Both the position numbers and the translations under genes were made by a program. Below are positions 1-64,000 of a stretch of 64,000 nucleotides of DNA, piece after piece. Position 1 is the stretch's first letter; each line of letters starts with the position of its first letter. The DNA is from a virus: positions 40,172 through 104,171 of the IMG/VR virus record IMGVR_UViG_3300042891_000377; one strand, given 5' to 3'. Under the pieces are notes generated by a model. It made no database searches. It had not been told where the DNA came from and was given only the letters and a program-made list of their open reading frames with translations.

Positions 1-28
1 AATCAAACTTGAACCTGACACAAAATGA
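1..28 (+). CDS. 3' end of an upstream gene (partial)
   Basis: The first bases read as an open frame ending ...IKLEPDTK with TGA at 26-28. That stop overlaps the ATG of the next gene (ATGA), a coupling seen at many junctions in this window. Too little remains to assign a function. Confidence 0.45.
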
Positions 29-510
29 TCTTTAATAAAATTAAAGAACTCAAGCAAGAAGGTAAGAAAATCGGTATAACTTTTAGTACGTTTGACATGC
101 TACATGCTGGCCATATAGCTATGTTAAGCGAAGCTAAAAATCATTGTGATTACCTAATTTGTGGCCTACAAACAGATCCAACTATTGATCGTCCTGATAC
201 TAAGAATAAACCTATTCAAAGTATTGTAGAACGACAAATACAATTAGCCGCGTGTCGCTATGTAGATGAAGTGGTTATCTATCAAACAGAACAAGACCTA
301 ATTGACCTGTTGCTAATCTTACCATTGGATGTGCGTGTCTTAGGTGTTGAATATGAACACGAAGAGTTTACAGGGCGAGAGGAATGTATGATGCGTAACA
401 TTGAATTGGTGTTTAATGGACGTGATCACAGTTTCTCTAGTTCAAGTTTGCGTAAACGTGTAGCACATGCCGAAACAATTAAACTATTAAAGGATGGGCA
501 TAATGGGTAA
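25..510 (+). CDS. Cytidylyltransferase-like nucleotidyltransferase
   Basis: 161 aa. The N-terminal stretch GITFSTFDMLHAGHIAML carries the HxGH signature of the nucleotidyltransferase superfamily (glycerol-3-phosphate or ethanolamine-phosphate cytidylyltransferase type), and a C-terminal SFSSSSLRKR resembles the ISSSxxR nucleotide-binding motif. Family members join CTP or ATP to a phosphorylated small molecule, usually an activated sugar or lipid head group. The start overlaps the stop of the preceding gene and the end overlaps the next, so it belongs to a polycistron. The substrate cannot be read from the sequence; the desaturases and NeuD-like gene downstream would fit lipid or glycan modification. 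Confidence 0.8.
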   Translation: MIFNKIKELKQEGKKIGITFSTFDMLHAGHIAMLSEAKNHCDYLICGLQTDPTIDRPDTKNKPIQSIVERQIQLAACRYVDEVVIYQTEQDLIDLLLILPLDVRVLGVEYEHEEFTGREECMMRNIELVFNGRDHSFSSSSLRKRVAHAETIKLLKDGHNG

Positions 511-685
511 TATTAAAGTTGGTTTATTAATGATCATTGCATGGCTTGCATTAGTATGGGCAGTGTATGGTTCAAGCGTAGAACATATCACTATGAAATA
601 TGATTGTGCTATTGCAGAAATTAGCCCAGATGTTCCACAAACTGTTAAAGAACAATGTAGGAAACTACAGGAAGGTAAGAAATAA
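503..685 (+). CDS. Small single-span membrane or secreted protein
   Basis: 60 aa beginning MGNIKVGLLMIIAWLALVW: one hydrophobic segment (about residues 6-23), then a polar tail with two cysteines. The ATG at 503 is preferred over the in-frame ATG at 494 because AAGGATG lies about 8 nt upstream of it. Its TAA overlaps the next ATG (TAATG). Function unknown. Confidence 0.6.
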   Translation: MGNIKVGLLMIIAWLALVWAVYGSSVEHITMKYDCAIAEISPDVPQTVKEQCRKLQEGKK

Positions 686-1218
686 TGGATGTAATGTTAG
701 ACTTAGAAACACTAAGCACACGACCAGAAGCAACTATCTTAACATTTGGCGCTATTAAATTTAGCCCATACAATCAAGAGCCCATGACAGATGGTATCTA
801 CTATCGTATTAACGTTGATGAACAAATTGAGTTAGGCAGTCATGTAGACGAAAATACTATTGCATGGTGGGGCAAACAAGCAGATGATGTACGTGAAGAA
901 GCACTTAGCCCAGAGAACCGTATTAGTCTTGAAGAGTTCACACAAAACTTAAATCGTTTCCTAGTAGGTGCTGACAATATTTGGGCACAGGGTCCGGTGT
1001 TTGATATTGTTATTTTAGAAAACTTATATAGACGATTGGGCAAACCTTGTCCATGGCAGTTCTGGCAGATCCGTGATAGCCGTACTTTGCTTAGTAGTCT
1101 TGGTGACCCACGTGATAAAAACAAAGCAGGCCTGCACAACGCATTGGAAGATGCGGTTTCACAAGCACAGGCAGTACAAATTGTGTTTAATAAGTATAAT
1201 ATAATTAAACAACAATAG
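685..1218 (+). CDS. DnaQ-like 3'-5' exonuclease
   Basis: 177 aa. It starts MDVMLDLETLSTRPEATILTFGAIKF, the DxE motif (Exo I) of the DEDD exonuclease superfamily. Further acidic motifs follow: FDIVILENLYRR in the middle and HNALEDAVSQAQ near the C terminus (HxxxxD, DEDDh type). The compact single-domain form resembles phage-type and Rv2179c-like 3'-5' exoribonucleases. Likely role: nucleic-acid trimming or nucleotide recycling in the cytoplasm. It lacks a polymerase domain, so it would act alone or as a separate subunit. Confidence 0.82.
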   Translation: MDVMLDLETLSTRPEATILTFGAIKFSPYNQEPMTDGIYYRINVDEQIELGSHVDENTIAWWGKQADDVREEALSPENRISLEEFTQNLNRFLVGADNIWAQGPVFDIVILENLYRRLGKPCPWQFWQIRDSRTLLSSLGDPRDKNKAGLHNALEDAVSQAQAVQIVFNKYNIIKQQ

Positions 1219-1225
1219 AGAAATA

Positions 1226-2056
1226 ATGAATATAGTCACTAAACTTAGTTCGGACACTAAAGTAAAAATTTTACAAGCGTTGGTGTATGTAATTTTACTA
1301 ATTACGTTAATTACCGCGTGGAGTACTAGTTTATTCTTAGTTGGATTGGGGCTAGGGTGGTTCCTATGGTTAGCAGGTGTACACGGAAGCCTACACAAAT
1401 ATTCAAGTCATAGATGTTTTGATGCTAAAAATAAACTAGCTGAACATTTTATTTTGTTAATGGGAACACTTTGTAGTTTAGGTAGTAATATTAGTTGGGC
1501 TGCTACACATCGTAAACATCATCAACATTCGGACCAAGAAGGTGATCCTCACAGCATACACACTGGCACGGGCAGTTTTTGGCGAGCAGTAAAGATATAC
1601 TTTTATTATTTTCCAACATACTTAATTAATCCTCGTACAATTAAAGATCTAACAGTTGACCCGCTACATAAATTATATCACCAGCACTATTATAAAATTG
1701 TTCTTGCTTATGTATTAATACTAGCCGCCATAGATCCAATATATGTAGGATATTTTTGGGCACTGCCTGTGTTTTATGTCTACACTGGAATCAGTTATAT
1801 TACAGTAATGGCACACAACATTACTCTGCACAAATTTATTGGTTATAAGAATTTTAAAACTACTGATCAAACATTTAACTGGCATCTAGCTAGTATTTTA
1901 TTACCTGGTGAAGGTAATCATAATAATCATCATGCTTTACCAGGTGCAGCTAAAAATGCCTTAAAGAAAGGTGATATTGATTTGGGTTACTGGTATTTAA
2001 AAATAGTAGGCAAAGTATCTACTAATCAAGATTATTATCAAAAGTTTGTTACCTAA
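1226..2056 (+). CDS. Fatty-acid (acyl-CoA Delta9-type) desaturase, copy 1
   Basis: 276 aa membrane di-iron desaturase. The three histidine clusters are visible: HKYSSHR (about residue 57), HRKHHQH (about residue 94) and HNNHHALPG near the C terminus, with hydrophobic segments at 16-50, 63-85 and 160-195. The family inserts a double bond in fatty-acyl chains using O2 and an electron donor. It overlaps the second desaturase by ATGA-type coupling, so both are co-translated. A phage-borne pair suggests change of membrane fluidity or of a lipid substrate. No ferredoxin or cytochrome b5 domain is fused, so host electron carriers would be needed. Confidence 0.9.
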   Translation: MNIVTKLSSDTKVKILQALVYVILLITLITAWSTSLFLVGLGLGWFLWLAGVHGSLHKYSSHRCFDAKNKLAEHFILLMGTLCSLGSNISWAATHRKHHQHSDQEGDPHSIHTGTGSFWRAVKIYFYYFPTYLINPRTIKDLTVDPLHKLYHQHYYKIVLAYVLILAAIDPIYVGYFWALPVFYVYTGISYITVMAHNITLHKFIGYKNFKTTDQTFNWHLASILLPGEGNHNNHHALPGAAKNALKKGDIDLGYWYLKIVGKVSTNQDYYQKFVT

Positions 2057-2802
2057 TGACAAATTATAATAAAATTAAATTGGCTCAGGGGGTATCGGTA
2101 TTAGCCACAATACTAACCTTGACATTTGAATTTGATTTAACATTGTTACTGTTGGGATTAGCGGTCAGTTGGGTATTCTATTGTATAGGATTATCAATTT
2201 GTCTACATAAATTATCTAGTCATCGAACTTTTGAACCTAAAAACGCTGTAATTAAATACATTTTGTTATGGTTTGGTACAGTAGTAACTATGGGTAGTAC
2301 TATTAATTTTGCCGCTGGGCATAGACAGCATCACAGAATGAGTGATACTCCTGATGATCCTTACTGTTTAACCGGTACATTATGGCATAAAGTTAAACTA
2401 TTCTTTTATTGGTTCCCAGCATATAAGATAAGTCCGTTAATTATTAAAGACCTATTACGTGACAAGGATCATGTTCGCTTTAATAACAACTATTGGAAGA
2501 TACTGTTACTTTATCCTATTATCTTATTAGCAATCGACCCTGTGTGGTTTGGATACTTTTATGCATTGCCTGTTACTTACGTATTGTTGGGCATGGGCTA
2601 TGTAACAGTTATTGCGCATTTACGTTTAGGTAACAGACCCTACGACACTAACGATAATAGTTGGGATAGTAAACTATTTGCTCTATTGCTAGCAGGTGAA
2701 GGATATCATAATACTCATCATGCTTATCCAGGATGGAGCACCTTTGGCCCATTGGATGTTGCAGGGCACGTAATAGAATTAATAAGGAAGAAAGATGTCT
2801 AA
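2056..2802 (+). CDS. Fatty-acid desaturase, copy 2
   Basis: 248 aa paralogue of the preceding gene. Histidine boxes are HKLSSHR, HRQHHRM and HNTHHAYPG, with matching hydrophobic segments. The product is shorter at the C terminus and clearly diverged, so the pair looks like an old duplication or two separate acquisitions, possibly with different chain or position specificity. The start overlaps the stop of copy 1; its own stop overlaps the NeuD-like gene by 8 nt. Confidence 0.88.
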   Translation: MTNYNKIKLAQGVSVLATILTLTFEFDLTLLLLGLAVSWVFYCIGLSICLHKLSSHRTFEPKNAVIKYILLWFGTVVTMGSTINFAAGHRQHHRMSDTPDDPYCLTGTLWHKVKLFFYWFPAYKISPLIIKDLLRDKDHVRFNNNYWKILLLYPIILLAIDPVWFGYFYALPVTYVLLGMGYVTVIAHLRLGNRPYDTNDNSWDSKLFALLLAGEGYHNTHHAYPGWSTFGPLDVAGHVIELIRKKDV

Positions 2803-3502
2803 ACAACCATTGGTACTAATAGGATCTAGAGCCTTAATGGATTTTTATACAGACACCTGCGAAGTATTAGGTATCGAACTATTAGGCTTCTTGGATCAAT
2901 ACTATTGGGGCAATACAGAAAGTATTAGTGGAGTCCCCTGCATTGGTAGTGAATTAGACCTTATCGACAATCCTAAGAAATATGCCGATGCTAAGTTTAT
3001 GATTGCCAATACCTGGGACGGAAACAGTCGTTTTGAAAATTTAGAACACGACGGCTATCATTTAAGACAGCAACGTTTAGCATTTGTTAAACAGTTAGAC
3101 TTACCGTGTTATACTCTAATTGATCCCAGAGCAATTGTTGCTAAAAATAATCAAATTGGACAAGGCACATACATTGGTCCATTAGCTAATATTAGATCTA
3201 GGAACGTTATTGGCGAGCACGTGTTTATACACGATAATGCTATCATGGCGCACGATGTACATGTGGGTGAAAATAGTATATTAGGTGTTGCTAGTGTTAT
3301 TATGGGCGGAGTGCGTGTAGGCGAAAATGTATACGTGGGTTCAGGTGCATTATTAGTTAACGGAAAAAGTACTAAACAACCATACATTACAGTGGGAAAT
3401 GACTGTAAGATACACGCTGGTGCATTGGTGCAAAAAGATATGGAAGCTGGTACAACTGCTACATTTGTAGGCAAGTACCTAAGAAGAACAGACCTAAGTT
3501 AA
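2795..3502 (+). CDS. NeuD/PglD-type acyltransferase with left-handed beta-helix
   Basis: 235 aa. The N terminus PLVLIGSRALMDFY.. looks like the Rossmann-like PglD N-terminal domain. From about residue 110 onward a hexapeptide repeat runs (IGQGTYIGPLANIRSRNVIGEHVFIHDNA.. split over several coils), with the catalytic-type histidine in IHDNAIMAHDVHVG. Such enzymes O- or N-acetylate sugars (sialic acid, bacillosamine-like). Translationally coupled to the desaturases. The acceptor is unknown; envelope glycan or virion decoration are both possible. Confidence 0.75.
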   Translation: MSKQPLVLIGSRALMDFYTDTCEVLGIELLGFLDQYYWGNTESISGVPCIGSELDLIDNPKKYADAKFMIANTWDGNSRFENLEHDGYHLRQQRLAFVKQLDLPCYTLIDPRAIVAKNNQIGQGTYIGPLANIRSRNVIGEHVFIHDNAIMAHDVHVGENSILGVASVIMGGVRVGENVYVGSGALLVNGKSTKQPYITVGNDCKIHAGALVQKDMEAGTTATFVGKYLRRTDLS

Positions 3503-3511
3503 GGAACGAAA

Positions 3512-3832
3512 ATGGAAATTATATTTGGTAGAGAAAATGCAGAAAAACTGCGTGAAAAATATACTGTGTTAGATTTAGAAACAGTTGAAAAAGATGGAGT
3601 TGAATTAGAAGTATTCTGCTTAATACCAGCTGATAAAATTAGTCTTGGTGATTTGCCTACACTAGAGCAGTATACTAATCTACATGCGGAATTTCTTGAA
3701 GGATATAAGAATAAACACTACGACTACTGCCGTCAGTGCATCACTTACCTAATGGGTAAGTTTTCCGGTGAAGTTGACACGTTTTATGAAGAAATACTGC
3801 GTAGAATCGATGAAATAGACCCTCCAAAGTAA
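3512..3832 (+). CDS. Hypothetical acidic protein
   Basis: 106 aa, highly charged (many Glu/Lys), no signal peptide or membrane span, predicted mainly helical at the C terminus (FSGEVDTFYEEILRRIDEID). A ribosome site AAGGAACG lies just upstream. It is the last gene before a terminator. Family not recognised. Confidence 0.55.
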   Translation: MEIIFGRENAEKLREKYTVLDLETVEKDGVELEVFCLIPADKISLGDLPTLEQYTNLHAEFLEGYKNKHYDYCRQCITYLMGKFSGEVDTFYEEILRRIDEIDPPK

Positions 3833-3853
3833 TACTATAAGTTAATTATAATA

Positions 3854-3888
3854 GAGCCCCTGTTAAATAATACTAACGGGGGCTTTCT
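3854..3888 (+). terminator. Rho-independent terminator
   Basis: AGCCCCTGTTA and TAACGGGGGCT form an 11-bp stem with one T-G pair around an 8-nt A/T-rich loop, followed by TTTCT. It closes the desaturase/NeuD operon. The csgF-like start codon lies only a few bases beyond, so the curli operon may depend partly on read-through. Confidence 0.7.
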
Positions 3889-3889
3889 C

Positions 3890-4387
3890 ATGATTAGGAC
3901 ACCTATCTGCAATCTTTTAATGGTCGCCATGCTAATTGCCGGCGCCAATATCGTGCAGGCTGGGGAAATGGTCCATACCTTTAACAGTCCGGCATTCCAC
4001 GGACAAGGATTTGGTATACATGCCCTTACAATTAAGCAATTAGAAGATCAAGCCAAAGACAAGCGCGAATCTGCCGCAGAAGCTATACAGGCTAAAGCAG
4101 AATCTGCTGCACTTAATACTCCGCAGGCACGCTTTATTGCTAATCTGGAATCGAGAATTTATAGTCAGTTGGCTAAACAACTAACTGATAGTATGTTTGG
4201 GGAAGGTGCTACTTGTACTACAGCAGGCATAGTATGTGGTAATATTCCAAACTTAGGTGGTAACAGTATCCAGTGGAGTCTTGGAGCAGGTAGTGATAAT
4301 GGTTTGATTATTATCACCATACAAGATTTAAGTAATGTTGACAATGTAACAACTATGAAAGTACCGGCGGGCTCATTTTATTTTTAA
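3890..4387 (+). CDS. csgF: CsgF-like curli assembly factor
   Basis: 165 aa with a signal peptide (cleavage near VQA-GEM). The start of the mature part, MVHTFNSPAFHGQGFG, matches the CsgF N-terminal pattern (F/Y-x-NPxFGG-type segment that inserts into the CsgG pore). The C terminus (IQWSLGAGSDNGLIIITIQD.. to VPAGSFYF) fits the CsgF beta-rich end. In curli systems CsgF sits on the outer side of the CsgG channel and couples secretion to surface nucleation. The adjacent csgG gene 10 bp downstream supports the call. It differs from enteric CsgF in having a longer charged helical middle. Confidence 0.8.
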   Translation: MIRTPICNLLMVAMLIAGANIVQAGEMVHTFNSPAFHGQGFGIHALTIKQLEDQAKDKRESAAEAIQAKAESAALNTPQARFIANLESRIYSQLAKQLTDSMFGEGATCTTAGIVCGNIPNLGGNSIQWSLGAGSDNGLIIITIQDLSNVDNVTTMKVPAGSFYF

Positions 4388-4396
4388 GGATGATAA

Positions 4397-5263
4397 ATGA
4401 ATAAAACACTTATATCCTTATTAATAGCCGCGCTGTTAACAGGATGCGCTACAGGTAGTGTTATTAAAGAAAAAATAACAGGTGAGCAATTTGACAAGCC
4501 TGAGATAGTACGTGAAACATATTTTACTAAACCAGAGAATAAGGTATTACCTCCAAGTGGTGGGCCTATTCCTATAGCAGTATATAGTTTTCAGGATAAA
4601 ACTGGACAGCGTAAGAATATACCTAACGTGGCTAGTTTTAGTACTGCGGTAACACAGGGTGCAGAAGCATATCTAATTGGTGCTCTACAAGACGTAGGCG
4701 ACCAACGTTGGTTTACTGTGTTAGAGCGTGTGGGCTTAGATAACTTGATTAAAGAGCGTCAAATGATTCGTCAAATGCGTGAACAATATCAAGGACGTGA
4801 CGCTAAGGCATTACCACCAATGATGTTTGCTGGTGTTATTGTAGAAGGAAGTGTAACAGGTTATGATAGTAATCTGCTTACAGGAGGTAGTGGTATGCGC
4901 ATACTAGGTATCGGAGCACAAACGCAATACCAAAGTGATACAGTTACAATTACTCTAAGAACAGTAAGCGTTAATACAGGTGAAGTATTAACAACTGTAA
5001 CAGTTACTAAAACAGTGTTAAGCTACATGGACAAACTTGGTATACTAAAGTTTGTTGAAGAAGGCACAAAAGCCGTTGAAGCTGAAACTGGTATGAGTAT
5101 CAATGAAAGTGTCAATAAAGCAACTAGCCTAGCAGTTAAGGCTGCTGTAATTGCTACTATTCGAGAAGGAGTGCGTAAAGGGCACTGGGCATTTAAGGAA
5201 GAGCCTAAGCCTGTAGTACAAACAGATGGTGTAAAATACCCTTTGTTAGAAACAAAAAAATAA
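4397..5263 (+). CDS. csgG: CsgG-like outer-membrane curli secretion pore lipoprotein
   Basis: 288 aa with a lipoprotein signal (LLTGC at residues 13-17). The following pattern is typical of CsgG: IPIAVYSFQDKTGQRK near residue 60, WFTVLERVGLDNLIKERQMIRQ near 110, GVIVEGSVTGYDSN near 150 and a transmembrane-hairpin-like stretch (TVTITLRTVSVNTGEVLT) after it. CsgG forms a nonameric outer-membrane channel exporting unfolded curlin. Neighbours are csgF and a curlin-like substrate, giving a self-consistent export unit; csgE and csgC are absent here. Confidence 0.92.
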   Translation: MNKTLISLLIAALLTGCATGSVIKEKITGEQFDKPEIVRETYFTKPENKVLPPSGGPIPIAVYSFQDKTGQRKNIPNVASFSTAVTQGAEAYLIGALQDVGDQRWFTVLERVGLDNLIKERQMIRQMREQYQGRDAKALPPMMFAGVIVEGSVTGYDSNLLTGGSGMRILGIGAQTQYQSDTVTITLRTVSVNTGEVLTTVTVTKTVLSYMDKLGILKFVEEGTKAVEAETGMSINESVNKATSLAVKAAVIATIREGVRKGHWAFKEEPKPVVQTDGVKYPLLETKK

Positions 5264-5296
5264 TAATAGGATTTTAAAAATCCAAGGAGCAACACG

Positions 5297-6082
5297 ATGA
5301 AATATAATTTAAAAGCAACGGTAAGTATGATGTTTTTAGCATTGTCAACATCGGTAATGGCCGCAGGCCCAACAGGTCCTAACCGTGTTTACATTGAACA
5401 ATTGGGTAACACCAATAATGTTACAATTGAACAAGTTGGCGGCACTAACGATGTTGGTGGTACCGCTGGTAGTGTAGCAGTTGACGCAACAGGTCTAAGT
5501 ACATTAACAGTAACAGCACCTAGTACAAGTAACTATGCTACAATTAACGGCAGTAATAACGGTGTAACTATAACGCAAACTGGTGACGATAATCAATCAC
5601 AGTACAACATTAAAGGTGGCAATAACAGCTTTACAAGTACTCTAACTGGTGATGGTAATCAAAGTAAACTTACTATTGGTAATAGCACCACTAATGGTAT
5701 GCGTAATACTGTTACTGAAACTGTTACAGGTAGTACTAATATGTTGATTACTAATATTGTTGGTAGTGACAACGCATTATCAACTACTATCACTGGTAGC
5801 AGTAACCAACTGACTACTGATGTAACTACTAGTAATGCTGATATTACCAACACTATTAGTGGTAGTAACAATATATTTAATATACAACAACGAGATGCTG
5901 CAGGCAGTGCTGGCCATAGTTTAATCACATCAACTACAGGTGATTATAACAGTATTACTACACAGCAACAAGGTACAAATGATACTACATTGAATATTAG
6001 TACAACTGGTGATCATAACACTATTACTATACGTTCAAGTAGCAGTGCTATAGTAAGCCCAGTATCAGCAATAGTGAGATAG
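5297..6082 (+). CDS. Curlin-like amyloid repeat protein (CsgA/CsgB type)
   Basis: 261 aa with a signal peptide ending near VMAAGP. The mature part is made of degenerate repeats of the N/Q/G pattern of curlin (YIEQLGNTNNVTIEQVGG, ITQTGDDNQSQY, TTTGDYNSITTQQQG), rich in Asn, Thr, Ser and Gly and nearly free of charged residues. Such repeats stack as a beta-solenoid amyloid secreted through CsgG. It begins 33 nt after csgG with an AGGAG site. It is longer than E. coli CsgA (about 150 aa) and its central repeats are irregular. Confidence 0.78.
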   Translation: MKYNLKATVSMMFLALSTSVMAAGPTGPNRVYIEQLGNTNNVTIEQVGGTNDVGGTAGSVAVDATGLSTLTVTAPSTSNYATINGSNNGVTITQTGDDNQSQYNIKGGNNSFTSTLTGDGNQSKLTIGNSTTNGMRNTVTETVTGSTNMLITNIVGSDNALSTTITGSSNQLTTDVTTSNADITNTISGSNNIFNIQQRDAAGSAGHSLITSTTGDYNSITTQQQGTNDTTLNISTTGDHNTITIRSSSSAIVSPVSAIVR

Positions 6083-6085
6083 TCA

Positions 6086-7177
6086 ATGAAACTATTGCTT
6101 GCTTTAGCGTGCTTAGTAGCAACTACTAACGCATGGGCAGGCATTGGAACTGTAAGCGATACTAAAGGTACCGCTTGTTCAATAGAGCGTGCTAAACAGA
6201 CCCTGCCTGGCAACAAAGGTGCGACCATAGAAAGTATGGATACCTATGTTACAGGCGGCTGTGTTAGCAATATCACATTTAAAGATGACACCAAAGTAAA
6301 AATAACAGAAAACAGTCGACTAATGATAGACGACTTTGTTTACGATCCTAAAAAATCCGACGCAGGTAAACTAGCTCTTAAAGTAGGTATGGGCACAGTA
6401 CGTTATGCCTCTGGACAAATTGCTAAAAACAATCCACAAAAGGTAGATATTAAAACACCCACAGCTAGTATTGCTGTTCGCGGTACAGACTTTAACATGA
6501 CTGTAGACGAAGCAGGACAGAGTTTAGTTATTCTTGTGCCTAGCTGTAAAGATGGTGAAAAGATTAAAGAATACGAGCTAGAAGAAAACTTATGTAAAGT
6601 GGGCAAGATCGAAGTCAGCACACTGGCTGGTGTAGTTACCTTAGACAAAGCATTTGAAGGTACGTATGTAACCAGTGCTAACATGATGCCTAGTCCTCCA
6701 GCTATTATTAACACAATTGAAAGTAAGATTGGTAACAGTCTTATTATCACTCGCCCACCCGAAATTGTCAAAGCTAGTAAAGAAGCAGGTAAAAGCAAAC
6801 GTGATCTAGAACAAGAAGAACTAGAAGCTATTCAAGCAAGTCAACTTGCTCAACGTATAGCTAAAGAAGGTGAAGCTAAAGCTGTAGTGTTGCCTTATAG
6901 CTTTGACAGTGGTAAATCAGGATGTAATCCGGCAATCAATGTCTGCGTTAAATGGGAAAATCCGGATGGTGAAAGCATACAGGCCAAAGGTCGAGGTATA
7001 GCGTTTCGTCAAAGTGAAGATCACTATGCAGAAGTTAAAACACAGGGCTACGAAAGTAATACGTCAATTGAAATAATTCACGATGATAATATTGCCTCAG
7101 CTACAATTGGTTCGGGCGATCCAGGTGGCAATGTAGTGCGTATCAAACAGAATTCTGGAGTGTTAAGACGACAATGA
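6086..7177 (+). CDS. Secreted FecR-domain protein
   Basis: 363 aa with a signal peptide (MKLLLALACLVATTNAWA). The segment from about residue 95 to 145 (GTVRYASGQIAKNNPQKVDI, then TPTASIAVRGTDF) is the FecR domain core found in periplasmic or surface proteins. The C-terminal third is unassigned. It sits inside the curli-like operon: 4 nt from the curlin-like gene and overlapping the next start. A role in anchoring or regulating the exported fibres is an inference from position only. Confidence 0.72.
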   Translation: MKLLLALACLVATTNAWAGIGTVSDTKGTACSIERAKQTLPGNKGATIESMDTYVTGGCVSNITFKDDTKVKITENSRLMIDDFVYDPKKSDAGKLALKVGMGTVRYASGQIAKNNPQKVDIKTPTASIAVRGTDFNMTVDEAGQSLVILVPSCKDGEKIKEYELEENLCKVGKIEVSTLAGVVTLDKAFEGTYVTSANMMPSPPAIINTIESKIGNSLIITRPPEIVKASKEAGKSKRDLEQEELEAIQASQLAQRIAKEGEAKAVVLPYSFDSGKSGCNPAINVCVKWENPDGESIQAKGRGIAFRQSEDHYAEVKTQGYESNTSIEIIHDDNIASATIGSGDPGGNVVRIKQNSGVLRRQ

Positions 7178-8301
7178 AACGGCTCCTTGTAATCTTATTA
7201 TTAGTTTGCTCCAATACCTGGGCCGCAGGACTTGCTGGACTTAATTATCAGAACTATGCCGCAGGTGGTGCTATGCCATCATATACGCAAGATGCTAATG
7301 GAAACATCACTAATCGCACACTACTATCAACTGGAACTGTGAATACGGTGGGATTAACTACTAGTAGTGGAGCAGGCTTGCCTACTCGCAGTGATGGATT
7401 TATAGTTCGTTTCTATGGTTACATCAATATAGAAACAGCAGGTACATATTACTTTGGCGGGCAAGCAGACGACGGTATCCGTATTAAGATTAATAACATA
7501 TCTGTGGTTAATAGTTGGATAGAATCTGGCGGCGCATTTAGAGAAGGCAGCATTACTTTGTCAGCAGGAGTTGTTCCGGTAGAAGTAATGTATTACGAGA
7601 ACGGCGGTGGACAAATGGTTAACTTCCAATGGTTTATGAACGGCTATTGGCAGATTGTACCTACAGCGTCGATAGCTACAGATACTACCTATTGGGCGCC
7701 TGCGGCTCCTGTACTATGTTGCGGCGGCAGTTCGTCAAGTTTTAATGCTAGTCCATCTAATGTAACAAAAGTACAGTCATACGCCACAAGGAATACCAAT
7801 GACAGTCAGGTGTACATAGACCAAATTGGTAATGATAACGAGATCACAGTTAACCAAACAGGTACTAAAAATAACTACACAGAATACAATAGTAGTGGTA
7901 GTTTCAATACCGTTAATATCTCACAAACTGGTAATAGTTCAACAACAGCAAACTACGTAGAACTAAATGTCAACGGTGATAGTAATATAGTAAATCTAAC
8001 GCAGCAGAGTACAGGTGGTGCCAAGGGTATCTACGCTACAGTTAACGATGACAATAATAATGTAACAGTCTTACAGAAAGACGGTGGTAATGCTTACTTA
8101 AACTTAAACCTAAGTGGCGGTAATAAAACTGTAGACATAACGCAACAAGGCAGTGCTGCACACATGGCTGACATTACTCTAACTGGAGCAGGTGCTAGAA
8201 GTTTAAACTTAAATCAGCAAGGTAGCACACAACAGTTTTACAGTATTAATAGTAGTTGCGCTAGTGCCTGTCAGGCAATAACAGTAATACAAGGACAATA
8301 A
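7174..8301 (+). CDS. PA14-domain / curlin-repeat fusion protein
   Basis: 375 aa, secreted (signal peptide ends near TWAAG). Residues about 20-170 form a PA14-like domain (FIVRFYGYINIETAGTYYFG, DDGIRIKINN, WFMNGYWQ), a carbohydrate-binding beta-barrel found in adhesins and glycosidases. From about residue 205 onward it switches to curlin-type repeats (VYIDQIGNDNEITVNQTG, NISQTGN, VNLTQQSTGG, ITQQGSAAH). The fusion would place a carbohydrate-binding head on an amyloid base, much as CsgB anchors CsgA. Its start overlaps the FecR gene. I know of no standard name for this architecture. Confidence 0.75.
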   Translation: MKRLLVILLLVCSNTWAAGLAGLNYQNYAAGGAMPSYTQDANGNITNRTLLSTGTVNTVGLTTSSGAGLPTRSDGFIVRFYGYINIETAGTYYFGGQADDGIRIKINNISVVNSWIESGGAFREGSITLSAGVVPVEVMYYENGGGQMVNFQWFMNGYWQIVPTASIATDTTYWAPAAPVLCCGGSSSSFNASPSNVTKVQSYATRNTNDSQVYIDQIGNDNEITVNQTGTKNNYTEYNSSGSFNTVNISQTGNSSTTANYVELNVNGDSNIVNLTQQSTGGAKGIYATVNDDNNNVTVLQKDGGNAYLNLNLSGGNKTVDITQQGSAAHMADITLTGAGARSLNLNQQGSTQQFYSINSSCASACQAITVIQGQ

Positions 8302-8376
8302 CAGCAGAATCAGTGCTGTAACGTTATTAATAACTGTTGTATTTTTACAACATTGTTATCAAAAAACAACAAAAGG

Positions 8377-8405
8377 TTGACTCTCCATTATAAATACTGT
8401 ACACT
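8377..8405 (+). promoter_or_regulatory. Composite promoter of the porin gene
   Basis: TTGACT (8377-8382), 17 nt, TACACT (8400-8405). A T4-late-like TATAAATACT (8389-8398) lies inside the spacer. The xoxF and groES promoters also use TTGAC-17-TACACT, unlike the TATAAT class before the small genes. The region 8302-8376 holds a GTTGTA/TACAAC inverted repeat and no gene. Confidence 0.6.
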
Positions 8406-8452
8406 GATAGTATAACATATTAGTGTTATCCAATAAAAGGAGAAGTATCGTA

Positions 8453-9664
8453 ATGAAGAAATTATTATTAGCAACATTATTAGCAAGTATGTATTCAACT
8501 GCGAACGCTGGCATTCAAATTCCAGCTGGTGATTGGACTCTAGACATCGGCGGCGTTGTAAACGCTTACTACACAAACACACGCGGCACAGGTGATGCTG
8601 TAGTTGGTGGCGCCGGTGGCCCTAATACCAATGGTCAACGCAATGAATCAAATATTACAACTGGTCTATTACCAAACGTATTATCAGTTTCTGGTAAATC
8701 ACGTCAAAATGATTTAGACATTGGTTTCACTATTGCAATCAATCCAGGCGCTTCAACAACAGCAGCTGGTGATCAAGGCGCTAACCAAGAAAATCGTCAA
8801 GCATTTTTGACTATCGGTGATAAATCATGGGGTAGTGTAAAACTAGGTAAAGACCTAGGTATTTTCGCTAGTGATGCTATCTTAAACGACATGACATTGT
8901 TAGGTGTTGGTTCTGGTGCTGGCGCACTAGCTGGTAACACAACTACATTGGGTCGTATTGGTACTGGTTATATGTACGCTGACTGGAAATCACAAATTGC
9001 TTACACATCACCAAACTTTAATGGATTTCAATTCACAGCAGGTGTAACACAAGCATGGAATGCTCAAACAGCTGACTTAAATGCAGCAACAGCAGGTGTA
9101 CAAGCTGCTTCAGCAACTTCAACAGGCCGTGGTGGTGCACAACCAGCTTTCGAAGGTAAAGTATCTTACTCATTAGCAGGTCCCATTGCTGCTAAAGTTT
9201 GGTCAAGTGCCATTACACAAAAAGTTGAAGGTGTTACTGGTGCCAGTGCCGATGACCGTGCTTATGCTTGGGACGTTGGTACAAACTTAACAGCTGGTCC
9301 ATACGGTTTAACTGCTTATTACTTTGATGGTAAAGGTATTGGCCGTACACTTCAATTAGCTGATGGTTTTGATACTACTGGTCGTCGTCGTGATTCAAAC
9401 GGTGGTTATGTACAAGGTACATACACATTGCCAACAGCAACTAAACTTGGCGTAAGCTGGGGTCAAAGTAAACTAGATCGTAACAGTGGTGAAACAGCAA
9501 CCGCATTAGTTTCGAAAAACGAAATGTGGACACTTGGTGCTTACCACCCACTTACTAAATCAGTTAACCTAGTAGCTGAATACTCAGACGTTAAGTCAGA
9601 AGCACAAAACGGTGCTGAAGGCAAATCACGCTCAGTATCGGCAGGTGCTATCTTATTCTTCTAA
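8453..9664 (+). CDS. Gram-negative general porin (outer membrane)
   Basis: 403 aa from ATG 8453, chosen because AAAGGAGA lies at the right distance and MKKLLLATLLASMYSTANA is a clear signal peptide. The body alternates short beta strands and Gly/Asn turns, and the C terminus ends ...VSAGAILFF, with the terminal Phe used by the BAM machinery. It resembles betaproteobacterial trimeric porins. Ser codons are mostly TCA/TCT, unlike the AGT preference of neighbouring phage genes, which suggests fairly recent acquisition from a host. Possible roles: small-solute (methanol, metal) uptake during infection or replacement of the receptor porin. Confidence 0.88.
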   Translation: MKKLLLATLLASMYSTANAGIQIPAGDWTLDIGGVVNAYYTNTRGTGDAVVGGAGGPNTNGQRNESNITTGLLPNVLSVSGKSRQNDLDIGFTIAINPGASTTAAGDQGANQENRQAFLTIGDKSWGSVKLGKDLGIFASDAILNDMTLLGVGSGAGALAGNTTTLGRIGTGYMYADWKSQIAYTSPNFNGFQFTAGVTQAWNAQTADLNAATAGVQAASATSTGRGGAQPAFEGKVSYSLAGPIAAKVWSSAITQKVEGVTGASADDRAYAWDVGTNLTAGPYGLTAYYFDGKGIGRTLQLADGFDTTGRRRDSNGGYVQGTYTLPTATKLGVSWGQSKLDRNSGETATALVSKNEMWTLGAYHPLTKSVNLVAEYSDVKSEAQNGAEGKSRSVSAGAILFF

Positions 9665-9688
9665 GATTAACTTCTTAGTCTAATAATT

Positions 9689-9716
9689 AAAAAGCCCACT
9701 CCGGTGGGCTTTTTTA
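9689..9716 (+). terminator. Rho-independent terminator of the porin gene
   Basis: AAAGCCCAC-TCCG-GTGGGCTTT stem-loop followed by a T run. Nearly the same hairpin occurs after xoxF, consistent with the two genes being separate strong transcription units. Confidence 0.9.
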
Positions 9717-9742
9717 CGGAGATAACATCATTTGGTTAAAAA

Positions 9743-9849
9743 TGTAACAAATTGTAAAAATATTGCTTGACAGGTGGCCGGTTATCATATACACTAGTAA
9801 ACATATAGCAAATCACATTTGTAACAAGATGTAACAAACTATATAAATA
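9743..9849 (+). promoter_or_regulatory. xoxF promoter and operator region
   Basis: TTGACA (9767-9772), 17 nt, TACACT (9790-9795) forms a sigma70-like promoter. Directly upstream of the -35, TGTAAC (9743) and TGTAAA (9753) repeat at a 10-nt period. A second pair of TGTAAC (9820 and 9830) repeats at the same period downstream of the start site. A T4-late-like TATAAATA lies at 9842-9849. The leader from there to the ATG at 9947 holds no gene. One-turn-spaced repeats suggest binding by an activator or repressor dimer, identity unknown. Confidence 0.55.
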
Positions 9850-9946
9850 AAGTTGTTATTAAGGGTCCTTAGTAACATTTTCAAAACTTGTGGTCCGCGG
9901 CATACAGCAACCGGCACGTTTTTATTTAAACACAAGGGAGATGTAA

Positions 9947-11812
9947 ATGAAGTTAAAATCAATTAAAGTAGCATTAAGTTTAGTTTTAGCATTACCAGCA
10001 GTAGCTTTCGCAGCAGCTGACCAAGAAAAAGCAATGAAAGACGCTAACAACTGGGTTGGCCCACGTGGTCAATACGACAACCAAGGTTACAGTGCATTAG
10101 CACAAGTTAACAAAGGTAACGTTAAAGGCCTTAAAGCTGCTTGGACATTCGCTACCGGTGTAAACCGTGGCCACGAAGGTTCACCAGTAGTTGTTGGTAA
10201 CATGATGTACGTTCACACAGCGTTCCCAAACAACGTTTACGCTCTTGACTTAAACGACAATCAAAAAATCGTTTGGTCTTACTTCCCAAAACAAGATCCA
10301 TCAGTACAAGCTGTATTGTGCTGCGATAACGTTTCACGTGGTCTTGGTTACGGCGACGGTAAAATCTACCTACAACAAAACGATGGTAACTTGGTTGCTT
10401 TAGACGCTAAAACTGGTGCTAAAGTATGGTCAACTTTAATCAACGATCCAAAAGTCGGTGCTACTAACACTAATGCTCCACACGTGATCAAAGATAAAGT
10501 ACTGACAGGTTGTTCAGGTGCTGAATTTGGTGTTCGTTGCTTTATCGCAGCTTACAACTTAAAAGACGGTTCATTAGCATGGAAAGCATACTCAACAGGC
10601 CCTGATGCTGAAATGTTAATCGGCGAAGGCTTCAACAAAGATACACCTGAGTACAGCGCACTATCAGTTTACCAAGACGTAAACGGTGGTAACAAATTAG
10701 GTGGTTCTTTCAACACTATCCCTAATGACAAATTAGTAATTGGTCAAAAAGAGTTAGGCACACGTACATGGTTGAAACCACAAGCAGTTAAAGATGGTTG
10801 GCAACATGGTGGTGGCTCTGTATGGGGCTGGTGGCCGTATGATGCTCGTACAAACTTGGTTTACTACGGAACAGGTAACCCATCAGTTTGGAACCCAGAT
10901 GTACGTCCAGGCGACAACAAATGGTCTATGACTGTTTTCGCTCGTGACTTAGACACTGGCGTTGCAAAATGGGGTATGCAAATGACTCCACACGATGAGT
11001 GGGATTACGATGGTATTAACGAAGTAATCTTGTTCGACAAAGGTGGTAAAACATACGCATGGCACCATGACCGTAACGGTTTTGCTTACACTTGGAATGC
11101 TGGTAACGGTAAATTAGTTGCTGCAGAAAAAGTACACCCATTCGTTAACTGGGCAACTGGTGTTGATTTGAAAACAGGCGTGCCTAACAAATTGGCTACT
11201 GCTTCAACTCACCAAGATTACAATGCAAAAGGCGTTTGTCCAGCTGCTTTGGGTACTAAAGACCAACAACCAGCTGCGTACTCACCAAAAACTGGTTTAA
11301 TTTACACTCCATTGAACCACGTATGTATGACATACGAGCCAGTTGAGTCTAAATACGTTGCAGGTCAACCATGGGTTGGTGCTACATTGACCATGTTCCC
11401 AGGTCCAGACGGTGTAATGGGTGGTTTCGGTGCTTACGATCCAATGACAAACAAAAAAGTTTGGTACAACAAAGAGAAATTCTCTGCTTGGGGTGGTGCT
11501 TTAACAACTGCTTCAAACTTAGTATTCTTCGGTACTTTAGATCGTTGGTTTAAAGCTGTAGATGCATCATCAGGTAAAGAACTATGGAAATTCCAAGTTG
11601 GTTCTGGCGTGATTGGTAATGCATTCACATACGGTCACAAAGGTAAACAACACGTTGGCGTGCTATCAGGTATCGGTGGCTGGGCTGGTGTGGCGATGAA
11701 CCTTGGTATGACTAACCCAACAGACGCTTTAGGTGCTGCTGGTGGTTATGCTGAATTAACAAAATACAACGCGGCTCCTGGCGGCGGTGCATTAACAGTA
11801 TTCAGTCTTTAA
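9947..11812 (+). CDS. xoxF: Lanthanide-dependent PQQ methanol dehydrogenase XoxF
   Basis: 621 aa, full length, with a signal peptide (cleavage near AFA-AAD). It oxidises methanol to formaldehyde or formate in the periplasm, passing electrons to a cytochrome c. Diagnostic residues: the vicinal disulfide Cys125-Cys126 (VLCCDNVSRG), Glu193, Asn311 in GTGNPS, catalytic Asp353, and Asp355 two residues on (HDEWDYDGIN). That extra Asp marks the lanthanide XoxF class; calcium MxaF has Ala there. Repeated W-motif blades of the eight-bladed propeller are present (for example GKELWKFQVGSG). RBS AAGGGAG. Serine codons are TCA/TCT-rich like the porin and unlike most phage genes here. No mxa genes follow. 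pqqA lies 3.6 kb downstream. Confidence 0.97.
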   Translation: MKLKSIKVALSLVLALPAVAFAAADQEKAMKDANNWVGPRGQYDNQGYSALAQVNKGNVKGLKAAWTFATGVNRGHEGSPVVVGNMMYVHTAFPNNVYALDLNDNQKIVWSYFPKQDPSVQAVLCCDNVSRGLGYGDGKIYLQQNDGNLVALDAKTGAKVWSTLINDPKVGATNTNAPHVIKDKVLTGCSGAEFGVRCFIAAYNLKDGSLAWKAYSTGPDAEMLIGEGFNKDTPEYSALSVYQDVNGGNKLGGSFNTIPNDKLVIGQKELGTRTWLKPQAVKDGWQHGGGSVWGWWPYDARTNLVYYGTGNPSVWNPDVRPGDNKWSMTVFARDLDTGVAKWGMQMTPHDEWDYDGINEVILFDKGGKTYAWHHDRNGFAYTWNAGNGKLVAAEKVHPFVNWATGVDLKTGVPNKLATASTHQDYNAKGVCPAALGTKDQQPAAYSPKTGLIYTPLNHVCMTYEPVESKYVAGQPWVGATLTMFPGPDGVMGGFGAYDPMTNKKVWYNKEKFSAWGGALTTASNLVFFGTLDRWFKAVDASSGKELWKFQVGSGVIGNAFTYGHKGKQHVGVLSGIGGWAGVAMNLGMTNPTDALGAAGGYAELTKYNAAPGGGALTVFSL

Positions 11813-11826
11813 TCTGTAGTTAACCT

Positions 11827-11853
11827 AAAAAGCCCACTTCGGTGGGCTTTTTT
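11827..11853 (+). terminator. Rho-independent terminator of xoxF
   Basis: AGCCCAC-TTCG-GTGGGCT stem with flanking A and T tracts, 15 nt after the xoxF stop. Confidence 0.92.
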
Positions 11854-11874
11854 ACCTCTGCAATAAATACTTTT

Positions 11875-11973
11875 ATGTATACTTGGCGCGAAACGTTTAT
11901 CTTTATTGAAATCATTCTATTCTTCACACTCGTGTTTTCTATCCCCTACATAGAACAACTAATCCAACCGTAA
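11875..11973 (+). CDS. Possible 32-aa membrane peptide
   Basis: A short frame starting MYTWRETFIFIEIILFF with a single hydrophobic span, placed between the xoxF terminator and the PHO-box-like site. AATAAATACT (11862-11871), a late-promoter-like motif, lies just upstream. There is no clear Shine-Dalgarno site, so the call is weak. Confidence 0.35.
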   Translation: MYTWRETFIFIEIILFFTLVFSIPYIEQLIQP

Positions 11974-11989
11974 CAAAAATTTAATCTGT

Positions 11990-12007
11990 TTGTAACACTA
12001 CTGTAAT
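11990..12007 (+). promoter_or_regulatory. PHO-box-like site
   Basis: TTGTAAC-ACTA-CTGTAAT: two 7-mers with a 4-nt gap, the layout of the PhoB box (CTGTCAT-N4-CTGTCAT), each matching at 5 or 6 of 7 positions. An AT-rich -10 candidate (TAAATA) starts about 11 nt further on, the usual geometry of Pho promoters. The genes downstream include pstS and a phosphate-type porin, which supports the reading. Confidence 0.55.
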
Positions 12008-12029
12008 CTTTGTGTGTTTAAATATACAT

Positions 12030-12779
12030 ATGACCACAAGATATAAGACCATTTGTATATCCGACTTTCACCTTGGCACTAAAGATGCTAAGGCTGATCT
12101 ATTAAACAATTTCCTTAAAAATCACACCTGCGAAAATTTATTTTTAGTTGGTGATATTATTGACGGTTGGAAGATACAGCAGAACAAGTGGAAGTGGCAT
12201 CAAAGCCATACTAATGTTATTCGTCGTATATTAGGTTATAGCAAGCGAGGTTGTAATGTAACCTATGTAACTGGCAATCATGACGAGTTTCTTCGCCCGT
12301 TGGTAAGTCATGGATTCAATCTCGGCAATATTCGTATGGTAAATCAAGCAGAATATCGCAGTATAGATGGCGAGTTGTTTCTAATTACCCACGGCGACTT
12401 ATTTGACGGTATTACTAGATTAGCACCGTGGTTAGGATTTTTAGGTGATAAAGCATATGATGTAGCTTTATGGTTTAATAACTATTTTAACTTTGCTCGT
12501 AGAAAATTAGGATTTGGTTATTGGAGTTTAAGCAAGTTTTTAAAAGCTCGCGTTAAGAAAGCAATGGGTTTTGTATTTAAGTTTGAACTTAACATGTTAC
12601 AGTATGCTCAAAAACAAGGGTATGATGGTGTTATCTGCGGACATATACACACACCCGAAATTAAACACATCAACGGCATGATTTATATGAACGACGGTGA
12701 TTGGGTTGAAAGTTGTAGTGCCCTAGTAGAAGATTATGAAGGACGCTGGGATATTATATATTGGAATGAAATTAAATAG
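12030..12779 (+). CDS. Calcineurin-like phosphoesterase (LpxH-like)
   Basis: 249 aa from ATG 12030; an in-frame GTG at 12012 is possible but lies in the presumed promoter. Metallophosphoesterase motifs are in order: SDFHLG, GDIIDGW, GNHDEF, THGDLFD, GHIHTPE. This order and the WKIQQNKWKWHQ insert match UDP-2,3-diacylglucosamine hydrolase-like proteins. It could act on lipid A precursors or on other phosphate esters. As the first gene of a possible PHO-box operon with pstS and a phosphate-type porin, phosphate release is a reasonable inference. No signal peptide, so cytoplasmic. Translation would be nearly leaderless. Confidence 0.85.
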   Translation: MTTRYKTICISDFHLGTKDAKADLLNNFLKNHTCENLFLVGDIIDGWKIQQNKWKWHQSHTNVIRRILGYSKRGCNVTYVTGNHDEFLRPLVSHGFNLGNIRMVNQAEYRSIDGELFLITHGDLFDGITRLAPWLGFLGDKAYDVALWFNNYFNFARRKLGFGYWSLSKFLKARVKKAMGFVFKFELNMLQYAQKQGYDGVICGHIHTPEIKHINGMIYMNDGDWVESCSALVEDYEGRWDIIYWNEIK

Positions 12780-12791
12780 GAGAGAATGTAA

Positions 12792-13793
12792 ATGACGATT
12801 CAACAGATTAAAACGATAATGTATTATGTAGTAATAGCATTTGCTGTATCAATGGCTGGATTAAAACAAGTTCAGGCAGCAGACAAAATGGTCAAAATAG
12901 ACGGCAGTTCGACAGTCTATCCAATATCAGAAGCAGTAGCAGAAGAATTTCAAAAGAAAACAGGGGTTAAGGTAACAGTAGGTGAAAGTGGTACAGGTGG
13001 CGGCTTTAAAAAGTTCTGTCGCAGTGAAACTGACATCAGCGATGCTAGTCGTCCTATTTCACAAAAAGAGATGGATGCTTGTAAAGAAGCAGGTGTACAG
13101 TACATCGAATTGCCCGTTGCCTACGATGCTCTAACTGTAGTAGTAAACAGCAAAAATGGCTGGGTTAAATCATTTACAGTTGAAGAATTGAAAAAAATAT
13201 GGGCACCGGGTAGTTCAGTTAAAAACTGGAATCAAGTAAATCCAGCTTATCCAAATCAACCACTACAATTATTTGGCCCAGGTACAGCAAGTGGTACATT
13301 TGACTACTTCACCGAAGCTATCAATGGTAAGGCAAAATCCAGTCGCAGCGACTACACACCAAGTGAAGATGACAATGTTCTAGTAACTGGTGTAGCAGGT
13401 AATTCGGGGGCACTAGCTTACTTTGGTTATGCTTATTACGAAGAAAACAAAGATAAATTACGTGCCATTCCTATCATTGCTAAGGGCTCAACAACGCCAG
13501 TATTACCAAGTCCAGAAGCAGTTATGAATGGTACCTATCAACCATTAAGCCGCCCACTGTTTATCTATGTAAATGCAACAGCGGCTGCGTTTAGACCAGA
13601 AGTAAAAGCATTTGTAAATTTCTATTTAGAAAATGCACCTAAGTTAGTAAAAGAAGTAAAGTATGTTCCATTACCAGCAGACGACTATGCGGCAGTAACA
13701 GAGCATTTCAAAGCACTAAAACCAGGTACAGGGTTTAACGGTACTCCAGAAGTAGGCATTAAAATTAAAGACTTAATTAAACGAATCAAATAA
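12792..13793 (+). CDS. pstS: Phosphate-binding periplasmic protein PstS
   Basis: 333 aa with a signal peptide ending near VQAADK. Phosphate-binding signatures: [42 protein letters not shown], and [12 protein letters not shown]. The family captures inorganic phosphate for the PstCAB ABC transporter; no pstC, A or B is present, so it would feed the host permease. It has an AGGAGA site and lies between the phosphoesterase and the porin with gaps near 10 nt, indicating one operon. pstS is known as an auxiliary gene in several marine phages. Confidence 0.95.
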
Positions 13794-13802
13794 GGAAACA
13801 TT

Positions 13803-15212
13803 ATGACATTAAAAAATATTATCACAGGTTTATTCATAGCATCAGCATTAATTGCTACACCAGTATATGCAGACAGCACTAACGACATCGTGAATGCGTT
13901 GGTGATGAAAGGCGTGTTAACCGAAGAAGAAGGTGCCTTAATTAACAAAGGTCGTACTGGAGAAACAAGCGCAGTTAAAAAAGAAAAAGATACCACTGTA
14001 CATGCGGCTAGCAAAATGAATATACGTGGCTACTTACAGATACGAAATACTACTATGCTCAGTGGTGACGAAGGAGTTAACCTTTGGTCAGATCGATCTG
14101 TAGGTGACAAAAATTCACTCGCTGACCAAGACAAAAACTTCCTAATTCGTCGTGCTCGTATTATTATATCAGGTTCGGCAGGTGATCGTTTAGATTACTA
14201 TATTCAACCCGACTTTGCTAGTACAGCAGGTACCACAGGTAACGTTGCGCAACTACGTGATGCTTATGGTGACGTGAATCTAACCAAAGATAAAGTGCAC
14301 CGTGTGCGTGTGGGTCAAAGTAAAGTACCATATGGATTTGAAAACTTACAATCTTCACAAAATCGTTTAGCACTTGATCGTGCCGACGCATTTAACAGCG
14401 CAGTACGTGATGAGCGTGATTTAGGTGCGTTCTACTACTACACACCAGATAATGTACAAAAGTTGTTTAAAGAAATACAAGACAGTGGTTTAAAACATTC
14501 AGGTAACTACGGTATGTTTGGCGTTGGTATATATAACGGCCAGGGTGCTAACCAACAAGATCGTAACGATAATTATCATACAGTAGCACGTTTTACTTAC
14601 CCTTGGAAAACAGAAAGCGGACAAATATACGAAGCTGGTATACAAGGTTATACAGGCAAGTATGTAAGAACAGGCAGTGCGTATAGAAGAAACATGGGCA
14701 ACAACGTTTACGCAACTAAAACACCGACATTAGAACCGGGCAACACAACTGGATTTAAAGACGAACGTATGGGTGTAAGTTTTATGATGTACCCACAACC
14801 GTTTGGTATACAAGGTGAGTGGAACTGGGGTAAAACTCCTGGCTTAGATACTGCTGCTAGTACTGATGGTATTATCAAAGAAACTAACTTGAACGGTGGT
14901 TACATTCAAACTATGTATAAAATTGATAACTTTAAAGTATTAGATACCAATGGTACACTAATTCCATTTGTTAGATGGCAATACTTTGATGGTGCGTCAA
15001 AAGCAGAAACTAACTCACCAATGAACAAGGTTAACGATTGGGAGATGGGTGCTGAATGGCAAATCGCGCCAGAGGTTGAACTTGTGGCTTACTATCATAT
15101 GATGAATCGTAGCAACCTAGTAACAGGAGCATCGGCTACTACACTAGTAAAGCAGGACTATGCTAACTTTAAAGCAGATGCCCTGCGTGTTCAACTACAG
15201 TATAACTTTTAG
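13803..15212 (+). CDS. Phosphate-selective porin O/P family protein
   Basis: 469 aa, secreted (signal ends VYADS). An N-terminal helical segment (DIVNALVMKGVLTEEEGALINKG) is followed by a beta-barrel beginning MNIRGYLQIRNT, with FLIRRARIIISGSAGDRLDYYIQPDF, RVGQSKVPYGFENLQSSQNR and a C-terminal LRVQLQYNF ending in Phe. This is the OprO/OprP layout. Together with pstS it suggests phosphate or polyphosphate import through the outer membrane. Codon use is closer to the phage average (AGT serine common) than that of the porin at 8453. Confidence 0.88.
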   Translation: MTLKNIITGLFIASALIATPVYADSTNDIVNALVMKGVLTEEEGALINKGRTGETSAVKKEKDTTVHAASKMNIRGYLQIRNTTMLSGDEGVNLWSDRSVGDKNSLADQDKNFLIRRARIIISGSAGDRLDYYIQPDFASTAGTTGNVAQLRDAYGDVNLTKDKVHRVRVGQSKVPYGFENLQSSQNRLALDRADAFNSAVRDERDLGAFYYYTPDNVQKLFKEIQDSGLKHSGNYGMFGVGIYNGQGANQQDRNDNYHTVARFTYPWKTESGQIYEAGIQGYTGKYVRTGSAYRRNMGNNVYATKTPTLEPGNTTGFKDERMGVSFMMYPQPFGIQGEWNWGKTPGLDTAASTDGIIKETNLNGGYIQTMYKIDNFKVLDTNGTLIPFVRWQYFDGASKAETNSPMNKVNDWEMGAEWQIAPEVELVAYYHMMNRSNLVTGASATTLVKQDYANFKADALRVQLQYNF

Positions 15213-15220
15213 GAAACATT

Positions 15221-15310
15221 ATGTTTGAACTTTTTATAGATGCTGTAAAAGATATTAGCGGTATATTGGCGATAATGGCGGCTATTGGTATATGGTCATT
15301 TTTACTATAG
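15221..15310 (+). CDS. 29-aa membrane peptide
   Basis: Starts MFELFIDAVKDISG and continues as one hydrophobic helix (ILAIMAAIGIWSFLL). AGGAAAC lies upstream and it begins 8 nt after the porin stop, so it is the likely last gene of the phosphate operon. Function unknown. Confidence 0.5.
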   Translation: MFELFIDAVKDISGILAIMAAIGIWSFLL

Positions 15311-15369
15311 ATTGCAAGAAAATTACTGGTCTTTAATGATTTTACGTATGTTATTTAGGTCAAAACGGT

Positions 15370-15416
15370 GTTACTATATGTATAAGTACTAGTAACAACA
15401 AAACATGTTGTGGTAC
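15370..15416 (+). promoter_or_regulatory. Inverted repeats in the pqqA leader
   Basis: GTTACTA (15370-15376) pairs with TAGTAAC (15390-15396). ACAAC (15396-15400) pairs with GTTGT (15407-15411), flanked by GTAC (15386-15389 and 15413-15416). The two folds exclude each other in part. The stretch 15311-15443 holds no other gene. Role, if any, in pqqA expression is inference. Confidence 0.35.
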
Positions 15417-15443
15417 TTTTAATAATTTACTAGGAGAAATACT

Positions 15444-15515
15444 ATGTGGACTAAACCAGCAGCCACTGAAATGCGTTTCGGTTTTGAAGTAACTCTTTAC
15501 GTAATGAACCGTTAA
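15444..15515 (+). CDS. pqqA: PQQ precursor peptide PqqA
   Basis: 23 aa, starting MWTKPAATEMRFG and carrying FEVTLY with Glu15 and Tyr19, the two residues cross-linked by PqqE/PqqD and converted to pyrroloquinoline quinone. Length, the MWTKP start, the E-x3-Y spacing and the basic C terminus (MNR) all match bacterial PqqA. TAGGAGA sits 6 nt upstream and a terminator follows, so this is a dedicated transcription unit. No pqqB-E lies here: the phage would supply only the substrate peptide and rely on host enzymes. It fits with xoxF, whose cofactor is PQQ. Confidence 0.93.
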   Translation: MWTKPAATEMRFGFEVTLYVMNR

Positions 15516-15537
15516 TTTTAAGGTCCATAACGTAAAC

Positions 15538-15560
15538 AAAGCCTCTTAGGAGGCTTTTTT
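15538..15560. terminator. Bidirectional terminator between pqqA and the HNH gene
   Basis: GCCTC-TTAG-GAGGC with an A-rich 5' flank and six T on the 3' side. It serves pqqA on plus and overlaps the 3' end of the minus-strand HNH gene. Confidence 0.8.
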
Positions 15561-16010
15561 ATTGGCCCGTGTTTCTGCCAAGGATGCTCTAATTTTTGCT
15601 CGTGTTTCTTCACTAACGACATGCCCTTTACGACTTGCGGCCCAATTAGCCATATGTTCTTCAGACTTCTTTTTGCCCTTCATTGCTTCAGAACGTTTTT
15701 TATTGGCTTCTTCTAACTTACCACTTGCTCGTTGTCTTTCTGTTCTAAGTTTACAACTTTCTCTGAGTTTTGCTTTAGATTCCTCAGACATGGGTTTCTT
15801 GCTGCCTTTACTCCTTGCCATAAACATTGCCTCATCTTGTCCCATTTGCCCAGACAATGCTTGCCAAGCACAATAGTCTTGCCAATTGCCGTGTTGTTCG
15901 TACAGCAAGCGATGCGCTTCTGCGTGAGCTTCTACGGTAAGTTCTATTAGGTTACTAGGATCGTCGGTGCCGCCTAGGTATTGAGGTAAGATGTGATGTA
16001 TATGTTTCAT
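15546..16010 (-). CDS. HNH homing-type endonuclease with NUMOD3 repeats
   Basis: 154 aa from the ATG at 16010 (an upstream in-frame extension to 16049 lacks support). N-terminal HNH module: MKHIHHILPQYLGGTDD..NLIELT, then HAEAHRLLYEQHG. The C-terminal half holds NUMOD3-like DNA-binding motifs (MSEESKAKLRES, KKKSEEHMANWAASRKGH, VSEETRAKIRASLA). Such free-standing endonucleases move by homing in T4-like phages and drag flanking sequence with them. It sits between pqqA and the peroxiredoxin gene, opposite in direction. Confidence 0.88.
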   Translation of the reverse strand: MKHIHHILPQYLGGTDDPSNLIELTVEAHAEAHRLLYEQHGNWQDYCAWQALSGQMGQDEAMFMARSKGSKKPMSEESKAKLRESCKLRTERQRASGKLEEANKKRSEAMKGKKKSEEHMANWAASRKGHVVSEETRAKIRASLAETRANKKAS

Positions 16011-16164
16011 ACAGTTATTTATTATTGTTACTTCATAACCTATAAACAAAACTTATTGCGACCATTTAAAAATACAATTAAAAAAACCTATTAATCAGGC
16101 TTTTTTTATTAAAAATTTTAATATATAATATATGTACATTAACAATTTAATCAAGGGGAAGTAA

Positions 16165-16731
16165 ATGAGTTTAATCGGAAAACAAGTAGAAGCATTTAAA
16201 GCACAAGCATACCGTCAAGGTCAGTTTGTAGAAGTATCAGAGCAAGATTTAAAAGGTCGTTGGAGTATAGTATTCTTTTACCCAGCAGACTTTACATTCG
16301 TCTGCCCAACAGAATTAGCAGACTTACAAGACGTATACGCTAGTGACTTTAAAGCAATGGGGGTAGAAGTATACAGCGTAAGCACAGACACACACTTTGT
16401 ACACAAAGCATGGGCAGATGCTACAGACACAATCCGTAACATCACCTACACAATGATTGGCGATGCTAACCATCAGTTAGCTCGACAATTTGGTGTGCTA
16501 ATTGAAAGCGAAGGACTAGCTGATCGCGGTACGTTTGTTATTGATCCAGATGGTGTTGTACAGATCATTGAGATCAATCCAGGGGGTGTTGGCCGTGACG
16601 CAAAAGAACTATTGCGTAAAGTTAAAGCGGCAAAATACACTAGAGAGCATCCGGGTGAAGTATGCCCGGCTAAATGGCAAGAAGGAAGTGCTACCTTAGC
16701 ACCAAGTTTGGATTTAGTAGGTAAACTATAA
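16165..16731 (+). CDS. ahpC: AhpC-type 2-Cys peroxiredoxin
   Basis: 188 aa. [17 protein letters not shown] carries the peroxidatic Cys, and [10 protein letters not shown] carries the resolving Cys; length equals typical AhpC (about 187). It reduces hydrogen peroxide and organic peroxides in the cytoplasm using AhpF or thioredoxin-type donors. AAGGGGAAG is a strong ribosome site and TATAAT (16124-16129) a -10 candidate. No ahpF accompanies it. Protection against oxidative stress linked to respiration of methanol is an inference. Confidence 0.95.
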
Positions 16732-16736
16732 AAACA

Positions 16737-16762
16737 AAAAGCCCCAATTAAGGGGCTTTTTT
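16737..16762. terminator. Bidirectional terminator between ahpC and cytochrome c
   Basis: AAAAAGCCCC-AATTA-AGGGGCTTTTTT, serving the convergent genes on both strands. Confidence 0.9.
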
Positions 16763-16763
16763 A

Positions 16764-17060
16764 TCACTGAGTTAACACCCATTTAACTAGCGTTTTAATA
16801 TCCTCGTCTTTGATCTGTGGACTCATTGGCGGCATTGGGATAGGACCCCATACTCCACTACCACCTGCTTTAACCTTTGCTACTAGTTTAGCCTCTACAT
16901 CTTGACCTTTGTATTTCTTAGCAACGTCTTTATACGCTGGACCTAAGATCTTATGATCAACTGCGTGACAAGCTAAACACCCACTTTTCTGTGCCAATGC
17001 TTGGTTAGCATTTGCTGTGATGCAACTACCTAATAATAATACTGCTAAAATAGTTTTCAT
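16764..17060 (-). CDS. Small periplasmic cytochrome c (c551/c552 type)
   Basis: 98 aa. Signal peptide MKTILAVLLLGSCITANANQ, then the haem-binding CLACH motif at about residue 29 and the axial-Met region MPPMSP near 78; ILGPAYKDVAKKY is typical of class I cytochrome c. It is too short for the usual XoxG/cL partner, but resembles the small cytochrome (cH/c551) that carries electrons from the methanol-dehydrogenase cytochrome to an oxidase. It lies in the same auxiliary region as xoxF and pqqA. The upstream minus strand shows AATAAATAG and GTTAAATAC late-like sequences. Confidence 0.9.
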   Translation of the reverse strand: MKTILAVLLLGSCITANANQALAQKSGCLACHAVDHKILGPAYKDVAKKYKGQDVEAKLVAKVKAGGSGVWGPIPMPPMSPQIKDEDIKTLVKWVLTQ

Positions 17061-17175
17061 TTTAGACCTTTCATAAAAGTTAACTTACAATGTATTTAAC
17101 GCCGATAAACTATATCTATTTATTTTTGGTAGAATTTTGATTGACGAAAATTCCAAAAGAGTAAATAATAGTACT

Positions 17176-19200
17176 ATGATGAAAAATAAACTTAAAAAAC
17201 TCCTAGTCAGTCCGTGGACTGCGTTAATTACATTAGCTGTTATTGTAGTAGTAATCCTACAAGGACCTACATTCGTAGAGTCGGTTAGACTTAGATACTT
17301 TGACACACTGATTAGTGGCAAGGCTCCTACAGAAAATAATATCTATACTGTAAACATAGATGAAGCAACATTAGACAAGTATGGGCAATGGCCATTTAAG
17401 CGTGACAAGTACGCAGACCTAATTGATGACCTGTACAAACATGGCGCTGGCCTAGTTGTTTGGACTGTTATGATGCCAGAAGCAGACCGTCAAGGTGGCG
17501 ATGCGGCCTTGGCATTAGAGTTAGAGGACCATCCAGTTATCCTTACTAACATGCCCAGTGAAAAGTCTAAGAACATCCCACGTAAACCAGGCAGTGCTGT
17601 TATTGGTGACGAGTACAGCGACACAATTATCACCTATCCGGGTATCATTGCTAACATTCCAGAACTAGAACGTAATGCCGCTGGTGTTGGTATTGCTAAC
17701 ACATTCCCAGAGGTAGATGGTGTTAATCGTCGACTACCATTGTTCGTTGGTTATGACAATAACGTATATCCAAGTATTCCGTTAGAAGTATTACGTGTTA
17801 TATCGCAAGACTCAACATTCCAAGTTAAACTAAATGAATTTGGTGTTGAGAAAATGCGCATACCAAGTTTCCGTCCTATCAGCACAGATAGCTTAGGTCG
17901 TATCTGGGTAGACTGGAGTCAAAAGTCAACACAGGTATCAGCAGTCAACTTGCCTACAGACTTTGGTGGTGCTGTGGTTATTGTAGGCCTAAGTGCCGCA
18001 GGTTTAGCTAACCCAGTGCCAACTAGTATCGGTAGCGTATGGCCACAAGATATGCAGGCCGCTGTTATTGGTACGTTAGCTAACAACGTAAACATTGAAC
18101 GTCCATTCTGGGCAGACAATGCTGAACTGTTGGCTCTTATTGTTATCTCACTTATTATTTTAATCTTGAGCCGTTGGGTATATGTTGGCCTAGGAGTTGG
18201 CGTTGTATTGCTTGCGGCAATTACACCTGCAACAATGTATGCGTTTGCGCACTATAACTTCTTGTTTGATGCCATTGTGCCCACAGCAGGCGGTGTACTG
18301 GTTATGCTACACGCTTATGGTGTTAAGTTTATTAGCGAGTTCTTACAGAAACAACAGATCAAGAAACAATTTGGTAGCTACGTTAACCCTACTATTGTTG
18401 AACGCTTACAAAAGAATCCAGAGCTGATTAAACTAGGCGGCGAACGTAAAGAACTTTCAATTGTTATGACTGACCTACGTGGCTTCACAACACTTGGCGA
18501 ATCGTTTGGTGATGATGTAGAAGGACTTACACAGATCATGAATGACTACATGACAGCATTGAGTATTCCTGTGCTAAAGAATGATGGTACTTTAATTAAG
18601 TTTATCGGTGATGCTAGTTTACACGTACACGGTGCTCCGTTGGATGATGCTAATCACGCTAAGACTGCGGTGCGTACTGCACTCGAAATGATCAAAGCCA
18701 TTGAAGACTTTAACGTAGAACTTGTTGCTAGTGGCCGGCCACCGGTTGGTATGGGTGCTGGTGTTAACACAGGTGAAACCTTAATTGGTAACATTGGTGC
18801 TAAGAGCAAGTTTGGTTATGACGTTCTAGGTGACAGTGTAAGTACTGCGGCACGTTTAGAAGGACAAACTAAGTCATATGGTGTGTTACTAATCATCGGT
18901 CCTAAGACTGCTGAATACTGTAAAGATGACTTCCCTGTAGTATGGTTAGACAACATTGCCGTTAAAGGTAAAACTATTGGCTTAGATATCTACACAGTTG
19001 GTCGTACTAATCTTTATATGCACGAGGAGTATCGTAAAGAATATACTCGTGGTAATTGGGGCAAGGCTATTGTATGGGCTAAAAAATTAGTCAACAACGA
19101 TGATGTTGATATTAAACATTACTATGAACTAATGATTGAACGTATGGAACAGGGTGTTCCTGCAAACTGGGATGGCACTTATCACGCCACTTCAAAATAA
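17176..19200 (+). CDS. CHASE2-domain class III adenylate/guanylate cyclase
   Basis: 674 aa from ATG 17176; an upstream TTG at 17137 lies within a probable promoter. Order: N-terminal membrane span, extracytoplasmic CHASE2 domain (YFDTLISGKAPTENNIYTV.. to GSVWPQDMQAAVIG), two or three membrane spans (about residues 320-390), then a class III cyclase domain with metal sites MTDLRGFT and FIGDAS. Two departures from the consensus are visible: the transition-state Asn of VNxAARLE is Ser (SVSTAARLEG), and the usual MAVFG after GDA reads LHVHG. Activity may therefore be altered. The family makes cAMP or cGMP in response to a periplasmic signal. Confidence 0.9.
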   Translation: MMKNKLKKLLVSPWTALITLAVIVVVILQGPTFVESVRLRYFDTLISGKAPTENNIYTVNIDEATLDKYGQWPFKRDKYADLIDDLYKHGAGLVVWTVMMPEADRQGGDAALALELEDHPVILTNMPSEKSKNIPRKPGSAVIGDEYSDTIITYPGIIANIPELERNAAGVGIANTFPEVDGVNRRLPLFVGYDNNVYPSIPLEVLRVISQDSTFQVKLNEFGVEKMRIPSFRPISTDSLGRIWVDWSQKSTQVSAVNLPTDFGGAVVIVGLSAAGLANPVPTSIGSVWPQDMQAAVIGTLANNVNIERPFWADNAELLALIVISLIILILSRWVYVGLGVGVVLLAAITPATMYAFAHYNFLFDAIVPTAGGVLVMLHAYGVKFISEFLQKQQIKKQFGSYVNPTIVERLQKNPELIKLGGERKELSIVMTDLRGFTTLGESFGDDVEGLTQIMNDYMTALSIPVLKNDGTLIKFIGDASLHVHGAPLDDANHAKTAVRTALEMIKAIEDFNVELVASGRPPVGMGAGVNTGETLIGNIGAKSKFGYDVLGDSVSTAARLEGQTKSYGVLLIIGPKTAEYCKDDFPVVWLDNIAVKGKTIGLDIYTVGRTNLYMHEEYRKEYTRGNWGKAIVWAKKLVNNDDVDIKHYYELMIERMEQGVPANWDGTYHATSK

Positions 19201-19211
19201 AGGATTAGATT

Positions 19212-19937
19212 GTGTATCTAATAAACAATCAACCTGTAATTGATCTGTCAGAATATGTTAATATGCAGAAGTTGTTTGATCAAAAATCACAGTTCGATTA
19301 TGCTGTGGTTAAGAGTTCACCGCTGGTTACTCCCGCTCGTTATTATCGCACACAATTCTTAGACCAACAACATCTTGGAATTTCAGATGTAATAGAAACA
19401 TATAATAATTCAGATGAATTTGATTTCCTTCAAGACCTTAGAGATCACGGTCAATTGGCTAGTTGGTTAAGATACAATCAAAATCTTATATACGGACAAC
19501 AAAGTGTTCCTATAATCTACCCAACAAATTGGCTTACTAAACATATTGCAGATGAAACAGTCAAAACAGAAAACGTAAAATATTTTAAATTTTTATTTGA
19601 TTGGTTAGCTGATGAACAAATATTTACTGAGTACGGTCGTGTAGTAGTATTTTTAAATGAGCCGGGAGTTTCAACACCAATTCATCAAGACTCTTCCGAT
19701 GCATCACGAAAAGATGAATTCATTTGGTTAAGTCTCGGCGATAGGAAAAAGTTTTTTGTATACGATGAAAAAAATAAAGTTAAGCATTATTTAACAAGTG
19801 CTATCGGCACGTTTGATGCTACTAATTATCATGGCGCTGATGCGGGGGAATTTGCATCGTGGAGTATGCGTATAGATGGTACATTCTCAGATTCATTTTT
19901 AATAAAAACTAATTTATATAAACATTTTAGGAATTAA
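19212..19937 (+). CDS. 2OG-Fe(II) / Asp-hydroxylase-like oxygenase
   Basis: 241 aa, GTG start after an AAAGGA site. The C-terminal half contains PIHQDSSD (HxD iron ligands), a distal His in NYHGADAG and MRIDGTF with a candidate 2-oxoglutarate-binding Arg, in the double-stranded beta-helix order. The target is unknown. It sits between the cyclase and the DD-peptidase with gaps under 12 nt, suggesting one operon. Two further oxygenase-like genes occur at 27494 and 35739. Confidence 0.68.
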   Translation: MYLINNQPVIDLSEYVNMQKLFDQKSQFDYAVVKSSPLVTPARYYRTQFLDQQHLGISDVIETYNNSDEFDFLQDLRDHGQLASWLRYNQNLIYGQQSVPIIYPTNWLTKHIADETVKTENVKYFKFLFDWLADEQIFTEYGRVVVFLNEPGVSTPIHQDSSDASRKDEFIWLSLGDRKKFFVYDEKNKVKHYLTSAIGTFDATNYHGADAGEFASWSMRIDGTFSDSFLIKTNLYKHFRN

Positions 19938-19938
19938 T

Positions 19939-20724
19939 ATGAAATATTTTATAGTATTAATACTGTTTCTATCAACGTCAGCTATAGCAAAACCTATTAC
20001 TGCTAAAAGTTTTTTAGTGGCAGATAACACAGGCGAAGTTATATTAGAAAAGAATGCCGACCGTGTACAGCCCATTGCTAGCATTACTAAACTAATGACA
20101 GTAATGGTAGTGCTAGACGCCCACCAAAACTTAGATGAAATGATCACATTGGATCGCAGATTAGTTGGCAAGTATCACACTCGATTGCCTCGCAGTGTTA
20201 AACAACTTACTCGTGGTGAATTGATTGATCTTGCTATTGTTAAGAGTGATAACCTTGCCGCATATACATTAGGCGCAAATTATCCGGGCGGTTTAACACG
20301 ATGTATTGCTGAGATGAATCACATTGCGTTTGTACTAGGTATGTCAAATACCACATTTGCTGACCCAACAGGACTAGACGCAGACAACGTCAGTAACGCT
20401 CGTGACTTAGGCAAATTAGTTTTAGCCGCAAAAGAATATACGGAGATTACCGAAGCAAGTGGTAAACCTAATGTAAGTATCAAAGTTAAACGTCGTTGGT
20501 GGCAGTTTGGTAACACTAATCCAATGGTTAGAAATAGCAATGATGTACGAGTGAGTAAAACAGGTTATATAAATGAAAGTGGTGGTTGTGTGGTTATGCT
20601 ACTTGATACTGAATTAGGACAACGTGTGATTGTATTGTTGGGTAGTAAAAATACTCGTACACGTTTCCCAGAAGCACAAAAAATCGCTGTAACAGTTAGT
20701 AACAGCGATATTAATGTTGATTAG
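19939..20724 (+). CDS. D-Ala-D-Ala carboxypeptidase/endopeptidase (S11, PBP7-like)
   Basis: 261 aa with a signal peptide (MKYFIVLILFLSTSAIA). The three penicillin-binding motifs are present: SITK (SxxK), SDN (in VKSDNLAAYT) and KTG (VSKTGYINESGG). Short length and no C-terminal anchor domain resemble the endopeptidase PbpG (PBP7). It would trim periplasmic peptidoglycan cross-links. For a phage this could help late envelope remodelling or lysis; it abuts the convergent membrane/lipase operon. Confidence 0.9.
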   Translation: MKYFIVLILFLSTSAIAKPITAKSFLVADNTGEVILEKNADRVQPIASITKLMTVMVVLDAHQNLDEMITLDRRLVGKYHTRLPRSVKQLTRGELIDLAIVKSDNLAAYTLGANYPGGLTRCIAEMNHIAFVLGMSNTTFADPTGLDADNVSNARDLGKLVLAAKEYTEITEASGKPNVSIKVKRRWWQFGNTNPMVRNSNDVRVSKTGYINESGGCVVMLLDTELGQRVIVLLGSKNTRTRFPEAQKIAVTVSNSDINVD

Positions 20725-21044
20725 TCACTGCCACCACTAGCGGCTTTATCGTCTTCTGATTTCTTATCAACATTGTTGATAGCTTTCTCAGCTTCTACAC
20801 GTTCAAATTCAATTGTCTTACCGCGTAAATGTAATACTGTGTTTACTTTTTGATTCAAACGTATCAAATCGTTGTCTAACATACGTATACGATCAATTAA
20901 GGCAATAAGCACAGTATTTGCGTCTGAAATGACTGGTTTTACCTCTTTTGTAGCCCATTCCCACACGTATTTGATGATGAATCCCATACCCACTGCCATA
21001 ACAATGGGAAAGCCATATTTGTTTACTAAATCTACTACATCCAT
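20721..21044 (-). CDS. Holin-like small membrane protein, copy A
   Basis: 107 aa. MDVVDLVNKYGFPIVMAVGMGFIIKYVW gives one N-terminal membrane segment, followed by a coiled-coil-like region (LIALIDRIRMLDNDLIRLNQKV) and a charged tail. It is paralogous to the protein encoded at 22523-22804, which has the same G-F-P-x-x-MA start and helix. The layout (short N-terminal span, amphipathic coil) resembles XhlA/holin-type proteins, but family membership is unproven. Last gene of a five-gene minus-strand operon; overlaps the DD-peptidase 3' end by 4 nt. Confidence 0.55.
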   Translation of the reverse strand: MDVVDLVNKYGFPIVMAVGMGFIIKYVWEWATKEVKPVISDANTVLIALIDRIRMLDNDLIRLNQKVNTVLHLRGKTIEFERVEAEKAINNVDKKSEDDKAASGGSD

Positions 21045-21619
21045 AACATTATTCCTTGTGTTAGTAATACAATGCCTACAGCCGCTAGGCCAAAGCTACC
21101 CCAGAACATTAGCATACTAGCAGCAAGGATACTAGCTGATAATAGAACAATGCTTAACTGGAACGCAGTGCTGGCATAACCAATCCACGGTAGTTGTGTT
21201 TTATAGTGATCACGATCTGCTTCTAACTGTTTAGCCTGTTTAAATAACTCTGGCTTACCTTCTGCGCCTTGATCATATGATAGAGCTTTTAGGTGATGAT
21301 GTTCTGCTAGCTTTTTATCACCACGAGCATTAGCTTCTTGCCCAGCTAGTTCATAGCTAGTTTGTTTAATACTTTTAGCTTGGTAGAATACCCATAGGTC
21401 ATTGGCCTGTATGGTATTGTTCATTACTTTGCTGTTCAGACTACCTTGGAACCACATGGTAAATGCCAGTAAGGCTGCAAAGACATTAATTACTAATCCT
21501 GCTTTGCTTTTGATCATACTATCAGCGGTTTCTTTCTCGCCACCTTTCTCTTCGTTTTTGCGTATCATTTTGATTACTGTATCGTGTAATGCCATTATCC
21601 ATTGTCTCCGTTTTTCCAA
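21035..21619 (-). CDS. Integral membrane protein of unknown function
   Basis: 194 aa. Charged N terminus, a span near residues 50-65 (AGLVINVFAALLAFTMWFQG), a central charged helical stretch (ANARGDKKLAEHHHLKALSYD) and two or three spans in the C-terminal 60 residues. It overlaps the genes on both sides. Family not recognised; position beside the lipase suggests a joint envelope role. Confidence 0.6.
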   Translation of the reverse strand: MEKRRQWIMALHDTVIKMIRKNEEKGGEKETADSMIKSKAGLVINVFAALLAFTMWFQGSLNSKVMNNTIQANDLWVFYQAKSIKQTSYELAGQEANARGDKKLAEHHHLKALSYDQGAEGKPELFKQAKQLEADRDHYKTQLPWIGYASTAFQLSIVLLSASILAASMLMFWGSFGLAAVGIVLLTQGIMLWM

Positions 21620-22371
21620 CGCTCTAATATAGCCGCATAGCGTGTAATGCTGTGATTAGTAAAGAAGTTAATTTCTCGACGTTTAAGTCCTACTACAAAT
21701 CCGCGCCATACGTCTTTAGTTACCTGCCATGCTGTTGGAGCACGTAAATGACCATAGTGATTCATATAGTACATACCACCAAAGTGTTTGTATGGCCAGG
21801 GCGGAACACGTGCTACAATATCAGCATTGTTGACGAATCGGAAATGTAGTACACCTGTTGCTTCAATTTTCTTAATGTAATTTTTAGTGCCTACTTTTGG
21901 ACTACCATAGGTAAACAAAGCCTGTGGACTAGGACAGTCTTCTGAATACTGTAGACGGTACGCAACCAATGTGGCCATTGCGGCTCCTAGACTGTGTCCA
22001 GTACACCATACTGTACGTGTCTTACCATGATCGTCGGCTAGGTCTTTTAGTTTAGGCCAAATGTTATCTACACTTTCTTTAAATCCACGATGGATCCATT
22101 TTACACCCGAGTCGCTTTTTACTGGACGAGCTTTTAGGTCACTGGCAATATCAGCAAACTCTGTAGGCTGTGTACCACGGCAGGCAATAATCAGATCAGT
22201 TTTGTTTTCTAACCAGTACGCTTGACTACCTTTGATATCTATTAAGGTTGATTTAAACCCAAGTTCTTTAAATGCCGCTTTACCTTCCTTTTCATCCAAG
22301 TAAGCAAGTTCGCTAATTTTAGCAAATAGCCAGGCTTGTTCCGGAAACGCTCGCATGTTTATTGCAGACAT
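21595..22371 (-). CDS. Class 3 (alpha/beta-hydrolase) lipase
   Basis: 258 aa. The nucleophile elbow GHSLGAAMATLVAYRL and the upstream CRGTQPTEFADIASDL are classic Lipase_3 features. The Asp and His of the triad are likely in FVNNADIVARVP and MNHYGHLR. No signal peptide is seen. The family cleaves acylglycerols or phospholipids. Surrounded by small membrane proteins in one operon, it may attack host membrane lipids late in infection, though other roles are open. Confidence 0.85.
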   Translation of the reverse strand: MSAINMRAFPEQAWLFAKISELAYLDEKEGKAAFKELGFKSTLIDIKGSQAYWLENKTDLIIACRGTQPTEFADIASDLKARPVKSDSGVKWIHRGFKESVDNIWPKLKDLADDHGKTRTVWCTGHSLGAAMATLVAYRLQYSEDCPSPQALFTYGSPKVGTKNYIKKIEATGVLHFRFVNNADIVARVPPWPYKHFGGMYYMNHYGHLRAPTAWQVTKDVWRGFVVGLKRREINFFTNHSITRYAAILERWKNGDNG

Positions 22372-22523
22372 AATACTACTCCTATAAGAATTCCAAAAAA
22401 TACACCAACGGCAAAGGCTTTGAACATATCTATGTCATCCCATACTGCTTGTTTCTTAAGCCATGCTTTTGTATGTGCTGGTAAGCTGTTGTGCCATCGT
22501 TCTAATTTAGTAGGTTCAAACAT
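22359..22523 (-). CDS. 54-aa membrane protein
   Basis: Starts MFEPTKLERWHNSLPAHTKA and ends with a hydrophobic span (FAVGVFFGILIGVVLCLQ). It overlaps the lipase start by 13 nt and begins exactly where the upstream gene ends. The arrangement fits a co-translated accessory membrane peptide. Function unknown. Confidence 0.6.
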   Translation of the reverse strand: MFEPTKLERWHNSLPAHTKAWLKKQAVWDDIDMFKAFAVGVFFGILIGVVLCLQ

Positions 22524-22804
22524 TAATCTCTCCGAGCGTCGTGTTTGCCATCTGCGCGACTAATACGGTCTACATCTGGACGTAGGCCTAGTGCGTTAGA
22601 TACTACTGTATCGATACGTATAACGTCATGGTTCATTGTTTTAACACGATTGTCTAATGCTGTGATGATACCGGCCATGCCTTTGATACTGCCAAGCACG
22701 CCTTGTAATAGTAATTTAATTGTAAGGTAAACAAAGTACCCGCCGGCTAATGCCATTGCAACGGGGAAGCCTAAATCGCCAATTAGTTTGAAAATATCGC
22801 CCAT
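22523..22804 (-). CDS. Holin-like small membrane protein, copy B
   Basis: 93 aa. MGDIFKLIGDLGFPVAMALAGGYFVYLTIKLLL forms one strong membrane helix, then ITALDNRVKTMNHDVIRIDTVV resembles the coil of the 20721-21044 protein. AAGGAG lies upstream of its ATG. First gene of the minus-strand operon, with TATAAATACT 34 nt upstream. Confidence 0.58.
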   Translation of the reverse strand: MGDIFKLIGDLGFPVAMALAGGYFVYLTIKLLLQGVLGSIKGMAGIITALDNRVKTMNHDVIRIDTVVSNALGLRPDVDRISRADGKHDARRD

Positions 22805-22837
22805 TAACTACTCCTTGAATTTTGTTATTATTATACT

Positions 22838-22847
22838 AGTATTTATA
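22838..22847 (-). promoter_or_regulatory. T4-late-like promoter motif of the minus-strand operon
   Basis: On the minus strand this reads TATAAATACT, followed at once by AGTATAAT. The same AAATACT-TATAAT pairing occurs at 44675 and 23970 on plus. It drives the membrane/lipase operon if functional. Confidence 0.5.
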
Positions 22848-22855
22848 GATTTTGG

Positions 22856-22884
22856 TTGACTTTTTGATTAGATGACTGTATAAT
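22856..22884 (+). promoter_or_regulatory. Sigma70-type promoter cassette
   Basis: TTGACT, 17-nt spacer, TATAAT. The preceding TTTTGG and the GACTG before the -10 are shared with other cassettes. The predicted start site falls only a few bases before the ATG at 22894. Confidence 0.85.
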
Positions 22885-22893
22885 CATAAAACT

Positions 22894-23193
22894 ATGAGAA
22901 TAACTAAACTAAATGGTCGATTCAACGCTAACAAAAAATGGGGTTATACTTATTCTATAACCTTTAATGGCTTTGATTGGAAAAGATTCTACGCATTTAA
23001 AGCACAGGCCAAGGCAATGTTTGGTGATAGCATTGAGATGAAAAAGTCTTTTTTATGGCGAGAAGATACTGTTTTGTTGCGTTCAGCTCCTTGGGCGTTC
23101 CATTATGGCAAATCATCAAAGCCTATGATGATATACTTTCGCGACAAGACTGACATGGAACAGTGTGTGATGATGTTTGCTTTGACATCTTAA
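22894..23193 (+). CDS. Hypothetical protein
   Basis: 99 aa, basic and aromatic-rich (NANKKWGYTYSITFNGFDWKRF, FLWRED), soluble. No ribosome site is visible; the message would be almost leaderless from the cassette promoter at 22856. Family not recognised. First of a run of single-gene units with matching promoters, the usual style of phage early genes. Confidence 0.6.
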   Translation: MRITKLNGRFNANKKWGYTYSITFNGFDWKRFYAFKAQAKAMFGDSIEMKKSFLWREDTVLLRSAPWAFHYGKSSKPMMIYFRDKTDMEQCVMMFALTS

Positions 23194-23201
23194 TATTTTG
23201 G

Positions 23202-23230
23202 TTGACTTTTGAGTAAGTAGGCTGTATAAT
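23202..23230 (+). promoter_or_regulatory. Sigma70-type promoter cassette
   Basis: TTGACT-17 nt-TATAAT, preceded by ATTTTGG and followed by GCTATACATAAACT, a downstream block shared with the cassette at 32319. Confidence 0.85.
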
Positions 23231-23262
23231 GCTATACATAAACTAACAACACGGAGCAATAA

Positions 23263-23547
23263 ATGGCATACGTAGTCTACAACAAAGAAACAACTAAAAC
23301 AATACGAGCTAAAGCATATGGTAAAGAGTATTATGCCACAGAAGCTGCCGCTAAAGCGTTCTTAACACGTATGACCAAAATGGGCTATCGTAAAGAAGAC
23401 TTTGCCGTAGCAGAAATCAGTGACTTCCGTGCTAACATTGAAAAGTATGAAACAGTTACTAACTTAATGTCAGGTAAACCTGTTCGCCAAAGCGTGAATA
23501 CTCCATTGAGTTGTGATGTTAGCTCAGAAACATATTGGAGTATGTAA
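23263..23547 (+). CDS. Hypothetical protein
   Basis: 94 aa, starting MAYVVYNKETTKTIRAKAYG, with an Ala-rich helix (ATEAAAKAFLTRMTKMGY). GGAGCAATAA precedes the ATG, the same leader as the gene at 23618. The fold suggests a small soluble phage protein; no family recognised. Confidence 0.65.
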   Translation: MAYVVYNKETTKTIRAKAYGKEYYATEAAAKAFLTRMTKMGYRKEDFAVAEISDFRANIEKYETVTNLMSGKPVRQSVNTPLSCDVSSETYWSM

Positions 23548-23555
23548 GATTTTGG

Positions 23556-23584
23556 TTGACTTTTTGGTTAAATGACTGTATAAT
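23556..23584 (+). promoter_or_regulatory. Sigma70-type promoter cassette
   Basis: TTGACT-17 nt-TATAAT with the ATTTTGG lead and GTTACACATACA downstream block, nearly identical to the cassette at 32761. Confidence 0.86.
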
Positions 23585-23617
23585 GTTACACATACACTAA
23601 CAACACAGGAGCAATAA

Positions 23618-23938
23618 ATGGACTTTCAAGCTATTCACAATGAAGCACAAACAGCAGCAACTAACGCTCAAAATGCATTTCTTAAAACATACGGCGAAAT
23701 GGCCTACTGTGGTTTTGCCTGGGTTAATGTTTATGTAGATCGTACTAACTCAACAGAAGCTAAGGGTTTACTTGGTGTTGGCTTTAAGAAAGACTACCGT
23801 CCTAAATGTTTAAACTTGTGGAGCCCAGGTAACTACCATGGTCAGAGCATGGATGTGTTAGAAGAAGGTGCTCGTGCTTATGCAGAAGTACTGACTAAAT
23901 ATGGCTTTCGTGCTTATGCTGGTAGCCGTGCAGACTAG
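23618..23938 (+). CDS. Hypothetical protein
   Basis: 106 aa, with a helical N terminus (AIHNEAQTAATNAQNAFLK) and a mixed C-terminal part ending in a possible helix (EGARAYAEVLTKYGFRAYAG). Ribosome site AGGAGC. Single-gene unit under its own cassette promoter. Function unknown. Confidence 0.65.
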   Translation: MDFQAIHNEAQTAATNAQNAFLKTYGEMAYCGFAWVNVYVDRTNSTEAKGLLGVGFKKDYRPKCLNLWSPGNYHGQSMDVLEEGARAYAEVLTKYGFRAYAGSRAD

Positions 23939-23957
23939 TATGAAAGTTATTAATACA

Positions 23958-23986
23958 TTGACAGCGTCATTAAATACTAGTATAAT
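23958..23986 (+). promoter_or_regulatory. Promoter of uvsE
   Basis: TTGACA-17 nt-TATAAT. The expected start site, 7 nt after the -10, coincides with the uvsE ATG at 23993. The spacer contains TTAAATACT. Confidence 0.8.
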
Positions 23987-23992
23987 AGTTTT

Positions 23993-25027
23993 ATGAATAC
24001 TAAACGCATAGGCTTTGCTTGTAAGTGGATCGATAGCCCAGATCAGGTTAATGGTATCAAACCGTTAGATGATGCTAAACAGTATAACACTGGCAGTACA
24101 ACAGTAGCATGGCTTAACCGCCAAACTAAGGAAGTTGCCGAAGAAAAACTATGGGACCTAATGGTAGGTAACATAGAATCAACCCGTAAGTTAGTAGAAA
24201 GAATTGGAACATTAAATGGCAACCTTAGGATGGTTCGTATCAGCTCTGATATATTACCAGTATACACTCAGTCTGATTGGAGTTATTTTTGGCGCAAGCC
24301 TGATGTCGTTAGTTATTGCGAGCAGGCCTTGGGTAAGGTGGGTGAGCTTGCTCGTAGGCTTGATGTGCGCTTATCTTTTCACCCGGGTCAATTCACTGTA
24401 CTTGCAAGTGATAATGACGACATTGTTCACAGAAGTATAGAAGAATTCGAGTACCATGCGGACATGATTCGTTGGATGGGCTATGGTCAAAAATTCCAAG
24501 ACTTTAAATGTAACGTACACATCGCAGGTCGTCGTGGCGCACAGGGCATACGCGATGTATACCCCCGACTAAGTGTTGAAGCACGTAATACCTTAACTAT
24601 CGAAAATGAGGAGATGAAACATGGACTTGTGGATTGCCTTGAGCTTTATGATCTTGTGCCAATTGTGCTTGATATACATCATCATTGGGTCCGAGAGGGA
24701 GAATATATCTCAAGTAATGACCCAAGAGTTGCGAAGGTTATTGAAAGTTGGCGTGGCGTGCGTCCTGCTTGTCATTACAGCGTATCTCGTGAAGACGTAT
24801 TGGTTGGGCACGATACTAGCGTTGCCCCTGACTACCAACAGCTATTAGAATCTGGCTACAAGAAAAGTAAAATGCGAGCACACAGTGACTTCTATTGGAA
24901 CACTGTGGTTAACGATTGGGCATTAGAACACCTGGCATGGGCTGACATTATGTGCGAGGCTAAGGGTAAGAATCTTGCGTCATTTGCCTTGTATGAACGT
25001 GCTAAAGAGTTAGGCTTAACTAGTTAG
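23993..25027 (+). CDS. uvsE: UV damage endonuclease UvsE/UvdE
   Basis: 344 aa TIM-barrel nuclease. Recognisable blocks: RIGFACKWID start, LSFHPGQFTVLASDNDD (metal-binding His and catalytic region), CNVHIAGRRG, ENEEMKHG, and VLDIHHHWV. The enzyme nicks DNA 5' of UV photoproducts and starts alternative excision repair. Translation appears leaderless. UvsE homologues are known in some large phages and fit life in sunlit surface water. Confidence 0.92.
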   Translation: MNTKRIGFACKWIDSPDQVNGIKPLDDAKQYNTGSTTVAWLNRQTKEVAEEKLWDLMVGNIESTRKLVERIGTLNGNLRMVRISSDILPVYTQSDWSYFWRKPDVVSYCEQALGKVGELARRLDVRLSFHPGQFTVLASDNDDIVHRSIEEFEYHADMIRWMGYGQKFQDFKCNVHIAGRRGAQGIRDVYPRLSVEARNTLTIENEEMKHGLVDCLELYDLVPIVLDIHHHWVREGEYISSNDPRVAKVIESWRGVRPACHYSVSREDVLVGHDTSVAPDYQQLLESGYKKSKMRAHSDFYWNTVVNDWALEHLAWADIMCEAKGKNLASFALYERAKELGLTS

Positions 25028-26266
25028 TACTCGATGTATATCATCATAGGCTATGGCGTTATCGTCGTAGCCTATTTCTTTGAATAGAGTACGACAATTA
25101 TCTAGCAGTTCTTTTGTAATAATATGCTTGAATTCACCGTAGAAATGATGGAAATTGTACTCTACGATTGGCGCTATAGCCTCTATAACCTGTTGTTTCT
25201 CTTCTGCTGTTAACGCACAGTACCAAGCAATCTGCTGAACAACAGCTTCTGTACGTTGATCGTTGTCCTCTATTAAATCATAGCTTTCATCTATAATACC
25301 TTCAAACGTTTTAAACCCATATGACTTCAAGTAGGCTAAATTACCAACTGCACCAAGTAACATGAATGGTTGCTTCATTACAATTGGTTTAAATATCTTT
25401 TCAGTTAAGTGTAGTTTGTTGTAATAAAATACTGTTTCGGTAACTATGTGCCACAAGCTGTCATTAGTGCAACGTGGGATATCTGCACTAGCTAACCCAG
25501 GTATATACTTGTTATCAATAATTAATGGGGTACTAGGTAAATGTAATTTAATATGATCAACAGCTTTAGTTGATAACTTTGTATTACTATCGGCAATTTC
25601 TTCTTGCCATGTTGCTTGTTCGGTTGCTAGTCCAAAACTAATTTGCCCGTGTTCTAACAATAATTCTTCAGCTAATTTGCTTACAAAGTAGCAACGATAG
25701 CTACGATCATTACTTACTAATCGATTAAATGTAATATAGTCGTATTTGTATTCTTTAATTACCTGCTTATTATAATTTAACGCATAAAATCCTCGATACC
25801 AATCTAATGCCGCAAACCCGTGAAAGAAGTAATATAGCAATCGTGCATTGTATTTTTTAGCATAGTGATCGGCTAATTCAGATATTTCACTGGTGACAAT
25901 AGTTTTCTGCTTGTGTACATAAGATAAATTATTGATCCCAAAATTTAAAACTTCTTGCGAAACAACTGGGAAATTGTAAGGATGCGAATTGGTGTTATTA
26001 AATTCAATTATTTCATCTGCTGTATATTTACTTGGATAATCAAATACTTTAAGATAATCATCTGTTAGTTTATTTAATAACGGTTCCTGATCGTAAAAGA
26101 AGATTTTTTCTGTCACACATATAGTACGGGTAAATAATATTATATCATTGATAGTTATTTGCTCTGCATTGGTACTAATAGTTCCGCCGCTAGGGCAATG
26201 ATATAAATCAAAATCTTTAAACAGTTCTTGATATAAAAATTCGTATACATGATCAACTTGGAGCAT
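25016..26266 (-). CDS. Glycosyltransferase-like protein, copy 1
   Basis: About 416 aa from the ATG at 26266 (another at 26275 would overlap the divergent gene). The C-terminal block YNKLHLTEKIFKPIVMKQ.. plus GFKTFEGIIDESYD resembles the EKI/nucleotide-sugar region of fucosyltransferase- and exostosin-like enzymes. The same block occurs in the gene at 30992-31996, so the two are paralogues. The N-terminal 250 residues are unassigned. Sugar transfer is a moderate inference. Its 3' end overlaps uvsE by 12 nt, convergent. Confidence 0.5.
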   Translation of the reverse strand: MLQVDHVYEFLYQELFKDFDLYHCPSGGTISTNAEQITINDIILFTRTICVTEKIFFYDQEPLLNKLTDDYLKVFDYPSKYTADEIIEFNNTNSHPYNFPVVSQEVLNFGINNLSYVHKQKTIVTSEISELADHYAKKYNARLLYYFFHGFAALDWYRGFYALNYNKQVIKEYKYDYITFNRLVSNDRSYRCYFVSKLAEELLLEHGQISFGLATEQATWQEEIADSNTKLSTKAVDHIKLHLPSTPLIIDNKYIPGLASADIPRCTNDSLWHIVTETVFYYNKLHLTEKIFKPIVMKQPFMLLGAVGNLAYLKSYGFKTFEGIIDESYDLIEDNDQRTEAVVQQIAWYCALTAEEKQQVIEAIAPIVEYNFHHFYGEFKHIITKELLDNCRTLFKEIGYDDNAIAYDDIHRVLTS

Positions 26267-26268
26267 TA

Positions 26269-27507
26269 ATGTCATCTCAATTAAAAACAGTAGGATTCAT
26301 TGGAATCGGCAAACTTGGCCTAGCCTGCGCAGAAGTAATGTCAACTCATTATGATGTTACTGGCTATGATATTTACCCACGTACCAGTGACAAGATAGCA
26401 ATATCTGATACTTTAGAAGGAGCAGTAACAGGTAAGGATGTTATCTTTGTTGCAGTACAAACTCCCCACGATCCAATCTATGATGGATCACAACCAATTA
26501 CACATTTGCCAAACAAAGACTTTGATTACACTATTGTAAATCAAGTATTGGCAGATATTAATCAATATGTTACACAGGACCAACTTGTGGTACTAATTTC
26601 AACAGTGCTACCTGGTACTACACGCAGGGAACTGCGTAAACATATTACCAACGCACGTTTTATCTATAATCCTTATCTAATTGCCATGGGCAGTGTTGAG
26701 TGGGATATGGTTAATCCTGAGATGGTTATTGTTGGTACAGAAGACGGTAGCTTAACTGGTGATGCGCAATTACTTAAAGACTTCTACGCACCCCTTATGG
26801 AAAACGATCCGCGCTACGCTATTGGCACTTGGGATGAAGCAGAAGCAATTAAGATTTTCTACAACACATTTATTTCAACTAAAATTGGTTTGGTAAACAT
26901 GATACAGGACGTTGCTATGAAAAGTGGTAATATAAATGTAGATGTAGTAACAGATGCATTATCAAATGCAACCATGCGTATTATCAGTAAGAAATATCTA
27001 ACAGCGGGCATGGGCGATGCAGGACCATGTCATCCACGTGATAACATTGCGCTACGTTGGCTAGCTGAGAATTTAGACCTAGGCTACGATATTTTTGACA
27101 CTGTAATGCATGCTAGAGAAAAGCAAGCAGAAAATCTAGCAGTATACTTAACTGATTTAGCTGACGAACATAACTTGCCAATTGTTATCCATGGTAAGGC
27201 ATATAAGCCTGATGTAGATATGTTAGATGGTAGTTATAGTTTATTAATTGGGCATTATCTTGAAGAACTTAAAGTTGAGTTTTCGTATAGCGATCCACTA
27301 ACAGGCGATCACGTAGAAAATGGCAAAGATGCTGTGATATTATTAGCACACAATCGTCAGATTACCTATGGATATACCGGCGAACTGCCCGAACAACAAC
27401 TATACTTTACTCCCGGTACTAACAGCATTATCTTAGATCCATGGCGTAAATTTGAAAGTCTAAACTATCAAGTAATTCACTACGGAAATACTCGTGGTCA
27501 GTATTAA
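26269..27507 (+). CDS. UDP-glucose/GDP-mannose dehydrogenase family protein
   Basis: 412 aa. N-terminal Rossmann motif VGFIGIGKLGLACAEVM, then STVLPGTTR, the central dimer helix region (EAIKIFYNTFISTKIGLVNM) and the catalytic Cys in GDAGPCHPRDN; the C-terminal domain has HGKAYKPDVDMLDGSYS. The family oxidises nucleotide sugars to uronic acids by two NAD-dependent steps. Divergent from a glycosyltransferase-like gene and followed by a coupled oxygenase, it suggests a sugar pathway for envelope or virion decoration. Confidence 0.87.
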   Translation: MSSQLKTVGFIGIGKLGLACAEVMSTHYDVTGYDIYPRTSDKIAISDTLEGAVTGKDVIFVAVQTPHDPIYDGSQPITHLPNKDFDYTIVNQVLADINQYVTQDQLVVLISTVLPGTTRRELRKHITNARFIYNPYLIAMGSVEWDMVNPEMVIVGTEDGSLTGDAQLLKDFYAPLMENDPRYAIGTWDEAEAIKIFYNTFISTKIGLVNMIQDVAMKSGNINVDVVTDALSNATMRIISKKYLTAGMGDAGPCHPRDNIALRWLAENLDLGYDIFDTVMHAREKQAENLAVYLTDLADEHNLPIVIHGKAYKPDVDMLDGSYSLLIGHYLEELKVEFSYSDPLTGDHVENGKDAVILLAHNRQITYGYTGELPEQQLYFTPGTNSIILDPWRKFESLNYQVIHYGNTRGQY

Positions 27508-28012
27508 TATTGATCCTTTCTGGGATGATAGTTTTAAACAATTAGATTATGCTGTAGAAGCATTTAATAATCCCGCGGACACAGCACAATGGATGGAGCA
27601 AGGATATCCGGGTAAGTTCACTGGTGCTATGTGCGACATGCGCAGACCACAGCCAGTTTGGAATCCTATGTTTGTTAAATACTTTAACCGTCTTGGCTGG
27701 CAGGATGTAGGCACAAGTTACTATCGCATGAGCAGTGGTACTATATTACCAGTTCACCAAGATACTTATAAACGATACATAGAGTTGTTTGACCTCACAG
27801 GTCGAGAACATACTATATATCGTGCTATAGTGTTCTTAGAGGATTGGGCTAGTGGACACTATTTAGAAATTGATGGTGAGCCAATTATTAAGTGGACGGC
27901 AGGCGATGTAGTTACATGGTGTTACGATACACCGCACATGGCAGCAAACATGGGATTGACTCCTAGATACACATTACAGATAACAGGGCATATAGATGAA
28001 GATAAGCAGTAG
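27494..28012 (+). CDS. Aspartyl/asparaginyl beta-hydroxylase-like oxygenase
   Basis: 172 aa, GTG start overlapping the dehydrogenase stop. Motifs: SGTILPVHQDTYKRYI (HxD), YRAIVFLEDWASGHYLEIDG, and WCYDTPHMAANMG (distal His), with an Arg in RYTLQITGH. This is the order of Fe(II)/2-oxoglutarate hydroxylases. Its 3' end overlaps the next gene by 17 nt. Substrate unknown. Confidence 0.75.
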   Translation: MVSINIDPFWDDSFKQLDYAVEAFNNPADTAQWMEQGYPGKFTGAMCDMRRPQPVWNPMFVKYFNRLGWQDVGTSYYRMSSGTILPVHQDTYKRYIELFDLTGREHTIYRAIVFLEDWASGHYLEIDGEPIIKWTAGDVVTWCYDTPHMAANMGLTPRYTLQITGHIDEDKQ

Positions 28013-28910
28013 CAATGAATGGGGCAAGTTAAAAAGTATAGTAGTAGGTTCAGCAACCTACGCTAACTGGCCTAGTAATGATCCTGTATTCTCACAAGAA
28101 CATTTAAAAACAGCATGGCACGAAACTCCTGTACCAAGTGGCCCTGTGCCGCAATGGATCGTTGATGAGGCAAATGAAGATTTAGATGAGCTCGCTGGAG
28201 TATTAATTAAGTTAGGTATAGAAGTATTTCGTCCCAATGAAATGAATTTTGTTGAACGTGAAGGCATGTACAATTATTGTCCACGTGATAGATTGTTAAT
28301 TGCAGGTAGCTGTGTTATCGATCCTGCCATGATGTATCCTTGCCGTGACCAAGAAATTGAAACATTAGATTTTGTACTTGGAAACGCAAGCGCAGTAATG
28401 CCTATGCCACGCGGCCAAGGTATGATTATGGACGCGGCCAACGTGTGTAGACTTGGTAAAACATGGTTATACTTACTAAGTGACAGCGGTAATCAACAGG
28501 CATTAGATTGGTTGCGTAAAAAATTGCCACACATTAATATTGAAGCATGTAACTTTTACAATGGTGTACACATCGACAGTACAATTGTTCCGTTGCGTGA
28601 AGGATTTGTTGTACTCAATGCCAGCAGGGTAACACCGGATAATTGCCCTAAGGCCTTTGATGGTTGGACTAAACTTTGGGTAACTGACGTAGAAGCACAA
28701 AGTTTTCATGAATACCCCTATGCTAGTAAATGGATTGGATTGAATATGTTAAGCATAGATCCTAATACAGTAATTGTTGATCGAGCACAGTATAGACTTA
28801 TAGAAGACTTGGAACGTGCAGGCTTTGTAACAATTCCATTACAATTAAGACATAGTAGAACACTTGGTGGTGGATTCCATTGTGTGACTCTTGATTTAGT
28901 TAGAGATTAG
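27996..28910 (+). CDS. Amidinotransferase / arginine deiminase superfamily protein
   Basis: 304 aa. The pattern of glycine amidinotransferases is present: EWGKLKSIVVGSA at the start, NYCPRDRLLIAG (substrate Asp/Arg), MDAANVCRLG, GVHIDSTIVPL (catalytic His region) and GGGFHCVTLDLVR at the end with the catalytic Cys. Such enzymes move an amidino group from arginine or hydrolyse guanidines. Coupled to the oxygenase and dehydrogenase upstream, which hints at a modified small molecule or amino sugar. Relatives occur in marine phages, from memory. Confidence 0.85.
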   Translation: MKISSSNEWGKLKSIVVGSATYANWPSNDPVFSQEHLKTAWHETPVPSGPVPQWIVDEANEDLDELAGVLIKLGIEVFRPNEMNFVEREGMYNYCPRDRLLIAGSCVIDPAMMYPCRDQEIETLDFVLGNASAVMPMPRGQGMIMDAANVCRLGKTWLYLLSDSGNQQALDWLRKKLPHINIEACNFYNGVHIDSTIVPLREGFVVLNASRVTPDNCPKAFDGWTKLWVTDVEAQSFHEYPYASKWIGLNMLSIDPNTVIVDRAQYRLIEDLERAGFVTIPLQLRHSRTLGGGFHCVTLDLVRD

Positions 28911-28971
28911 CGCATTCTGTTAATGTGTTTAATTAAGATTTAACTAAATATTTGTAACATTTGGATATATC

Positions 28972-29703
28972 ATGACCAATAGCTTCGCGAGCTACACACA
29001 GGCCTCACTTAATGCTTTGCAATTTAATCTTAAAAGTCAAGATGCGATTAATAAAAAGCAAGAGATACTAACCGGCATTGCTGCCCACTATAAATCTAAC
29101 CCCACAAGTATATTATTTGTTGGGTTTAGTCCATTAATGTTAGGGGTAACTTACAAACAGATATTTGTCACTAACATAACCGCTGAAACAAAAAATTACC
29201 TTGATGCTAGCGACATTAAATACACATATATAGATACAAAGGATTTACCAGGATATAAGAAACAATTCTCCTGGGTAGTAGCAGGTGATGAATATTTTAC
29301 CTTTGCTAACACAGAAGAAGAGCAACAGACTAGTGTAGAAATAATTGCTAGTCTGGCTAAAGATTTAATAGTCACAACATTACGTGATTATAAAAATCAA
29401 AACTTTAAAGACCGTGAGTTTAGCCAACCACAGGCAGTTTATAATCACAGTGATAGTTTAGTATTTTTAGAATATCACAAATATGATTATTCAGATAAAA
29501 ATGCCTGGGCAACAACAGTATATGAAATGCAAGATACTAAAACACAATCTTATGGTCCGTTTAGTCGTCGAGCAATGTTTTTTAAACAGTTAGCAAAGTT
29601 TAGTATCGATGCTGGTGCTAAACAGTTTTATGTACACAAGGATTTAATGTACAAAAGTCTTATACGTAGAAACTATGAGCATGTAATATCAATTTCAATT
29701 TAA
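28972..29703 (+). CDS. Hypothetical protein with Rossmann/methyltransferase-like core
   Basis: 243 aa. The alternating pattern ILFVGFSPLMLG, QIFVTNITAET, YTYIDTKDL and FSWVVAGDEYF looks like a class I methyltransferase fold, but the glycine-rich SAM loop is weak. It lies 18 nt before the fibre-like gene, so a structural-region role is possible. Upstream CTAAATATTTG is a poor late-motif match. Function not assigned. Confidence 0.5.
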   Translation: MTNSFASYTQASLNALQFNLKSQDAINKKQEILTGIAAHYKSNPTSILFVGFSPLMLGVTYKQIFVTNITAETKNYLDASDIKYTYIDTKDLPGYKKQFSWVVAGDEYFTFANTEEEQQTSVEIIASLAKDLIVTTLRDYKNQNFKDREFSQPQAVYNHSDSLVFLEYHKYDYSDKNAWATTVYEMQDTKTQSYGPFSRRAMFFKQLAKFSIDAGAKQFYVHKDLMYKSLIRRNYEHVISISI

Positions 29704-29721
29704 AGTTTTTCAAGTGAGTAT

Positions 29722-30990
29722 ATGGATATCAACGAACAATTACAGCCCATTGTCGCCGGGCTAATAGACAATCTCAAAGTATCAATTGAGCAAGAACTGC
29801 ATGATAAAGTCAGTGCCGAAGTAATTAAAAAAATTGCCAGTACTGAACTTGATACAGTAGTTGACAGTCTTGTTAAAAAACAAATTGGCGATCGCCTTGA
29901 TAAATTTAACTTTGCCGATACCAGCAGAGAACAACTAACAGCACAAATTGCTAAGATCACAGCTGATGTCAATAAAACTGTCATTGACAAAGCCAATGTA
30001 CAGATCACACAAGAAATAAAAAAACAACTTGCTACCCTTGATCTTAATTTAATAGTTAACGAAATTGTTAAATCTAAATTACTCGAGCTGATTAAACTAC
30101 ATAATTTTCCAGAAAGAAGCATAGCGCACACTGCTATAAATTTACAAGGTTTCAATTTATCCGGTGATGCTATAAATGGTGGCATTATACAAAACTTTGG
30201 CAGTACTGGTATAGAAGACCGTGCTAGTTTTGTACAACTTACCCTTATGGATCATGCCTGTGCATTTGAAGGTCCTGTGTTTGCACCAAGTGCAAAGATC
30301 ACAGGTGACCTAACAGTAGATGGCACCTTAACACTCAATGGCACTGTTTTGGAATCAAGTCCAGGCTTTGCACAGTTAGTTGATGCCGCGGGTAATGCAG
30401 TTGTTGGAAAACTTGACACCCAATTGTTTACAGGATTCAGTGATATAGTATTTGGTAGAATACAAGAAACTGGAATTGACCTAGATAAGATTACACAAGG
30501 CGGTAAAGAAATTGTTAAGGGACCACAATTAGGCTATCACATTGTTGACAGTAACCTGCAACGTGTGGGTGTGGTCAAAGATCTACAAACATCAGGTGAG
30601 AACTTACTAAGCGATACCTTATATGTTACACAGCGCAGGGTTGGTGTCAACACCATGGACCCGAGTGCTGTGTTTGCAGTATGGGACGAAGAAGTTGAAA
30701 TGATTGTAGCCAAACGTAAACAGGACACTGGCTACATCGGAACGGCACGTAAACAACAACTTACACTTGGCAGTAATAACAAAGAAAATATTATCCTTGA
30801 CACTGACGGTAGTGTTAAGGTTGAGAACTTAGTTGTGGGTCGTGTTGCAATGACATCAGCTACAGCAGTTCCAAACTATGCCGGAGAAATGGCACAGATT
30901 GTCTACAATGAATTACCTGCACCCGGTAGTCCAATTGGATGGGTATGTATTGGTGGTTCAAGATGGGCTAAGTTTGGTATAATAGAATAA
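29722..30990 (+). CDS. Tail-fibre-like structural protein
   Basis: 422 aa. The N-terminal 140 residues are a coiled-coil-like region (QLQPIVAGLIDNLKVSIEQE, VNEIVKSKLLELIKL). The remainder is beta-rich with fibre-type phrases (ITGDLTVDGTLTLNGTVLE, VKVENLVVGRVAMTSA) and a C-terminal PGSPIGWVCIGGSRWAKFGI cap like many phage fibre or baseplate proteins. Similar ITGDLTVDG phrases occur in the 44.7-49 kb fibre block. Exact position in the virion is unknown. Confidence 0.75.
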   Translation: MDINEQLQPIVAGLIDNLKVSIEQELHDKVSAEVIKKIASTELDTVVDSLVKKQIGDRLDKFNFADTSREQLTAQIAKITADVNKTVIDKANVQITQEIKKQLATLDLNLIVNEIVKSKLLELIKLHNFPERSIAHTAINLQGFNLSGDAINGGIIQNFGSTGIEDRASFVQLTLMDHACAFEGPVFAPSAKITGDLTVDGTLTLNGTVLESSPGFAQLVDAAGNAVVGKLDTQLFTGFSDIVFGRIQETGIDLDKITQGGKEIVKGPQLGYHIVDSNLQRVGVVKDLQTSGENLLSDTLYVTQRRVGVNTMDPSAVFAVWDEEVEMIVAKRKQDTGYIGTARKQQLTLGSNNKENIILDTDGSVKVENLVVGRVAMTSATAVPNYAGEMAQIVYNELPAPGSPIGWVCIGGSRWAKFGIIE

Positions 30991-30991
30991 T

Positions 30992-31996
30992 TTAAACTAA
31001 CGTAGTCTTAAGGTTAGTATGAAATTGCTGTTGCCAATCAGTTTCAAACATAATACGTTTATTATGCTCGACTATTTCACGTATTTTCTCTAATACATCT
31101 GCCTGTGATAATGTAATTAAATATTCCATCTGTTTAAATGCCCGAGCAAACCGGGTAGTTGGATCTTCAATAGTATCATAAGTTTCATCGATAATACCAT
31201 CAAATGTTCTAAATCCTAAACTGCGAAGATTACGCAGATAGTATTGTCCACTAAACACGATAAACAATCTTTCTGCTATTATAGGTTTAACAATCTTTTC
31301 AGTATAGAAACTATAGTCATTATCAAAATTAGTTTCTGCTACGATACTGTATGCAGTTTGATTGTAGATGCTAATAGGAACGATGGTGCTGATACTCATC
31401 TCCATGTTATGATATTTAACTTTGCCTATACTATGGGTAATTGGATTGACAGGAACCATGTCACTTTCCCAAATAAAATTATCATTATTGAATAATTCTA
31501 GATGTGCAAATTTATAATAGGTTAATATGGATAATTTATCTATGCCTGATACGTGTGCATGATCATATATAAAATCTCTATGAGGTCTACTGGCTCCTAG
31601 TAATATATCAAACATTTTTTCTTTAGTATCGTATGGTGTTAATTGTTCCAATGTAGTGTGTTGTTGATAAAACGATCGAGTATTGATAAACCAATCCATC
31701 CATAGATCTGAATCAATACCTTTGACATACCCACAGGTAAAATATTTTATTTTATTGGATTGATATCGTCGCATAAAATCAACTGTAGTTCGATGTAATT
31801 CTGATACTAATATAACAATGCAATCACAGTGAATTAATGCTTGATCTATATCAAGTTCAAAGTTAGAATTATATGGAAATGGTATATGAAATACTGCGCG
31901 AGTTGCTAGCGCAATATTGTCAATTGGAGTGATATTAAGACAATTTAAATGGTATCGGCAAACATCCGAATTTGTATAAACGTTTGCCGATAACAT
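30992..31996 (-). CDS. Glycosyltransferase-like protein, copy 2
   Basis: 334 aa. The C-terminal block (FYTEKIVKPIIAERLFIVFS, then RSLGFRTFDGIIDETYD) matches the gene at 25016-26266. The N-terminal region contains HCDCIVILVSELHR and ASRPHRDFIYDHA. A role in transferring sugar to a phage or host surface is inferred from the EKI-type motif only. It is convergent with the fibre-like gene and follows the Pro/Lys-rich gene by 3 nt on minus. Confidence 0.48.
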   Translation of the reverse strand: MLSANVYTNSDVCRYHLNCLNITPIDNIALATRAVFHIPFPYNSNFELDIDQALIHCDCIVILVSELHRTTVDFMRRYQSNKIKYFTCGYVKGIDSDLWMDWFINTRSFYQQHTTLEQLTPYDTKEKMFDILLGASRPHRDFIYDHAHVSGIDKLSILTYYKFAHLELFNNDNFIWESDMVPVNPITHSIGKVKYHNMEMSISTIVPISIYNQTAYSIVAETNFDNDYSFYTEKIVKPIIAERLFIVFSGQYYLRNLRSLGFRTFDGIIDETYDTIEDPTTRFARAFKQMEYLITLSQADVLEKIREIVEHNKRIMFETDWQQQFHTNLKTTLV

Positions 31997-31999
31997 GTA

Positions 32000-32260
32000 T
32001 TACTTAGTTGTTACTGGTGTTTTTGCAGCAGTTTTCTTTTTACCATAGTATGGTTTACGTTTCTTAGCTGGTGCAGTTGTTTTAGCTGGTAATGGTGCTA
32101 ATTTAACTTCTGCCACTGTGCCTGCACGTTGTCTTGTTGGTTTAGCTGGTGGAATGTAAACAGCAGCTGGTACTTCAGCCTTAGCCGGTGGTGTTAAAAT
32201 TTCTTTAACAGTTTCTTGCGGGGCGCCAAAACCAAAAAGTTGTTTGATAAAATTAATCAT
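32000..32260 (-). CDS. Pro/Lys/Ala-rich low-complexity protein
   Basis: 86 aa. It begins MINFIKQLFGFGAPQ with a short amphipathic helix, then an extended, very basic Ala/Pro/Lys tail (KRKPYYGKKKTAAKTP) reminiscent of histone-tail-like or DNA-binding phage proteins. AAGGAGAAC precedes the ATG and AATAAATATTAC lies further upstream on minus. Function unknown. Confidence 0.55.
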   Translation of the reverse strand: MINFIKQLFGFGAPQETVKEILTPPAKAEVPAAVYIPPAKPTRQRAGTVAEVKLAPLPAKTTAPAKKRKPYYGKKKTAAKTPVTTK

Positions 32261-32318
32261 GTAGTTCTCCTTGTGTAATATTTATTCATTATATACGCAT
32301 AGATAAAATTTATTTTAG

Positions 32319-32347
32319 TTGACATTTTGGTAAAATGACTGTATAAT
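32319..32347 (+). promoter_or_regulatory. Sigma70-type promoter cassette
   Basis: TTGACA-17 nt-TATAAT; the spacer TTTTGGTAAAATGACTG is the same as in the cassette at 32761. Confidence 0.87.
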
Positions 32348-32402
32348 GCTATACATAAACTGTTAATAAGGAAGAACAAAATCCACACTTTTAGGAGCAA
32401 TA

Positions 32403-32753
32403 ATGACCACTAACGCTTACATCTTTGCTTGGGATCAAAAAGGTATTGACAGCATAATTCCAATTAGTCAATACGAAGAATGGGATAAAAAGAACACGTG
32501 GAATGTTCTAACCGATCAACCAACTGAACGTAATCCGTTAAACAGCATCATTCAAAGTCTTGTACTTCGCGCAATTTACAATAGTCAACGTCACTATGAA
32601 ATCTACAGTATAGATTGTGCATTTCCAATAGACGAAAAAGAGTGGCGTGAGATCTGGCAAGAGAATCCGCAGGGCACAGCAGATCTAATACGTGAGCGTG
32701 GTGTTAAGTTATATAGCGATAGAGAAGATAGAAAATCTCAAGTAATCAGTTAG
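32403..32753 (+). CDS. Hypothetical protein
   Basis: 116 aa, soluble, Trp-rich (YIFAWDQKGIDS, YEEWDKKNTW, EKEWREIWQEN). AGGAGCAATA precedes the ATG after a 50-nt leader. Single-gene unit under a cassette promoter. Function unknown. Confidence 0.65.
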   Translation: MTTNAYIFAWDQKGIDSIIPISQYEEWDKKNTWNVLTDQPTERNPLNSIIQSLVLRAIYNSQRHYEIYSIDCAFPIDEKEWREIWQENPQGTADLIRERGVKLYSDREDRKSQVIS

Positions 32754-32760
32754 ATTTTGG

Positions 32761-32789
32761 TTGACATTTTGGTAAAATGACTGTATAAT
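32761..32789 (+). promoter_or_regulatory. Sigma70-type promoter cassette
   Basis: TTGACA-17 nt-TATAAT, with the ATTTTGG lead and TTACACATACA downstream block. Confidence 0.87.
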
Positions 32790-32821
32790 GTTACACATAC
32801 AATAACAAAACGGAGCAAAAT

Positions 32822-33103
32822 ATGACAACTTCAATTAAAACACAAGCTGATTTAGATTGGGAAATACAAGCATACGGCATGTCGGAAGCTTCTGTTAAGC
32901 ACCTTGTAGAAACACAGGCTTTTCCAGGTACAGAATTGATGTTTGCCGCTGGTATGTTAAGTGATGCGCAACAGATTATGGATCCAGAGTTTAATAAAGA
33001 TGGGTGGGTAAGTCCAGAAACTGCTAACCGTGCTCGTCAATATATGAATGTTGCCAAATATATTATGTTTAACATGATGAAAGACGAAAGGAAGGCTGCT
33101 TAA
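32822..33103 (+). CDS. Hypothetical protein
   Basis: 93 aa, mostly helical (ADLDWEIQAYGMSEASVKHL, TANRARQYMNVAKYIMFNMM). Its TAA overlaps the next ATG (TAATG). First gene of a four-gene unit. Not recognised. Confidence 0.65.
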   Translation: MTTSIKTQADLDWEIQAYGMSEASVKHLVETQAFPGTELMFAAGMLSDAQQIMDPEFNKDGWVSPETANRARQYMNVAKYIMFNMMKDERKAA

Positions 33104-33531
33104 TGGGCTTAGACATGTATGCGTATGCCGCAGCCAGAGAAGGGCAACAAAAAGAGTTTTGGCATGATGGTGAGTTTGATCCAGAAACTGGTGACTACGT
33201 TAATGCTAAAGTAACCAAACCAATTGAAATTGCCTATTGGCGCAAGCACCCCAACTTGCATGGTTGGATGGAAGAACTTTGGCGGAGTAAAGGCAGTCCA
33301 CGTGACAGCGATGACGAAGAAACATTCAACGGTATTGAACTTGAACTGACCTGGGAAGATATCGATATGTTAGAGGAAGATATCAATCAAGGCGCACTAC
33401 CTGGTACAAGTGGTTTCTTCTTTGGTGATCCGGCAGATGATTACTATCGTGGGGATGACTTAAAGTTTATTCAAGAAGCACGTAGTCAACTGTTCTTAGG
33501 CTTACGTGTATTTTATAATTCAAGTTGGTAA
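33103..33531 (+). CDS. MGLDMYAY-type phage hypothetical protein
   Basis: 142 aa. It opens MGLDMYAYAAARE, a start I associate with a conserved phage hypothetical family, and contains IAYWRKHPNLHGWMEELW and a C-terminal FFFGDPADDYYRGDDLKFI. Strongly acidic. Coupled to the preceding gene. The family has no known function to my knowledge. Confidence 0.72.
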   Translation: MGLDMYAYAAAREGQQKEFWHDGEFDPETGDYVNAKVTKPIEIAYWRKHPNLHGWMEELWRSKGSPRDSDDEETFNGIELELTWEDIDMLEEDINQGALPGTSGFFFGDPADDYYRGDDLKFIQEARSQLFLGLRVFYNSSW

Positions 33532-33541
33532 GGAGAATAGC

Positions 33542-33724
33542 ATGGATAAAATAATTAAACAAATTAAAGGTATTGGTGAAGTTGGTATTGATACAAACGC
33601 AAGTCCAGGCAATGGTCCTTACTATGTTAAGCACTATCGCACAGGCTACGATGTCTGTGGCTTTGACTCCGTTGAAGAAGCACTGATGGAGTTGGAATTT
33701 GTTGAAGATGGAGCATTAGCTTGA
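33542..33724 (+). CDS. Small hypothetical protein
   Basis: 60 aa from ATG 33542, with AAGGAGAAT upstream. MDKIIKQIKGIGEVGID and YYVKHYRTGYDVCGFDSVEE suggest a small alpha/beta fold. Its stop overlaps the next start. Function unknown. Confidence 0.6.
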   Translation: MDKIIKQIKGIGEVGIDTNASPGNGPYYVKHYRTGYDVCGFDSVEEALMELEFVEDGALA

Positions 33725-33948
33725 TCAATCACACACTACAATGGTTAGGTACCAGCTGTTTGATCACTATGTATGTGATCATGAGTTTCTACCCTGAGCT
33801 GTATCCCATCAATATTATACTCGGTTGCTTTGGTGGTGTGTTCTATTTTGCTTGGAGTTTCCGTGTGGCAAATCGTCCGCAGATGTTAGTTAACGCTGCA
33901 GGTGTTTTGGTCTGTTTAGCTGGCTTAGTTAAATTATATTTTGCTTGA
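33721..33948 (+). CDS. Two- to three-span membrane protein
   Basis: 75 aa, TTG start overlapping the previous TGA. Hydrophobic spans: LGTSCLITMYVIMSFY, INIILGCFGGVFYFAWSF and MLVNAAGVLVCLAGLVKLYF. The pattern resembles short PnuC/DUF-type phage membrane proteins. Its 3' end overlaps the -35 of the next promoter. Confidence 0.6.
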   Translation: MINHTLQWLGTSCLITMYVIMSFYPELYPINIILGCFGGVFYFAWSFRVANRPQMLVNAAGVLVCLAGLVKLYFA

Positions 33949-33973
33949 CAAAAGTGGTTAAATAGTCTATAAT
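33945..33973 (+). promoter_or_regulatory. Sigma70-type promoter
   Basis: TTGACA-17 nt-TATAAT, a more diverged spacer than the cassettes at 32319 and 32761. Confidence 0.8.
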
Positions 33974-34001
33974 ATGTTACTTGATAATAAGGAAACAACA
34001 A

Positions 34002-34241
34002 ATGGTTACTGATGAGTTTCAATACAATAATGAAGAAGAAGCAGAAATGGGTCAGCTTCATGCTATTCATAATAACATGAATCATATTGCCGCAGTACAA
34101 CGTGAGTTAGCTAAACAGGCTGCACAGCCAAGTCTCGAACATTGCGAAGAATGTGGCGATGAAATACCACGAGCAAGACAGCTTGCCATACCCGGTGTTA
34201 GACTTTGCGTTTTCTGTAAAGAACGTGCAGAACGTCATTAA
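34002..34241 (+). CDS. DksA/TraR-type C4 zinc-finger protein
   Basis: 79 aa from ATG 34002 (AAGGAAAC upstream; a longer TTG-start frame is less likely). The C-terminal half has CEECGDEIPRARQLAIPG and CVFCKERAE, the C-x2-C-x17-C-x2-C zinc ribbon of the DksA/TraR family. TraR-like proteins bind the RNA polymerase secondary channel and mimic DksA-ppGpp. A phage copy could shift host promoter choice. Its TAA overlaps the next ATG. Confidence 0.85.
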   Translation: MVTDEFQYNNEEEAEMGQLHAIHNNMNHIAAVQRELAKQAAQPSLEHCEECGDEIPRARQLAIPGVRLCVFCKERAERH

Positions 34242-35110
34242 TGTTAGCAATCAAATATGCTGATCCATGTAATCTTTCTGATACTGTAACTTTACATTTT
34301 AAATTAAGAAACCATGCAGTAACTAGTAAATGGATCGAAAGATTACTGCTAGCTCAAACACACTATCCAATTGATGCTCCTGATAGATTTTATGGATTTG
34401 GCTCTATAGAAGAACAAACAGCAGATGCATTGCACCGTATGCAACAATGTATTGCACTCATCAATTCTCATGAACAAATCATTGATCGACAACTGACCAA
34501 CGTTGCTGATCAAGATACATTAAATTATCTACATCATATTTTTGAAGTATATCACGGGTTACTAGATCAGCAGACACATCCGGTATGGCAGACAGCATCA
34601 CCAGAAGTTAGGCTAGCATTAGCAGATTTAAACTTACTTGTTCATCGGTGCGAAAGTGTTAATCGAGGTGCACAACCTAGGCACGTAGTGACCTATTATG
34701 GGTTGCCTAAAACAGAAACACTGGCCGTAGAAGATTATGCATTGTTTGAACCCGCTATAAAGTTTGGTACTGTGTATTTGAACTATGCCGAAATAGGCAA
34801 AACATTAGATGATTTAGCAGTAGATAATGATAGATATATTGCAGATGAAGCATTCCAACCATTTAGACATTATAGTGCAGATTTTAATGTTAAATTTTAT
34901 TCAACTGATTATAGACAAGTAGATGAACAATATGCTATAATAAAACAATATTATGATACACATAATAAATTTTTTGAACAACGTAATTTACCCTGGGGAC
35001 ATCCGTATTTAAATATTGGTGCAATACCCTTAGCAGATTTAGTTAACACAACAGATGTAATCGAACAAATAGCAACTCGACAATATGTCAAATCAGTAAC
35101 TTTAATATAA
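34241..35110 (+). CDS. Hypothetical protein
   Basis: 289 aa, soluble, with a long helical central region ([36 protein letters not shown]) and a C-terminal part rich in Asp, Tyr and Phe. Coupled to the DksA-like gene and 8 nt before clpP. Family not recognised. Confidence 0.55.
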
Positions 35111-35118
35111 GGAAACAC

Positions 35119-35739
35119 ATGTCAACTTTAGTCCCAATGGTAGTAGAACGTACGAGTCAAGGCGAACGTAGCTATGACATTTATTCACGCTTACTTAAAG
35201 ATCGTATCATCATGTTAGACACTGATGTCAACGAGCATACTGCTAGTTTAATCGTAGCGCAGATGTTGTTCTTAGAAAGTGAAGCACCAGAGAAAGATAT
35301 CTTATTCTACATCAATAGTCCGGGTGGTAGTGTAACTGCTGGCTTGGCAATTTATGATACAATGCAGTTTATCAAATGTGATGTATCAACTATTGTACTT
35401 GGACAAGCATGTTCGATGGGTAGCTTCCTAGCGCAAGCAGGTGCACCAGGCAAGCGTATTGTTCTGCCAGAAGCACGTACTATGATTCACCGTGTTAGTT
35501 CCGGTACCCCCGGTACACGTGGTAGTGTACACGTACAAGACCTACAGTTTGAAGATGCTAAACGTAGCTTTGAAGAAAGTGTGCGTATTAACAAACGCTT
35601 AACAGAACTGTATGCACGTCATAATACTGCTGGTAAAACGTATGACGAACTTTATGAAGCAATGAAGTTTGACACATTTTTAAGTGCAGACGAAGCTGTT
35701 GCCTATGGTCTAGCAGACGAAGTGATTACTAAACGTTAA
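35119..35739 (+). CDS. clpP: ATP-dependent Clp protease proteolytic subunit
   Basis: 206 aa. The triad is readable as Ser99 (GQACSMGSF), His124 (TMIHRVS) and Asp185 ([11 protein letters not shown]); [20 protein letters not shown] is highly conserved. Compared with E. coli ClpP the handle region after His124 is about 12 residues longer ([15 protein letters not shown]..), and there is no propeptide. ClpP pairs with ClpX or ClpA unfoldases, here presumably from the host. With the tmRNA gene 5 kb downstream, a phage-directed degradation route is possible. The next gene starts at its stop (TAATG). Confidence 0.96.
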
Positions 35740-36809
35740 TGACCAAATTATGCCTTGACTTTATCACCGAATCAACACAGCCATTATTTACTGTTTTAAT
35801 TGATGGCTGTGTAGTATCGGCAGTAGTAAACGATAAAGAATTAACTATATCAGCCGATTTACAATACGGATTCCATACACTGGCTATTTCAGTAACCAAT
35901 CCATCGTCACCTATTGTATTCACTGATGCAAAATTAGATGGAGTTAGTTTCCGACAAACGTTATATACAATGTTTGCTAATAAGCAATGCAAAAGACAAA
36001 CAACAACTTTAACAATCACTGATAATATATTATATCTTCCATTTATTAATCCGATAGCGGTATGGATTGCATCCTGCGCAGAAAAAATTCCTGCAAAATT
36101 ATATGCGCATAGTTTGTATGATGAATTTGAAATTTATTATCCCGAATCTATAGTTATTCCTACTAGTTTTCCAAAAATACTACAAGATTATATGTTGTGT
36201 AATACAGACTTTTATATGCATGCTAAATCATTATTATTAGATCCGTATTATAACGCAGAAGTACCGTATGCAAAACTTAGTAAATTAACATATGATGATA
36301 CTGCATTGTATACTGAATTATTTGCAAATTTAGAATTCTTTAAGAATAATGCACGTACACCAGCGCAGAGCAAATATAACAAATTAGAAACAAGTAAATC
36401 TGACTGGAGAGTGTTTGATTTTATTCTTGAAAAAAACATATTGCCCGAGGCACAGTTTCCTGCCCTCTATAAGTTATTGCATGATCTTAATTTAGATGAA
36501 ATATTACATGGATTTATAGGTATACTTGGCCCAGGTGAATACATAACCCCGCACGTTGATCGTTACGAGGGTATGGAATTTATAATAGAAAAATATGGTG
36601 GTTGTGGACAGCTATATATTCCTGTGAACTTTAAAGAAGGCAACTATTTTAAATTTAATAATATTGGATTAGTTCCGTTAGATGGTCCAATGTTAATTAA
36701 TACTCAACATTTTGCTCATGCATTAATAAACAATAGTAATGAATATCGATTTGCAATAGGTATACACGGATCTCGACTACATATTACAAATAAAGATGAT
36801 AATGGCTAA
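35739..36809 (+). CDS. Putative Asp/Asn-hydroxylase-like oxygenase
   Basis: 356 aa. The C-terminal 110 residues resemble the hydroxylase fold: GPGEYITPHVDRYEGMEF (HxD), GQLYIPVNFKEGNYFKF, and NTQHFAHALIN (distal His), with Arg in EYRFAIGIHGS. The N-terminal 230 residues are unassigned. It overlaps the radical-SAM gene by 8 nt, so the two oxidative enzymes are co-translated. Substrate unknown; a peptide or virion protein is possible. Confidence 0.62.
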   Translation: MTKLCLDFITESTQPLFTVLIDGCVVSAVVNDKELTISADLQYGFHTLAISVTNPSSPIVFTDAKLDGVSFRQTLYTMFANKQCKRQTTTLTITDNILYLPFINPIAVWIASCAEKIPAKLYAHSLYDEFEIYYPESIVIPTSFPKILQDYMLCNTDFYMHAKSLLLDPYYNAEVPYAKLSKLTYDDTALYTELFANLEFFKNNARTPAQSKYNKLETSKSDWRVFDFILEKNILPEAQFPALYKLLHDLNLDEILHGFIGILGPGEYITPHVDRYEGMEFIIEKYGGCGQLYIPVNFKEGNYFKFNNIGLVPLDGPMLINTQHFAHALINNSNEYRFAIGIHGSRLHITNKDDNG

Positions 36810-38109
36810 CTCTAACGTATTCTGTAATACACCTTGGTATGAGGCTCACATCTATTGGGATGGCAGCTTTGGTACCTGTTGTCAAGAGAGTAGGAAATTA
36901 TACGCAGAATCTGAAACACAATACAACATTAAAACAATGTCTTTAGCAGAATGGTTTAATAGCAGACCTGCTAGAGAATTTCGTATGGATATGTTTAGCA
37001 ACGAAGGCACTGTTACGTGTAGTCAATGTTATAACGAGCAAGGGGTAAGTGGTACAAGTCGTAGACATCGCAGTAATCAAAAAAGTGTAATTTTTACAAA
37101 GCAGGCATTTGGTGAAAGTTTCAAACAAAGTCCAGGTTATAAACAGTTCATGTTTAGTAAAGGTATGGATGGTATGACTAACACTATGCCAATTGATCTA
37201 CATATTGATTTAGGTAACTATTGCAACTTAGCTTGTAAGATGTGCTGGTCTGGTGCAAGCAGTAAAATTGCAACTCAATATGTCAAGTGGGGGAATGAAG
37301 AACATAAACAATATCTTGGTAGTGATTGGACTAAAGATACAGAAACGTGGAATAGATTCTTAAATGAATTACTAACCATTCCTAAACTAAAAAATATACA
37401 TTTAATGGGCGGTGAAACTTTACTAACAGGTCAATTTGAAGAATTAATTGACTTTATGACTGCACATAATAGATTTGATGTATGCTTTAGTTTTGTCACT
37501 AACGGAACAAAGTTTAATGAATCACTAATTAACAAACTAAAAAAATTTGCACGAGTAGGCATCGAAGTAAGTATAGAAACTGTAACTGCGCATAATGATT
37601 ATGTTAGGCAAGGTACTAATACAGCAATAGTATTAGAAAATATACAAAAATATATACAGCACTGTACTGATACGTCAGTGTCGGTCACTATACGTCCTGC
37701 TATAAGCGCATTAACAGTTGGTTATTATTATACGTTATTAGAATATTGTTTAGAACATAAGTTGATGATTAAAAGTTTGCTCGTAACAACTCCAAAATAT
37801 TTAGACATTAAGGTGTTGCCGTATGCAATTAAACAAAACTATCTGCAACACTATACAACTATAGTAGATCAGCTAGCGGACATTGATATTGATATTGATT
37901 TTAACGAGAGTGATGCAGGTAATTATAAAAAATCTATTAAACAACAGGCTATGCAAATGATCAATATACTTACACCTGTATTGATAGATAACGAAGATGG
38001 CTTACCAGAATTAGTTACTATGTGCAAAAAATGGGATACTGAATATAAATTCGATGCAATTACATTATATCCAGAATTAACCAAGGTGTTTGATCAGTAT
38101 GGATACTAA
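36802..38109 (+). CDS. Radical SAM protein with cysteine-rich (twitch/SPASM-like) region
   Basis: 435 aa from ATG 36802. The [4Fe-4S]-SAM motif is CNLACKMC (C-x3-C-x2-C) near residue 142, followed by LMGGETLL and FVTNGT of the radical SAM barrel. Preceding it are FCNTPWYEAHIYWDGSFGTC and CSQCYN, a twitch/SPASM-like cysteine set placed N-terminally. Such enzymes modify peptides, tRNA or cofactors. T4-like freshwater and marine phages carry relatives, from memory. Coupled to the upstream oxygenase and to the beta-rich protein downstream. Confidence 0.85.
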   Translation: MANSNVFCNTPWYEAHIYWDGSFGTCCQESRKLYAESETQYNIKTMSLAEWFNSRPAREFRMDMFSNEGTVTCSQCYNEQGVSGTSRRHRSNQKSVIFTKQAFGESFKQSPGYKQFMFSKGMDGMTNTMPIDLHIDLGNYCNLACKMCWSGASSKIATQYVKWGNEEHKQYLGSDWTKDTETWNRFLNELLTIPKLKNIHLMGGETLLTGQFEELIDFMTAHNRFDVCFSFVTNGTKFNESLINKLKKFARVGIEVSIETVTAHNDYVRQGTNTAIVLENIQKYIQHCTDTSVSVTIRPAISALTVGYYYTLLEYCLEHKLMIKSLLVTTPKYLDIKVLPYAIKQNYLQHYTTIVDQLADIDIDIDFNESDAGNYKKSIKQQAMQMINILTPVLIDNEDGLPELVTMCKKWDTEYKFDAITLYPELTKVFDQYGY

Positions 38110-38566
38110 CCAAACCTACCAAGTTGACCTTTCGATACTACTCAAACCTCGTTGGGTCAATACGCCGCCGACTATTAGAATTGGCTTAAATGATACATTA
38201 GAAAATATCACATTAGATAAAGATACTTGGTTTGATTATAGCTACATGTCTGCATCTACTACAAATAAATTACAAATTGAATACTATGGTAAAACTAATG
38301 CAGATACTGATATAGATAATAACAAAGATACCGCGGTCATAATTGATCAAATAAAGATCAATGGTATATCTAGTCCCAAATTTGCATGGGCGGGCGTATA
38401 TACTCCTACCTATCCATTACATTATATCAACGACAATCCTACTGCAGCAAGTACTTTGTCTCCATTCACTTATATGGGATGGAATGGAATTTGGACATTG
38501 GAATTTACAATACCTGTATTTACATGGATACATAACGTTGAAGGTTTAGGTTGGATTTACGACTAG
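38099..38566 (+). CDS. Hypothetical beta-rich protein
   Basis: 155 aa from ATG 38099, overlapping the radical-SAM stop. Acidic, Thr/Asn/Tyr-rich, no signal peptide; phrases such as YQVDLSILLKPRWVNTPPTI and DTAVIIDQIKINGI suggest a jelly-roll or carbohydrate-binding-like sheet. Coupling suggests it could be the target of the upstream enzymes, but nothing in the sequence proves this. Confidence 0.55.
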   Translation: MDTNQTYQVDLSILLKPRWVNTPPTIRIGLNDTLENITLDKDTWFDYSYMSASTTNKLQIEYYGKTNADTDIDNNKDTAVIIDQIKINGISSPKFAWAGVYTPTYPLHYINDNPTAASTLSPFTYMGWNGIWTLEFTIPVFTWIHNVEGLGWIYD

Positions 38567-38579
38567 TTGCAAATTTTGG

Positions 38580-38608
38580 TTGACTTTTTGGTAAATCGAC
38601 TGTATAAT
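38580..38608 (+). promoter_or_regulatory. Sigma70-type promoter cassette
   Basis: TTGACT-17 nt-TATAAT, with ATTTTGG lead and CGACTG before the -10. Confidence 0.86.
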
Positions 38609-38645
38609 GTATTTTGTAAGTTAATTAAACAACAGGAGAATTAAA

Positions 38646-38843
38646 ATGCGATTCGAAGTTAGTTACAAAACTTTAGCACGTGGACTTAGTGAAAGTGGTG
38701 GTGTTATCCACGGTACCGATGGTCCAAGTAATTATGTTGTTGTAGTAGAGGCGGCAAACCAGAACTATGCAGAAAATCAAGTACGCAATATGAATGGTGG
38801 TGCTGATCGTTGTATCATTCAATATGCACGTCATATTGGTTAA
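38646..38843 (+). CDS. Small hypothetical protein
   Basis: 65 aa: MRFEVSYKTLARGLSESGG, then VVVVEAANQNYAENQVRNMN, a small alpha/beta domain. ACAGGAGAAT upstream. First of three co-transcribed small genes. Function unknown. Confidence 0.65.
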   Translation: MRFEVSYKTLARGLSESGGVIHGTDGPSNYVVVVEAANQNYAENQVRNMNGGADRCIIQYARHIG

Positions 38844-38856
38844 GGAGAAATAAATT

Positions 38857-39054
38857 ATGGCAAGCAAAGAATCAAATCGTACTATTGTAACAGGTGTTGA
38901 TAATTTCACAGTCAACATCATGGACAATGGTTTTACGGTAGAGTACACTGGTAATAACAGTGACAATGATTGGATCACTTCGAAAACAATCGTAGGTGAT
39001 GTTGATAAACTATGTGAAATCATTCGTGGAATTGTTGTTATTCCACGTTCTTAG
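38857..39054 (+). CDS. Small hypothetical protein
   Basis: 65 aa, beta-rich (RTIVTGVDNFTVNIMDNGFT), soluble, with AAGGAGAAAT upstream. Second gene of the 38.6-39.4 kb unit. Not recognised. Confidence 0.6.
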   Translation: MASKESNRTIVTGVDNFTVNIMDNGFTVEYTGNNSDNDWITSKTIVGDVDKLCEIIRGIVVIPRS

Positions 39055-39062
39055 GAGATATT

Positions 39063-39371
39063 ATGTCTTTATTTAAAGTAGCAGGTGTTAGTACACTAAA
39101 TGGCCTTACTAAAGTACGTTTTGCTAATGACTTTGTTAGTCGTGTTAAGATGTTGATTAAATCAGGTCATACTGACATTGAATTAATTGAACTAGCAGAA
39201 CCATTATCCAAACCAGAAATAGTTGCGTATCTTAAAACCACTGACTTAATGCAGACAGCTCGTTATGCAGAAGCAATTAATTTGTCGGATGAAAAGTATA
39301 ACACTGTCAAATTTGTTAAACCTGCAATTAGTTTAGAAGCAATTAAAGCACGGGTAGGCATTGTTGCGTAG
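39063..39371 (+). CDS. Hypothetical protein
   Basis: 102 aa, helical, starting MSLFKVAGVSTLNGLTKVRF and ending SLEAIKARVGIVA. TAGGAGATATT upstream; terminator right after the stop. Not recognised. Confidence 0.62.
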   Translation: MSLFKVAGVSTLNGLTKVRFANDFVSRVKMLIKSGHTDIELIELAEPLSKPEIVAYLKTTDLMQTARYAEAINLSDEKYNTVKFVKPAISLEAIKARVGIVA

Positions 39372-39375
39372 TAAG

Positions 39376-39402
39376 AAAAAGCCCGTGTAATGCGGGCTTT
39401 TT
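39376..39402 (+). terminator. Rho-independent terminator
   Basis: AAAAAGCCCG-TGTAATG-CGGGCTTTTT, closing the three-gene unit. Confidence 0.9.
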
Positions 39403-39471
39403 AATATGCAACAGTTATATAGTTATAACATCATAGTATAATCCTGTTACAAAATATTTACACCTTAAAGG

Positions 39472-39480
39472 TTAAATACT
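39472..39480 (+). promoter_or_regulatory. Late-promoter-like motif
   Basis: TTAAATACT, followed by GATAAC, 49 nt before the secreted-protein gene. A partial match to the ATAAATACT motif at 8389 and 46048. A TATAAT (about 39436) further upstream is an alternative. Confidence 0.35.
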
Positions 39481-39528
39481 GATAACGGCGCCCTGTTATA
39501 TTTCCGCCGCTTATCGGAGGAATACAGA

Positions 39529-39939
39529 ATGCGTAAAATACTATTGTTGTTAACAGCATCTTTGATTCAAACTGCGGTTGCTGCTGATTTACCCAAGGAA
39601 ATGTACATGCCCAATGATGCTGGTGGGTTTGTTGTATTAACAGTAGAAGCATGTAGATTCAAACAAGTGGCAAAGGACTATCCGTATCGAGCGTATGCTG
39701 TCAATCACGAAGGCTGTTGGGATAGTCCAGATACATCAGATGTTCCTACACAAATAATGTCAAAGTCGGAAGGCGCACCAGAGGCCCCAACCATCCGAGT
39801 TATATCAATGGTTAACACTTGGTGGGAAGAAGGCGGCAAAGCAACGTTCATGCAACGAAATTTTAGTCCAGAAAAGAAACGATATTTAAGTAATGGTACA
39901 ATTGAAATGACATTAAAGCCAATTGTAGTAAAACCGTAG
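39529..39939 (+). CDS. Secreted protein of unknown function
   Basis: 136 aa with a signal peptide (MRKILLLLTASLIQTAVAAD). Two cysteines (EACRFK and EGCWDS) could form a disulfide; the mature part is mixed and neutral. GGAGGAATACAG is a good ribosome site. Exported phage proteins are unusual, but several occur in this window. No family recognised. Confidence 0.62.
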   Translation: MRKILLLLTASLIQTAVAADLPKEMYMPNDAGGFVVLTVEACRFKQVAKDYPYRAYAVNHEGCWDSPDTSDVPTQIMSKSEGAPEAPTIRVISMVNTWWEEGGKATFMQRNFSPEKKRYLSNGTIEMTLKPIVVKP

Positions 39940-39947
39940 GAAGTAAC

Positions 39948-40079
39948 ATGAAAACACGTAAACTAGTAAGGAAAATGTATAGAGCCTGTGTACGACACAA
40001 TGTAATAAAACAAAAGAAATTGTGGCTAAAATTGATTAAAAAGTCATTAAAACATAAACATACTGAAACTATGCAATAA
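39948..40079 (+). CDS. 43-aa very basic peptide
   Basis: Starts MKTRKLVRKMYRACVRHNVI and continues with Lys-rich helix; about 40% Lys/Arg/His. AGGAAGTAAC lies upstream and it follows the previous gene by 8 nt. It could bind RNA or DNA. Evidence is only the frame, ribosome site and spacing. Confidence 0.48.
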   Translation: MKTRKLVRKMYRACVRHNVIKQKKLWLKLIKKSLKHKHTETMQ

Positions 40080-40164
40080 ATAGTTGATATATGCTATCTA
40101 GTATATGCTGGATAGCATATACTGAGGTATGTTAGTTAACACACGATTTTCGGCCTCGTCCGTG

Positions 40165-40170
40165 TATAAT
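40165..40170 (+). promoter_or_regulatory. -10 element upstream of the secreted peptide and tmRNA
   Basis: GTGTATAAT with no good -35 at the expected place; it follows a GCTATCTAGTATATGCTGGATAGC hairpin region at about 40090-40120 (GCTATC pairs with GATAGC). It is the nearest candidate to start transcription of the 40199 gene and the tmRNA. Confidence 0.4.
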
Positions 40171-40198
40171 TAATAGTATACACAGAGGAGAAGTTAAA

Positions 40199-40441
40199 AT
40201 GAAAGTAAGCGTTTTATTAACAGCAGTATTATTAGCAGTTGCAAGCATTGCATCAGCTGAAGAAGTTAAACAGAACACTAACACTCAACATCAACTATCA
40301 AAACGTCCTTATGCAGCGCCTGCTGTAGATAAGGAAACATTTGATGGCGCGGTTGTTGATAAAAAAGAAGTAGAGAAACCTACACATTTAAATTTACACA
40401 TGTTGGGTAAGCGTCCGTTTATGGAAAAAGCGACTGACTAA
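40199..40441 (+). CDS. Small secreted protein with KRPY/KRPF repeats
   Basis: 80 aa with a signal peptide (MKVSVLLTAVLLAVASIASA). The mature part carries two similar motifs, HQLSKRPYAAP and HMLGKRPFMEK, separated by about 45 residues. Strong AGAGGAGAAG ribosome site. It ends one base before the predicted tmRNA acceptor piece. Function unknown; the repeated motif could be a processing or binding site. Confidence 0.65.
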   Translation: MKVSVLLTAVLLAVASIASAEEVKQNTNTQHQLSKRPYAAPAVDKETFDGAVVDKKEVEKPTHLNLHMLGKRPFMEKATD

Positions 40442-40795
40442 AGAAATTGTTGTAGCCGTAAGGCAAAGTTGTAAAGTAAGGCATGTTGGACGGCGGTTCG
40501 ATTCCGCCCAGGTCCACCAAAAGTATATTGTCACTAAGGTCCCGTAAGGATTATGTCTTTGGCGAGATAGTATGCTTCTGATGGGCCTGACCAGGTTTCG
40601 ACAGCGTGAGATAGGATAACAACTCAACACGTGGGGTCACGTAAAATACAAATCTTGTAAATGCAAAAACATCTACAACTGGTGCTGTAAAAGTATCTAT
40701 GGGTCGTGGCTTCCGCTTCGGTTCTGCTACTCGTACAGCAACGTTTGCCTAAGAAACAAACACCACGGGGTAACTATACCTTGTAATCAAAAATA
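40442..40795 (+). ncRNA. ssrA: Circularly permuted (two-piece) tmRNA gene
   Basis: The acceptor piece comes first: the T arm GGCGG-TTCGATT-CCGCC (40492-40508), then CAGGTCC and encoded ACCA (40509-40519). After a 63-nt intervening segment the 5' end of the coding piece starts GGGCCTG (40583-40589). These pair as a 7-bp acceptor stem with G3-U70, the alanine identity element. P2 is formed by CAGCGTG (40602) with CATGTTG (40482) and ACAACT (40619) with AGTTGT (40467). A GCC-GTAA-GGC hairpin opens the acceptor piece. GGTTTCGACAG is the conserved D-region. The order 3' part, spacer, 5' part is the permuted arrangement known from alphaproteobacteria, cyanobacteria and some betaproteobacteria. Confidence 0.93.
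40663..40752 (+). other. Predicted tmRNA tag reading frame
   Basis: The resume codon GCA (40663) lies 23 nt after the CGTAAAA element, against 24 nt in E. coli. The frame runs 29 codons to TAA (40750-40752), starting AKTSTTGAVK and ending TATFA. Most bacterial tags are shorter (about 10 residues) and end LAA or VAA, so this tag is long, basic and has an unusual end. A second frame (QKHLQLVL, stop at 40688) is less likely because it lacks the Ala resume codon. Confidence 0.6.
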
Positions 40796-40797
40796 GT

Positions 40798-40826
40798 AGA
40801 AAGCTCACTTCGGTGGGCTTTCTTTT
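40798..40826 (+). terminator. Terminator of the tmRNA gene
   Basis: AGAAAGCTCAC-TTCG-GTGGGCTTTCT followed by TTTTT. The -35 of the next promoter follows within a few bases. Confidence 0.88.
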
Positions 40827-40829
40827 TGC

Positions 40830-40858
40830 TTGACATTTTGATTAACTGAGTATATAAT
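40830..40858 (+). promoter_or_regulatory. Sigma70-type promoter
   Basis: TTGACA-17 nt-TATAAT; the spacer end ACTGAG-TA is shared with the promoter at 57944. Confidence 0.85.
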
Positions 40859-40892
40859 AGCATTTGTAAGTTAATAATCAATAAGGAAAAAT

Positions 40893-42101
40893 ATGAGCTA
40901 TCCAGACAAAGATCCTAAAGATATTTATGGACAAGACCTTATTAAGGTATTTGGACCGCAGGCACAGCGTAGACATATCAGTACGTTGACTGCACAAGAA
41001 AAGCAAGCTATCTTGGACAAAGTACCCGACTATGTTGAGACAGACGATTTAGGTAATAGACCTAGCTTTTTTCAAATTACCAATAAGATACTTTGGGTGC
41101 TACAACAAACACAGGCTTTAAATGGTATTGATTTAGATTGGTGCCCAACATTAGCTAACCGTGCAATGAAACGCCACCCGGATCATTATTTTCCTGTAAA
41201 TAAAGCATATAAAAATAATTCAGTACAGCGTGGTATATGGTTACGTCACTTACTAGGCGATATTTTATTTCAATTTGACCCAAATCATGTGCTTATGGGT
41301 TTAGCACGTAAACTAAGCGATGGCACAGCTAACTTAAATAACGGGCAACATCGTACAGTAGGTTGTATTATTATAGGTATTAGAGAAGTGCCCATTGAAT
41401 GGCAAGAAAGTGATTTAGAAAGTGTTGACGTAGACTTGTATGCGACTGATAACCTACACACCCTTTCAGCTAGTCCGTTTGATGAGTTCCGTATCCAAGT
41501 GCGCCGTAATCAAGTGCGTAAAGCAGAAGGTCGTACAGACCTTATTGCAGATGATATTAAATGTGAACATATCTTTGATATTCATGCACGATATGGCAGT
41601 CGTTTTGTAGAAAAAGGCCAGGAAGAAACATTAGCACGTGAATGTACAGGTGTTGGTAACATGATCAAATACTATGACACATATGGTGCTGATATCTACG
41701 AACGTGCTGTTAGTATCTGTTGCAGTGTGTTTTCTAAGGCTACACTAGCAACTGGTAATGCTTGGGGCTTAATGGAGTTTTTACGCGAGCAAACCAATAA
41801 TGGCAGTTGGGAAAATCCCGCCGAGTTAGATTGGGCTGTTCAACAATCGCTACTATACAAATATAGCGATCCTAAGAAAAGTGGAATGCATTTAGATATT
41901 AAAAAAGCGTTTGTTGATTTCCTAGATAACTCTAGTAAGGCAAACTTGTATATGGATTGTCCAGAGCCTCGTAGAATTGCTGGCGGAATTCTTAAGTTAT
42001 GCCAAACATCTAACCCAGAATTAACATGGGCACCAGTTAACTATCAAGGTCGAGATGTATTAGATGCACTCAAGTCATTCTTTGTAATGCCTAAGGCCTA
42101 A
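40893..42101 (+). CDS. ParB/sulfiredoxin-fold protein
   Basis: 402 aa. LARKLSDGTANLNNGQHRTVG near residue 150 contains the (D/N)GQHR motif of ParB-like nuclease or NTPase domains, with preceding elements YFPVNKAY and IRHLLGDILF-type helices. Phage relatives are often annotated ParB-like nuclease. The C-terminal half is helical and unassigned. It is followed after 1 nt by an HNH protein, suggesting a DNA-processing pair. Exact activity unknown. Confidence 0.68.
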   Translation: MSYPDKDPKDIYGQDLIKVFGPQAQRRHISTLTAQEKQAILDKVPDYVETDDLGNRPSFFQITNKILWVLQQTQALNGIDLDWCPTLANRAMKRHPDHYFPVNKAYKNNSVQRGIWLRHLLGDILFQFDPNHVLMGLARKLSDGTANLNNGQHRTVGCIIIGIREVPIEWQESDLESVDVDLYATDNLHTLSASPFDEFRIQVRRNQVRKAEGRTDLIADDIKCEHIFDIHARYGSRFVEKGQEETLARECTGVGNMIKYYDTYGADIYERAVSICCSVFSKATLATGNAWGLMEFLREQTNNGSWENPAELDWAVQQSLLYKYSDPKKSGMHLDIKKAFVDFLDNSSKANLYMDCPEPRRIAGGILKLCQTSNPELTWAPVNYQGRDVLDALKSFFVMPKA

Positions 42102-42102
42102 A

Positions 42103-42621
42103 ATGGTGCATACTGAAATTAATCAGCAGATACAGGATAGACGCCTACATTCTGGCAATGACGACGATACCTATTATAATGAATCCTTATATGGTTATGC
42201 CTGCGAAAACTTTACAGATCCGTATGTACTATTCAAATTGGCTATCTACGGATATTATATGAAACGGTATAAATGGACTAAAGTTGAAGCAGATTGGTTT
42301 ATTGATACCCAAAAGGAAAATTCAGTAAGTTGGACCGACGGTGTTCAAACATACTATTATGATTGGGGTAAAGGTAAAAATAAAGTAACAGATGATTATC
42401 TACACTATCCTAACCTAGATCATATTATTCCAGCTAGTATTGGGGAGAAACCAGATAACAGCCCGCAAAATTTCCGTATCCGTTGCCGTAGATTAAATGA
42501 AAATAGAGGCAATACCAACACAGATAAAGAACGTCGTGCTACTATAATCGATATGTATCTCGATATGGGTATAGAAGAACGTCGATCATTATTAAATTAT
42601 CTATCAAATCTCTTGACATAA
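42103..42621 (+). CDS. HNH endonuclease
   Basis: 172 aa. YPNLDHIIPASIGEKPDNSP, then NFRIRCRRLNENRGN, is an HNH core (DH..N..N). The N-terminal part is mixed helix. ATG lies 1 nt after the previous stop, so it is translationally coupled. It could be a homing endonuclease or a packaging or restriction-like nuclease. Confidence 0.75.
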   Translation: MVHTEINQQIQDRRLHSGNDDDTYYNESLYGYACENFTDPYVLFKLAIYGYYMKRYKWTKVEADWFIDTQKENSVSWTDGVQTYYYDWGKGKNKVTDDYLHYPNLDHIIPASIGEKPDNSPQNFRIRCRRLNENRGNTNTDKERRATIIDMYLDMGIEERRSLLNYLSNLLT

Positions 42622-42641
42622 ATATTTTTCTGTAATACACT
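42613..42641 (+). promoter_or_regulatory. Promoter of groES-groEL
   Basis: TTGACA-17 nt-TACACT, the same -10 variant as the porin and xoxF promoters. ATAAATATT lies in the spacer. The leader to 42705 (about 58 nt) holds no gene. Confidence 0.65.
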
Positions 42642-42704
42642 ATGTATTTCGTGCCTAACCTAGGGCGTGTACATATTTTTATTTGCTTAATAAAGGAGTA
42701 ACAA

Positions 42705-44613
<1,909 letters not shown>

Positions 44614-44639
44614 TTAACTATAAGTTAATTGTTCCTAAA

Positions 44640-44669
44640 AATAGCACCTCCGGGTGCTATTTTTTTTTG
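44640..44669 (+). terminator. Terminator after groEL
   Basis: ATAGCACC-TCCG-GGTGCTAT followed by eight T. Confidence 0.92.
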
Positions 44670-44674
44670 CCTGG

Positions 44675-44691
44675 AATAAATACTGTATAAT
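44675..44691 (+). promoter_or_regulatory. Composite late-like promoter of the fibre operon
   Basis: AATAAATACTG directly followed by TATAAT, the same layout as TATAAATACTG-TACACT before the porin gene. No TTGACA lies upstream, which favours a phage-specific late factor. Confidence 0.5.
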
Positions 44692-44716
44692 TCATTAAAT
44701 GGGGAATATAGGAACC

Positions 44717-45994
44717 ATGGCAAATAGTAATTTCGTAGTACACAACGGGCTCACAGTTGGGCCGACAACAATCGATGCAACAAGCGGTAACGTTTCAATT
44801 CCGGTAGGAAAGATGATTACCATTGGTAACATTATTTTACGTGATAACGGTGATGGACAATTAGCTGTACGTGACATCACAGACAACAGCGATGCAATCA
44901 TCAATGCTACTTTAGATTCTGGATCACAGACATTAGGTAATATTCAAATTGGTAATAACCATATTGAATCAATTAACGCCAACGGACAACTTAGTCTTCG
45001 TCCAAACGGTACCGGTAATATTGCGCTTAGTTCAAATACCATTGATGTTGGGCGAGGCGGAGTCACAACTATTTCAACAGGCGGTACCTTCACAGGCGCT
45101 AATTTAACATTAGCACCGGGCGGAGCAGGATTTGTTGTTGTTACTGGTAATTTACAAGTTAGTGGTAATTTTGTTGTTAATGGTACTACAACAAATATTA
45201 ACTCAACGAATTTAGTTATTGAGGATAAAAATATTGTCCTTGCTGACGTTGCTGCACCTGATAATACTACTGCGGATGGTGGTGGTATTACACTTAAAGG
45301 TGCTACAGATAAAACTCTTAATTGGGTTAATGCAACTGCTGCATGGACATCATCTGAAGACTTTGCCTTGGCATCTGGTAAAGTTTATAAGATTAATGGT
45401 ACCTCAGTATTAAGCTCAACTACACTAGGATCTGGCGTAACAGGTTCTAGTTTAACTTCAGTTGGTACGTTGACTGCACTTACAGTTAGCGGTGCAATCA
45501 CAGTTAACAGCGGTAATGGTGTTACAGCCTTAATTAACGGTGGTACTAACGGAGTAGGTAATATTGGTTCATCAACTACAGGGTTTAACACAGTATTTGC
45601 TAAATCGACATCAGCACAATATGCTGACTTGGCAGAAAACTATCAAGCAGATGCAGCGTATACACCGGGCACAGTGGTACACTTTGGTGGTGAGTTCGAA
45701 GTTACAGCATGTGATACGGATATGTGTACTCGTGTGGCAGGTGTTGTATCTACTGCTCCGGCACACTTAATGAACACTGGTTTAGCGGGTGACAACGTAG
45801 TAGCACTAGCATTAACGGGTCGTGTTCCATGTCTAGTACAAGGCAATGTACGTAAAGGTGACATGATGGTAAGTGCAGGCAATGGCCGAGCAAGAGCAGA
45901 AGCTAATCCAAGTGTCGGATCAGTAATTGGTAAAGCAATAGAAAACTTTGATGGTCTAGAAGGCGTTATTGAAGTAGTGGTAGGCATTAGGTAA
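44717..45994 (+). CDS. Tail fibre protein with conserved C-terminal domain
   Basis: 425 aa from ATG 44717 (TAGGAACC upstream). Beta-helical fibre phrases (GNIQIGNNHIESINANGQLS, LTLAPGGAGFVVVTGNLQVS, TNLVIEDKNIVLADV), then a C-terminal globular domain from FAKSTSAQYADLAENYQADA to VVVGIR. That domain recurs at the end of the 47044-49023 protein. It resembles the fibre C-terminal domains of T4-like cyanophages. Probable role: distal or long tail fibre. Confidence 0.85.
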   Translation: MANSNFVVHNGLTVGPTTIDATSGNVSIPVGKMITIGNIILRDNGDGQLAVRDITDNSDAIINATLDSGSQTLGNIQIGNNHIESINANGQLSLRPNGTGNIALSSNTIDVGRGGVTTISTGGTFTGANLTLAPGGAGFVVVTGNLQVSGNFVVNGTTTNINSTNLVIEDKNIVLADVAAPDNTTADGGGITLKGATDKTLNWVNATAAWTSSEDFALASGKVYKINGTSVLSSTTLGSGVTGSSLTSVGTLTALTVSGAITVNSGNGVTALINGGTNGVGNIGSSTTGFNTVFAKSTSAQYADLAENYQADAAYTPGTVVHFGGEFEVTACDTDMCTRVAGVVSTAPAHLMNTGLAGDNVVALALTGRVPCLVQGNVRKGDMMVSAGNGRARAEANPSVGSVIGKAIENFDGLEGVIEVVVGIR

Positions 45995-46021
45995 TTAAAC
46001 ACTAAAATAGTATTAAAATAG

Positions 46022-46045
46022 AATAGGACCTTAGGGTCCTATTTT
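46022..46045 (+). terminator. Terminator between fibre genes
   Basis: AATAGGACC-TTA-GGGTCCTATT followed by TTCG; the T tract is short. Confidence 0.72.
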
Positions 46046-46047
46046 CG

Positions 46048-46057
46048 TATAAATACT
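46048..46057 (+). promoter_or_regulatory. T4-late-like promoter
   Basis: TATAAATACT, 21 nt before the next fibre ATG, with no -35 hexamer. It matches the T4 gp55 late consensus TATAAATA. Confidence 0.6.
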
Positions 46058-46078
46058 TAGAATAATACGAGAATCTCA

Positions 46079-47044
46079 ATGGCATTAACTAGACCAACCG
46101 CAGCTCAGATTAATACAGTGATCACATCCATCAGTGATCCAATAATGGTATTAAATCAAGGTAGCACTGCAGCCAATATAGACATTGGTTTTGTAATGAA
46201 TCGTACCAATGGTACAGTGGCTAATATAGCACTATTTTGGGATGAAAGTGCTAATACTTTTGCTACAGCATTTACTACGAATTCGGGTAGAACTGATGCT
46301 AATATTACAATTAGTGAATATGCTAATATTAAAGCAGGTACAATATTTGGTAACATTGGCGGCGGAAGTACATTAAGTAATGTCTATGTTACTGGCAGTC
46401 TGTTACCTGCAGCAAATGTCACGTTTGATCTAGGCAGCCCAACCCAACGTTGGCGTGAGGGGTGGTTTAGCGGTAGTACAATCCACATCGGTAGTGAATC
46501 TATCAGTGTAGACACCAATGGTAAATGGATGTTTACCAGTGATGGAACCACTGTAGAGTTAGGTAAAAATAATGATTTCAATCCGCCCAATGCAAACGTT
46601 TCTGGTGCAGTTACCGCAGGTAGTATTAATGTCACTGGGTTTGTGTCACAGGGAACAGGAACGTATGTAACACGTCAATATGTCCTACACGGCACAACAA
46701 CTAATGCTACAGAAACAGAGATACTAACAGTAGGTGCAGGTACAAGAATGCCTGTAAATACAAATACCACGGTACTGTATGATATACATATCGTAGCAAG
46801 AAGAACTGATGCCACCGGTGAATCTGCCGCATGGGAATTAGAAGGCTGTGCGGATAATTTTTCAGGTACAGTAGCTGACGTTGGCGATGTGTACGAAATT
46901 GTTGTAGCACAAGATGATGTAACATGGGATGTTGATGCTAGAGCAGACGACACAAATAATAGTATAAACTTGTATGTTACAGGTGCAGCAAATAAAACAA
47001 TCCGCTGGACCGCAGTGGTTAAAACAATTGAGGTAGCAGAATAA
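46079..47044 (+). CDS. Tail fibre/structural protein
   Basis: 321 aa. N terminus MALTRPTAAQINTVITSISD and repeated beta phrases (GTIFGNIGGGSTLSNVYVTG, FDLGSPTQRWREGWFSGSTI). The C-terminal 120 residues (TRQYVLHGTTTNATETEILT.. to IRWTAVVKTIEV) form a separate beta domain. TAATG links it to the next fibre. Probably a fibre segment or baseplate-proximal part. Confidence 0.8.
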   Translation: MALTRPTAAQINTVITSISDPIMVLNQGSTAANIDIGFVMNRTNGTVANIALFWDESANTFATAFTTNSGRTDANITISEYANIKAGTIFGNIGGGSTLSNVYVTGSLLPAANVTFDLGSPTQRWREGWFSGSTIHIGSESISVDTNGKWMFTSDGTTVELGKNNDFNPPNANVSGAVTAGSINVTGFVSQGTGTYVTRQYVLHGTTTNATETEILTVGAGTRMPVNTNTTVLYDIHIVARRTDATGESAAWELEGCADNFSGTVADVGDVYEIVVAQDDVTWDVDARADDTNNSINLYVTGAANKTIRWTAVVKTIEVAE

Positions 47045-49023
47045 TGTCGGCACGTATACGTTCATTTAAATTTGACAATGTATCAAAGAAAATATCTATT
47101 GCAGGGCAGGTAGTATCCGATGGATCAACTAGTACCCCTACAGTATCTGGTAATTTGTCAGCAAATACGCAGGGTAATATTACTTCTGTGGGTACATTAA
47201 GCTCGCTGGTTGTAACTGGTAATATATCAGCAGCAAATTACAATTATGCCAATGGTGTTAGTATATTAGCAGGGGTTATAGCTAATGCAGGAGCACAGTC
47301 TGCATCAATAGCATCGCTGAATACAACTAAGGCAAATCTGAGTGGTGCAACATTCTCTGGACCAGTTACGACTACAGAATTATTTGTTACATCCCCGGGT
47401 GGTGACGAGGGTGGACAACTTAACCTAGCTCCGTCAGCGACCAATACTACTTTAGCTGGCAATGTTGTTATTGATGTATTCCAAAATAGATTAAGAATTT
47501 TCGAAGGAGGCGGAACAGCTCGCGGTGGATATTTTGATCTATCAGGATTAAGTGCAGGTGTAGGTACTAACCTAGCCGCAGGCGGTGGCGGTTCTCCGGG
47601 CGGAACAAATTCACAAATACAATTTAATAATTCTTCTTCGTTTGGTGGTGCATTAAGTTTATATTACTTTTCAGGTAATGGTGTAGTTTTAGCCAACGCT
47701 GCCGTTGCATCAACTTCAACTACGACCGGTGCACTGCAAGTATCTGGTGGTATTGGTGTAGCTGGTAATGTGTGGTGTGGTCAAGTTTATTCAACTAATA
47801 ATGGCAACGGTACTAACTATAGAATCGGTGATGACGCTTGGTTGGGTGATGTGAATACAGCAGATACTGCACAAATAATGGGCGCACAGAATGGTAATAA
47901 TGGTTATTTACGATTTGGTAATGTAGGTACAGAAACATTAGGTCGTGCCGGTAGTGGTGCGTTAACCTGGACAGGTACGTTCTCTGCGGGCAACATTAAT
48001 TCCGATAATCATAATTATGCAAATGGTACTTCGATAATTACCACATTATCAACTACTATTACCACTGCTAACACTAACATGAAAGGATATGTTGATGGGC
48101 AGATATCGACTACTAGTTCATCAGTAACCACAGCCAACACCAACATGAAAGGATATGTTGATGCGGCTAATACTATACAGTCAAATCAAATAGCAGGTGC
48201 CAATGCTGCTATAGTTACTGCTAACACAGCACTTAAAGGTTATACTGATGCTGCAATTACTACAGTTACCAATTCAGTTACTGGTGCTAATGCCGCAATA
48301 CCTGTCTATACTGCTGGTATCACTGCTCCAAGTAGCCCAAAATCAAATGATGTATGGTACGATACTGCAACAGATATAACATTTTTATATATAAACGATG
48401 GTGATAGTAATCAATGGGTTGATATAACATCAACTCCGCTAAATGTTGCAGTATCTACGGTAACCGGAACCACGTTAAGTATTTCGGGCGCCGGATCTAT
48501 AGGTACTACATTTAGTTCTGGAGCACATACTATTACTGGTAGTCCTACTACTGCCCTTATTAATGGTGGTACAAATGGAGTAGGGAATATCGGAGCTAGT
48601 GGTGCTACATTTAATACTATATTTGCAAAATCAACTTCGGCTCAATATGCCGATTTGGCAGAAAAATATACATCAGATAATGAGTATAACCCAGGTACTG
48701 TTTTAATATTTGGAGGATTACAGGAAGTTACAATATCAACCAACTCGCATGATCCTACGGTTGCTGGGGTCGTAACTACAAATCCTGCATATCTAATGAA
48801 TAATGATATTATCGGAGTAGCAGTTGCACTAACCGGAAGAGTACCATGTCAAGTAAAGGGGCCGGTAAATAAAGGTGATAGATTAGTTTCCAGTAGCACT
48901 CATGGTACAGCACAACGATTAAGTATGAGTGAATATACTCCGGGTTGTATAATAGGTAAGAGCTTAGAAACAATCGAAACTAACGAAATTAAATTAATTG
49001 AAGTAGCAATAGGAAGATTTTAA
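47044..49023 (+). CDS. Large tail fibre protein
   Basis: 659 aa. The shaft includes two close copies of TANTNMKGYVD followed by a third diverged copy, and NYNYANG/NHNYANGTSI repeats. The C-terminal domain from ALINGGTNGVGNIGASGATF to IEVAIGRF is paralogous to that of the 44717 gene. Likely a trimeric long-fibre subunit that touches the receptor. Start overlaps the preceding stop. Confidence 0.85.
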   Translation: MSARIRSFKFDNVSKKISIAGQVVSDGSTSTPTVSGNLSANTQGNITSVGTLSSLVVTGNISAANYNYANGVSILAGVIANAGAQSASIASLNTTKANLSGATFSGPVTTTELFVTSPGGDEGGQLNLAPSATNTTLAGNVVIDVFQNRLRIFEGGGTARGGYFDLSGLSAGVGTNLAAGGGGSPGGTNSQIQFNNSSSFGGALSLYYFSGNGVVLANAAVASTSTTTGALQVSGGIGVAGNVWCGQVYSTNNGNGTNYRIGDDAWLGDVNTADTAQIMGAQNGNNGYLRFGNVGTETLGRAGSGALTWTGTFSAGNINSDNHNYANGTSIITTLSTTITTANTNMKGYVDGQISTTSSSVTTANTNMKGYVDAANTIQSNQIAGANAAIVTANTALKGYTDAAITTVTNSVTGANAAIPVYTAGITAPSSPKSNDVWYDTATDITFLYINDGDSNQWVDITSTPLNVAVSTVTGTTLSISGAGSIGTTFSSGAHTITGSPTTALINGGTNGVGNIGASGATFNTIFAKSTSAQYADLAEKYTSDNEYNPGTVLIFGGLQEVTISTNSHDPTVAGVVTTNPAYLMNNDIIGVAVALTGRVPCQVKGPVNKGDRLVSSSTHGTAQRLSMSEYTPGCIIGKSLETIETNEIKLIEVAIGRF

Positions 49024-49025
49024 TC

Positions 49026-49784
49026 ATGGCAGGATTTCCAACTGGTCCAACCAATGGGCAACAAGTAACAGCAAATGGAATTACATACACTTATAATAGT
49101 ACCAAAACAGCTTGGGTGCGCAATACTACAGCTGGTACAAACTTAACAGCGGCAAGTTTAGCAGTTACAAATAGTACAGCAAGTACTAGTTCGGCCTCGG
49201 GTGCCTTAATAGTAACAGGCGGTGTGGGCATTGGCGGTAATTTATATGTTGCCGGAGCAATAAACATTGCTACATTAGGAGTAACTACGCTTACAGTTAG
49301 TACAACTTCGTCGCTTGCCGCTGCAACAGCCGCATCTTTATCTACAGCAACAATAGTGGCATCAGGTACAACGCAAGTGCAGTCACTTGGTATAGGTACT
49401 GCTGCAAGTGGAATAACAGGTGAGATACGTGCAACAAATGCCATTACAGCATTTTATTCAGACAAACGATTAAAAACAAATTTCAAAACAATTGAAAACC
49501 CATTAGACAAAGTAGATCAACTTACTGGACTAATGTACACACAAAATGCATTAGCTGAACAGTTTGGGTATAATGATTACTCACAACAAGTTGGCGTGTT
49601 TGCACAAGATGTACAACAAGTACAACCAGAAGCAGTCAAACCTGCTCCATTTGATATTGCTGAAGATGGTACAAGTAGTTCGGGCGAAAACTACCTTACT
49701 GTACAATACGAAAAATTAATTCCGTTATTAATCGAAGCAATTAAAGAATTAAGGGCTGAAGTAAATCAGTTAAAAGGACTTTAA
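49026..49784 (+). CDS. Tail fibre with endosialidase-type intramolecular chaperone (S74)
   Basis: 252 aa. N-terminal GFPTGPTNGQQVTANGITYT is a common phage fibre module. The C-terminal 110 residues (FYSDKRLKTNFKTIENPLDK.. and GVFAQDVQQVQPEAV) form the Peptidase_S74 domain, with the SDKRLK signature near the self-cleavage site, ending in a trimeric coiled coil (LIEAIKELRAEVNQLKGL). The domain guides trimerisation and then cuts itself off. Confidence 0.92.
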   Translation: MAGFPTGPTNGQQVTANGITYTYNSTKTAWVRNTTAGTNLTAASLAVTNSTASTSSASGALIVTGGVGIGGNLYVAGAINIATLGVTTLTVSTTSSLAAATAASLSTATIVASGTTQVQSLGIGTAASGITGEIRATNAITAFYSDKRLKTNFKTIENPLDKVDQLTGLMYTQNALAEQFGYNDYSQQVGVFAQDVQQVQPEAVKPAPFDIAEDGTSSSGENYLTVQYEKLIPLLIEAIKELRAEVNQLKGL

Positions 49785-49785
49785 C

Positions 49786-51105
49786 GTGGCAGTTAGCTTA
49801 ACTACTTCTAACTATAATCTATTAGACCCATCATCTTGGACTGCTGGATCTGGCAGTGTTGGTATATTTTCTGCAAATGGTGATACTGGAGAACAAAACA
49901 GATATATTGGCACGGATCCCTGGGGCAATGCTGCAATGGTTTGGCAATCAGTTCCATCGGGCAATAGTGGAGCCGACGGCGGATGGAACACTAGTGGAGT
50001 ATCTATCGATTCATCTAAATTATATAGATTTTCTGTCTGGGTTAAACGAACATCAGCAACTGGCGGCGGAACATTCTACTTTGGTCTACAAAGCAGTTCG
50101 GGTTCTACAGTAGGATTAGATAATGATGTTGTAAATACCAACCCATATTTTGATTATCGCGGAACTTCTGCGTTAACACAAAATCAATGGTATCTTTTTG
50201 TGGGTCATTGTTATCCAGCAACATATTATAGTCGGTTGCCACACGACGACAGTGGATATTATACCACCTCAGGAAGAGTTGGGTGGAATGCAGGTAATGT
50301 ACCAAACGATTGTAGGTGGGTAGCAGGAACAACTACTGCGGTGCATCGAACATATCATTACTATTGTGCAGAGGCTACTACCCATCTTGAATTTTTCTAT
50401 CCGAGGATCGACTGCATTGACGGAACACACCCGTCAATACAGAGGTTATTGTCTAATCCATCTGATTCGGAACGAATTACTTTTCCTGATTCTACGAGTC
50501 AAAGTACTAATTTTGACAGTGCAAAAGATGCCGGAAAACTAATGTCTACTACAACATTTACGAGTTCAGGTACCTGGATTAAACCACCGGCGTGTACTCG
50601 AATTATTGTTAAAGTAGTCGGCGCCGGCGGTGGCGCCTCTGGGTATTGCGAAAGTGGCGGCGCCGGCGGTTACTCAGAAAAAGTAATAGATGTTGCACAA
50701 ATATCTACTGTTGCAGTTACAGTAGGCGGCGGTGGGGGTGCTGTTGGTTACTACGCAGCAGGTGGAAACGGTGGTACAAGTTCATTTGGGTCTTACTGCT
50801 CCGCCACCGGCGGGTATGGAGCAAACCAACATGCAGGTCATACAGGTGGCCACGGTGGGGTTGGTTCTAGTGGTGATGTCAACTTTCTAGGTGGCACAGG
50901 GACTGGCCACGGAAATACTGGCGGCAGAGAAGCAGTTGGCACCGGCGGAGCGGGTTATTGGGGCGGCGGAAAAAGAGCATCACATTCCACTAATGCTGAT
51001 GTTGGCTATTCAGCGCCAGGCGCTGGTGGATGTGGCGGAGCAATGCAAGGATGGGTAGGCAGTGCAGGTGCCTCGGGATTAGTTGTTGTATATGAATATA
51101 GATAA
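49786..51105 (+). CDS. Glycine-rich adhesin-like tail protein, copy 1
   Basis: 439 aa, GTG start with AAAGGAC upstream. Residues 1-220 form a beta-rich domain absent from the two copies downstream (YNLLDPSSWTAGSGSVGIFS..). From about residue 230 begins the shared unit: ITFPDSTSQST, FTSSGTWIKPPACTRIIVKV, then Gly-rich loops (GGGGGAVGYYAAGGNGGTSS, GGTGTGHGNTGG). Gly-rich loop clusters recall the gp38-type receptor adhesins of T-even phages. Tip or receptor-binding role inferred. Confidence 0.75.
   Translation: MAVSLTTSNYNLLDPSSWTAGSGSVGIFSANGDTGEQNRYIGTDPWGNAAMVWQSVPSGNSGADGGWNTSGVSIDSSKLYRFSVWVKRTSATGGGTFYFGLQSSSGSTVGLDNDVVNTNPYFDYRGTSALTQNQWYLFVGHCYPATYYSRLPHDDSGYYTTSGRVGWNAGNVPNDCRWVAGTTTAVHRTYHYYCAEATTHLEFFYPRIDCIDGTHPSIQRLLSNPSDSERITFPDSTSQSTNFDSAKDAGKLMSTTTFTSSGTWIKPPACTRIIVKVVGAGGGASGYCESGGAGGYSEKVIDVAQISTVAVTVGGGGGAVGYYAAGGNGGTSSFGSYCSATGGYGANQHAGHTGGHGGVGSSGDVNFLGGTGTGHGNTGGREAVGTGGAGYWGGGKRASHSTNADVGYSAPGAGGCGGAMQGWVGSAGASGLVVVYEYR
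50479..50507 (+). repeat. 29-bp direct repeat shared by adjacent adhesin genes
   Basis: A 29-nt block beginning ACTTTTCCTGATTCTACG occurs identically at 50479-50507 and 51145-51173, at the start of the shared unit in copies 1 and 2. Further near-identical stretches follow in the Gly-rich parts. This could support recombination between the copies. Confidence 0.8.
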
Positions 51106-51114
51106 GGAATTATC

Positions 51115-51786
51115 ATGGCAATTACATTAACCGCAACAGGAATCACTTTTCCTGATTCTACGAGTCAAAGTACCAAATTTGACAGTACGATAGATGTGGG
51201 TAGAATTATTAATATAACTTCATTTACTACAACGGGTACTTGGACCAAACCTGCTGGGTGTACGTCTGTGTTAGTTAAACTTGTGGGCGGTGGCGGTGGC
51301 GCCGCTGGGTATTGCGAAAGTGGCGGCGGTGGCGGTTATTCGGAAAAGGTTATTGATGTCACAGCAGTTGCCACAGTTGCAGTTACAGTAGGCGGTGGTG
51401 GTTCCTCGGTTGGTTACTACGCAGCTGGCGCAGCTGGTGGTACAAGTTCATTTGGTGCATACTGTTCTGCAACTGGTGGTGGTGGTGCAAATACAGGAGG
51501 TTCTCACTGTGGCGGCAACCCGGGATTAGGCAGTGGCGGAAGTATAAATCTATATGGCGGAGTCGGAACAGGTCACACAAACCATGGTGGCCATTTCCCT
51601 GGTGGTCAAGGCGGCGGAACATTCTTTGGGTCGAGTGGCACAGTAAATCGAGCCACCACAAGTAATAAATTATATAACGGATCACCAGGAACAGGCGGGC
51701 CTGGTGGTAGAACAAATGATGGCAGCGGCGGCGCTGGTATTGCAAATGGCGAGTCCGGTCTTGTTATCGTTTATGCATATAGTTGA
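51115..51786 (+). CDS. Glycine-rich adhesin-like tail protein, copy 2
   Basis: 223 aa. Shared leader MAITLTATGITFPDSTSQST, then TFTTTGTWTKPAGCTSVLVK and a Gly-rich region whose loops differ from copy 1 (GGSHCGGNPGLGSGGSINLY, GGHFPGGQGGG). The conserved phrase YCESGGGGGYSEKVIDV is kept. Ends GLVIVYAYS. Ten nt after copy 1. Confidence 0.75.
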   Translation: MAITLTATGITFPDSTSQSTKFDSTIDVGRIINITSFTTTGTWTKPAGCTSVLVKLVGGGGGAAGYCESGGGGGYSEKVIDVTAVATVAVTVGGGGSSVGYYAAGAAGGTSSFGAYCSATGGGGANTGGSHCGGNPGLGSGGSINLYGGVGTGHTNHGGHFPGGQGGGTFFGSSGTVNRATTSNKLYNGSPGTGGPGGRTNDGSGGAGIANGESGLVIVYAYS

Positions 51787-51795
51787 GGGAATAAC

Positions 51796-52458
51796 ATGGC
51801 AATCACATTAGGTATAAATGGTATTACTTTTTCAGATAATTCGATACAATTATCTAATTTTGACAGCTCGATTAGTACAGGTAAGTTATTATCTATATCG
51901 ACCTTTACAGCATCAGGCACATGGACTAAACCATCTGGCTGTACGAATATTGTAGTTAAAGTTGTTGGTGGTGGTGGTGGTGGTTCATCATACTGTGAAA
52001 GTGGTGGTGGTGGTGGATTTAGTGAAAAGAGGCTGGATGTAACCGCAGTTTCTACTGTTGCAGTTACAGTAGGTGGCGGCGGCCTATTAGCAGCTTATTC
52101 CGGCGGCAACGCTGGTGGTACAAGTTCATTTGGTGCATACTGTTCTGCCACTGGTGGATATGGATCTAATCAGAATCTTGGTCATACAGGTGGGTTTGGT
52201 GGTGTTGGATCTGGCGGCGATATTAATCTATACGGTGGATCCGGAACCGGTCATGGTAATTCTATGGGCAACGGAGCAATAGGTAAAGGCGGCCCTAGTT
52301 ATTGGGGCGGAAATTCTAATTTAACTGGACGACATCAAAATCCTGGTGGAACAAGAACAGCGGCACCTGGAGCAGGTGGTACAGGCGGTGTTACAAACGA
52401 AAATTTAGGTGGCCAAGGTGGGATGAATGGGCTAGTAGTTGTATGGGAATATAAATAA
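51796..52458 (+). CDS. Glycine-rich adhesin-like tail protein, copy 3
   Basis: 220 aa, same plan: MAITLGINGITFSDNSIQLS, TFTASGTWTKPSGCTNIVVK, YCESGGGGGFSEKRLDV, then loops unlike copies 1 and 2 (GGFGGVGSGGDINLYGGSG, SYWGGNSNLTGRHQNPGG). Ends GLVVVWEYK. Three tandem paralogues with a constant frame and variable loops suggest a host-range repertoire. Confidence 0.75.
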   Translation: MAITLGINGITFSDNSIQLSNFDSSISTGKLLSISTFTASGTWTKPSGCTNIVVKVVGGGGGGSSYCESGGGGGFSEKRLDVTAVSTVAVTVGGGGLLAAYSGGNAGGTSSFGAYCSATGGYGSNQNLGHTGGFGGVGSGGDINLYGGSGTGHGNSMGNGAIGKGGPSYWGGNSNLTGRHQNPGGTRTAAPGAGGTGGVTNENLGGQGGMNGLVVVWEYK

Positions 52459-52472
52459 AGGAGTGCAGTAAA

Positions 52473-52880
52473 ATGAAAAGAGCATTAATACATAGTGCAG
52501 AACCAGGTAGAGTTTGTGACGTAGTAGAGATTGGTAGTGAATTTGAAGTATCCCCAGATTTTAGTTGGATTGATTGCCCAGACGATACAACATCATCGCA
52601 CACCTATGATGCAGACACACAGACATTTAAAGCATTTGATATGTTATCAATGCCGGGGTTTACTGAAAATGCATATAAAATTGCACGTTCGATTGCATAT
52701 ACAGACATTGGTAATCAATTGGATATGTTATATAAAGAATTGCAAGCAACGGGTACAATTAGCAATGTTGGTCCGTGGTCAACACACATAACAGCAGTTA
52801 AAGGTGCAATACCAAAAGATGATCCTGCCGCAGTACTAGCGTGGAATATTGCACAGGTGCAAGCAAATAACCCGCAATAG
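52473..52880 (+). CDS. Probable tail-fibre accessory/assembly protein
   Basis: 135 aa. MKRALIHSAEPGRVCDVVEI and FSWIDCPDDTTSSHTYDADT resemble small phage proteins encoded right after fibre genes; the C-terminal half is helical. Co-directional, 14 nt from the adhesin genes, AAAGGAG site. Chaperone function is inferred from position. Confidence 0.6.
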   Translation: MKRALIHSAEPGRVCDVVEIGSEFEVSPDFSWIDCPDDTTSSHTYDADTQTFKAFDMLSMPGFTENAYKIARSIAYTDIGNQLDMLYKELQATGTISNVGPWSTHITAVKGAIPKDDPAAVLAWNIAQVQANNPQ

Positions 52881-52881
52881 G

Positions 52882-52910
52882 TTGTAATACACAATCGTTT
52901 CGTGTATAAT
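52882..52910 (+). promoter_or_regulatory. Promoter before the 52.9 kb gene
   Basis: TTGTAA-17 nt-TATAAT; weak -35, perfect -10. The ATG at 52917 is 6 nt beyond the -10, so translation would be leaderless. Confidence 0.55.
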
Positions 52911-52916
52911 ATTAGT

Positions 52917-54146
52917 ATGACCACATACTCGAAACGATTTTCAATAGCACACTGGGATAGACTCTCAGAAGAACATGCTGATGCTTATTATACAATGTTT
53001 AAGAATGCAAGTCCTGAATTTTTAGACAATATTCACGATATCTACTTTGGCAAATACTTTTACTATAATTACAATGGTGTAGATAAACGATGTGGAAATC
53101 CAATGGGAGTCGAAGCATCGGACACTCACATTGATTACCTATTTAAAATACAAGAAGAACTTGGTGTTGAAATATCACTTACATTTAACACTGTTCAAGT
53201 ACCGCACGAAGTAATATTCAATTACGAAATTAGACAACAGTTTGTGCAATGGATTGGTTCATATTATGATCGTGGATTACGTAGTTGTACTATGTCAAGC
53301 GAACACATATTGCGTACAGGTGAGTTACAAACACGCTGCCCTGATATGCGATGGAAAAGCACAGTAAATCAAATTGTATCCGACGCACAGCAATTTATTG
53401 ACTATGCGTATCTTGGATACAATACTATTTTATTAGACAGAAGTTTAAATAGAAACATTAAAGAACTTAAAAAGATTAAGAAGGCACAGGACTATCTTAA
53501 TGGCAAAAACCCCCAAAAGAAATTACTAACATCATTGCTGATTGCCGAAGCATGTGTTTACCATTGCCCGTTTAAGAAAGAACACGATAGCGTAGGCGAA
53601 GTTATAAGCACTGAGTATTTTAGAGATGCCGCCAATCTTTCGTGTAATGGCTGGCGTGGTTCGGAAGCATTTAAACAATTACCGCGAGTGGGCATTGACT
53701 TAGTTGCTGTTGATGCAAAAACATTAAATCAATTTTTAGATCTAGTTGATATATTTAAATTCTCCGGACGATTAACTCAAGCACCATTCCTTGCTAAAGA
53801 TGCCAAGTATGCTAAAGCAGTATGGTTTTATAAGACACAAAAACTAGATCAACAGAACACAAATATTGGCAACACAGTATACGCAGATAACTATAAAGAT
53901 ATAGTCGATAATAATCTTGCACCGTTACACGATTGGATTCCTGGTTGGATTGATACACGATTTACTAAAGAAGATTATAAAACAACTTACACAATTTATA
54001 CTGGCATATGGTCGACTGCTCCGGGTAAGAAGTTAGAGAAACTATTAACAACGTGTAGAAATCAGTGTTGGGATTGTCATCAATGCGAACGTACATTTGG
54101 TACAGATGATATCGATTCTGCATTGCAACTAAGGAAAGTAGTATGA
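52917..54146 (+). CDS. Unknown protein, weakly U32-peptidase-like
   Basis: 409 aa from ATG 52917. Cys-rich at the end (CRNQCWDCHQCERTFG) and with EACVYHCPFKKEHDS in the middle. The progression LTFNTVQVP, RSCTMSSEHIL, NTILLDRSLNRNIKELKKI and LLIAEACVYHCPF recalls the barrel and cysteine arrangement of the U32/UbiU-UbiV family, which can hold an iron-sulfur cluster. The similarity is a by-eye impression only. Overlaps the halogenase start by 4 nt, so the two may act together. Confidence 0.5.
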   Translation: MTTYSKRFSIAHWDRLSEEHADAYYTMFKNASPEFLDNIHDIYFGKYFYYNYNGVDKRCGNPMGVEASDTHIDYLFKIQEELGVEISLTFNTVQVPHEVIFNYEIRQQFVQWIGSYYDRGLRSCTMSSEHILRTGELQTRCPDMRWKSTVNQIVSDAQQFIDYAYLGYNTILLDRSLNRNIKELKKIKKAQDYLNGKNPQKKLLTSLLIAEACVYHCPFKKEHDSVGEVISTEYFRDAANLSCNGWRGSEAFKQLPRVGIDLVAVDAKTLNQFLDLVDIFKFSGRLTQAPFLAKDAKYAKAVWFYKTQKLDQQNTNIGNTVYADNYKDIVDNNLAPLHDWIPGWIDTRFTKEDYKTTYTIYTGIWSTAPGKKLEKLLTTCRNQCWDCHQCERTFGTDDIDSALQLRKVV

Positions 54147-55747
54147 GAAACAAAATTGAAAGAATAACTATTGTAGGAGGCGGCAGTTCGGGATGGATGA
54201 CAGCGGCTGCTATATCAAAACAATTACCACACGTTAAACTTACTCTAATCGAGTCGCCCAATATCCCAACAATTGGAGTAGGCGAAAGTACAATCGGACA
54301 GATAAACGAATTCCTTCACTATCTTGGTCTTAAAGATGAAGATTGGATGAAGCACTGTAACGCAACATATAAGACATCAATTAAGTTTATCGATTTTAGA
54401 GAAAACCCAACAGAAAAGCCACACGTATTTCATTACCCGTTTGGTAGATATGACTTTACTGATAAGCCCAGAGGTCTAATGGAATGGTTTATTGGTGCCG
54501 CAACACTACCTAATATTGATCCATATTCATTTGCAGAATTTTATCACGATCAGGTTATAATGACTGATGCAAATAAAATGACAAAGAATGAGGATCATCT
54601 AATACGTGGATTTAATTTTAAATCCGACACAGCATATCATATGGATGCAACTCTATTTGGTAATTATCTACGTGACCATTTATGTTTGCCGGTGGGTATG
54701 ACACATATTCTAGATAACGTGTTAACCGCAACAATGGATGCAAAAGGACACATTGATACTATTGTAACTGAAAAGAATGGTGAGCTAACAGCAGATTTGT
54801 TTATTGACTGTACGGGTTTTAGATCACTATTACTTGAACAAACATTAAAAGTTCCATTCATATCATTCCATGACACACTATTAAATGATAGCGCAGTAGC
54901 AGGTGTTATTCCATATATCGATAAAGATAAAGAAATGGAGTGCGTTACAAGTTGTACTGCAATTGAAGCAGGATGGGTTTGGAATATCCCTTTGTGGGAT
55001 AGACTTGGCACGGGGTATGTTTACTCAAGTAAATTTGCAACAAAAGAACAAGCAGAAGAACAATTTAAAAATCATTTAAAATCTAATAGAATGACAGTAC
55101 AAGATGTTGCACGTGTTGACGCAATGGAAGTTCGACATATTGCTATTAAACATGGTGTACATGAACGTACCTGGGAAAAGAATGTTATTGGTATAGGTCT
55201 ATCAAATGGATTCATTGAGCCACTTGAATCAACTGGTTTAATGCTTACACATGAATGTATTATTAAGATGGTAAATCTACTCAAAATGCGCAATGGCAGA
55301 GTTACGCGGTTTGATGTTGATGCATTTAATTTTGCATTTCGTGAACAAATTACAGGATTTAAAGACTTTATCAGTCAGCACTATGCCTTGTCTATGCGTA
55401 ATGATAGTGCATACTGGAATCATGTTAGTGAAGAAACTACATATTCACAACAGATGTATGATTTTAAAGCTGGCGTATTAGGTTCATACAATGATATTGC
55501 ATATCGACTTCATAGGTCGCGTGTAGTAGGCAACGACATGGGCGGAATAGCATATATCATTGCAGGCATGGGGCACAACGTTATTGATAGTAGCAGAGTA
55601 GATTTTAATAATAATCAGTACAGCGAACCCGTTGATATGGCTACTAATACATGGAACACATGGCGCGAACACCGAGCACAAACTGTTAAAGTTGTCGATG
55701 CATTACCTACACATTACGCATTTCTAAAAAGCACAATATATAAATGA
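54143..55747 (+). CDS. FAD-dependent tryptophan halogenase family protein
   Basis: 534 aa. FAD-binding GGGSSGW at residues 12-18, VGESTIGQINEFL, the Lys77 equivalent of the catalytic lysine (ATYKTSIKF), and the halogenase signature WVWNIP near residue 274. The family uses FADH2, O2 and halide to chlorinate or brominate aromatic rings. No flavin reductase is encoded nearby. Coupled to an unknown protein upstream and a DUF2061 membrane protein downstream. Related genes are known in marine cyanophages; the true substrate in phages is unknown to me. Confidence 0.9.
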   Translation: MRNKIERITIVGGGSSGWMTAAAISKQLPHVKLTLIESPNIPTIGVGESTIGQINEFLHYLGLKDEDWMKHCNATYKTSIKFIDFRENPTEKPHVFHYPFGRYDFTDKPRGLMEWFIGAATLPNIDPYSFAEFYHDQVIMTDANKMTKNEDHLIRGFNFKSDTAYHMDATLFGNYLRDHLCLPVGMTHILDNVLTATMDAKGHIDTIVTEKNGELTADLFIDCTGFRSLLLEQTLKVPFISFHDTLLNDSAVAGVIPYIDKDKEMECVTSCTAIEAGWVWNIPLWDRLGTGYVYSSKFATKEQAEEQFKNHLKSNRMTVQDVARVDAMEVRHIAIKHGVHERTWEKNVIGIGLSNGFIEPLESTGLMLTHECIIKMVNLLKMRNGRVTRFDVDAFNFAFREQITGFKDFISQHYALSMRNDSAYWNHVSEETTYSQQMYDFKAGVLGSYNDIAYRLHRSRVVGNDMGGIAYIIAGMGHNVIDSSRVDFNNNQYSEPVDMATNTWNTWREHRAQTVKVVDALPTHYAFLKSTIYK

Positions 55748-55920
55748 CAGAAACACATATACGAACCCTTGCTCGCACACTAAGTTATCGATTTGCGGCT
55801 GCGGCAATTACAGCATTGTGGACAGGACTCGGGCAAGCAATTGCAATTCATATAGTGTTAGCGGCACTTCATTACGTAATGGAACGTATATGGTTACAGA
55901 TCAACTGGGGCAAATCTTAG
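55744..55920 (+). CDS. DUF2061-like small membrane protein
   Basis: 58 aa. RTLARTLSYRFAAAAITALW, then HIVLAALHYVMERIWLQINW, matches the two-helix DUF2061 pattern (TxSYR..ALHYxxERIW). ATGA overlap with the halogenase stop. Function of the family unknown. Confidence 0.72.
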   Translation: MTETHIRTLARTLSYRFAAAAITALWTGLGQAIAIHIVLAALHYVMERIWLQINWGKS

Positions 55921-55921
55921 G

Positions 55922-55950
55922 TTGACAAGATGGCAAAATGGCTGTATAAT
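55922..55950 (+). promoter_or_regulatory. Promoter of the DNA ligase gene
   Basis: TTGACA-17 nt-TATAAT, with GGCAAAATGGCTG spacer end similar to the cassettes. Confidence 0.86.
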
Positions 55951-55980
55951 ACACTTATAAATTAATAAATGAGTGTATAC

Positions 55981-57315
55981 ATGATAAACGCTATTTTAGA
56001 AGAAGTCGCAAACGAACCCAGTAAGAATGCAAAAATTGCCATCCTTACCAAGCACAAAGACAATAAAGAATTACAGGAAGTTGTTCGTCTTGCATATGAC
56101 CCAACTGTAAACTTCTTCATTAAAAAAATTCCCCCGTACGAAACTAAAATGCGCATTGACTTCATGACTATGTCAGAAGCATTTTCGTTATTAGAAATGT
56201 TAAGCACACGCCAAGTTACTGGCACTGCTGGTATTAATCAGCTTAAACTTATACTAGAATGTGTGTCAGCAGACAATGCAAAAGTAATTGCTAAAATTGT
56301 AGACCGTGACCTACGTGCTGGCTTTGGTGAATCGACTGCAAACAAAGTATGGAAGAATTTAATTCCAGAGTTTCCATACATGCGTTGCGCACTGCCAAAG
56401 GCCGCTAAGTTAGATGAGTTTAGTTGGACTAGTGGTGTGTTTAGTCAGCTTAAAGCAGATGGTATGTTTGCCAATGTAAATCACACAGCAGATGGTGAAG
56501 TACAAATTCTAAGTCGTGCGGGTTCATTGTTTCCACCGCAACACTTTGCACACTTAATTGCTGACGTACAAAAAACATTTCCAATTGGTACACAATCACA
56601 CGGCGAATTGCTAATTAAACGTGATGGTGTTGTGCTACCACGTCAAATTGGTAATGGTATCTTAAACAAGGTGCAAAAAGGTGGCGATATTGAATCAAAT
56701 GATGAGATTGTATACCTAGTATGGGATCAAATTGCCCTAACTTCGGTAGTTTCTAAAGGTACTTACAATGTACCTTATCAACTTCGCTTTGCTGAATTAG
56801 CGGCACAAACGATGAAAGCAGAATGTATTGAACTTATCGAAACACGCATTGTACACACAATGGAAGAAGCACTTGCTCACTATCGTGAAATGTTAGATGC
56901 AGGTATGGAAGGCACTATTATTAAAAATGCCCTAGGTATTTGGAAAGATACTACTAGCAAAGACCAAGTCAAGATGAAACTTGATATCGATGTTGATTTG
57001 GTTATAATGGGATTTAATGCCGGCAATGGTAAAAACGAAGCAACATTTGGTTCTATTGTTTGTCAATCAAGCGATGGCTTACTTGAAGTAAACATCAGTG
57101 GCTTTACAGACGAAGTGCGTTTAGAAGTGCATAACAATCGCGATCGACTACTTGGTACAATTGTCACAGTTAAAGGTAACAGTATTATGCCACCAACAGG
57201 TAATAACACAAAATACTCATTGTTCCTTCCACGCTTTGCTGAATTTAGAACAGACAAAACAGTAGCAGATGACTTAGCCAAGGTTATCGAACAGTTTGAC
57301 AATGCTATTAAATGA
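55981..57315 (+). CDS. T4-type ATP-dependent DNA ligase
   Basis: 444 aa from ATG 55981 (an in-frame ATG lies at 55969; the T4 ligase N terminus favours 55981). The adenylated lysine is in QLKADGMFANV (KxDG, about residue 158, close to Lys159 of T4 ligase). Further motifs: SRAGSLFPPQ, HGELLI, EGTIIKN and VKMKLDIDVDLVI. It seals nicks during replication and repair. Length and order match T4 gp30 rather than bacterial NAD ligases. Confidence 0.95.
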   Translation: MINAILEEVANEPSKNAKIAILTKHKDNKELQEVVRLAYDPTVNFFIKKIPPYETKMRIDFMTMSEAFSLLEMLSTRQVTGTAGINQLKLILECVSADNAKVIAKIVDRDLRAGFGESTANKVWKNLIPEFPYMRCALPKAAKLDEFSWTSGVFSQLKADGMFANVNHTADGEVQILSRAGSLFPPQHFAHLIADVQKTFPIGTQSHGELLIKRDGVVLPRQIGNGILNKVQKGGDIESNDEIVYLVWDQIALTSVVSKGTYNVPYQLRFAELAAQTMKAECIELIETRIVHTMEEALAHYREMLDAGMEGTIIKNALGIWKDTTSKDQVKMKLDIDVDLVIMGFNAGNGKNEATFGSIVCQSSDGLLEVNISGFTDEVRLEVHNNRDRLLGTIVTVKGNSIMPPTGNNTKYSLFLPRFAEFRTDKTVADDLAKVIEQFDNAIK

Positions 57316-57350
57316 TAGTAAAATTAATAAACTGGTTAAGGATATTATTA

Positions 57351-57608
57351 ATGACAAAAAACTATAAGTTAGCACAGGAAGCTAACAAAGGCACTGTCTA
57401 CGGTGCTATGTTAGAAATTACTAAGAATCCACGATTATGGCGTTCAAGTCCTGTTGGTCGCGAGTATTGCCATCTTACAGAAGAAGGCCGAGAAGTTATC
57501 GCAGATCTAATGCAGGACCTACTACGTACTGTAGATGTATTAGAAAAGAAAGCCATAGATCAACGTGCTAAAGAAATTACATTTGACATTTTGAAAGGTA
57601 AAGAATAA
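57351..57608 (+). CDS. Small hypothetical protein
   Basis: 85 aa from ATG 57351, which has AAGGAT 8 nt upstream; an ATG at 57312 overlapping the ligase stop would add 13 residues. Soluble, helical (EEGREVIADLMQDLLRTVDV). Co-transcribed with the ligase. Function unknown. Confidence 0.6.
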   Translation: MTKNYKLAQEANKGTVYGAMLEITKNPRLWRSSPVGREYCHLTEEGREVIADLMQDLLRTVDVLEKKAIDQRAKEITFDILKGKE

Positions 57609-57661
57609 TGTTATTGGCCTGGGGCATGGACGCATTTACTGAATCAATAGAAAGGAATCGT

Positions 57662-57937
57662 ATGATACTGACTAAAGAAGAACTGTTAGAAACATTAAGA
57701 TATAAAGAATGTGAAATAACTTTTACCAAAGTAAATGGTGAAGTGCGTACTATGCCCTGTACCCTTAGAGCAGATATTGTGCCTGCGTACGAGCGTAAAA
57801 CACCGGTTAAAGAAGCCACAGATAAGGAAAAGGCTACTATAAGCGTGTGGTGTACAGATAAAGGTGCGTGGCGTAGTTTCCGTGTGGATAGTGTTACTGA
57901 TATCAAAATTAAATACGAATTACATGATTTTAACTAA
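57662..57937 (+). CDS. DUF2693-like SH3-type small protein
   Basis: 91 aa from ATG 57662 (AAAGGAATCGT upstream); an ATG at 57608 overlapping the preceding stop would add 18 residues. LLETLRYKECEITFTKVNGE.. and GAWRSFRVDSVTDIKI resemble the phage DUF2693 family (WYL-like small beta domain). Function unknown. Confidence 0.65.
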   Translation: MILTKEELLETLRYKECEITFTKVNGEVRTMPCTLRADIVPAYERKTPVKEATDKEKATISVWCTDKGAWRSFRVDSVTDIKIKYELHDFN

Positions 57938-57943
57938 AAGTGG

Positions 57944-57972
57944 TTGACAAAATCATTAACTGAGTATATAAT
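57944..57972 (+). promoter_or_regulatory. Sigma70-type promoter
   Basis: TTGACA-17 nt-TATAAT; same ACTGAG-TA before the -10 as at 40830. Confidence 0.86.
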
Positions 57973-57979
57973 ATACACA

Positions 57980-57996
57980 TGCTTAGAAATTAAGCA
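57980..57996 (+). promoter_or_regulatory. 5'-end stem-loop of the winged-helix gene mRNA
   Basis: TGCTTA-GAAAT-TAAGCA begins at about the predicted transcription start and is followed by ATATATATTTTTTT. It could protect the 5' end of the message or act as an early terminator. The ribosome site AAGGAAA lies about 30 nt further on. Confidence 0.5.
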
Positions 57997-58032
57997 ATAT
58001 ATATTTTTTTAATCTTTATAAGGAAATAACTA

Positions 58033-58281
58033 ATGGCAAATTTAGCTAAAGTAACAAATCAAGTAGCATTCTTAGAAAAATACCTACGTGGTACAGGTAA
58101 AACTTTAACTGCGGCTCAAGCAGCAGCTAACTACGGTATCAAAAACTTACCAGCTCGTATGTCAGAGTTCCGTAAATGTGGTTTAGTAGTTAAAACAGAA
58201 GTAAACACCACAGGCAAAACTGCTTACGCTGTTACTGCTCGTGATGTTAATGGTTCACGTGCTCGTGCATTCATTGCTTAA
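58033..58281 (+). CDS. Small winged-helix-like DNA-binding protein
   Basis: 82 aa. LTAAQAAANYGIKNLPARMS forms a helix-turn-helix, followed by EFRKCGLVVKTEVNTTGKTA as a beta wing. Codon use is even and host-like (GCT, CGT, AAA), with a strong ribosome site, a separate promoter and a terminator, so it may be abundant. Similar single-domain proteins are common in T4-like cyanophages, from memory. Possible regulator or DNA-coating protein. Confidence 0.7.
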   Translation: MANLAKVTNQVAFLEKYLRGTGKTLTAAQAAANYGIKNLPARMSEFRKCGLVVKTEVNTTGKTAYAVTARDVNGSRARAFIA

Positions 58282-58305
58282 TTAGCAGTAAGTCTACAGA
58301 CCCAC

Positions 58306-58333
58306 AAAAAAGCCGCTTAACGCGGCTTTTTTA
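58306..58333. terminator. Bidirectional terminator
   Basis: AAAAAAGCCGC-TTAAC-GCGGCTTTTTT between convergent genes. Confidence 0.92.
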
Positions 58334-58334
58334 T

Positions 58335-58733
58335 TTAAGATGACGAATACGGTGTCCACCAATCATCAAAGTTTTCAGGGTCTACCATAGATATAACTTC
58401 AGTTAATGATTTACTAGTATCATTAATAGATACTTCGTATATAATATTATTATTTTGACAATATTCTACTACGCTAGGATCTGAACATACTGATACTACA
58501 TTCACTGGATTGTTACTTAAATACGAATCTAATGTTTCTCGATTTTCAAAATAACAAATAATTACTTTTGGATTTGCTGTCTCGCCTTTATCAGCAATTT
58601 GTATTAACCCACCGTCTGATATACTTTTGATAAGGTCAATTGCAAGCACAGTAGCACTAACATAGTCACTATGTGTTTCCCATTCAAGTACTTCAACTGG
58701 TCTAGTTGATTTGTAGTAGATATATGCTGCCAT
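58335..58733 (-). CDS. Hypothetical protein
   Basis: 132 aa, MAAYIYYKSTRPVEVLEWET, acidic, alpha/beta pattern (NPKVIICYFENRETLDSYLS, VNVVSVCSDPSVVEYCQNNN). Lone minus-strand gene between promoters of plus-strand genes. Not recognised. Confidence 0.6.
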   Translation of the reverse strand: MAAYIYYKSTRPVEVLEWETHSDYVSATVLAIDLIKSISDGGLIQIADKGETANPKVIICYFENRETLDSYLSNNPVNVVSVCSDPSVVEYCQNNNIIYEVSINDTSKSLTEVISMVDPENFDDWWTPYSSS

Positions 58734-58768
58734 ATTAAAAATTCCTATTTTAATTATTTATCTTTTGC

Positions 58769-58797
58769 TTGACTTTTGATTAAATTCATAGTATAAT
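58769..58797 (+). promoter_or_regulatory. Sigma70-type promoter
   Basis: TTGACT-17 nt-TATAAT. Confidence 0.84.
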
Positions 58798-58828
58798 ACA
58801 CTTGTTTTAAACATTAGAGAAAGCGTAT

Positions 58829-59398
58829 ATGATTAAACGTGGCCTAATTTACTTTATTATTGCAGGTGTACTGTACATATTATTTGTGCAGGATCAGCGC
58901 ATGGATGAAATGGAAGAACATGTATTTGAAATACATGATGATGTTGAAATAATTAAAGAAGCAGTACTCGAACGTAGTGCAGGACGAGTCAAATATACAC
59001 CACGAGAGTTTGAATGTTTGGTTCGTAATATATACTATGAAGCCGGTGTTGAAAGTGACCTAGGCAAGTATGCAGTTGCGCAGGTAACACTCAATCGTAA
59101 GAAGTCGGGTTATTGGGGCAAGAATATATGCAACGTTGTATATTCAAAAGCACAGTTTTCGTGGACTAAAGTTAAAGAACGTGCTTGGTCCAAACCCAAA
59201 GATGCAACTTGGACTCGCAGTAGAGAAATCGCTAGTCAAGTATTAAACAATGGAGTTAGAGTTACGCCATTGAAGAAAGCCTTATTCTACCACGCAGACT
59301 ATGTTAGACCAGACTGGCGTGACAGAGATAAAAGAGTAGCAAAGATAGGGCAACACATTTTTTATACACAGGCAAAAGGAAATTCAATTAAACTATGA
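58829..59398 (+). CDS. SleB-like cell wall hydrolase with N-terminal membrane anchor
   Basis: 189 aa. GLIYFIIAGVLYILFV is a membrane segment or signal anchor, then a short helical linker. From residue 68: FECLVRNIYYEAGVESDLGK, AVAQVTLNRKKSGYWG, YSKAQFSW, the Hydrolase_2/SleB fold with the catalytic Glu in YYEAG. The family cleaves peptidoglycan as a lytic transglycosylase or amidase. A signal-anchor endolysin is the likely role. Overlaps the next gene by 4 nt. Confidence 0.88.
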   Translation: MIKRGLIYFIIAGVLYILFVQDQRMDEMEEHVFEIHDDVEIIKEAVLERSAGRVKYTPREFECLVRNIYYEAGVESDLGKYAVAQVTLNRKKSGYWGKNICNVVYSKAQFSWTKVKERAWSKPKDATWTRSREIASQVLNNGVRVTPLKKALFYHADYVRPDWRDRDKRVAKIGQHIFYTQAKGNSIKL

Positions 59399-59832
59399 AA
59401 TACTTCAGTTACGGAATGAATACTAATCTAGCACAAATGGCTCGTCGTTGCCCGCAGGCAGTGAGTTTAGGTGCCGCTGTATTACCAGGGTTTCGCTTTG
59501 AATTTAAATCTTTTGCTACTGTGGTAGCTGATTATACCTGTGATACGGTTGGTGTAGTTTGGGAAATATCAGATGACTGCGAAGATGCCTTAGATATATT
59601 AGAAGGGTTTCCAGTATATTATACCAAACAAATAGTCACAGTGTTAATTGATGGCACGCCCCATACTGCAATGACATACCTAATGTATCCAGATGAGCAA
59701 CTTAGCCTACCAAGTAACAGTTATTATAACATGGTAGCAGATGGTTATGAGGACCATGGCATTAGTTTGGTCCAACTCGAAGATGCTGTTGACCGTGTTC
59801 ACGAGATGTATGGTGCGGCATACTGTAGTTGA
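59395..59832 (+). CDS. Gamma-glutamylcyclotransferase-like protein
   Basis: 145 aa. KYFSYGMNTNLAQMARRCP is the YGSN-like substrate loop, followed by GFRFEFKSFATVVADYTCDT and LDILEGFPVYYTKQIV, where the Glu of LEGFP corresponds to the catalytic Glu. These small enzymes cleave gamma-glutamyl amides to 5-oxoproline and appear in many phages. Coupled to the endolysin-like gene. Confidence 0.85.
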   Translation: MKYFSYGMNTNLAQMARRCPQAVSLGAAVLPGFRFEFKSFATVVADYTCDTVGVVWEISDDCEDALDILEGFPVYYTKQIVTVLIDGTPHTAMTYLMYPDEQLSLPSNSYYNMVADGYEDHGISLVQLEDAVDRVHEMYGAAYCS

Positions 59833-59857
59833 CAGCAGAGGCTTTTTAGTGTATAAT
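59829..59857 (+). promoter_or_regulatory. Sigma70-type promoter
   Basis: TTGACA-17 nt-TATAAT, overlapping the end of the preceding gene. Confidence 0.84.
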
Positions 59858-59889
59858 GTAATACATATACTAGCGCAATAGGAAATAAA

Positions 59890-60054
59890 ATGATTGATAA
59901 CACAAAATTTATTGGTATGAAGTCGGTTGATGTGTTTAATTTATTACCCGAATATACTCCACTTGCAAAAGAATACTTAGTTAACAACTTCACAATTGAA
60001 TCACTAACAGAACGTGCTATCTTAGATCAACAAGCACACATTCATTTCGAATAA
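59890..60054 (+). CDS. 54-aa hypothetical protein
   Basis: MIDNTKFIGMKSVDVFNLLP and further helices ending HIHFE. ATAGGAAAT upstream, own promoter, and the next gene starts 11 nt later after AAGGAG. Function unknown. Confidence 0.6.
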   Translation: MIDNTKFIGMKSVDVFNLLPEYTPLAKEYLVNNFTIESLTERAILDQQAHIHFE

Positions 60055-60065
60055 GGAGCACGACT

Positions 60066-60770
60066 ATGGCAACTGAGCAAGAAAAAGAAGAGTTATTGCA
60101 GACACTTAAATTTACTCCACGTACCTATCGTGTGGAAATTTGGGGCCGTGGGGGTGAAATTTACTGGGGTAAAGTCGACCGTAAGATCTACGATTTCTTT
60201 AAAGATAAAGAGATTGATATCGAACAGTATGCTGGTAGTTGGGAAGAACGTATGTGGGATGATGTCCCATTTGATATGCGCCCATTTGACCCAGGCAGTC
60301 CATACGAATGTGATGATGTACATACCAGTGGTGCTACATTTGATGACTCTAGTACCATTGTAGTCTATGATGAAACTGGTACTGAAATTTGGACTAGTCC
60401 ATTAGGTGGGGTATTAAGTGACAATGGTGCAGCATATGATTGTGTTGATGAAAAGTATATCAGTGACTATCCAGATGGTACTGTGGTATTTTATGGTGCT
60501 CAAGGTGAAAAGGGTACGTTCTTCGGCAATGATTTTGAAATTAAAGCCCCGTTTGATCCTAGCAAACTACGTGTATTTTATGAAGACATGGATGGTTGGG
60601 AAATTACCACTGGCGTGCAATACGACGGTGAAGACATCGACGGCAACGACTATGATACCAATGGCAAGTGGGGTGAGAACAAGTGGATCATTGTAGGCGG
60701 TGAACCAGTCTACCAAGGTGAAGAACGTGACGAAGATGATTATGAAGATGATTCCGAGGAGGAAAACTAA
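60066..60770 (+). CDS. Acidic hypothetical protein
   Basis: 234 aa, extremely acidic (Asp/Glu-rich, ending DEDDYEDDSEEEN). Mixed beta phrases (YRVEIWGRGGEIYWGKVDRK, GTEIWTSPLGGVLSDNGAAY). No membrane span. Such charge suggests DNA mimicry or binding of a basic partner, but no family is recognised. TAATG overlap with the next gene. Confidence 0.65.
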   Translation: MATEQEKEELLQTLKFTPRTYRVEIWGRGGEIYWGKVDRKIYDFFKDKEIDIEQYAGSWEERMWDDVPFDMRPFDPGSPYECDDVHTSGATFDDSSTIVVYDETGTEIWTSPLGGVLSDNGAAYDCVDEKYISDYPDGTVVFYGAQGEKGTFFGNDFEIKAPFDPSKLRVFYEDMDGWEITTGVQYDGEDIDGNDYDTNGKWGENKWIIVGGEPVYQGEERDEDDYEDDSEEEN

Positions 60771-60910
60771 TGTTATACTTGACACTAGCAGTAGTTGTAA
60801 TCGTAGCAATTGGTTGGGGATTGGTTTGTACAGTAGGCACTAACATCGGTGGCTGTTGTTCGGGCAACTGTAATCAAGGCCGTAACTGTGATTGCAAGGA
60901 TAAAATCTAG
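60770..60910 (+). CDS. 46-aa Cys-rich membrane peptide
   Basis: One hydrophobic helix (MLYLTLAVVVIVAIGWGLVC) followed by a short tail with five Cys (GGCCSGNCNQGRNCDCKD), a spacing that could bind a metal. Overlaps both neighbours (TAATG and TAGTG). Function unknown. Confidence 0.58.
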   Translation: MLYLTLAVVVIVAIGWGLVCTVGTNIGGCCSGNCNQGRNCDCKDKI

Positions 60911-61302
60911 TGGCAATAGTATACCCAGGTTATCATTCAACCCCTAATACAAGTAATATCACCTTAGGTAGTGGTGGCGCAGGGGCTAGTACTATTACTG
61001 TGACAGGCGCCGGCGGGGGAACTGGTAGTGTATTAATGTCTGGCGGCACAGGTACTACTTGGGCTAGCACTAGTGCTAAAACATCAATGCAGGGGCAACT
61101 AACCCTAGAAGGTGCTAATCCAGACATTATAATTGGCGATAAAAGTATGGTAACATGGATGCAGAAAGTAGAGCAACGTCTTAGCATACTTGAACCTAAA
61201 CCCGAATTGTTAGCCAAGTATGAAGCATTACAGCAGGCATTCGACCATTACAAAACACTTGAAGCATTACTGCACGGAACAGAGAACGATGCACAAGATT
61301 GA
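60910..61302 (+). CDS. Fibre-like/structural small protein
   Basis: 130 aa, GTG start. Gly/Thr/Ser-rich beta part (TLGSGGAGASTITVTGAGGG) and a helical C terminus (MQKVEQRLSILEPKPELLAK). Composition resembles the fibre block, but it sits among small genes. Function uncertain. Confidence 0.58.
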   Translation: MAIVYPGYHSTPNTSNITLGSGGAGASTITVTGAGGGTGSVLMSGGTGTTWASTSAKTSMQGQLTLEGANPDIIIGDKSMVTWMQKVEQRLSILEPKPELLAKYEALQQAFDHYKTLEALLHGTENDAQD

Positions 61303-61462
61303 TATACACAATTACACCCGCACTATAAGAATGTCGAAGTGGTGTCAAAAAAACTTAAATAACAATGAGTGGGATTTAAAACTGTTATCAATGAATCCAT
61401 TACATTACAAATTTGAATTTAAAGATCCACAGATACATTTAATGGCAGTACTAGCACACTAG
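61289..61462 (+). CDS. 57-aa hypothetical protein
   Basis: ATG 61289 overlaps the previous gene's end. MHKIDIHNYTRTIRMSKWCQ, then PLHYKFEFKDPQIHLMAVLA. The next gene follows after 7 nt. Not recognised. Confidence 0.5.
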   Translation: MHKIDIHNYTRTIRMSKWCQKNLNNNEWDLKLLSMNPLHYKFEFKDPQIHLMAVLAH

Positions 61463-61469
61463 GAATAAT

Positions 61470-62297
61470 ATGAGAAATTATTGGACAATTGGGAAGTTTG
61501 CGGATTGGCTTCGCGGCACAAAAAGTATCGACAGTGGCACAGGCGAAGAATGGAATGCTTGGACAAAGTTAGCCAAAACTACCCATCCATTTCGCTATTG
61601 GTTAGTAGAAACAGCATTGAGCCGGGCGCAAGATGTTTGGTGCTATATTCCAGAACGTATTAACGATGTACGCTACTACCTAAACAATCGCTACACTACT
61701 CGAACACACGCACTTACCAGCAGACTTAAACGTGGGCAATGGCACGAGTTTGAAGAACGCTTACTACATTCATCTTTTGACAGTTTTGTTGACTTTATCG
61801 AAATTGAAACAGCATGGAGTCATGTGTGTTGGGGCAGTAAAGAAGAACGTGCAAAATATCGTATGCCATGGTGGAGAGCACAGTGGTACACTCGTTGGTT
61901 TGCAGAGTGGCGCTGTCCAGAAGCATCTATTGCGCACTTAGAGTGGGAAATGACTCTTAAGTACAACGACGAATGGACAAAGAAGAAAGATCCATTATAC
62001 GGTAAACCCACACCGCAAGCAGAAGCCGCTAAAGAAAAATGGGAATTATACTACTGGTGGAAACATGTTCGTCCACAACGTGCTGATGCCTATGATTACT
62101 GTGGTTGGAATCAATACTGTGAAGATACTAGGGCCAAAGAAGGAGAAGATTGGCTCTTTGCCGAGGGAAGTAAAAAAGATAAAAAACGTAGCAGAGCTAT
62201 CTTAGCAGCAATGGATCGTCTTGAAAAGCAGTATGACGCAGAAGATGAAGAAATGTTAATTCGTTTAGTTAAATTAAGGAAATCGCTATGGACCTAA
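61470..62297 (+). CDS. Trp-rich hypothetical protein
   Basis: 275 aa with over 20 tryptophans (RMPWWRAQWYTRWFAEWRC, KWELYYWWKHVRPQ). Soluble, basic, helical C terminus (RSRAILAAMDRLEKQYDAED). I associate this type with conserved hypotheticals of large T4-like phages, without known function. Overlaps the next gene by 10 nt. Confidence 0.68.
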   Translation: MRNYWTIGKFADWLRGTKSIDSGTGEEWNAWTKLAKTTHPFRYWLVETALSRAQDVWCYIPERINDVRYYLNNRYTTRTHALTSRLKRGQWHEFEERLLHSSFDSFVDFIEIETAWSHVCWGSKEERAKYRMPWWRAQWYTRWFAEWRCPEASIAHLEWEMTLKYNDEWTKKKDPLYGKPTPQAEAAKEKWELYYWWKHVRPQRADAYDYCGWNQYCEDTRAKEGEDWLFAEGSKKDKKRSRAILAAMDRLEKQYDAEDEEMLIRLVKLRKSLWT

Positions 62298-62599
62298 TCA
62301 TAATGATATTTAATATATTATTGACAGCATACGTTACATTTTGTGTATTATTCACTACGTTCTTTGTTGTTAAATTTTATTCTAATTATAAAAAAGAAAT
62401 TGCTAAAATCAAACCTTCGAGTCAACTTGATATTTCAACAGTTAAATTAGTTAGTGTTGAAGTTGTAGCGGATCGTGTGATGATGTATGATGCTGTGACA
62501 CATGCATTTATCTGTCAAGCTGACACAGAAGAAGCACTTTGGGCCACAGCTGAAGCAATGTTTCCGGGCAAGTCATTACTGCGCTATATTAACACTTGA
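62288..62599 (+). CDS. Membrane-anchored hypothetical protein
   Basis: 103 aa. N-terminal hydrophobic helix (MIFNILLTAYVTFCVLFTTF) and a soluble alpha/beta tail (LVSVEVVADRVMMYDAVTHA). Translationally coupled to the Trp-rich gene. Function unknown. Confidence 0.62.
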   Translation: MDLIIMIFNILLTAYVTFCVLFTTFFVVKFYSNYKKEIAKIKPSSQLDISTVKLVSVEVVADRVMMYDAVTHAFICQADTEEALWATAEAMFPGKSLLRYINT

Positions 62600-62624
62600 C
62601 ATCTAACTGATTTTAGTGTATAAT
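62596..62624 (+). promoter_or_regulatory. Sigma70-type promoter
   Basis: TTGACA-17 nt-TATAAT, immediately after the preceding stop. Confidence 0.84.
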
Positions 62625-62656
62625 ACTTGTATTGATAATTAAGAAAGGTACTAATT

Positions 62657-62854
62657 ATGAGCACACCTGTGTATATGGATATTGAACAAGCGTATAGCAT
62701 TGTACAGTGGGCAGGCGAAGCGTACGGACAGCGCAATCTTTGGGGTGCATTAGACAGCATGGAAAAGAATTGGGATGACTTGGACAAACAAGAGCGCACT
62801 GCATACAACATGATTAAGCGAGACTTAATTACAACCGCAGGTACTAACGTATGA
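62657..62854 (+). CDS. Small hypothetical protein
   Basis: 65 aa, helical (MDIEQAYSIVQWAGEAYGQR, WDDLDKQERTAYNMIKRDLI). GAAAGGTAC upstream; ATGA overlap with the next gene. Function unknown. Confidence 0.62.
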   Translation: MSTPVYMDIEQAYSIVQWAGEAYGQRNLWGALDSMEKNWDDLDKQERTAYNMIKRDLITTAGTNV

Positions 62855-63039
62855 TAGTTGGATTTGATCATGTTGGTGAAGAACATAAGTGTAATGTTTG
62901 TTCAAGCGAATTCACAGATGACGAAGGTGGAGTGTTAGGTCACTTTGGTATGTTGCCTGTTGCGTTTTGTCCGTGGTGTTTTAGTTCAATGTGTGATATG
63001 GTTGATCAATTAACCGACGATGATGATATAGAAGAATAG
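62851..63039 (+). CDS. Zinc-ribbon-like small protein
   Basis: 62 aa. HKCNVCSSEF and FCPWCFSSMCDMV provide two CxxC pairs 29 residues apart, typical of a zinc ribbon; acidic tail DDDDIEE. Possible DNA- or protein-binding accessory factor. Confidence 0.65.
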   Translation: MIVGFDHVGEEHKCNVCSSEFTDDEGGVLGHFGMLPVAFCPWCFSSMCDMVDQLTDDDDIEE

Positions 63040-63056
63040 CTAGCAAGGAAAAATAT

Positions 63057-63446
63057 ATGACAATGCACATGGTTGGTCCGTATCTTACTACCACAGGCAA
63101 ACGTAAGGGCAAGGAAAAATTCCGCACTGCAGCACATGCACAAAAGGCACGTATGAACGAAGAATCCTGGAAAGAACTACAAAAGAAATGGGGCATTGAG
63201 CAAGAAGAACGTAAGCGTAATCGTGCGCTTAAGGCACCTGCGTATAAGCCTACAGAGCCTTATCGTCGAGATACTGGTCCTAGACATGCTAGTAAGCCCG
63301 ATACAATTAGTATAGCAGTGCGTCCAGAAGATAAAGTCTACACTGGTACTGCTATGGTTGGCATTGGTCAGCTACACAAGTCAAATGCTGTGCCTGTATT
63401 CAGCAAAGAAGATGCTATCGATATTAGTAAAATGAGGCGTGGATAA
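63057..63446 (+). CDS. Basic hypothetical protein
   Basis: 129 aa. MVGPYLTTTGKRKGKEKFRT, then a Lys/Arg/Glu-rich helix (KKWGIEQEERKRNRALKAPA) and a less charged C terminus. AAGGAAAA upstream. TAATG coupling to the next gene. The opening phrase occurs in phage hypotheticals I recall, but no function is known. Confidence 0.65.
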   Translation: MTMHMVGPYLTTTGKRKGKEKFRTAAHAQKARMNEESWKELQKKWGIEQEERKRNRALKAPAYKPTEPYRRDTGPRHASKPDTISIAVRPEDKVYTGTAMVGIGQLHKSNAVPVFSKEDAIDISKMRRG

Positions 63447-63631
63447 TGCGTAAGTTTGTAGGCTATGTAGTAACCCGGATCTTGTACTGGTTGGGTGACC
63501 TAGTAAGTAAACCTATGCACTATATTGATCTATGGTGGTTGTATCCTGTGTACAATCGCCTAATGATCTGGAGTGCTGACGTACAAGACTGGTCTGGTGC
63601 TGATGGCCCGTGGGGTACAAAGGAACAATGA
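63446..63631 (+). CDS. Small Trp-rich phage protein
   Basis: 61 aa. MRKFVGYVVTRILYWLGDLV is amphipathic or membrane-associated; YNRLMIWSADVQDWSGADGP, then a short WGTKEQ end, resembles a conserved phage peptide motif (LM..S...Q..GPW). ATGA overlap with the next gene. Confidence 0.65.
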   Translation: MRKFVGYVVTRILYWLGDLVSKPMHYIDLWWLYPVYNRLMIWSADVQDWSGADGPWGTKEQ

Positions 63632-63861
63632 TGGGAACTGATTATACAAATTATTGGGGAAGTATGTGGGACAGCAGTTGGGAATGGTCACTAAAGTTTG
63701 CTTGGTTACCTGCTAAGATGGACAGTGGCGTAAGCGTTTGGTGGAAGCAATACTATCACGGTGTCAGATTTATTCACGTATCAGCCGCCGAAGGTCCAGT
63801 AATCTTACATCAGTATATGGCTGCTGAAGAATTTATTTGGTATCAATTAACTGCCAAATAG
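63628..63861 (+). CDS. Small hypothetical protein
   Basis: 77 aa from ATG 63628 (ATGATG; AAGGAAC upstream). Trp/Tyr-rich (YTNYWGSMWDSSWEWSLKFA). Function unknown. Confidence 0.6.
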   Translation: MMGTDYTNYWGSMWDSSWEWSLKFAWLPAKMDSGVSVWWKQYYHGVRFIHVSAAEGPVILHQYMAAEEFIWYQLTAK

Positions 63862-63894
63862 GTTAAATAGTATTATAATAAGGAAACAGCCACA

Positions 63895-64000
63895 TTGGCA
63901 AAAGAAGAAGTCTTAAAATTCAGTGGAGTAGTCGAAGAAGTACTAGGCAATTCCATGTTCAGAGTTAAATTAGAAAACAATCACACTGTAATAGCGTATA
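63895..64000 (+). CDS. infA: Translation initiation factor IF-1 (partial, 5' end)
   Basis: TTG start with AAGGAAAC upstream. The visible 35 residues start [20 protein letters not shown] and continue [15 protein letters not shown], aligning without gaps with bacterial IF-1 (MAKED..[25 protein letters not shown]). IF-1 is an S1-fold protein in the ribosomal A site during initiation. The gene runs off the window, so full length cannot be checked. A rare start codon suggests modest expression. Confidence 0.93.

What the first reader, a model, noticed from the sequence alone, without database searches (positions are those of the whole stretch)
40442..40797. Circularly permuted tmRNA gene in a phage
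The 3' acceptor half (T arm plus encoded ACCA) precedes the 5' half. A 7-bp acceptor stem with G3-U70 and two P2 helices form only between the two pieces across a 63-nt intervening segment. Permuted ssrA is known in three bacterial lineages; I do not know of a well-described phage example, though phage one-piece tmRNAs exist.
Basis: partly seen in the sequence, partly recalled or inferred. Interest (0 to 1): 0.85.

Follow-up and report, generated by a model that had tools for sequence, protein, structure and literature searches.

The report
Phage two-piece tmRNA, unusually long tag
A large environmental phage carries its own two-piece ribosome-rescue RNA (tmRNA), a type already known in phages, but the peptide tag it encodes is about three times the usual length and carries a motif conserved across related phages and not found in bacterial tmRNAs.

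Summary
In detail: a complete circularly permuted tmRNA gene lies at about 40427-40843 (ARAGORN; Rfam tmRNA_permuted 83.9 bits, cut-off 47), inside a 104-kb phage record with replication and virion genes. The acceptor stem is 7/7 with G3-U70 and shows compensatory changes in related phages. The claimed novelty fails: two-piece tmRNAs in phages are published (phage Melnitz; 53 predicted among public phages). It is 29 aa (AKTSTTGAVKVSMGRGFRFGSATRTATFA), against a usual 10 or so. The motif KV[SAT]MG[RK]xFRF matches 29 times in 2.9 million viral contigs, always in such a tag; its one match in 84,980 bacterial and archaeal species genomes is not in a tmRNA. Its codons show peptide-level purifying selection (pN/pS 0.36; 1 of 1000 column shuffles as low), while the C-terminal LAA degron drifts (ATFA, AVLA, AVLV). 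Other phage lineages carry different long tags. The phage encodes ClpP, GroEL and DnaK; larger relatives add a ClpA-like unfoldase; none encodes SmpB. Best reading: working trans-translation using host SmpB, with a phage-specific extended tag. Delivery to phage ClpAP is plausible but untested.

The parts
40427..40843 (+). circularly permuted tmRNA gene as called; ends of the precursor not known
   Evidence: ARAGORN; Rfam RF04321 40467-40692 and RF01850 40433-40725
40467..40519 (+). 3' piece: P2 strands, T arm (40492-40508), acceptor 3' strand (40509-40515), encoded ACCA (40516-40519); mature 5' end not known
   Evidence: sequence; covariance model; acceptor pairing
40520..40582 (+). intervening segment, presumably removed; its two ends pair and extend the acceptor stem in the precursor
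   Evidence: fold of the segment -17.1 kcal/mol; same end-pairing with changed sequence in most relatives with a segment longer than 30 nt
40583..40662 (+). start of the 5' piece: acceptor 5' strand (40583-40589), D-arm remnant, P2 strands, stretch before the resume codon
40663..40752 (+). tag reading frame, 29 codons plus TAA: AKTSTTGAVKVSMGRGFRFGSATRTATFA
   Evidence: ARAGORN; translation; the corresponding frame is open in 20 distinct tag regions including this one
40690..40719 (+). conserved core of the tag extension, KVSMGRGFRF
   Evidence: 29/29 viral-contig matches of the motif lie in tmRNA tags; pN/pS 0.36 over the 14-codon core, 1/1000 column shuffles as low
40766..40783 (+). conserved hairpin after the tag, CGGGGUA-ACUA-UACCUUG
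   Evidence: alignment of relatives, including a U to C change that keeps pairing in L213 and L225
40798..40823 (+). intrinsic terminator at the gene's 3' end
   Evidence: 11-pair stem followed by T run
35119..35739 (+). ClpP protease subunit, Ser-His-Asp positions kept, insertion near the handle
   Evidence: Pfam PF00574 219 bits; NCBIfam NF001368 above cut-off; alignment to solved ClpP. Relation to the tmRNA inferred from co-occurrence only
42976..44613 (+). GroEL chaperonin
   Evidence: NCBIfam TIGR02348 803 bits; conserved downstream neighbour of the tmRNA in relatives. Context only

Best explanation
This is a working phage-encoded two-piece tmRNA. The precursor is transcribed to the terminator at 40798-40823. 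tRNA-processing enzymes cut out the 63-nt intervening segment, leaving a 3' piece ending in CCA and a 5' piece, held together by the acceptor stem and P2. Host alanyl-tRNA synthetase charges it through G3-U70, and host SmpB loads it on ribosomes stalled on broken messages. The stalled product then receives a 29-residue phage-specific tag instead of the usual short one. The N-terminal two thirds of the tag (T..VKVSMGRGFRF) is kept by selection on the peptide, so it is probably bound by something. The leading candidate is the Clp protease the phage group brings along (ClpP here, ClpA-like in larger relatives), so that rescued host fragments are degraded under phage control. Shown: gene structure, covariation, tag conservation, gene content. 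Inferred: expression, processing, charging, tagging. Conjecture: the tag's receptor.
For: tmRNA call by two methods. Acceptor 7/7 in the phage genes checked, with compensatory exchange at 4-69 and 5-68 and G3-U70 invariant (one of 18, L212, was mis-assigned by the script and is set aside). Terminator. Single-copy gene in a phage. The tag motif is found only in such tags: 29/29 viral contigs; one match among 84,980 bacterial and archaeal species genomes, with no Rfam tmRNA in that stretch; no match in 50,697 phage records. Selection acts on the peptide: pN/pS 0.36, column-shuffle mean 0.90, 1/1000 as low; serine kept through TCT-AGT exchange. ClpP in 11/11 related phage records first tested; ClpA-like ~770-aa unfoldase in 9/12 records, with a ClpP-docking IGF loop in the two read.
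Against: No expression, processing or tagging data. No SmpB in 12/12 phage records, so it depends on the host. ClpA and ClpP also occur in relatives whose tag is the ordinary short one (G012, G369, G371), so there is no exclusive link between the long tag and phage ClpAP. The ClpA-like gene is absent from this 104-kb record; by synteny it would lie beyond the record's end. The structure prediction of the tag was inconclusive (pLDDT 61).
Confidence: 0.82

Rival explanations
1. Ordinary trans-translation: the tag is read by the host's ClpXP through its C-terminus, and the extension is only a tolerated linker.
For: Many relatives keep ALAA or AVAA ends (L231, L205, L216); L214 carries what looks like a complete ordinary tag (AANDSAVLLAA) after the extension.
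Against: The extension is the conserved part and is under peptide-level selection, while the C-terminus drifts to ATFA, AVLA and AVLV, the reverse of what is expected for a linker before a ClpX degron.
Confidence: 0.3
2. The extension is conserved as RNA (structure or protein-binding site in the tmRNA), not as peptide.
For: The first codons after the resume point are conserved at the base level, for example GCA AAC GCA AAT ACA TTC in the type III tags; types II and III give no significant codon signal (354 and 250 of 1000 shuffles as low).
Against: In type I, variation concentrates in synonymous positions and conservative replacements (S to A/T, R to K, G to N/D); type II shows a similar peptide pattern with different codons.
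Confidence: 0.12
3. An inhibitor: the phage RNA sequesters SmpB or competes with the host tmRNA, as the tag-less tRNA-like molecule of phage DS6A is thought to do.
For: Precedent in DS6A (PMC4131195, PMC11915505); no phage SmpB.
Against: The reading frame, resume region and stop codon are all kept and the tag is under selection; an inhibitor would not need them.
Confidence: 0.06
4. Host DNA: a bacterial ssrA next to a provirus, or an integration-site remnant.
For: ssrA is a common integration site (PMC9004378 and PMC11915505); the window holds metabolic genes such as a methanol dehydrogenase.
Against: The gene sits among phage genes in a neighbourhood shared with other phage records; the tag motif was not found in a bacterial tmRNA; acceptor and tag are intact and vary with the phages.
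Confidence: 0.03

Closest known systems
Two-piece tmRNA of methylophage Melnitz and other marine phages (PMC9004378)
   Same: Phage-encoded, circularly permuted; methylotroph host known for Melnitz and suspected here
   Different: Melnitz's ssrA groups with Alphaproteobacteria and has a predicted glutamine riboswitch in its 3' domain; this one passes Rfam's beta model by 0.3 bits and Rfam found no riboswitch in the window; an extended tag was not mentioned in the passages read
Bacterial permuted tmRNA (Rfam RF04321, RF01849-RF01851; PMC11915505)
   Same: Gene order, acceptor and P2 pairing across an intervening segment, resume region UAAAUGCAAA
   Different: Tag 28-33 aa with a phage-specific motif; the most frequent tag length in the database is 10 aa (PMC11915505)
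Mesoplasma florum SsrA tag (PMC9382460)
   Same: Longer than the E. coli tag, ends in -FA rather than LAA, and is matched to a different protease (Lon)
   Different: Unrelated sequence; bacterial; one-piece gene (own knowledge); here the protease is not known
Huge-phage translation suites with tmRNA and SmpB (PMC7162821)
   Same: Large phages carrying tmRNA as part of host translation control
   Different: No SmpB in this group; the tag peptide was not discussed in the passages read

Membership tests
Circularly permuted (two-piece) tmRNA | 3' tRNA-like half precedes the 5' half in the gene | tested here: met
Circularly permuted (two-piece) tmRNA | Covariance-model score above the curated cut-off | tested here: met
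   RF04321 83.9 bits, cut-off 47
Circularly permuted (two-piece) tmRNA | 7-bp acceptor stem with G3-U70 and CCA | tested here: met
   7/7, encoded ACCA, compensatory exchanges in relatives
Circularly permuted (two-piece) tmRNA | Open tag frame after the resume region, with stop codon | tested here: met
   29 codons plus TAA
Circularly permuted (two-piece) tmRNA | Precursor processed to two pieces | not testable with these tools
   needs RNA-seq or Northern blot
Betaproteobacterial subtype (RF01850) | Score above the family's cut-off | tested here: inconclusive
   84.3 bits against a cut-off of 84; the model's final hairpin is forced onto the tag region with several broken pairs
Canonical SsrA tag read by ClpXP | Short tag (about 10-14 aa) ending in LAA | tested here: not met
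   29 aa ending in TATFA
Complete phage trans-translation system | Phage-encoded SmpB | tested here: not met
   0/12 records, control genomes positive; records may be fragments
Phage ClpAP partner system | ClpP with catalytic triad and ClpA-like unfoldase in the same phage | tested here: inconclusive
   ClpP present in the window; ClpA-like in 9/12 records but not in this partial one

The most novel reading that the evidence does not exclude
A class of large phages has re-addressed ribosome rescue: their own tmRNA appends a long phage-specific peptide that is recognised by a phage-encoded ClpA-ClpP protease or adaptor, so that nascent host proteins are captured and recycled, or handled otherwise, under phage control. 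Several phage lineages have evolved different such address peptides.
Probability: 0.27. Interest if true: 0.85.

Novelty: new variant of a known kind. Interest (0 to 1): 0.55.

Why it matters
Phage-encoded tmRNAs have been counted, but what phages gain from them is unknown. A long tag whose extension, rather than its LAA end, is conserved, found in phages but not in the bacterial genomes searched, is a direct handle on that question: it predicts a receptor, and the phage group carries an obvious candidate protease. It could also supply degradation tags orthogonal to bacterial ones.

Tried and rejected
A Pfam scan of four long tags found nothing above background, and a resemblance I saw by eye to cold-shock domains got no support there. 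AlphaFold2 on the aligned tags was inconclusive, so a beta-hairpin guess from the alternating pattern is not claimed. A weak match of a type II tag to a Vibrio phage protein (E = 8) lies inside an ordinary coding gene and was dismissed. An exclusive association of the long tag with phage ClpA/ClpP was tested and not found. The class- and order-level bacterial surveys gave few permuted genes, so they are a weak control for betaproteobacterial tags. A second loose pattern scan returned mostly unrelated loci but gave the type II tags.

Full report
What is there. The window is 40172-104171 of a 104,171-bp IMG/VR virus record. ARAGORN calls one RNA gene in it, a permuted tmRNA at 40427-40843, and Rfam gives tmRNA_permuted 83.9 bits (cut-off 47) and beta_tmRNA 84.3 bits (cut-off 84). 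Two things can be added. The ends of the 63-nt segment pair with each other and extend the acceptor stem in the precursor, and most relatives with a segment longer than 30 nt keep this pairing with different sequences. A terminator ends the gene at 40798-40823. In related phages the acceptor stem changes in step (GGGCCTG/CAGGTCC, GGGGATG/CATCTCC, GGGGGTG/CACCTCC). In that script one of 18 genes, L212, was matched to a wrong upstream segment and is set aside.

It is a phage. The record encodes DNA primase, DnaB-like helicase, both ribonucleotide reductase subunits, a virion structural protein similar to T4-like cyanophages, tail-fibre proteins and DNA ligase. The tmRNA lies about 2.1 kb upstream of a groEL gene, and this order is repeated in related phage records.

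Novelty of the permutation. It is not new. Melnitz, a cultured myophage of an OM43 methylotroph, has a two-piece ssrA, and 53 of 133 distinct phage tmRNA structures were predicted to be two-piece (PMC9004378). Among the 490 loci fetched here ARAGORN finds 159 permuted genes in viral loci, with 99 distinct tags; these loci overlap, so this is a count of loci, not of phages.

The tag. The tag is 29 residues, AKTSTTGAVKVSMGRGFRFGSATRTATFA. The most frequent tag length in the tmRNA database is 10 (PMC11915505). A degenerate DNA pattern for the core, KV[..]MG[..]xFRF, matches 29 stretches in the whole viral collection. ARAGORN calls a permuted tmRNA with this tag in 22 of them. In the other seven the tag follows the same resume motif: L210, L215, L221 and L227 also keep a 7/7 acceptor stem, and L220, L229 and L232 are identical to L215 over the tag region. 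The same pattern matches once in 84,980 bacterial and archaeal species genomes, with no Rfam tmRNA there, and the tag has no tblastn match in 50,697 phage records. So the motif is specific to these uncultured phages as far as the collections go.

Selection. In 12 distinct 14-codon cores pN/pS is 0.36, against a mean of 0.90 when alignment columns are shuffled, and 1 of 1000 shuffles is as low. The conserved serine is kept through a TCT-AGT exchange; replacements are conservative. By contrast the C-terminus varies: ALAA, AVAA, AVLA, VALA, AVLV, TATFA. This inverts what is known of bacterial tags, where the LAA end is the conserved part (PMC9382460). L214 carries the extension followed by what looks like an ordinary tag (AANDSAVLLAA), which suggests that the extension arose as an insertion in front of a normal tag (inference).

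Other long tags. The survey shows at least three further long-tag types in phages: AKTSTGEVTVSGKNVKFSARSAQRQSLAV and kin (type II), which resembles the present type in pattern with different codons; AKANTFEYFQVPVSISANDEFAIAA and kin (type III); and ANANTFDFSAMSFTGNTVRGAANESRFALAA and kin (type IV). The codon test is not significant for types II and III (354 and 250 of 1000 shuffles as low) and was not run for type IV, so peptide-level selection is shown only for the present type. A pattern for the resume region plus an extension starting A[NK][AT][NS]TF, which fits types III and IV but not the window's own tag, matched none of 399 Pseudomonadota genomes; how many betaproteobacteria that sample held is not known.

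Partners. ClpP is encoded at 35119-35739 with its catalytic residues. All 11 related phage records first tested carry ClpP. Nine of twelve records carry a ~770-aa AAA+ protein; in the two read, the best NCBIfam match is ClpA (about 830 bits, below the equivalog cut-off of 993), with the IGF loop that docks on ClpP. In this record it is missing, but in relatives it lies about 44-46 kb downstream of the tmRNA, which would be past the record's end (inference from coordinates). DnaK (L003:17472-19388) and GroEL complete a protein-quality-control set. SmpB is absent from all 12 records. ClpA and ClpP also occur in relatives with ordinary tags, so co-occurrence alone does not prove that ClpAP reads the long tag.

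How it most likely works. Host enzymes process and charge the RNA, host SmpB loads it, and stalled chains receive the long tag. Lytic infection would be expected to break many host messages, which would make rescue valuable; the Melnitz authors propose that phage tmRNA helps maintain the hijacked machinery or tags host proteins for recycling (PMC9004378). A different tag-protease match has a precedent in Mollicutes, where a longer tag ending in NYAFA is read by Lon (PMC9382460). I put about 0.82 on a functional tmRNA with a selected phage-specific tag and about 0.27 on delivery to a phage-encoded protease or adaptor.

Limits. Everything is from sequence. Relatives are metagenomic contigs, some nearly identical, so effective sample sizes are smaller than the counts; the selection test used distinct sequences only but not a tree. 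The host is not known; an XoxF-like methanol dehydrogenase gene at 9947-11812 (672 bits to solved XoxF) suggests a methylotroph.

Noticed in passing
window 9947-11812: A gene for a lanthanide-type (XoxF-like) methanol dehydrogenase, 621 aa, in a phage record; best solved-structure matches are XoxF and nothing comparable is in the phage collection. Possible auxiliary metabolic gene.
   Followed up: partly
window 12792-15212: PstS phosphate-binding protein followed by a phosphate-selective porin O/P family gene.
   Followed up: no
window 17137-19200: CHASE2 domain plus adenylate/guanylate cyclase catalytic domain protein, 687 aa, in a phage record.
   Followed up: no
L003:17472-19388: DnaK (Hsp70) gene in the same phage record; PHROGs lists its family as unknown function.
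   Followed up: partly
L249:1132-3441 and L248:1138-3447: Divergent ClpA-like unfoldases encoded by related phages, with a ClpP-docking IGF loop.
   Followed up: partly
L210, L215, L221: Related phage tmRNA genes with a non-canonical T loop (GGCAGTG, GGCAGAA, GGCGGAG in place of TTCGATT) that ARAGORN does not call, although acceptor stem and tag are intact.
   Followed up: partly
L106, L160, L163, L325, L327, L328, L342, L374, L420, L439: Other phage tmRNAs with different long tags (types II-IV), several with an ordinary tag following the extension.
   Followed up: partly
window 35739-38109 and 54143-55747: Asp/Arg hydroxylase-like and radical SAM/SPASM genes next to clpP, and a tryptophan halogenase-like gene.
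   Followed up: no
window 40830-40858: Perfect 12/12 sigma-70-type promoter (TTGACA-17-TATAAT) just after the tmRNA terminator, presumably for the gene at 40893.
   Followed up: no
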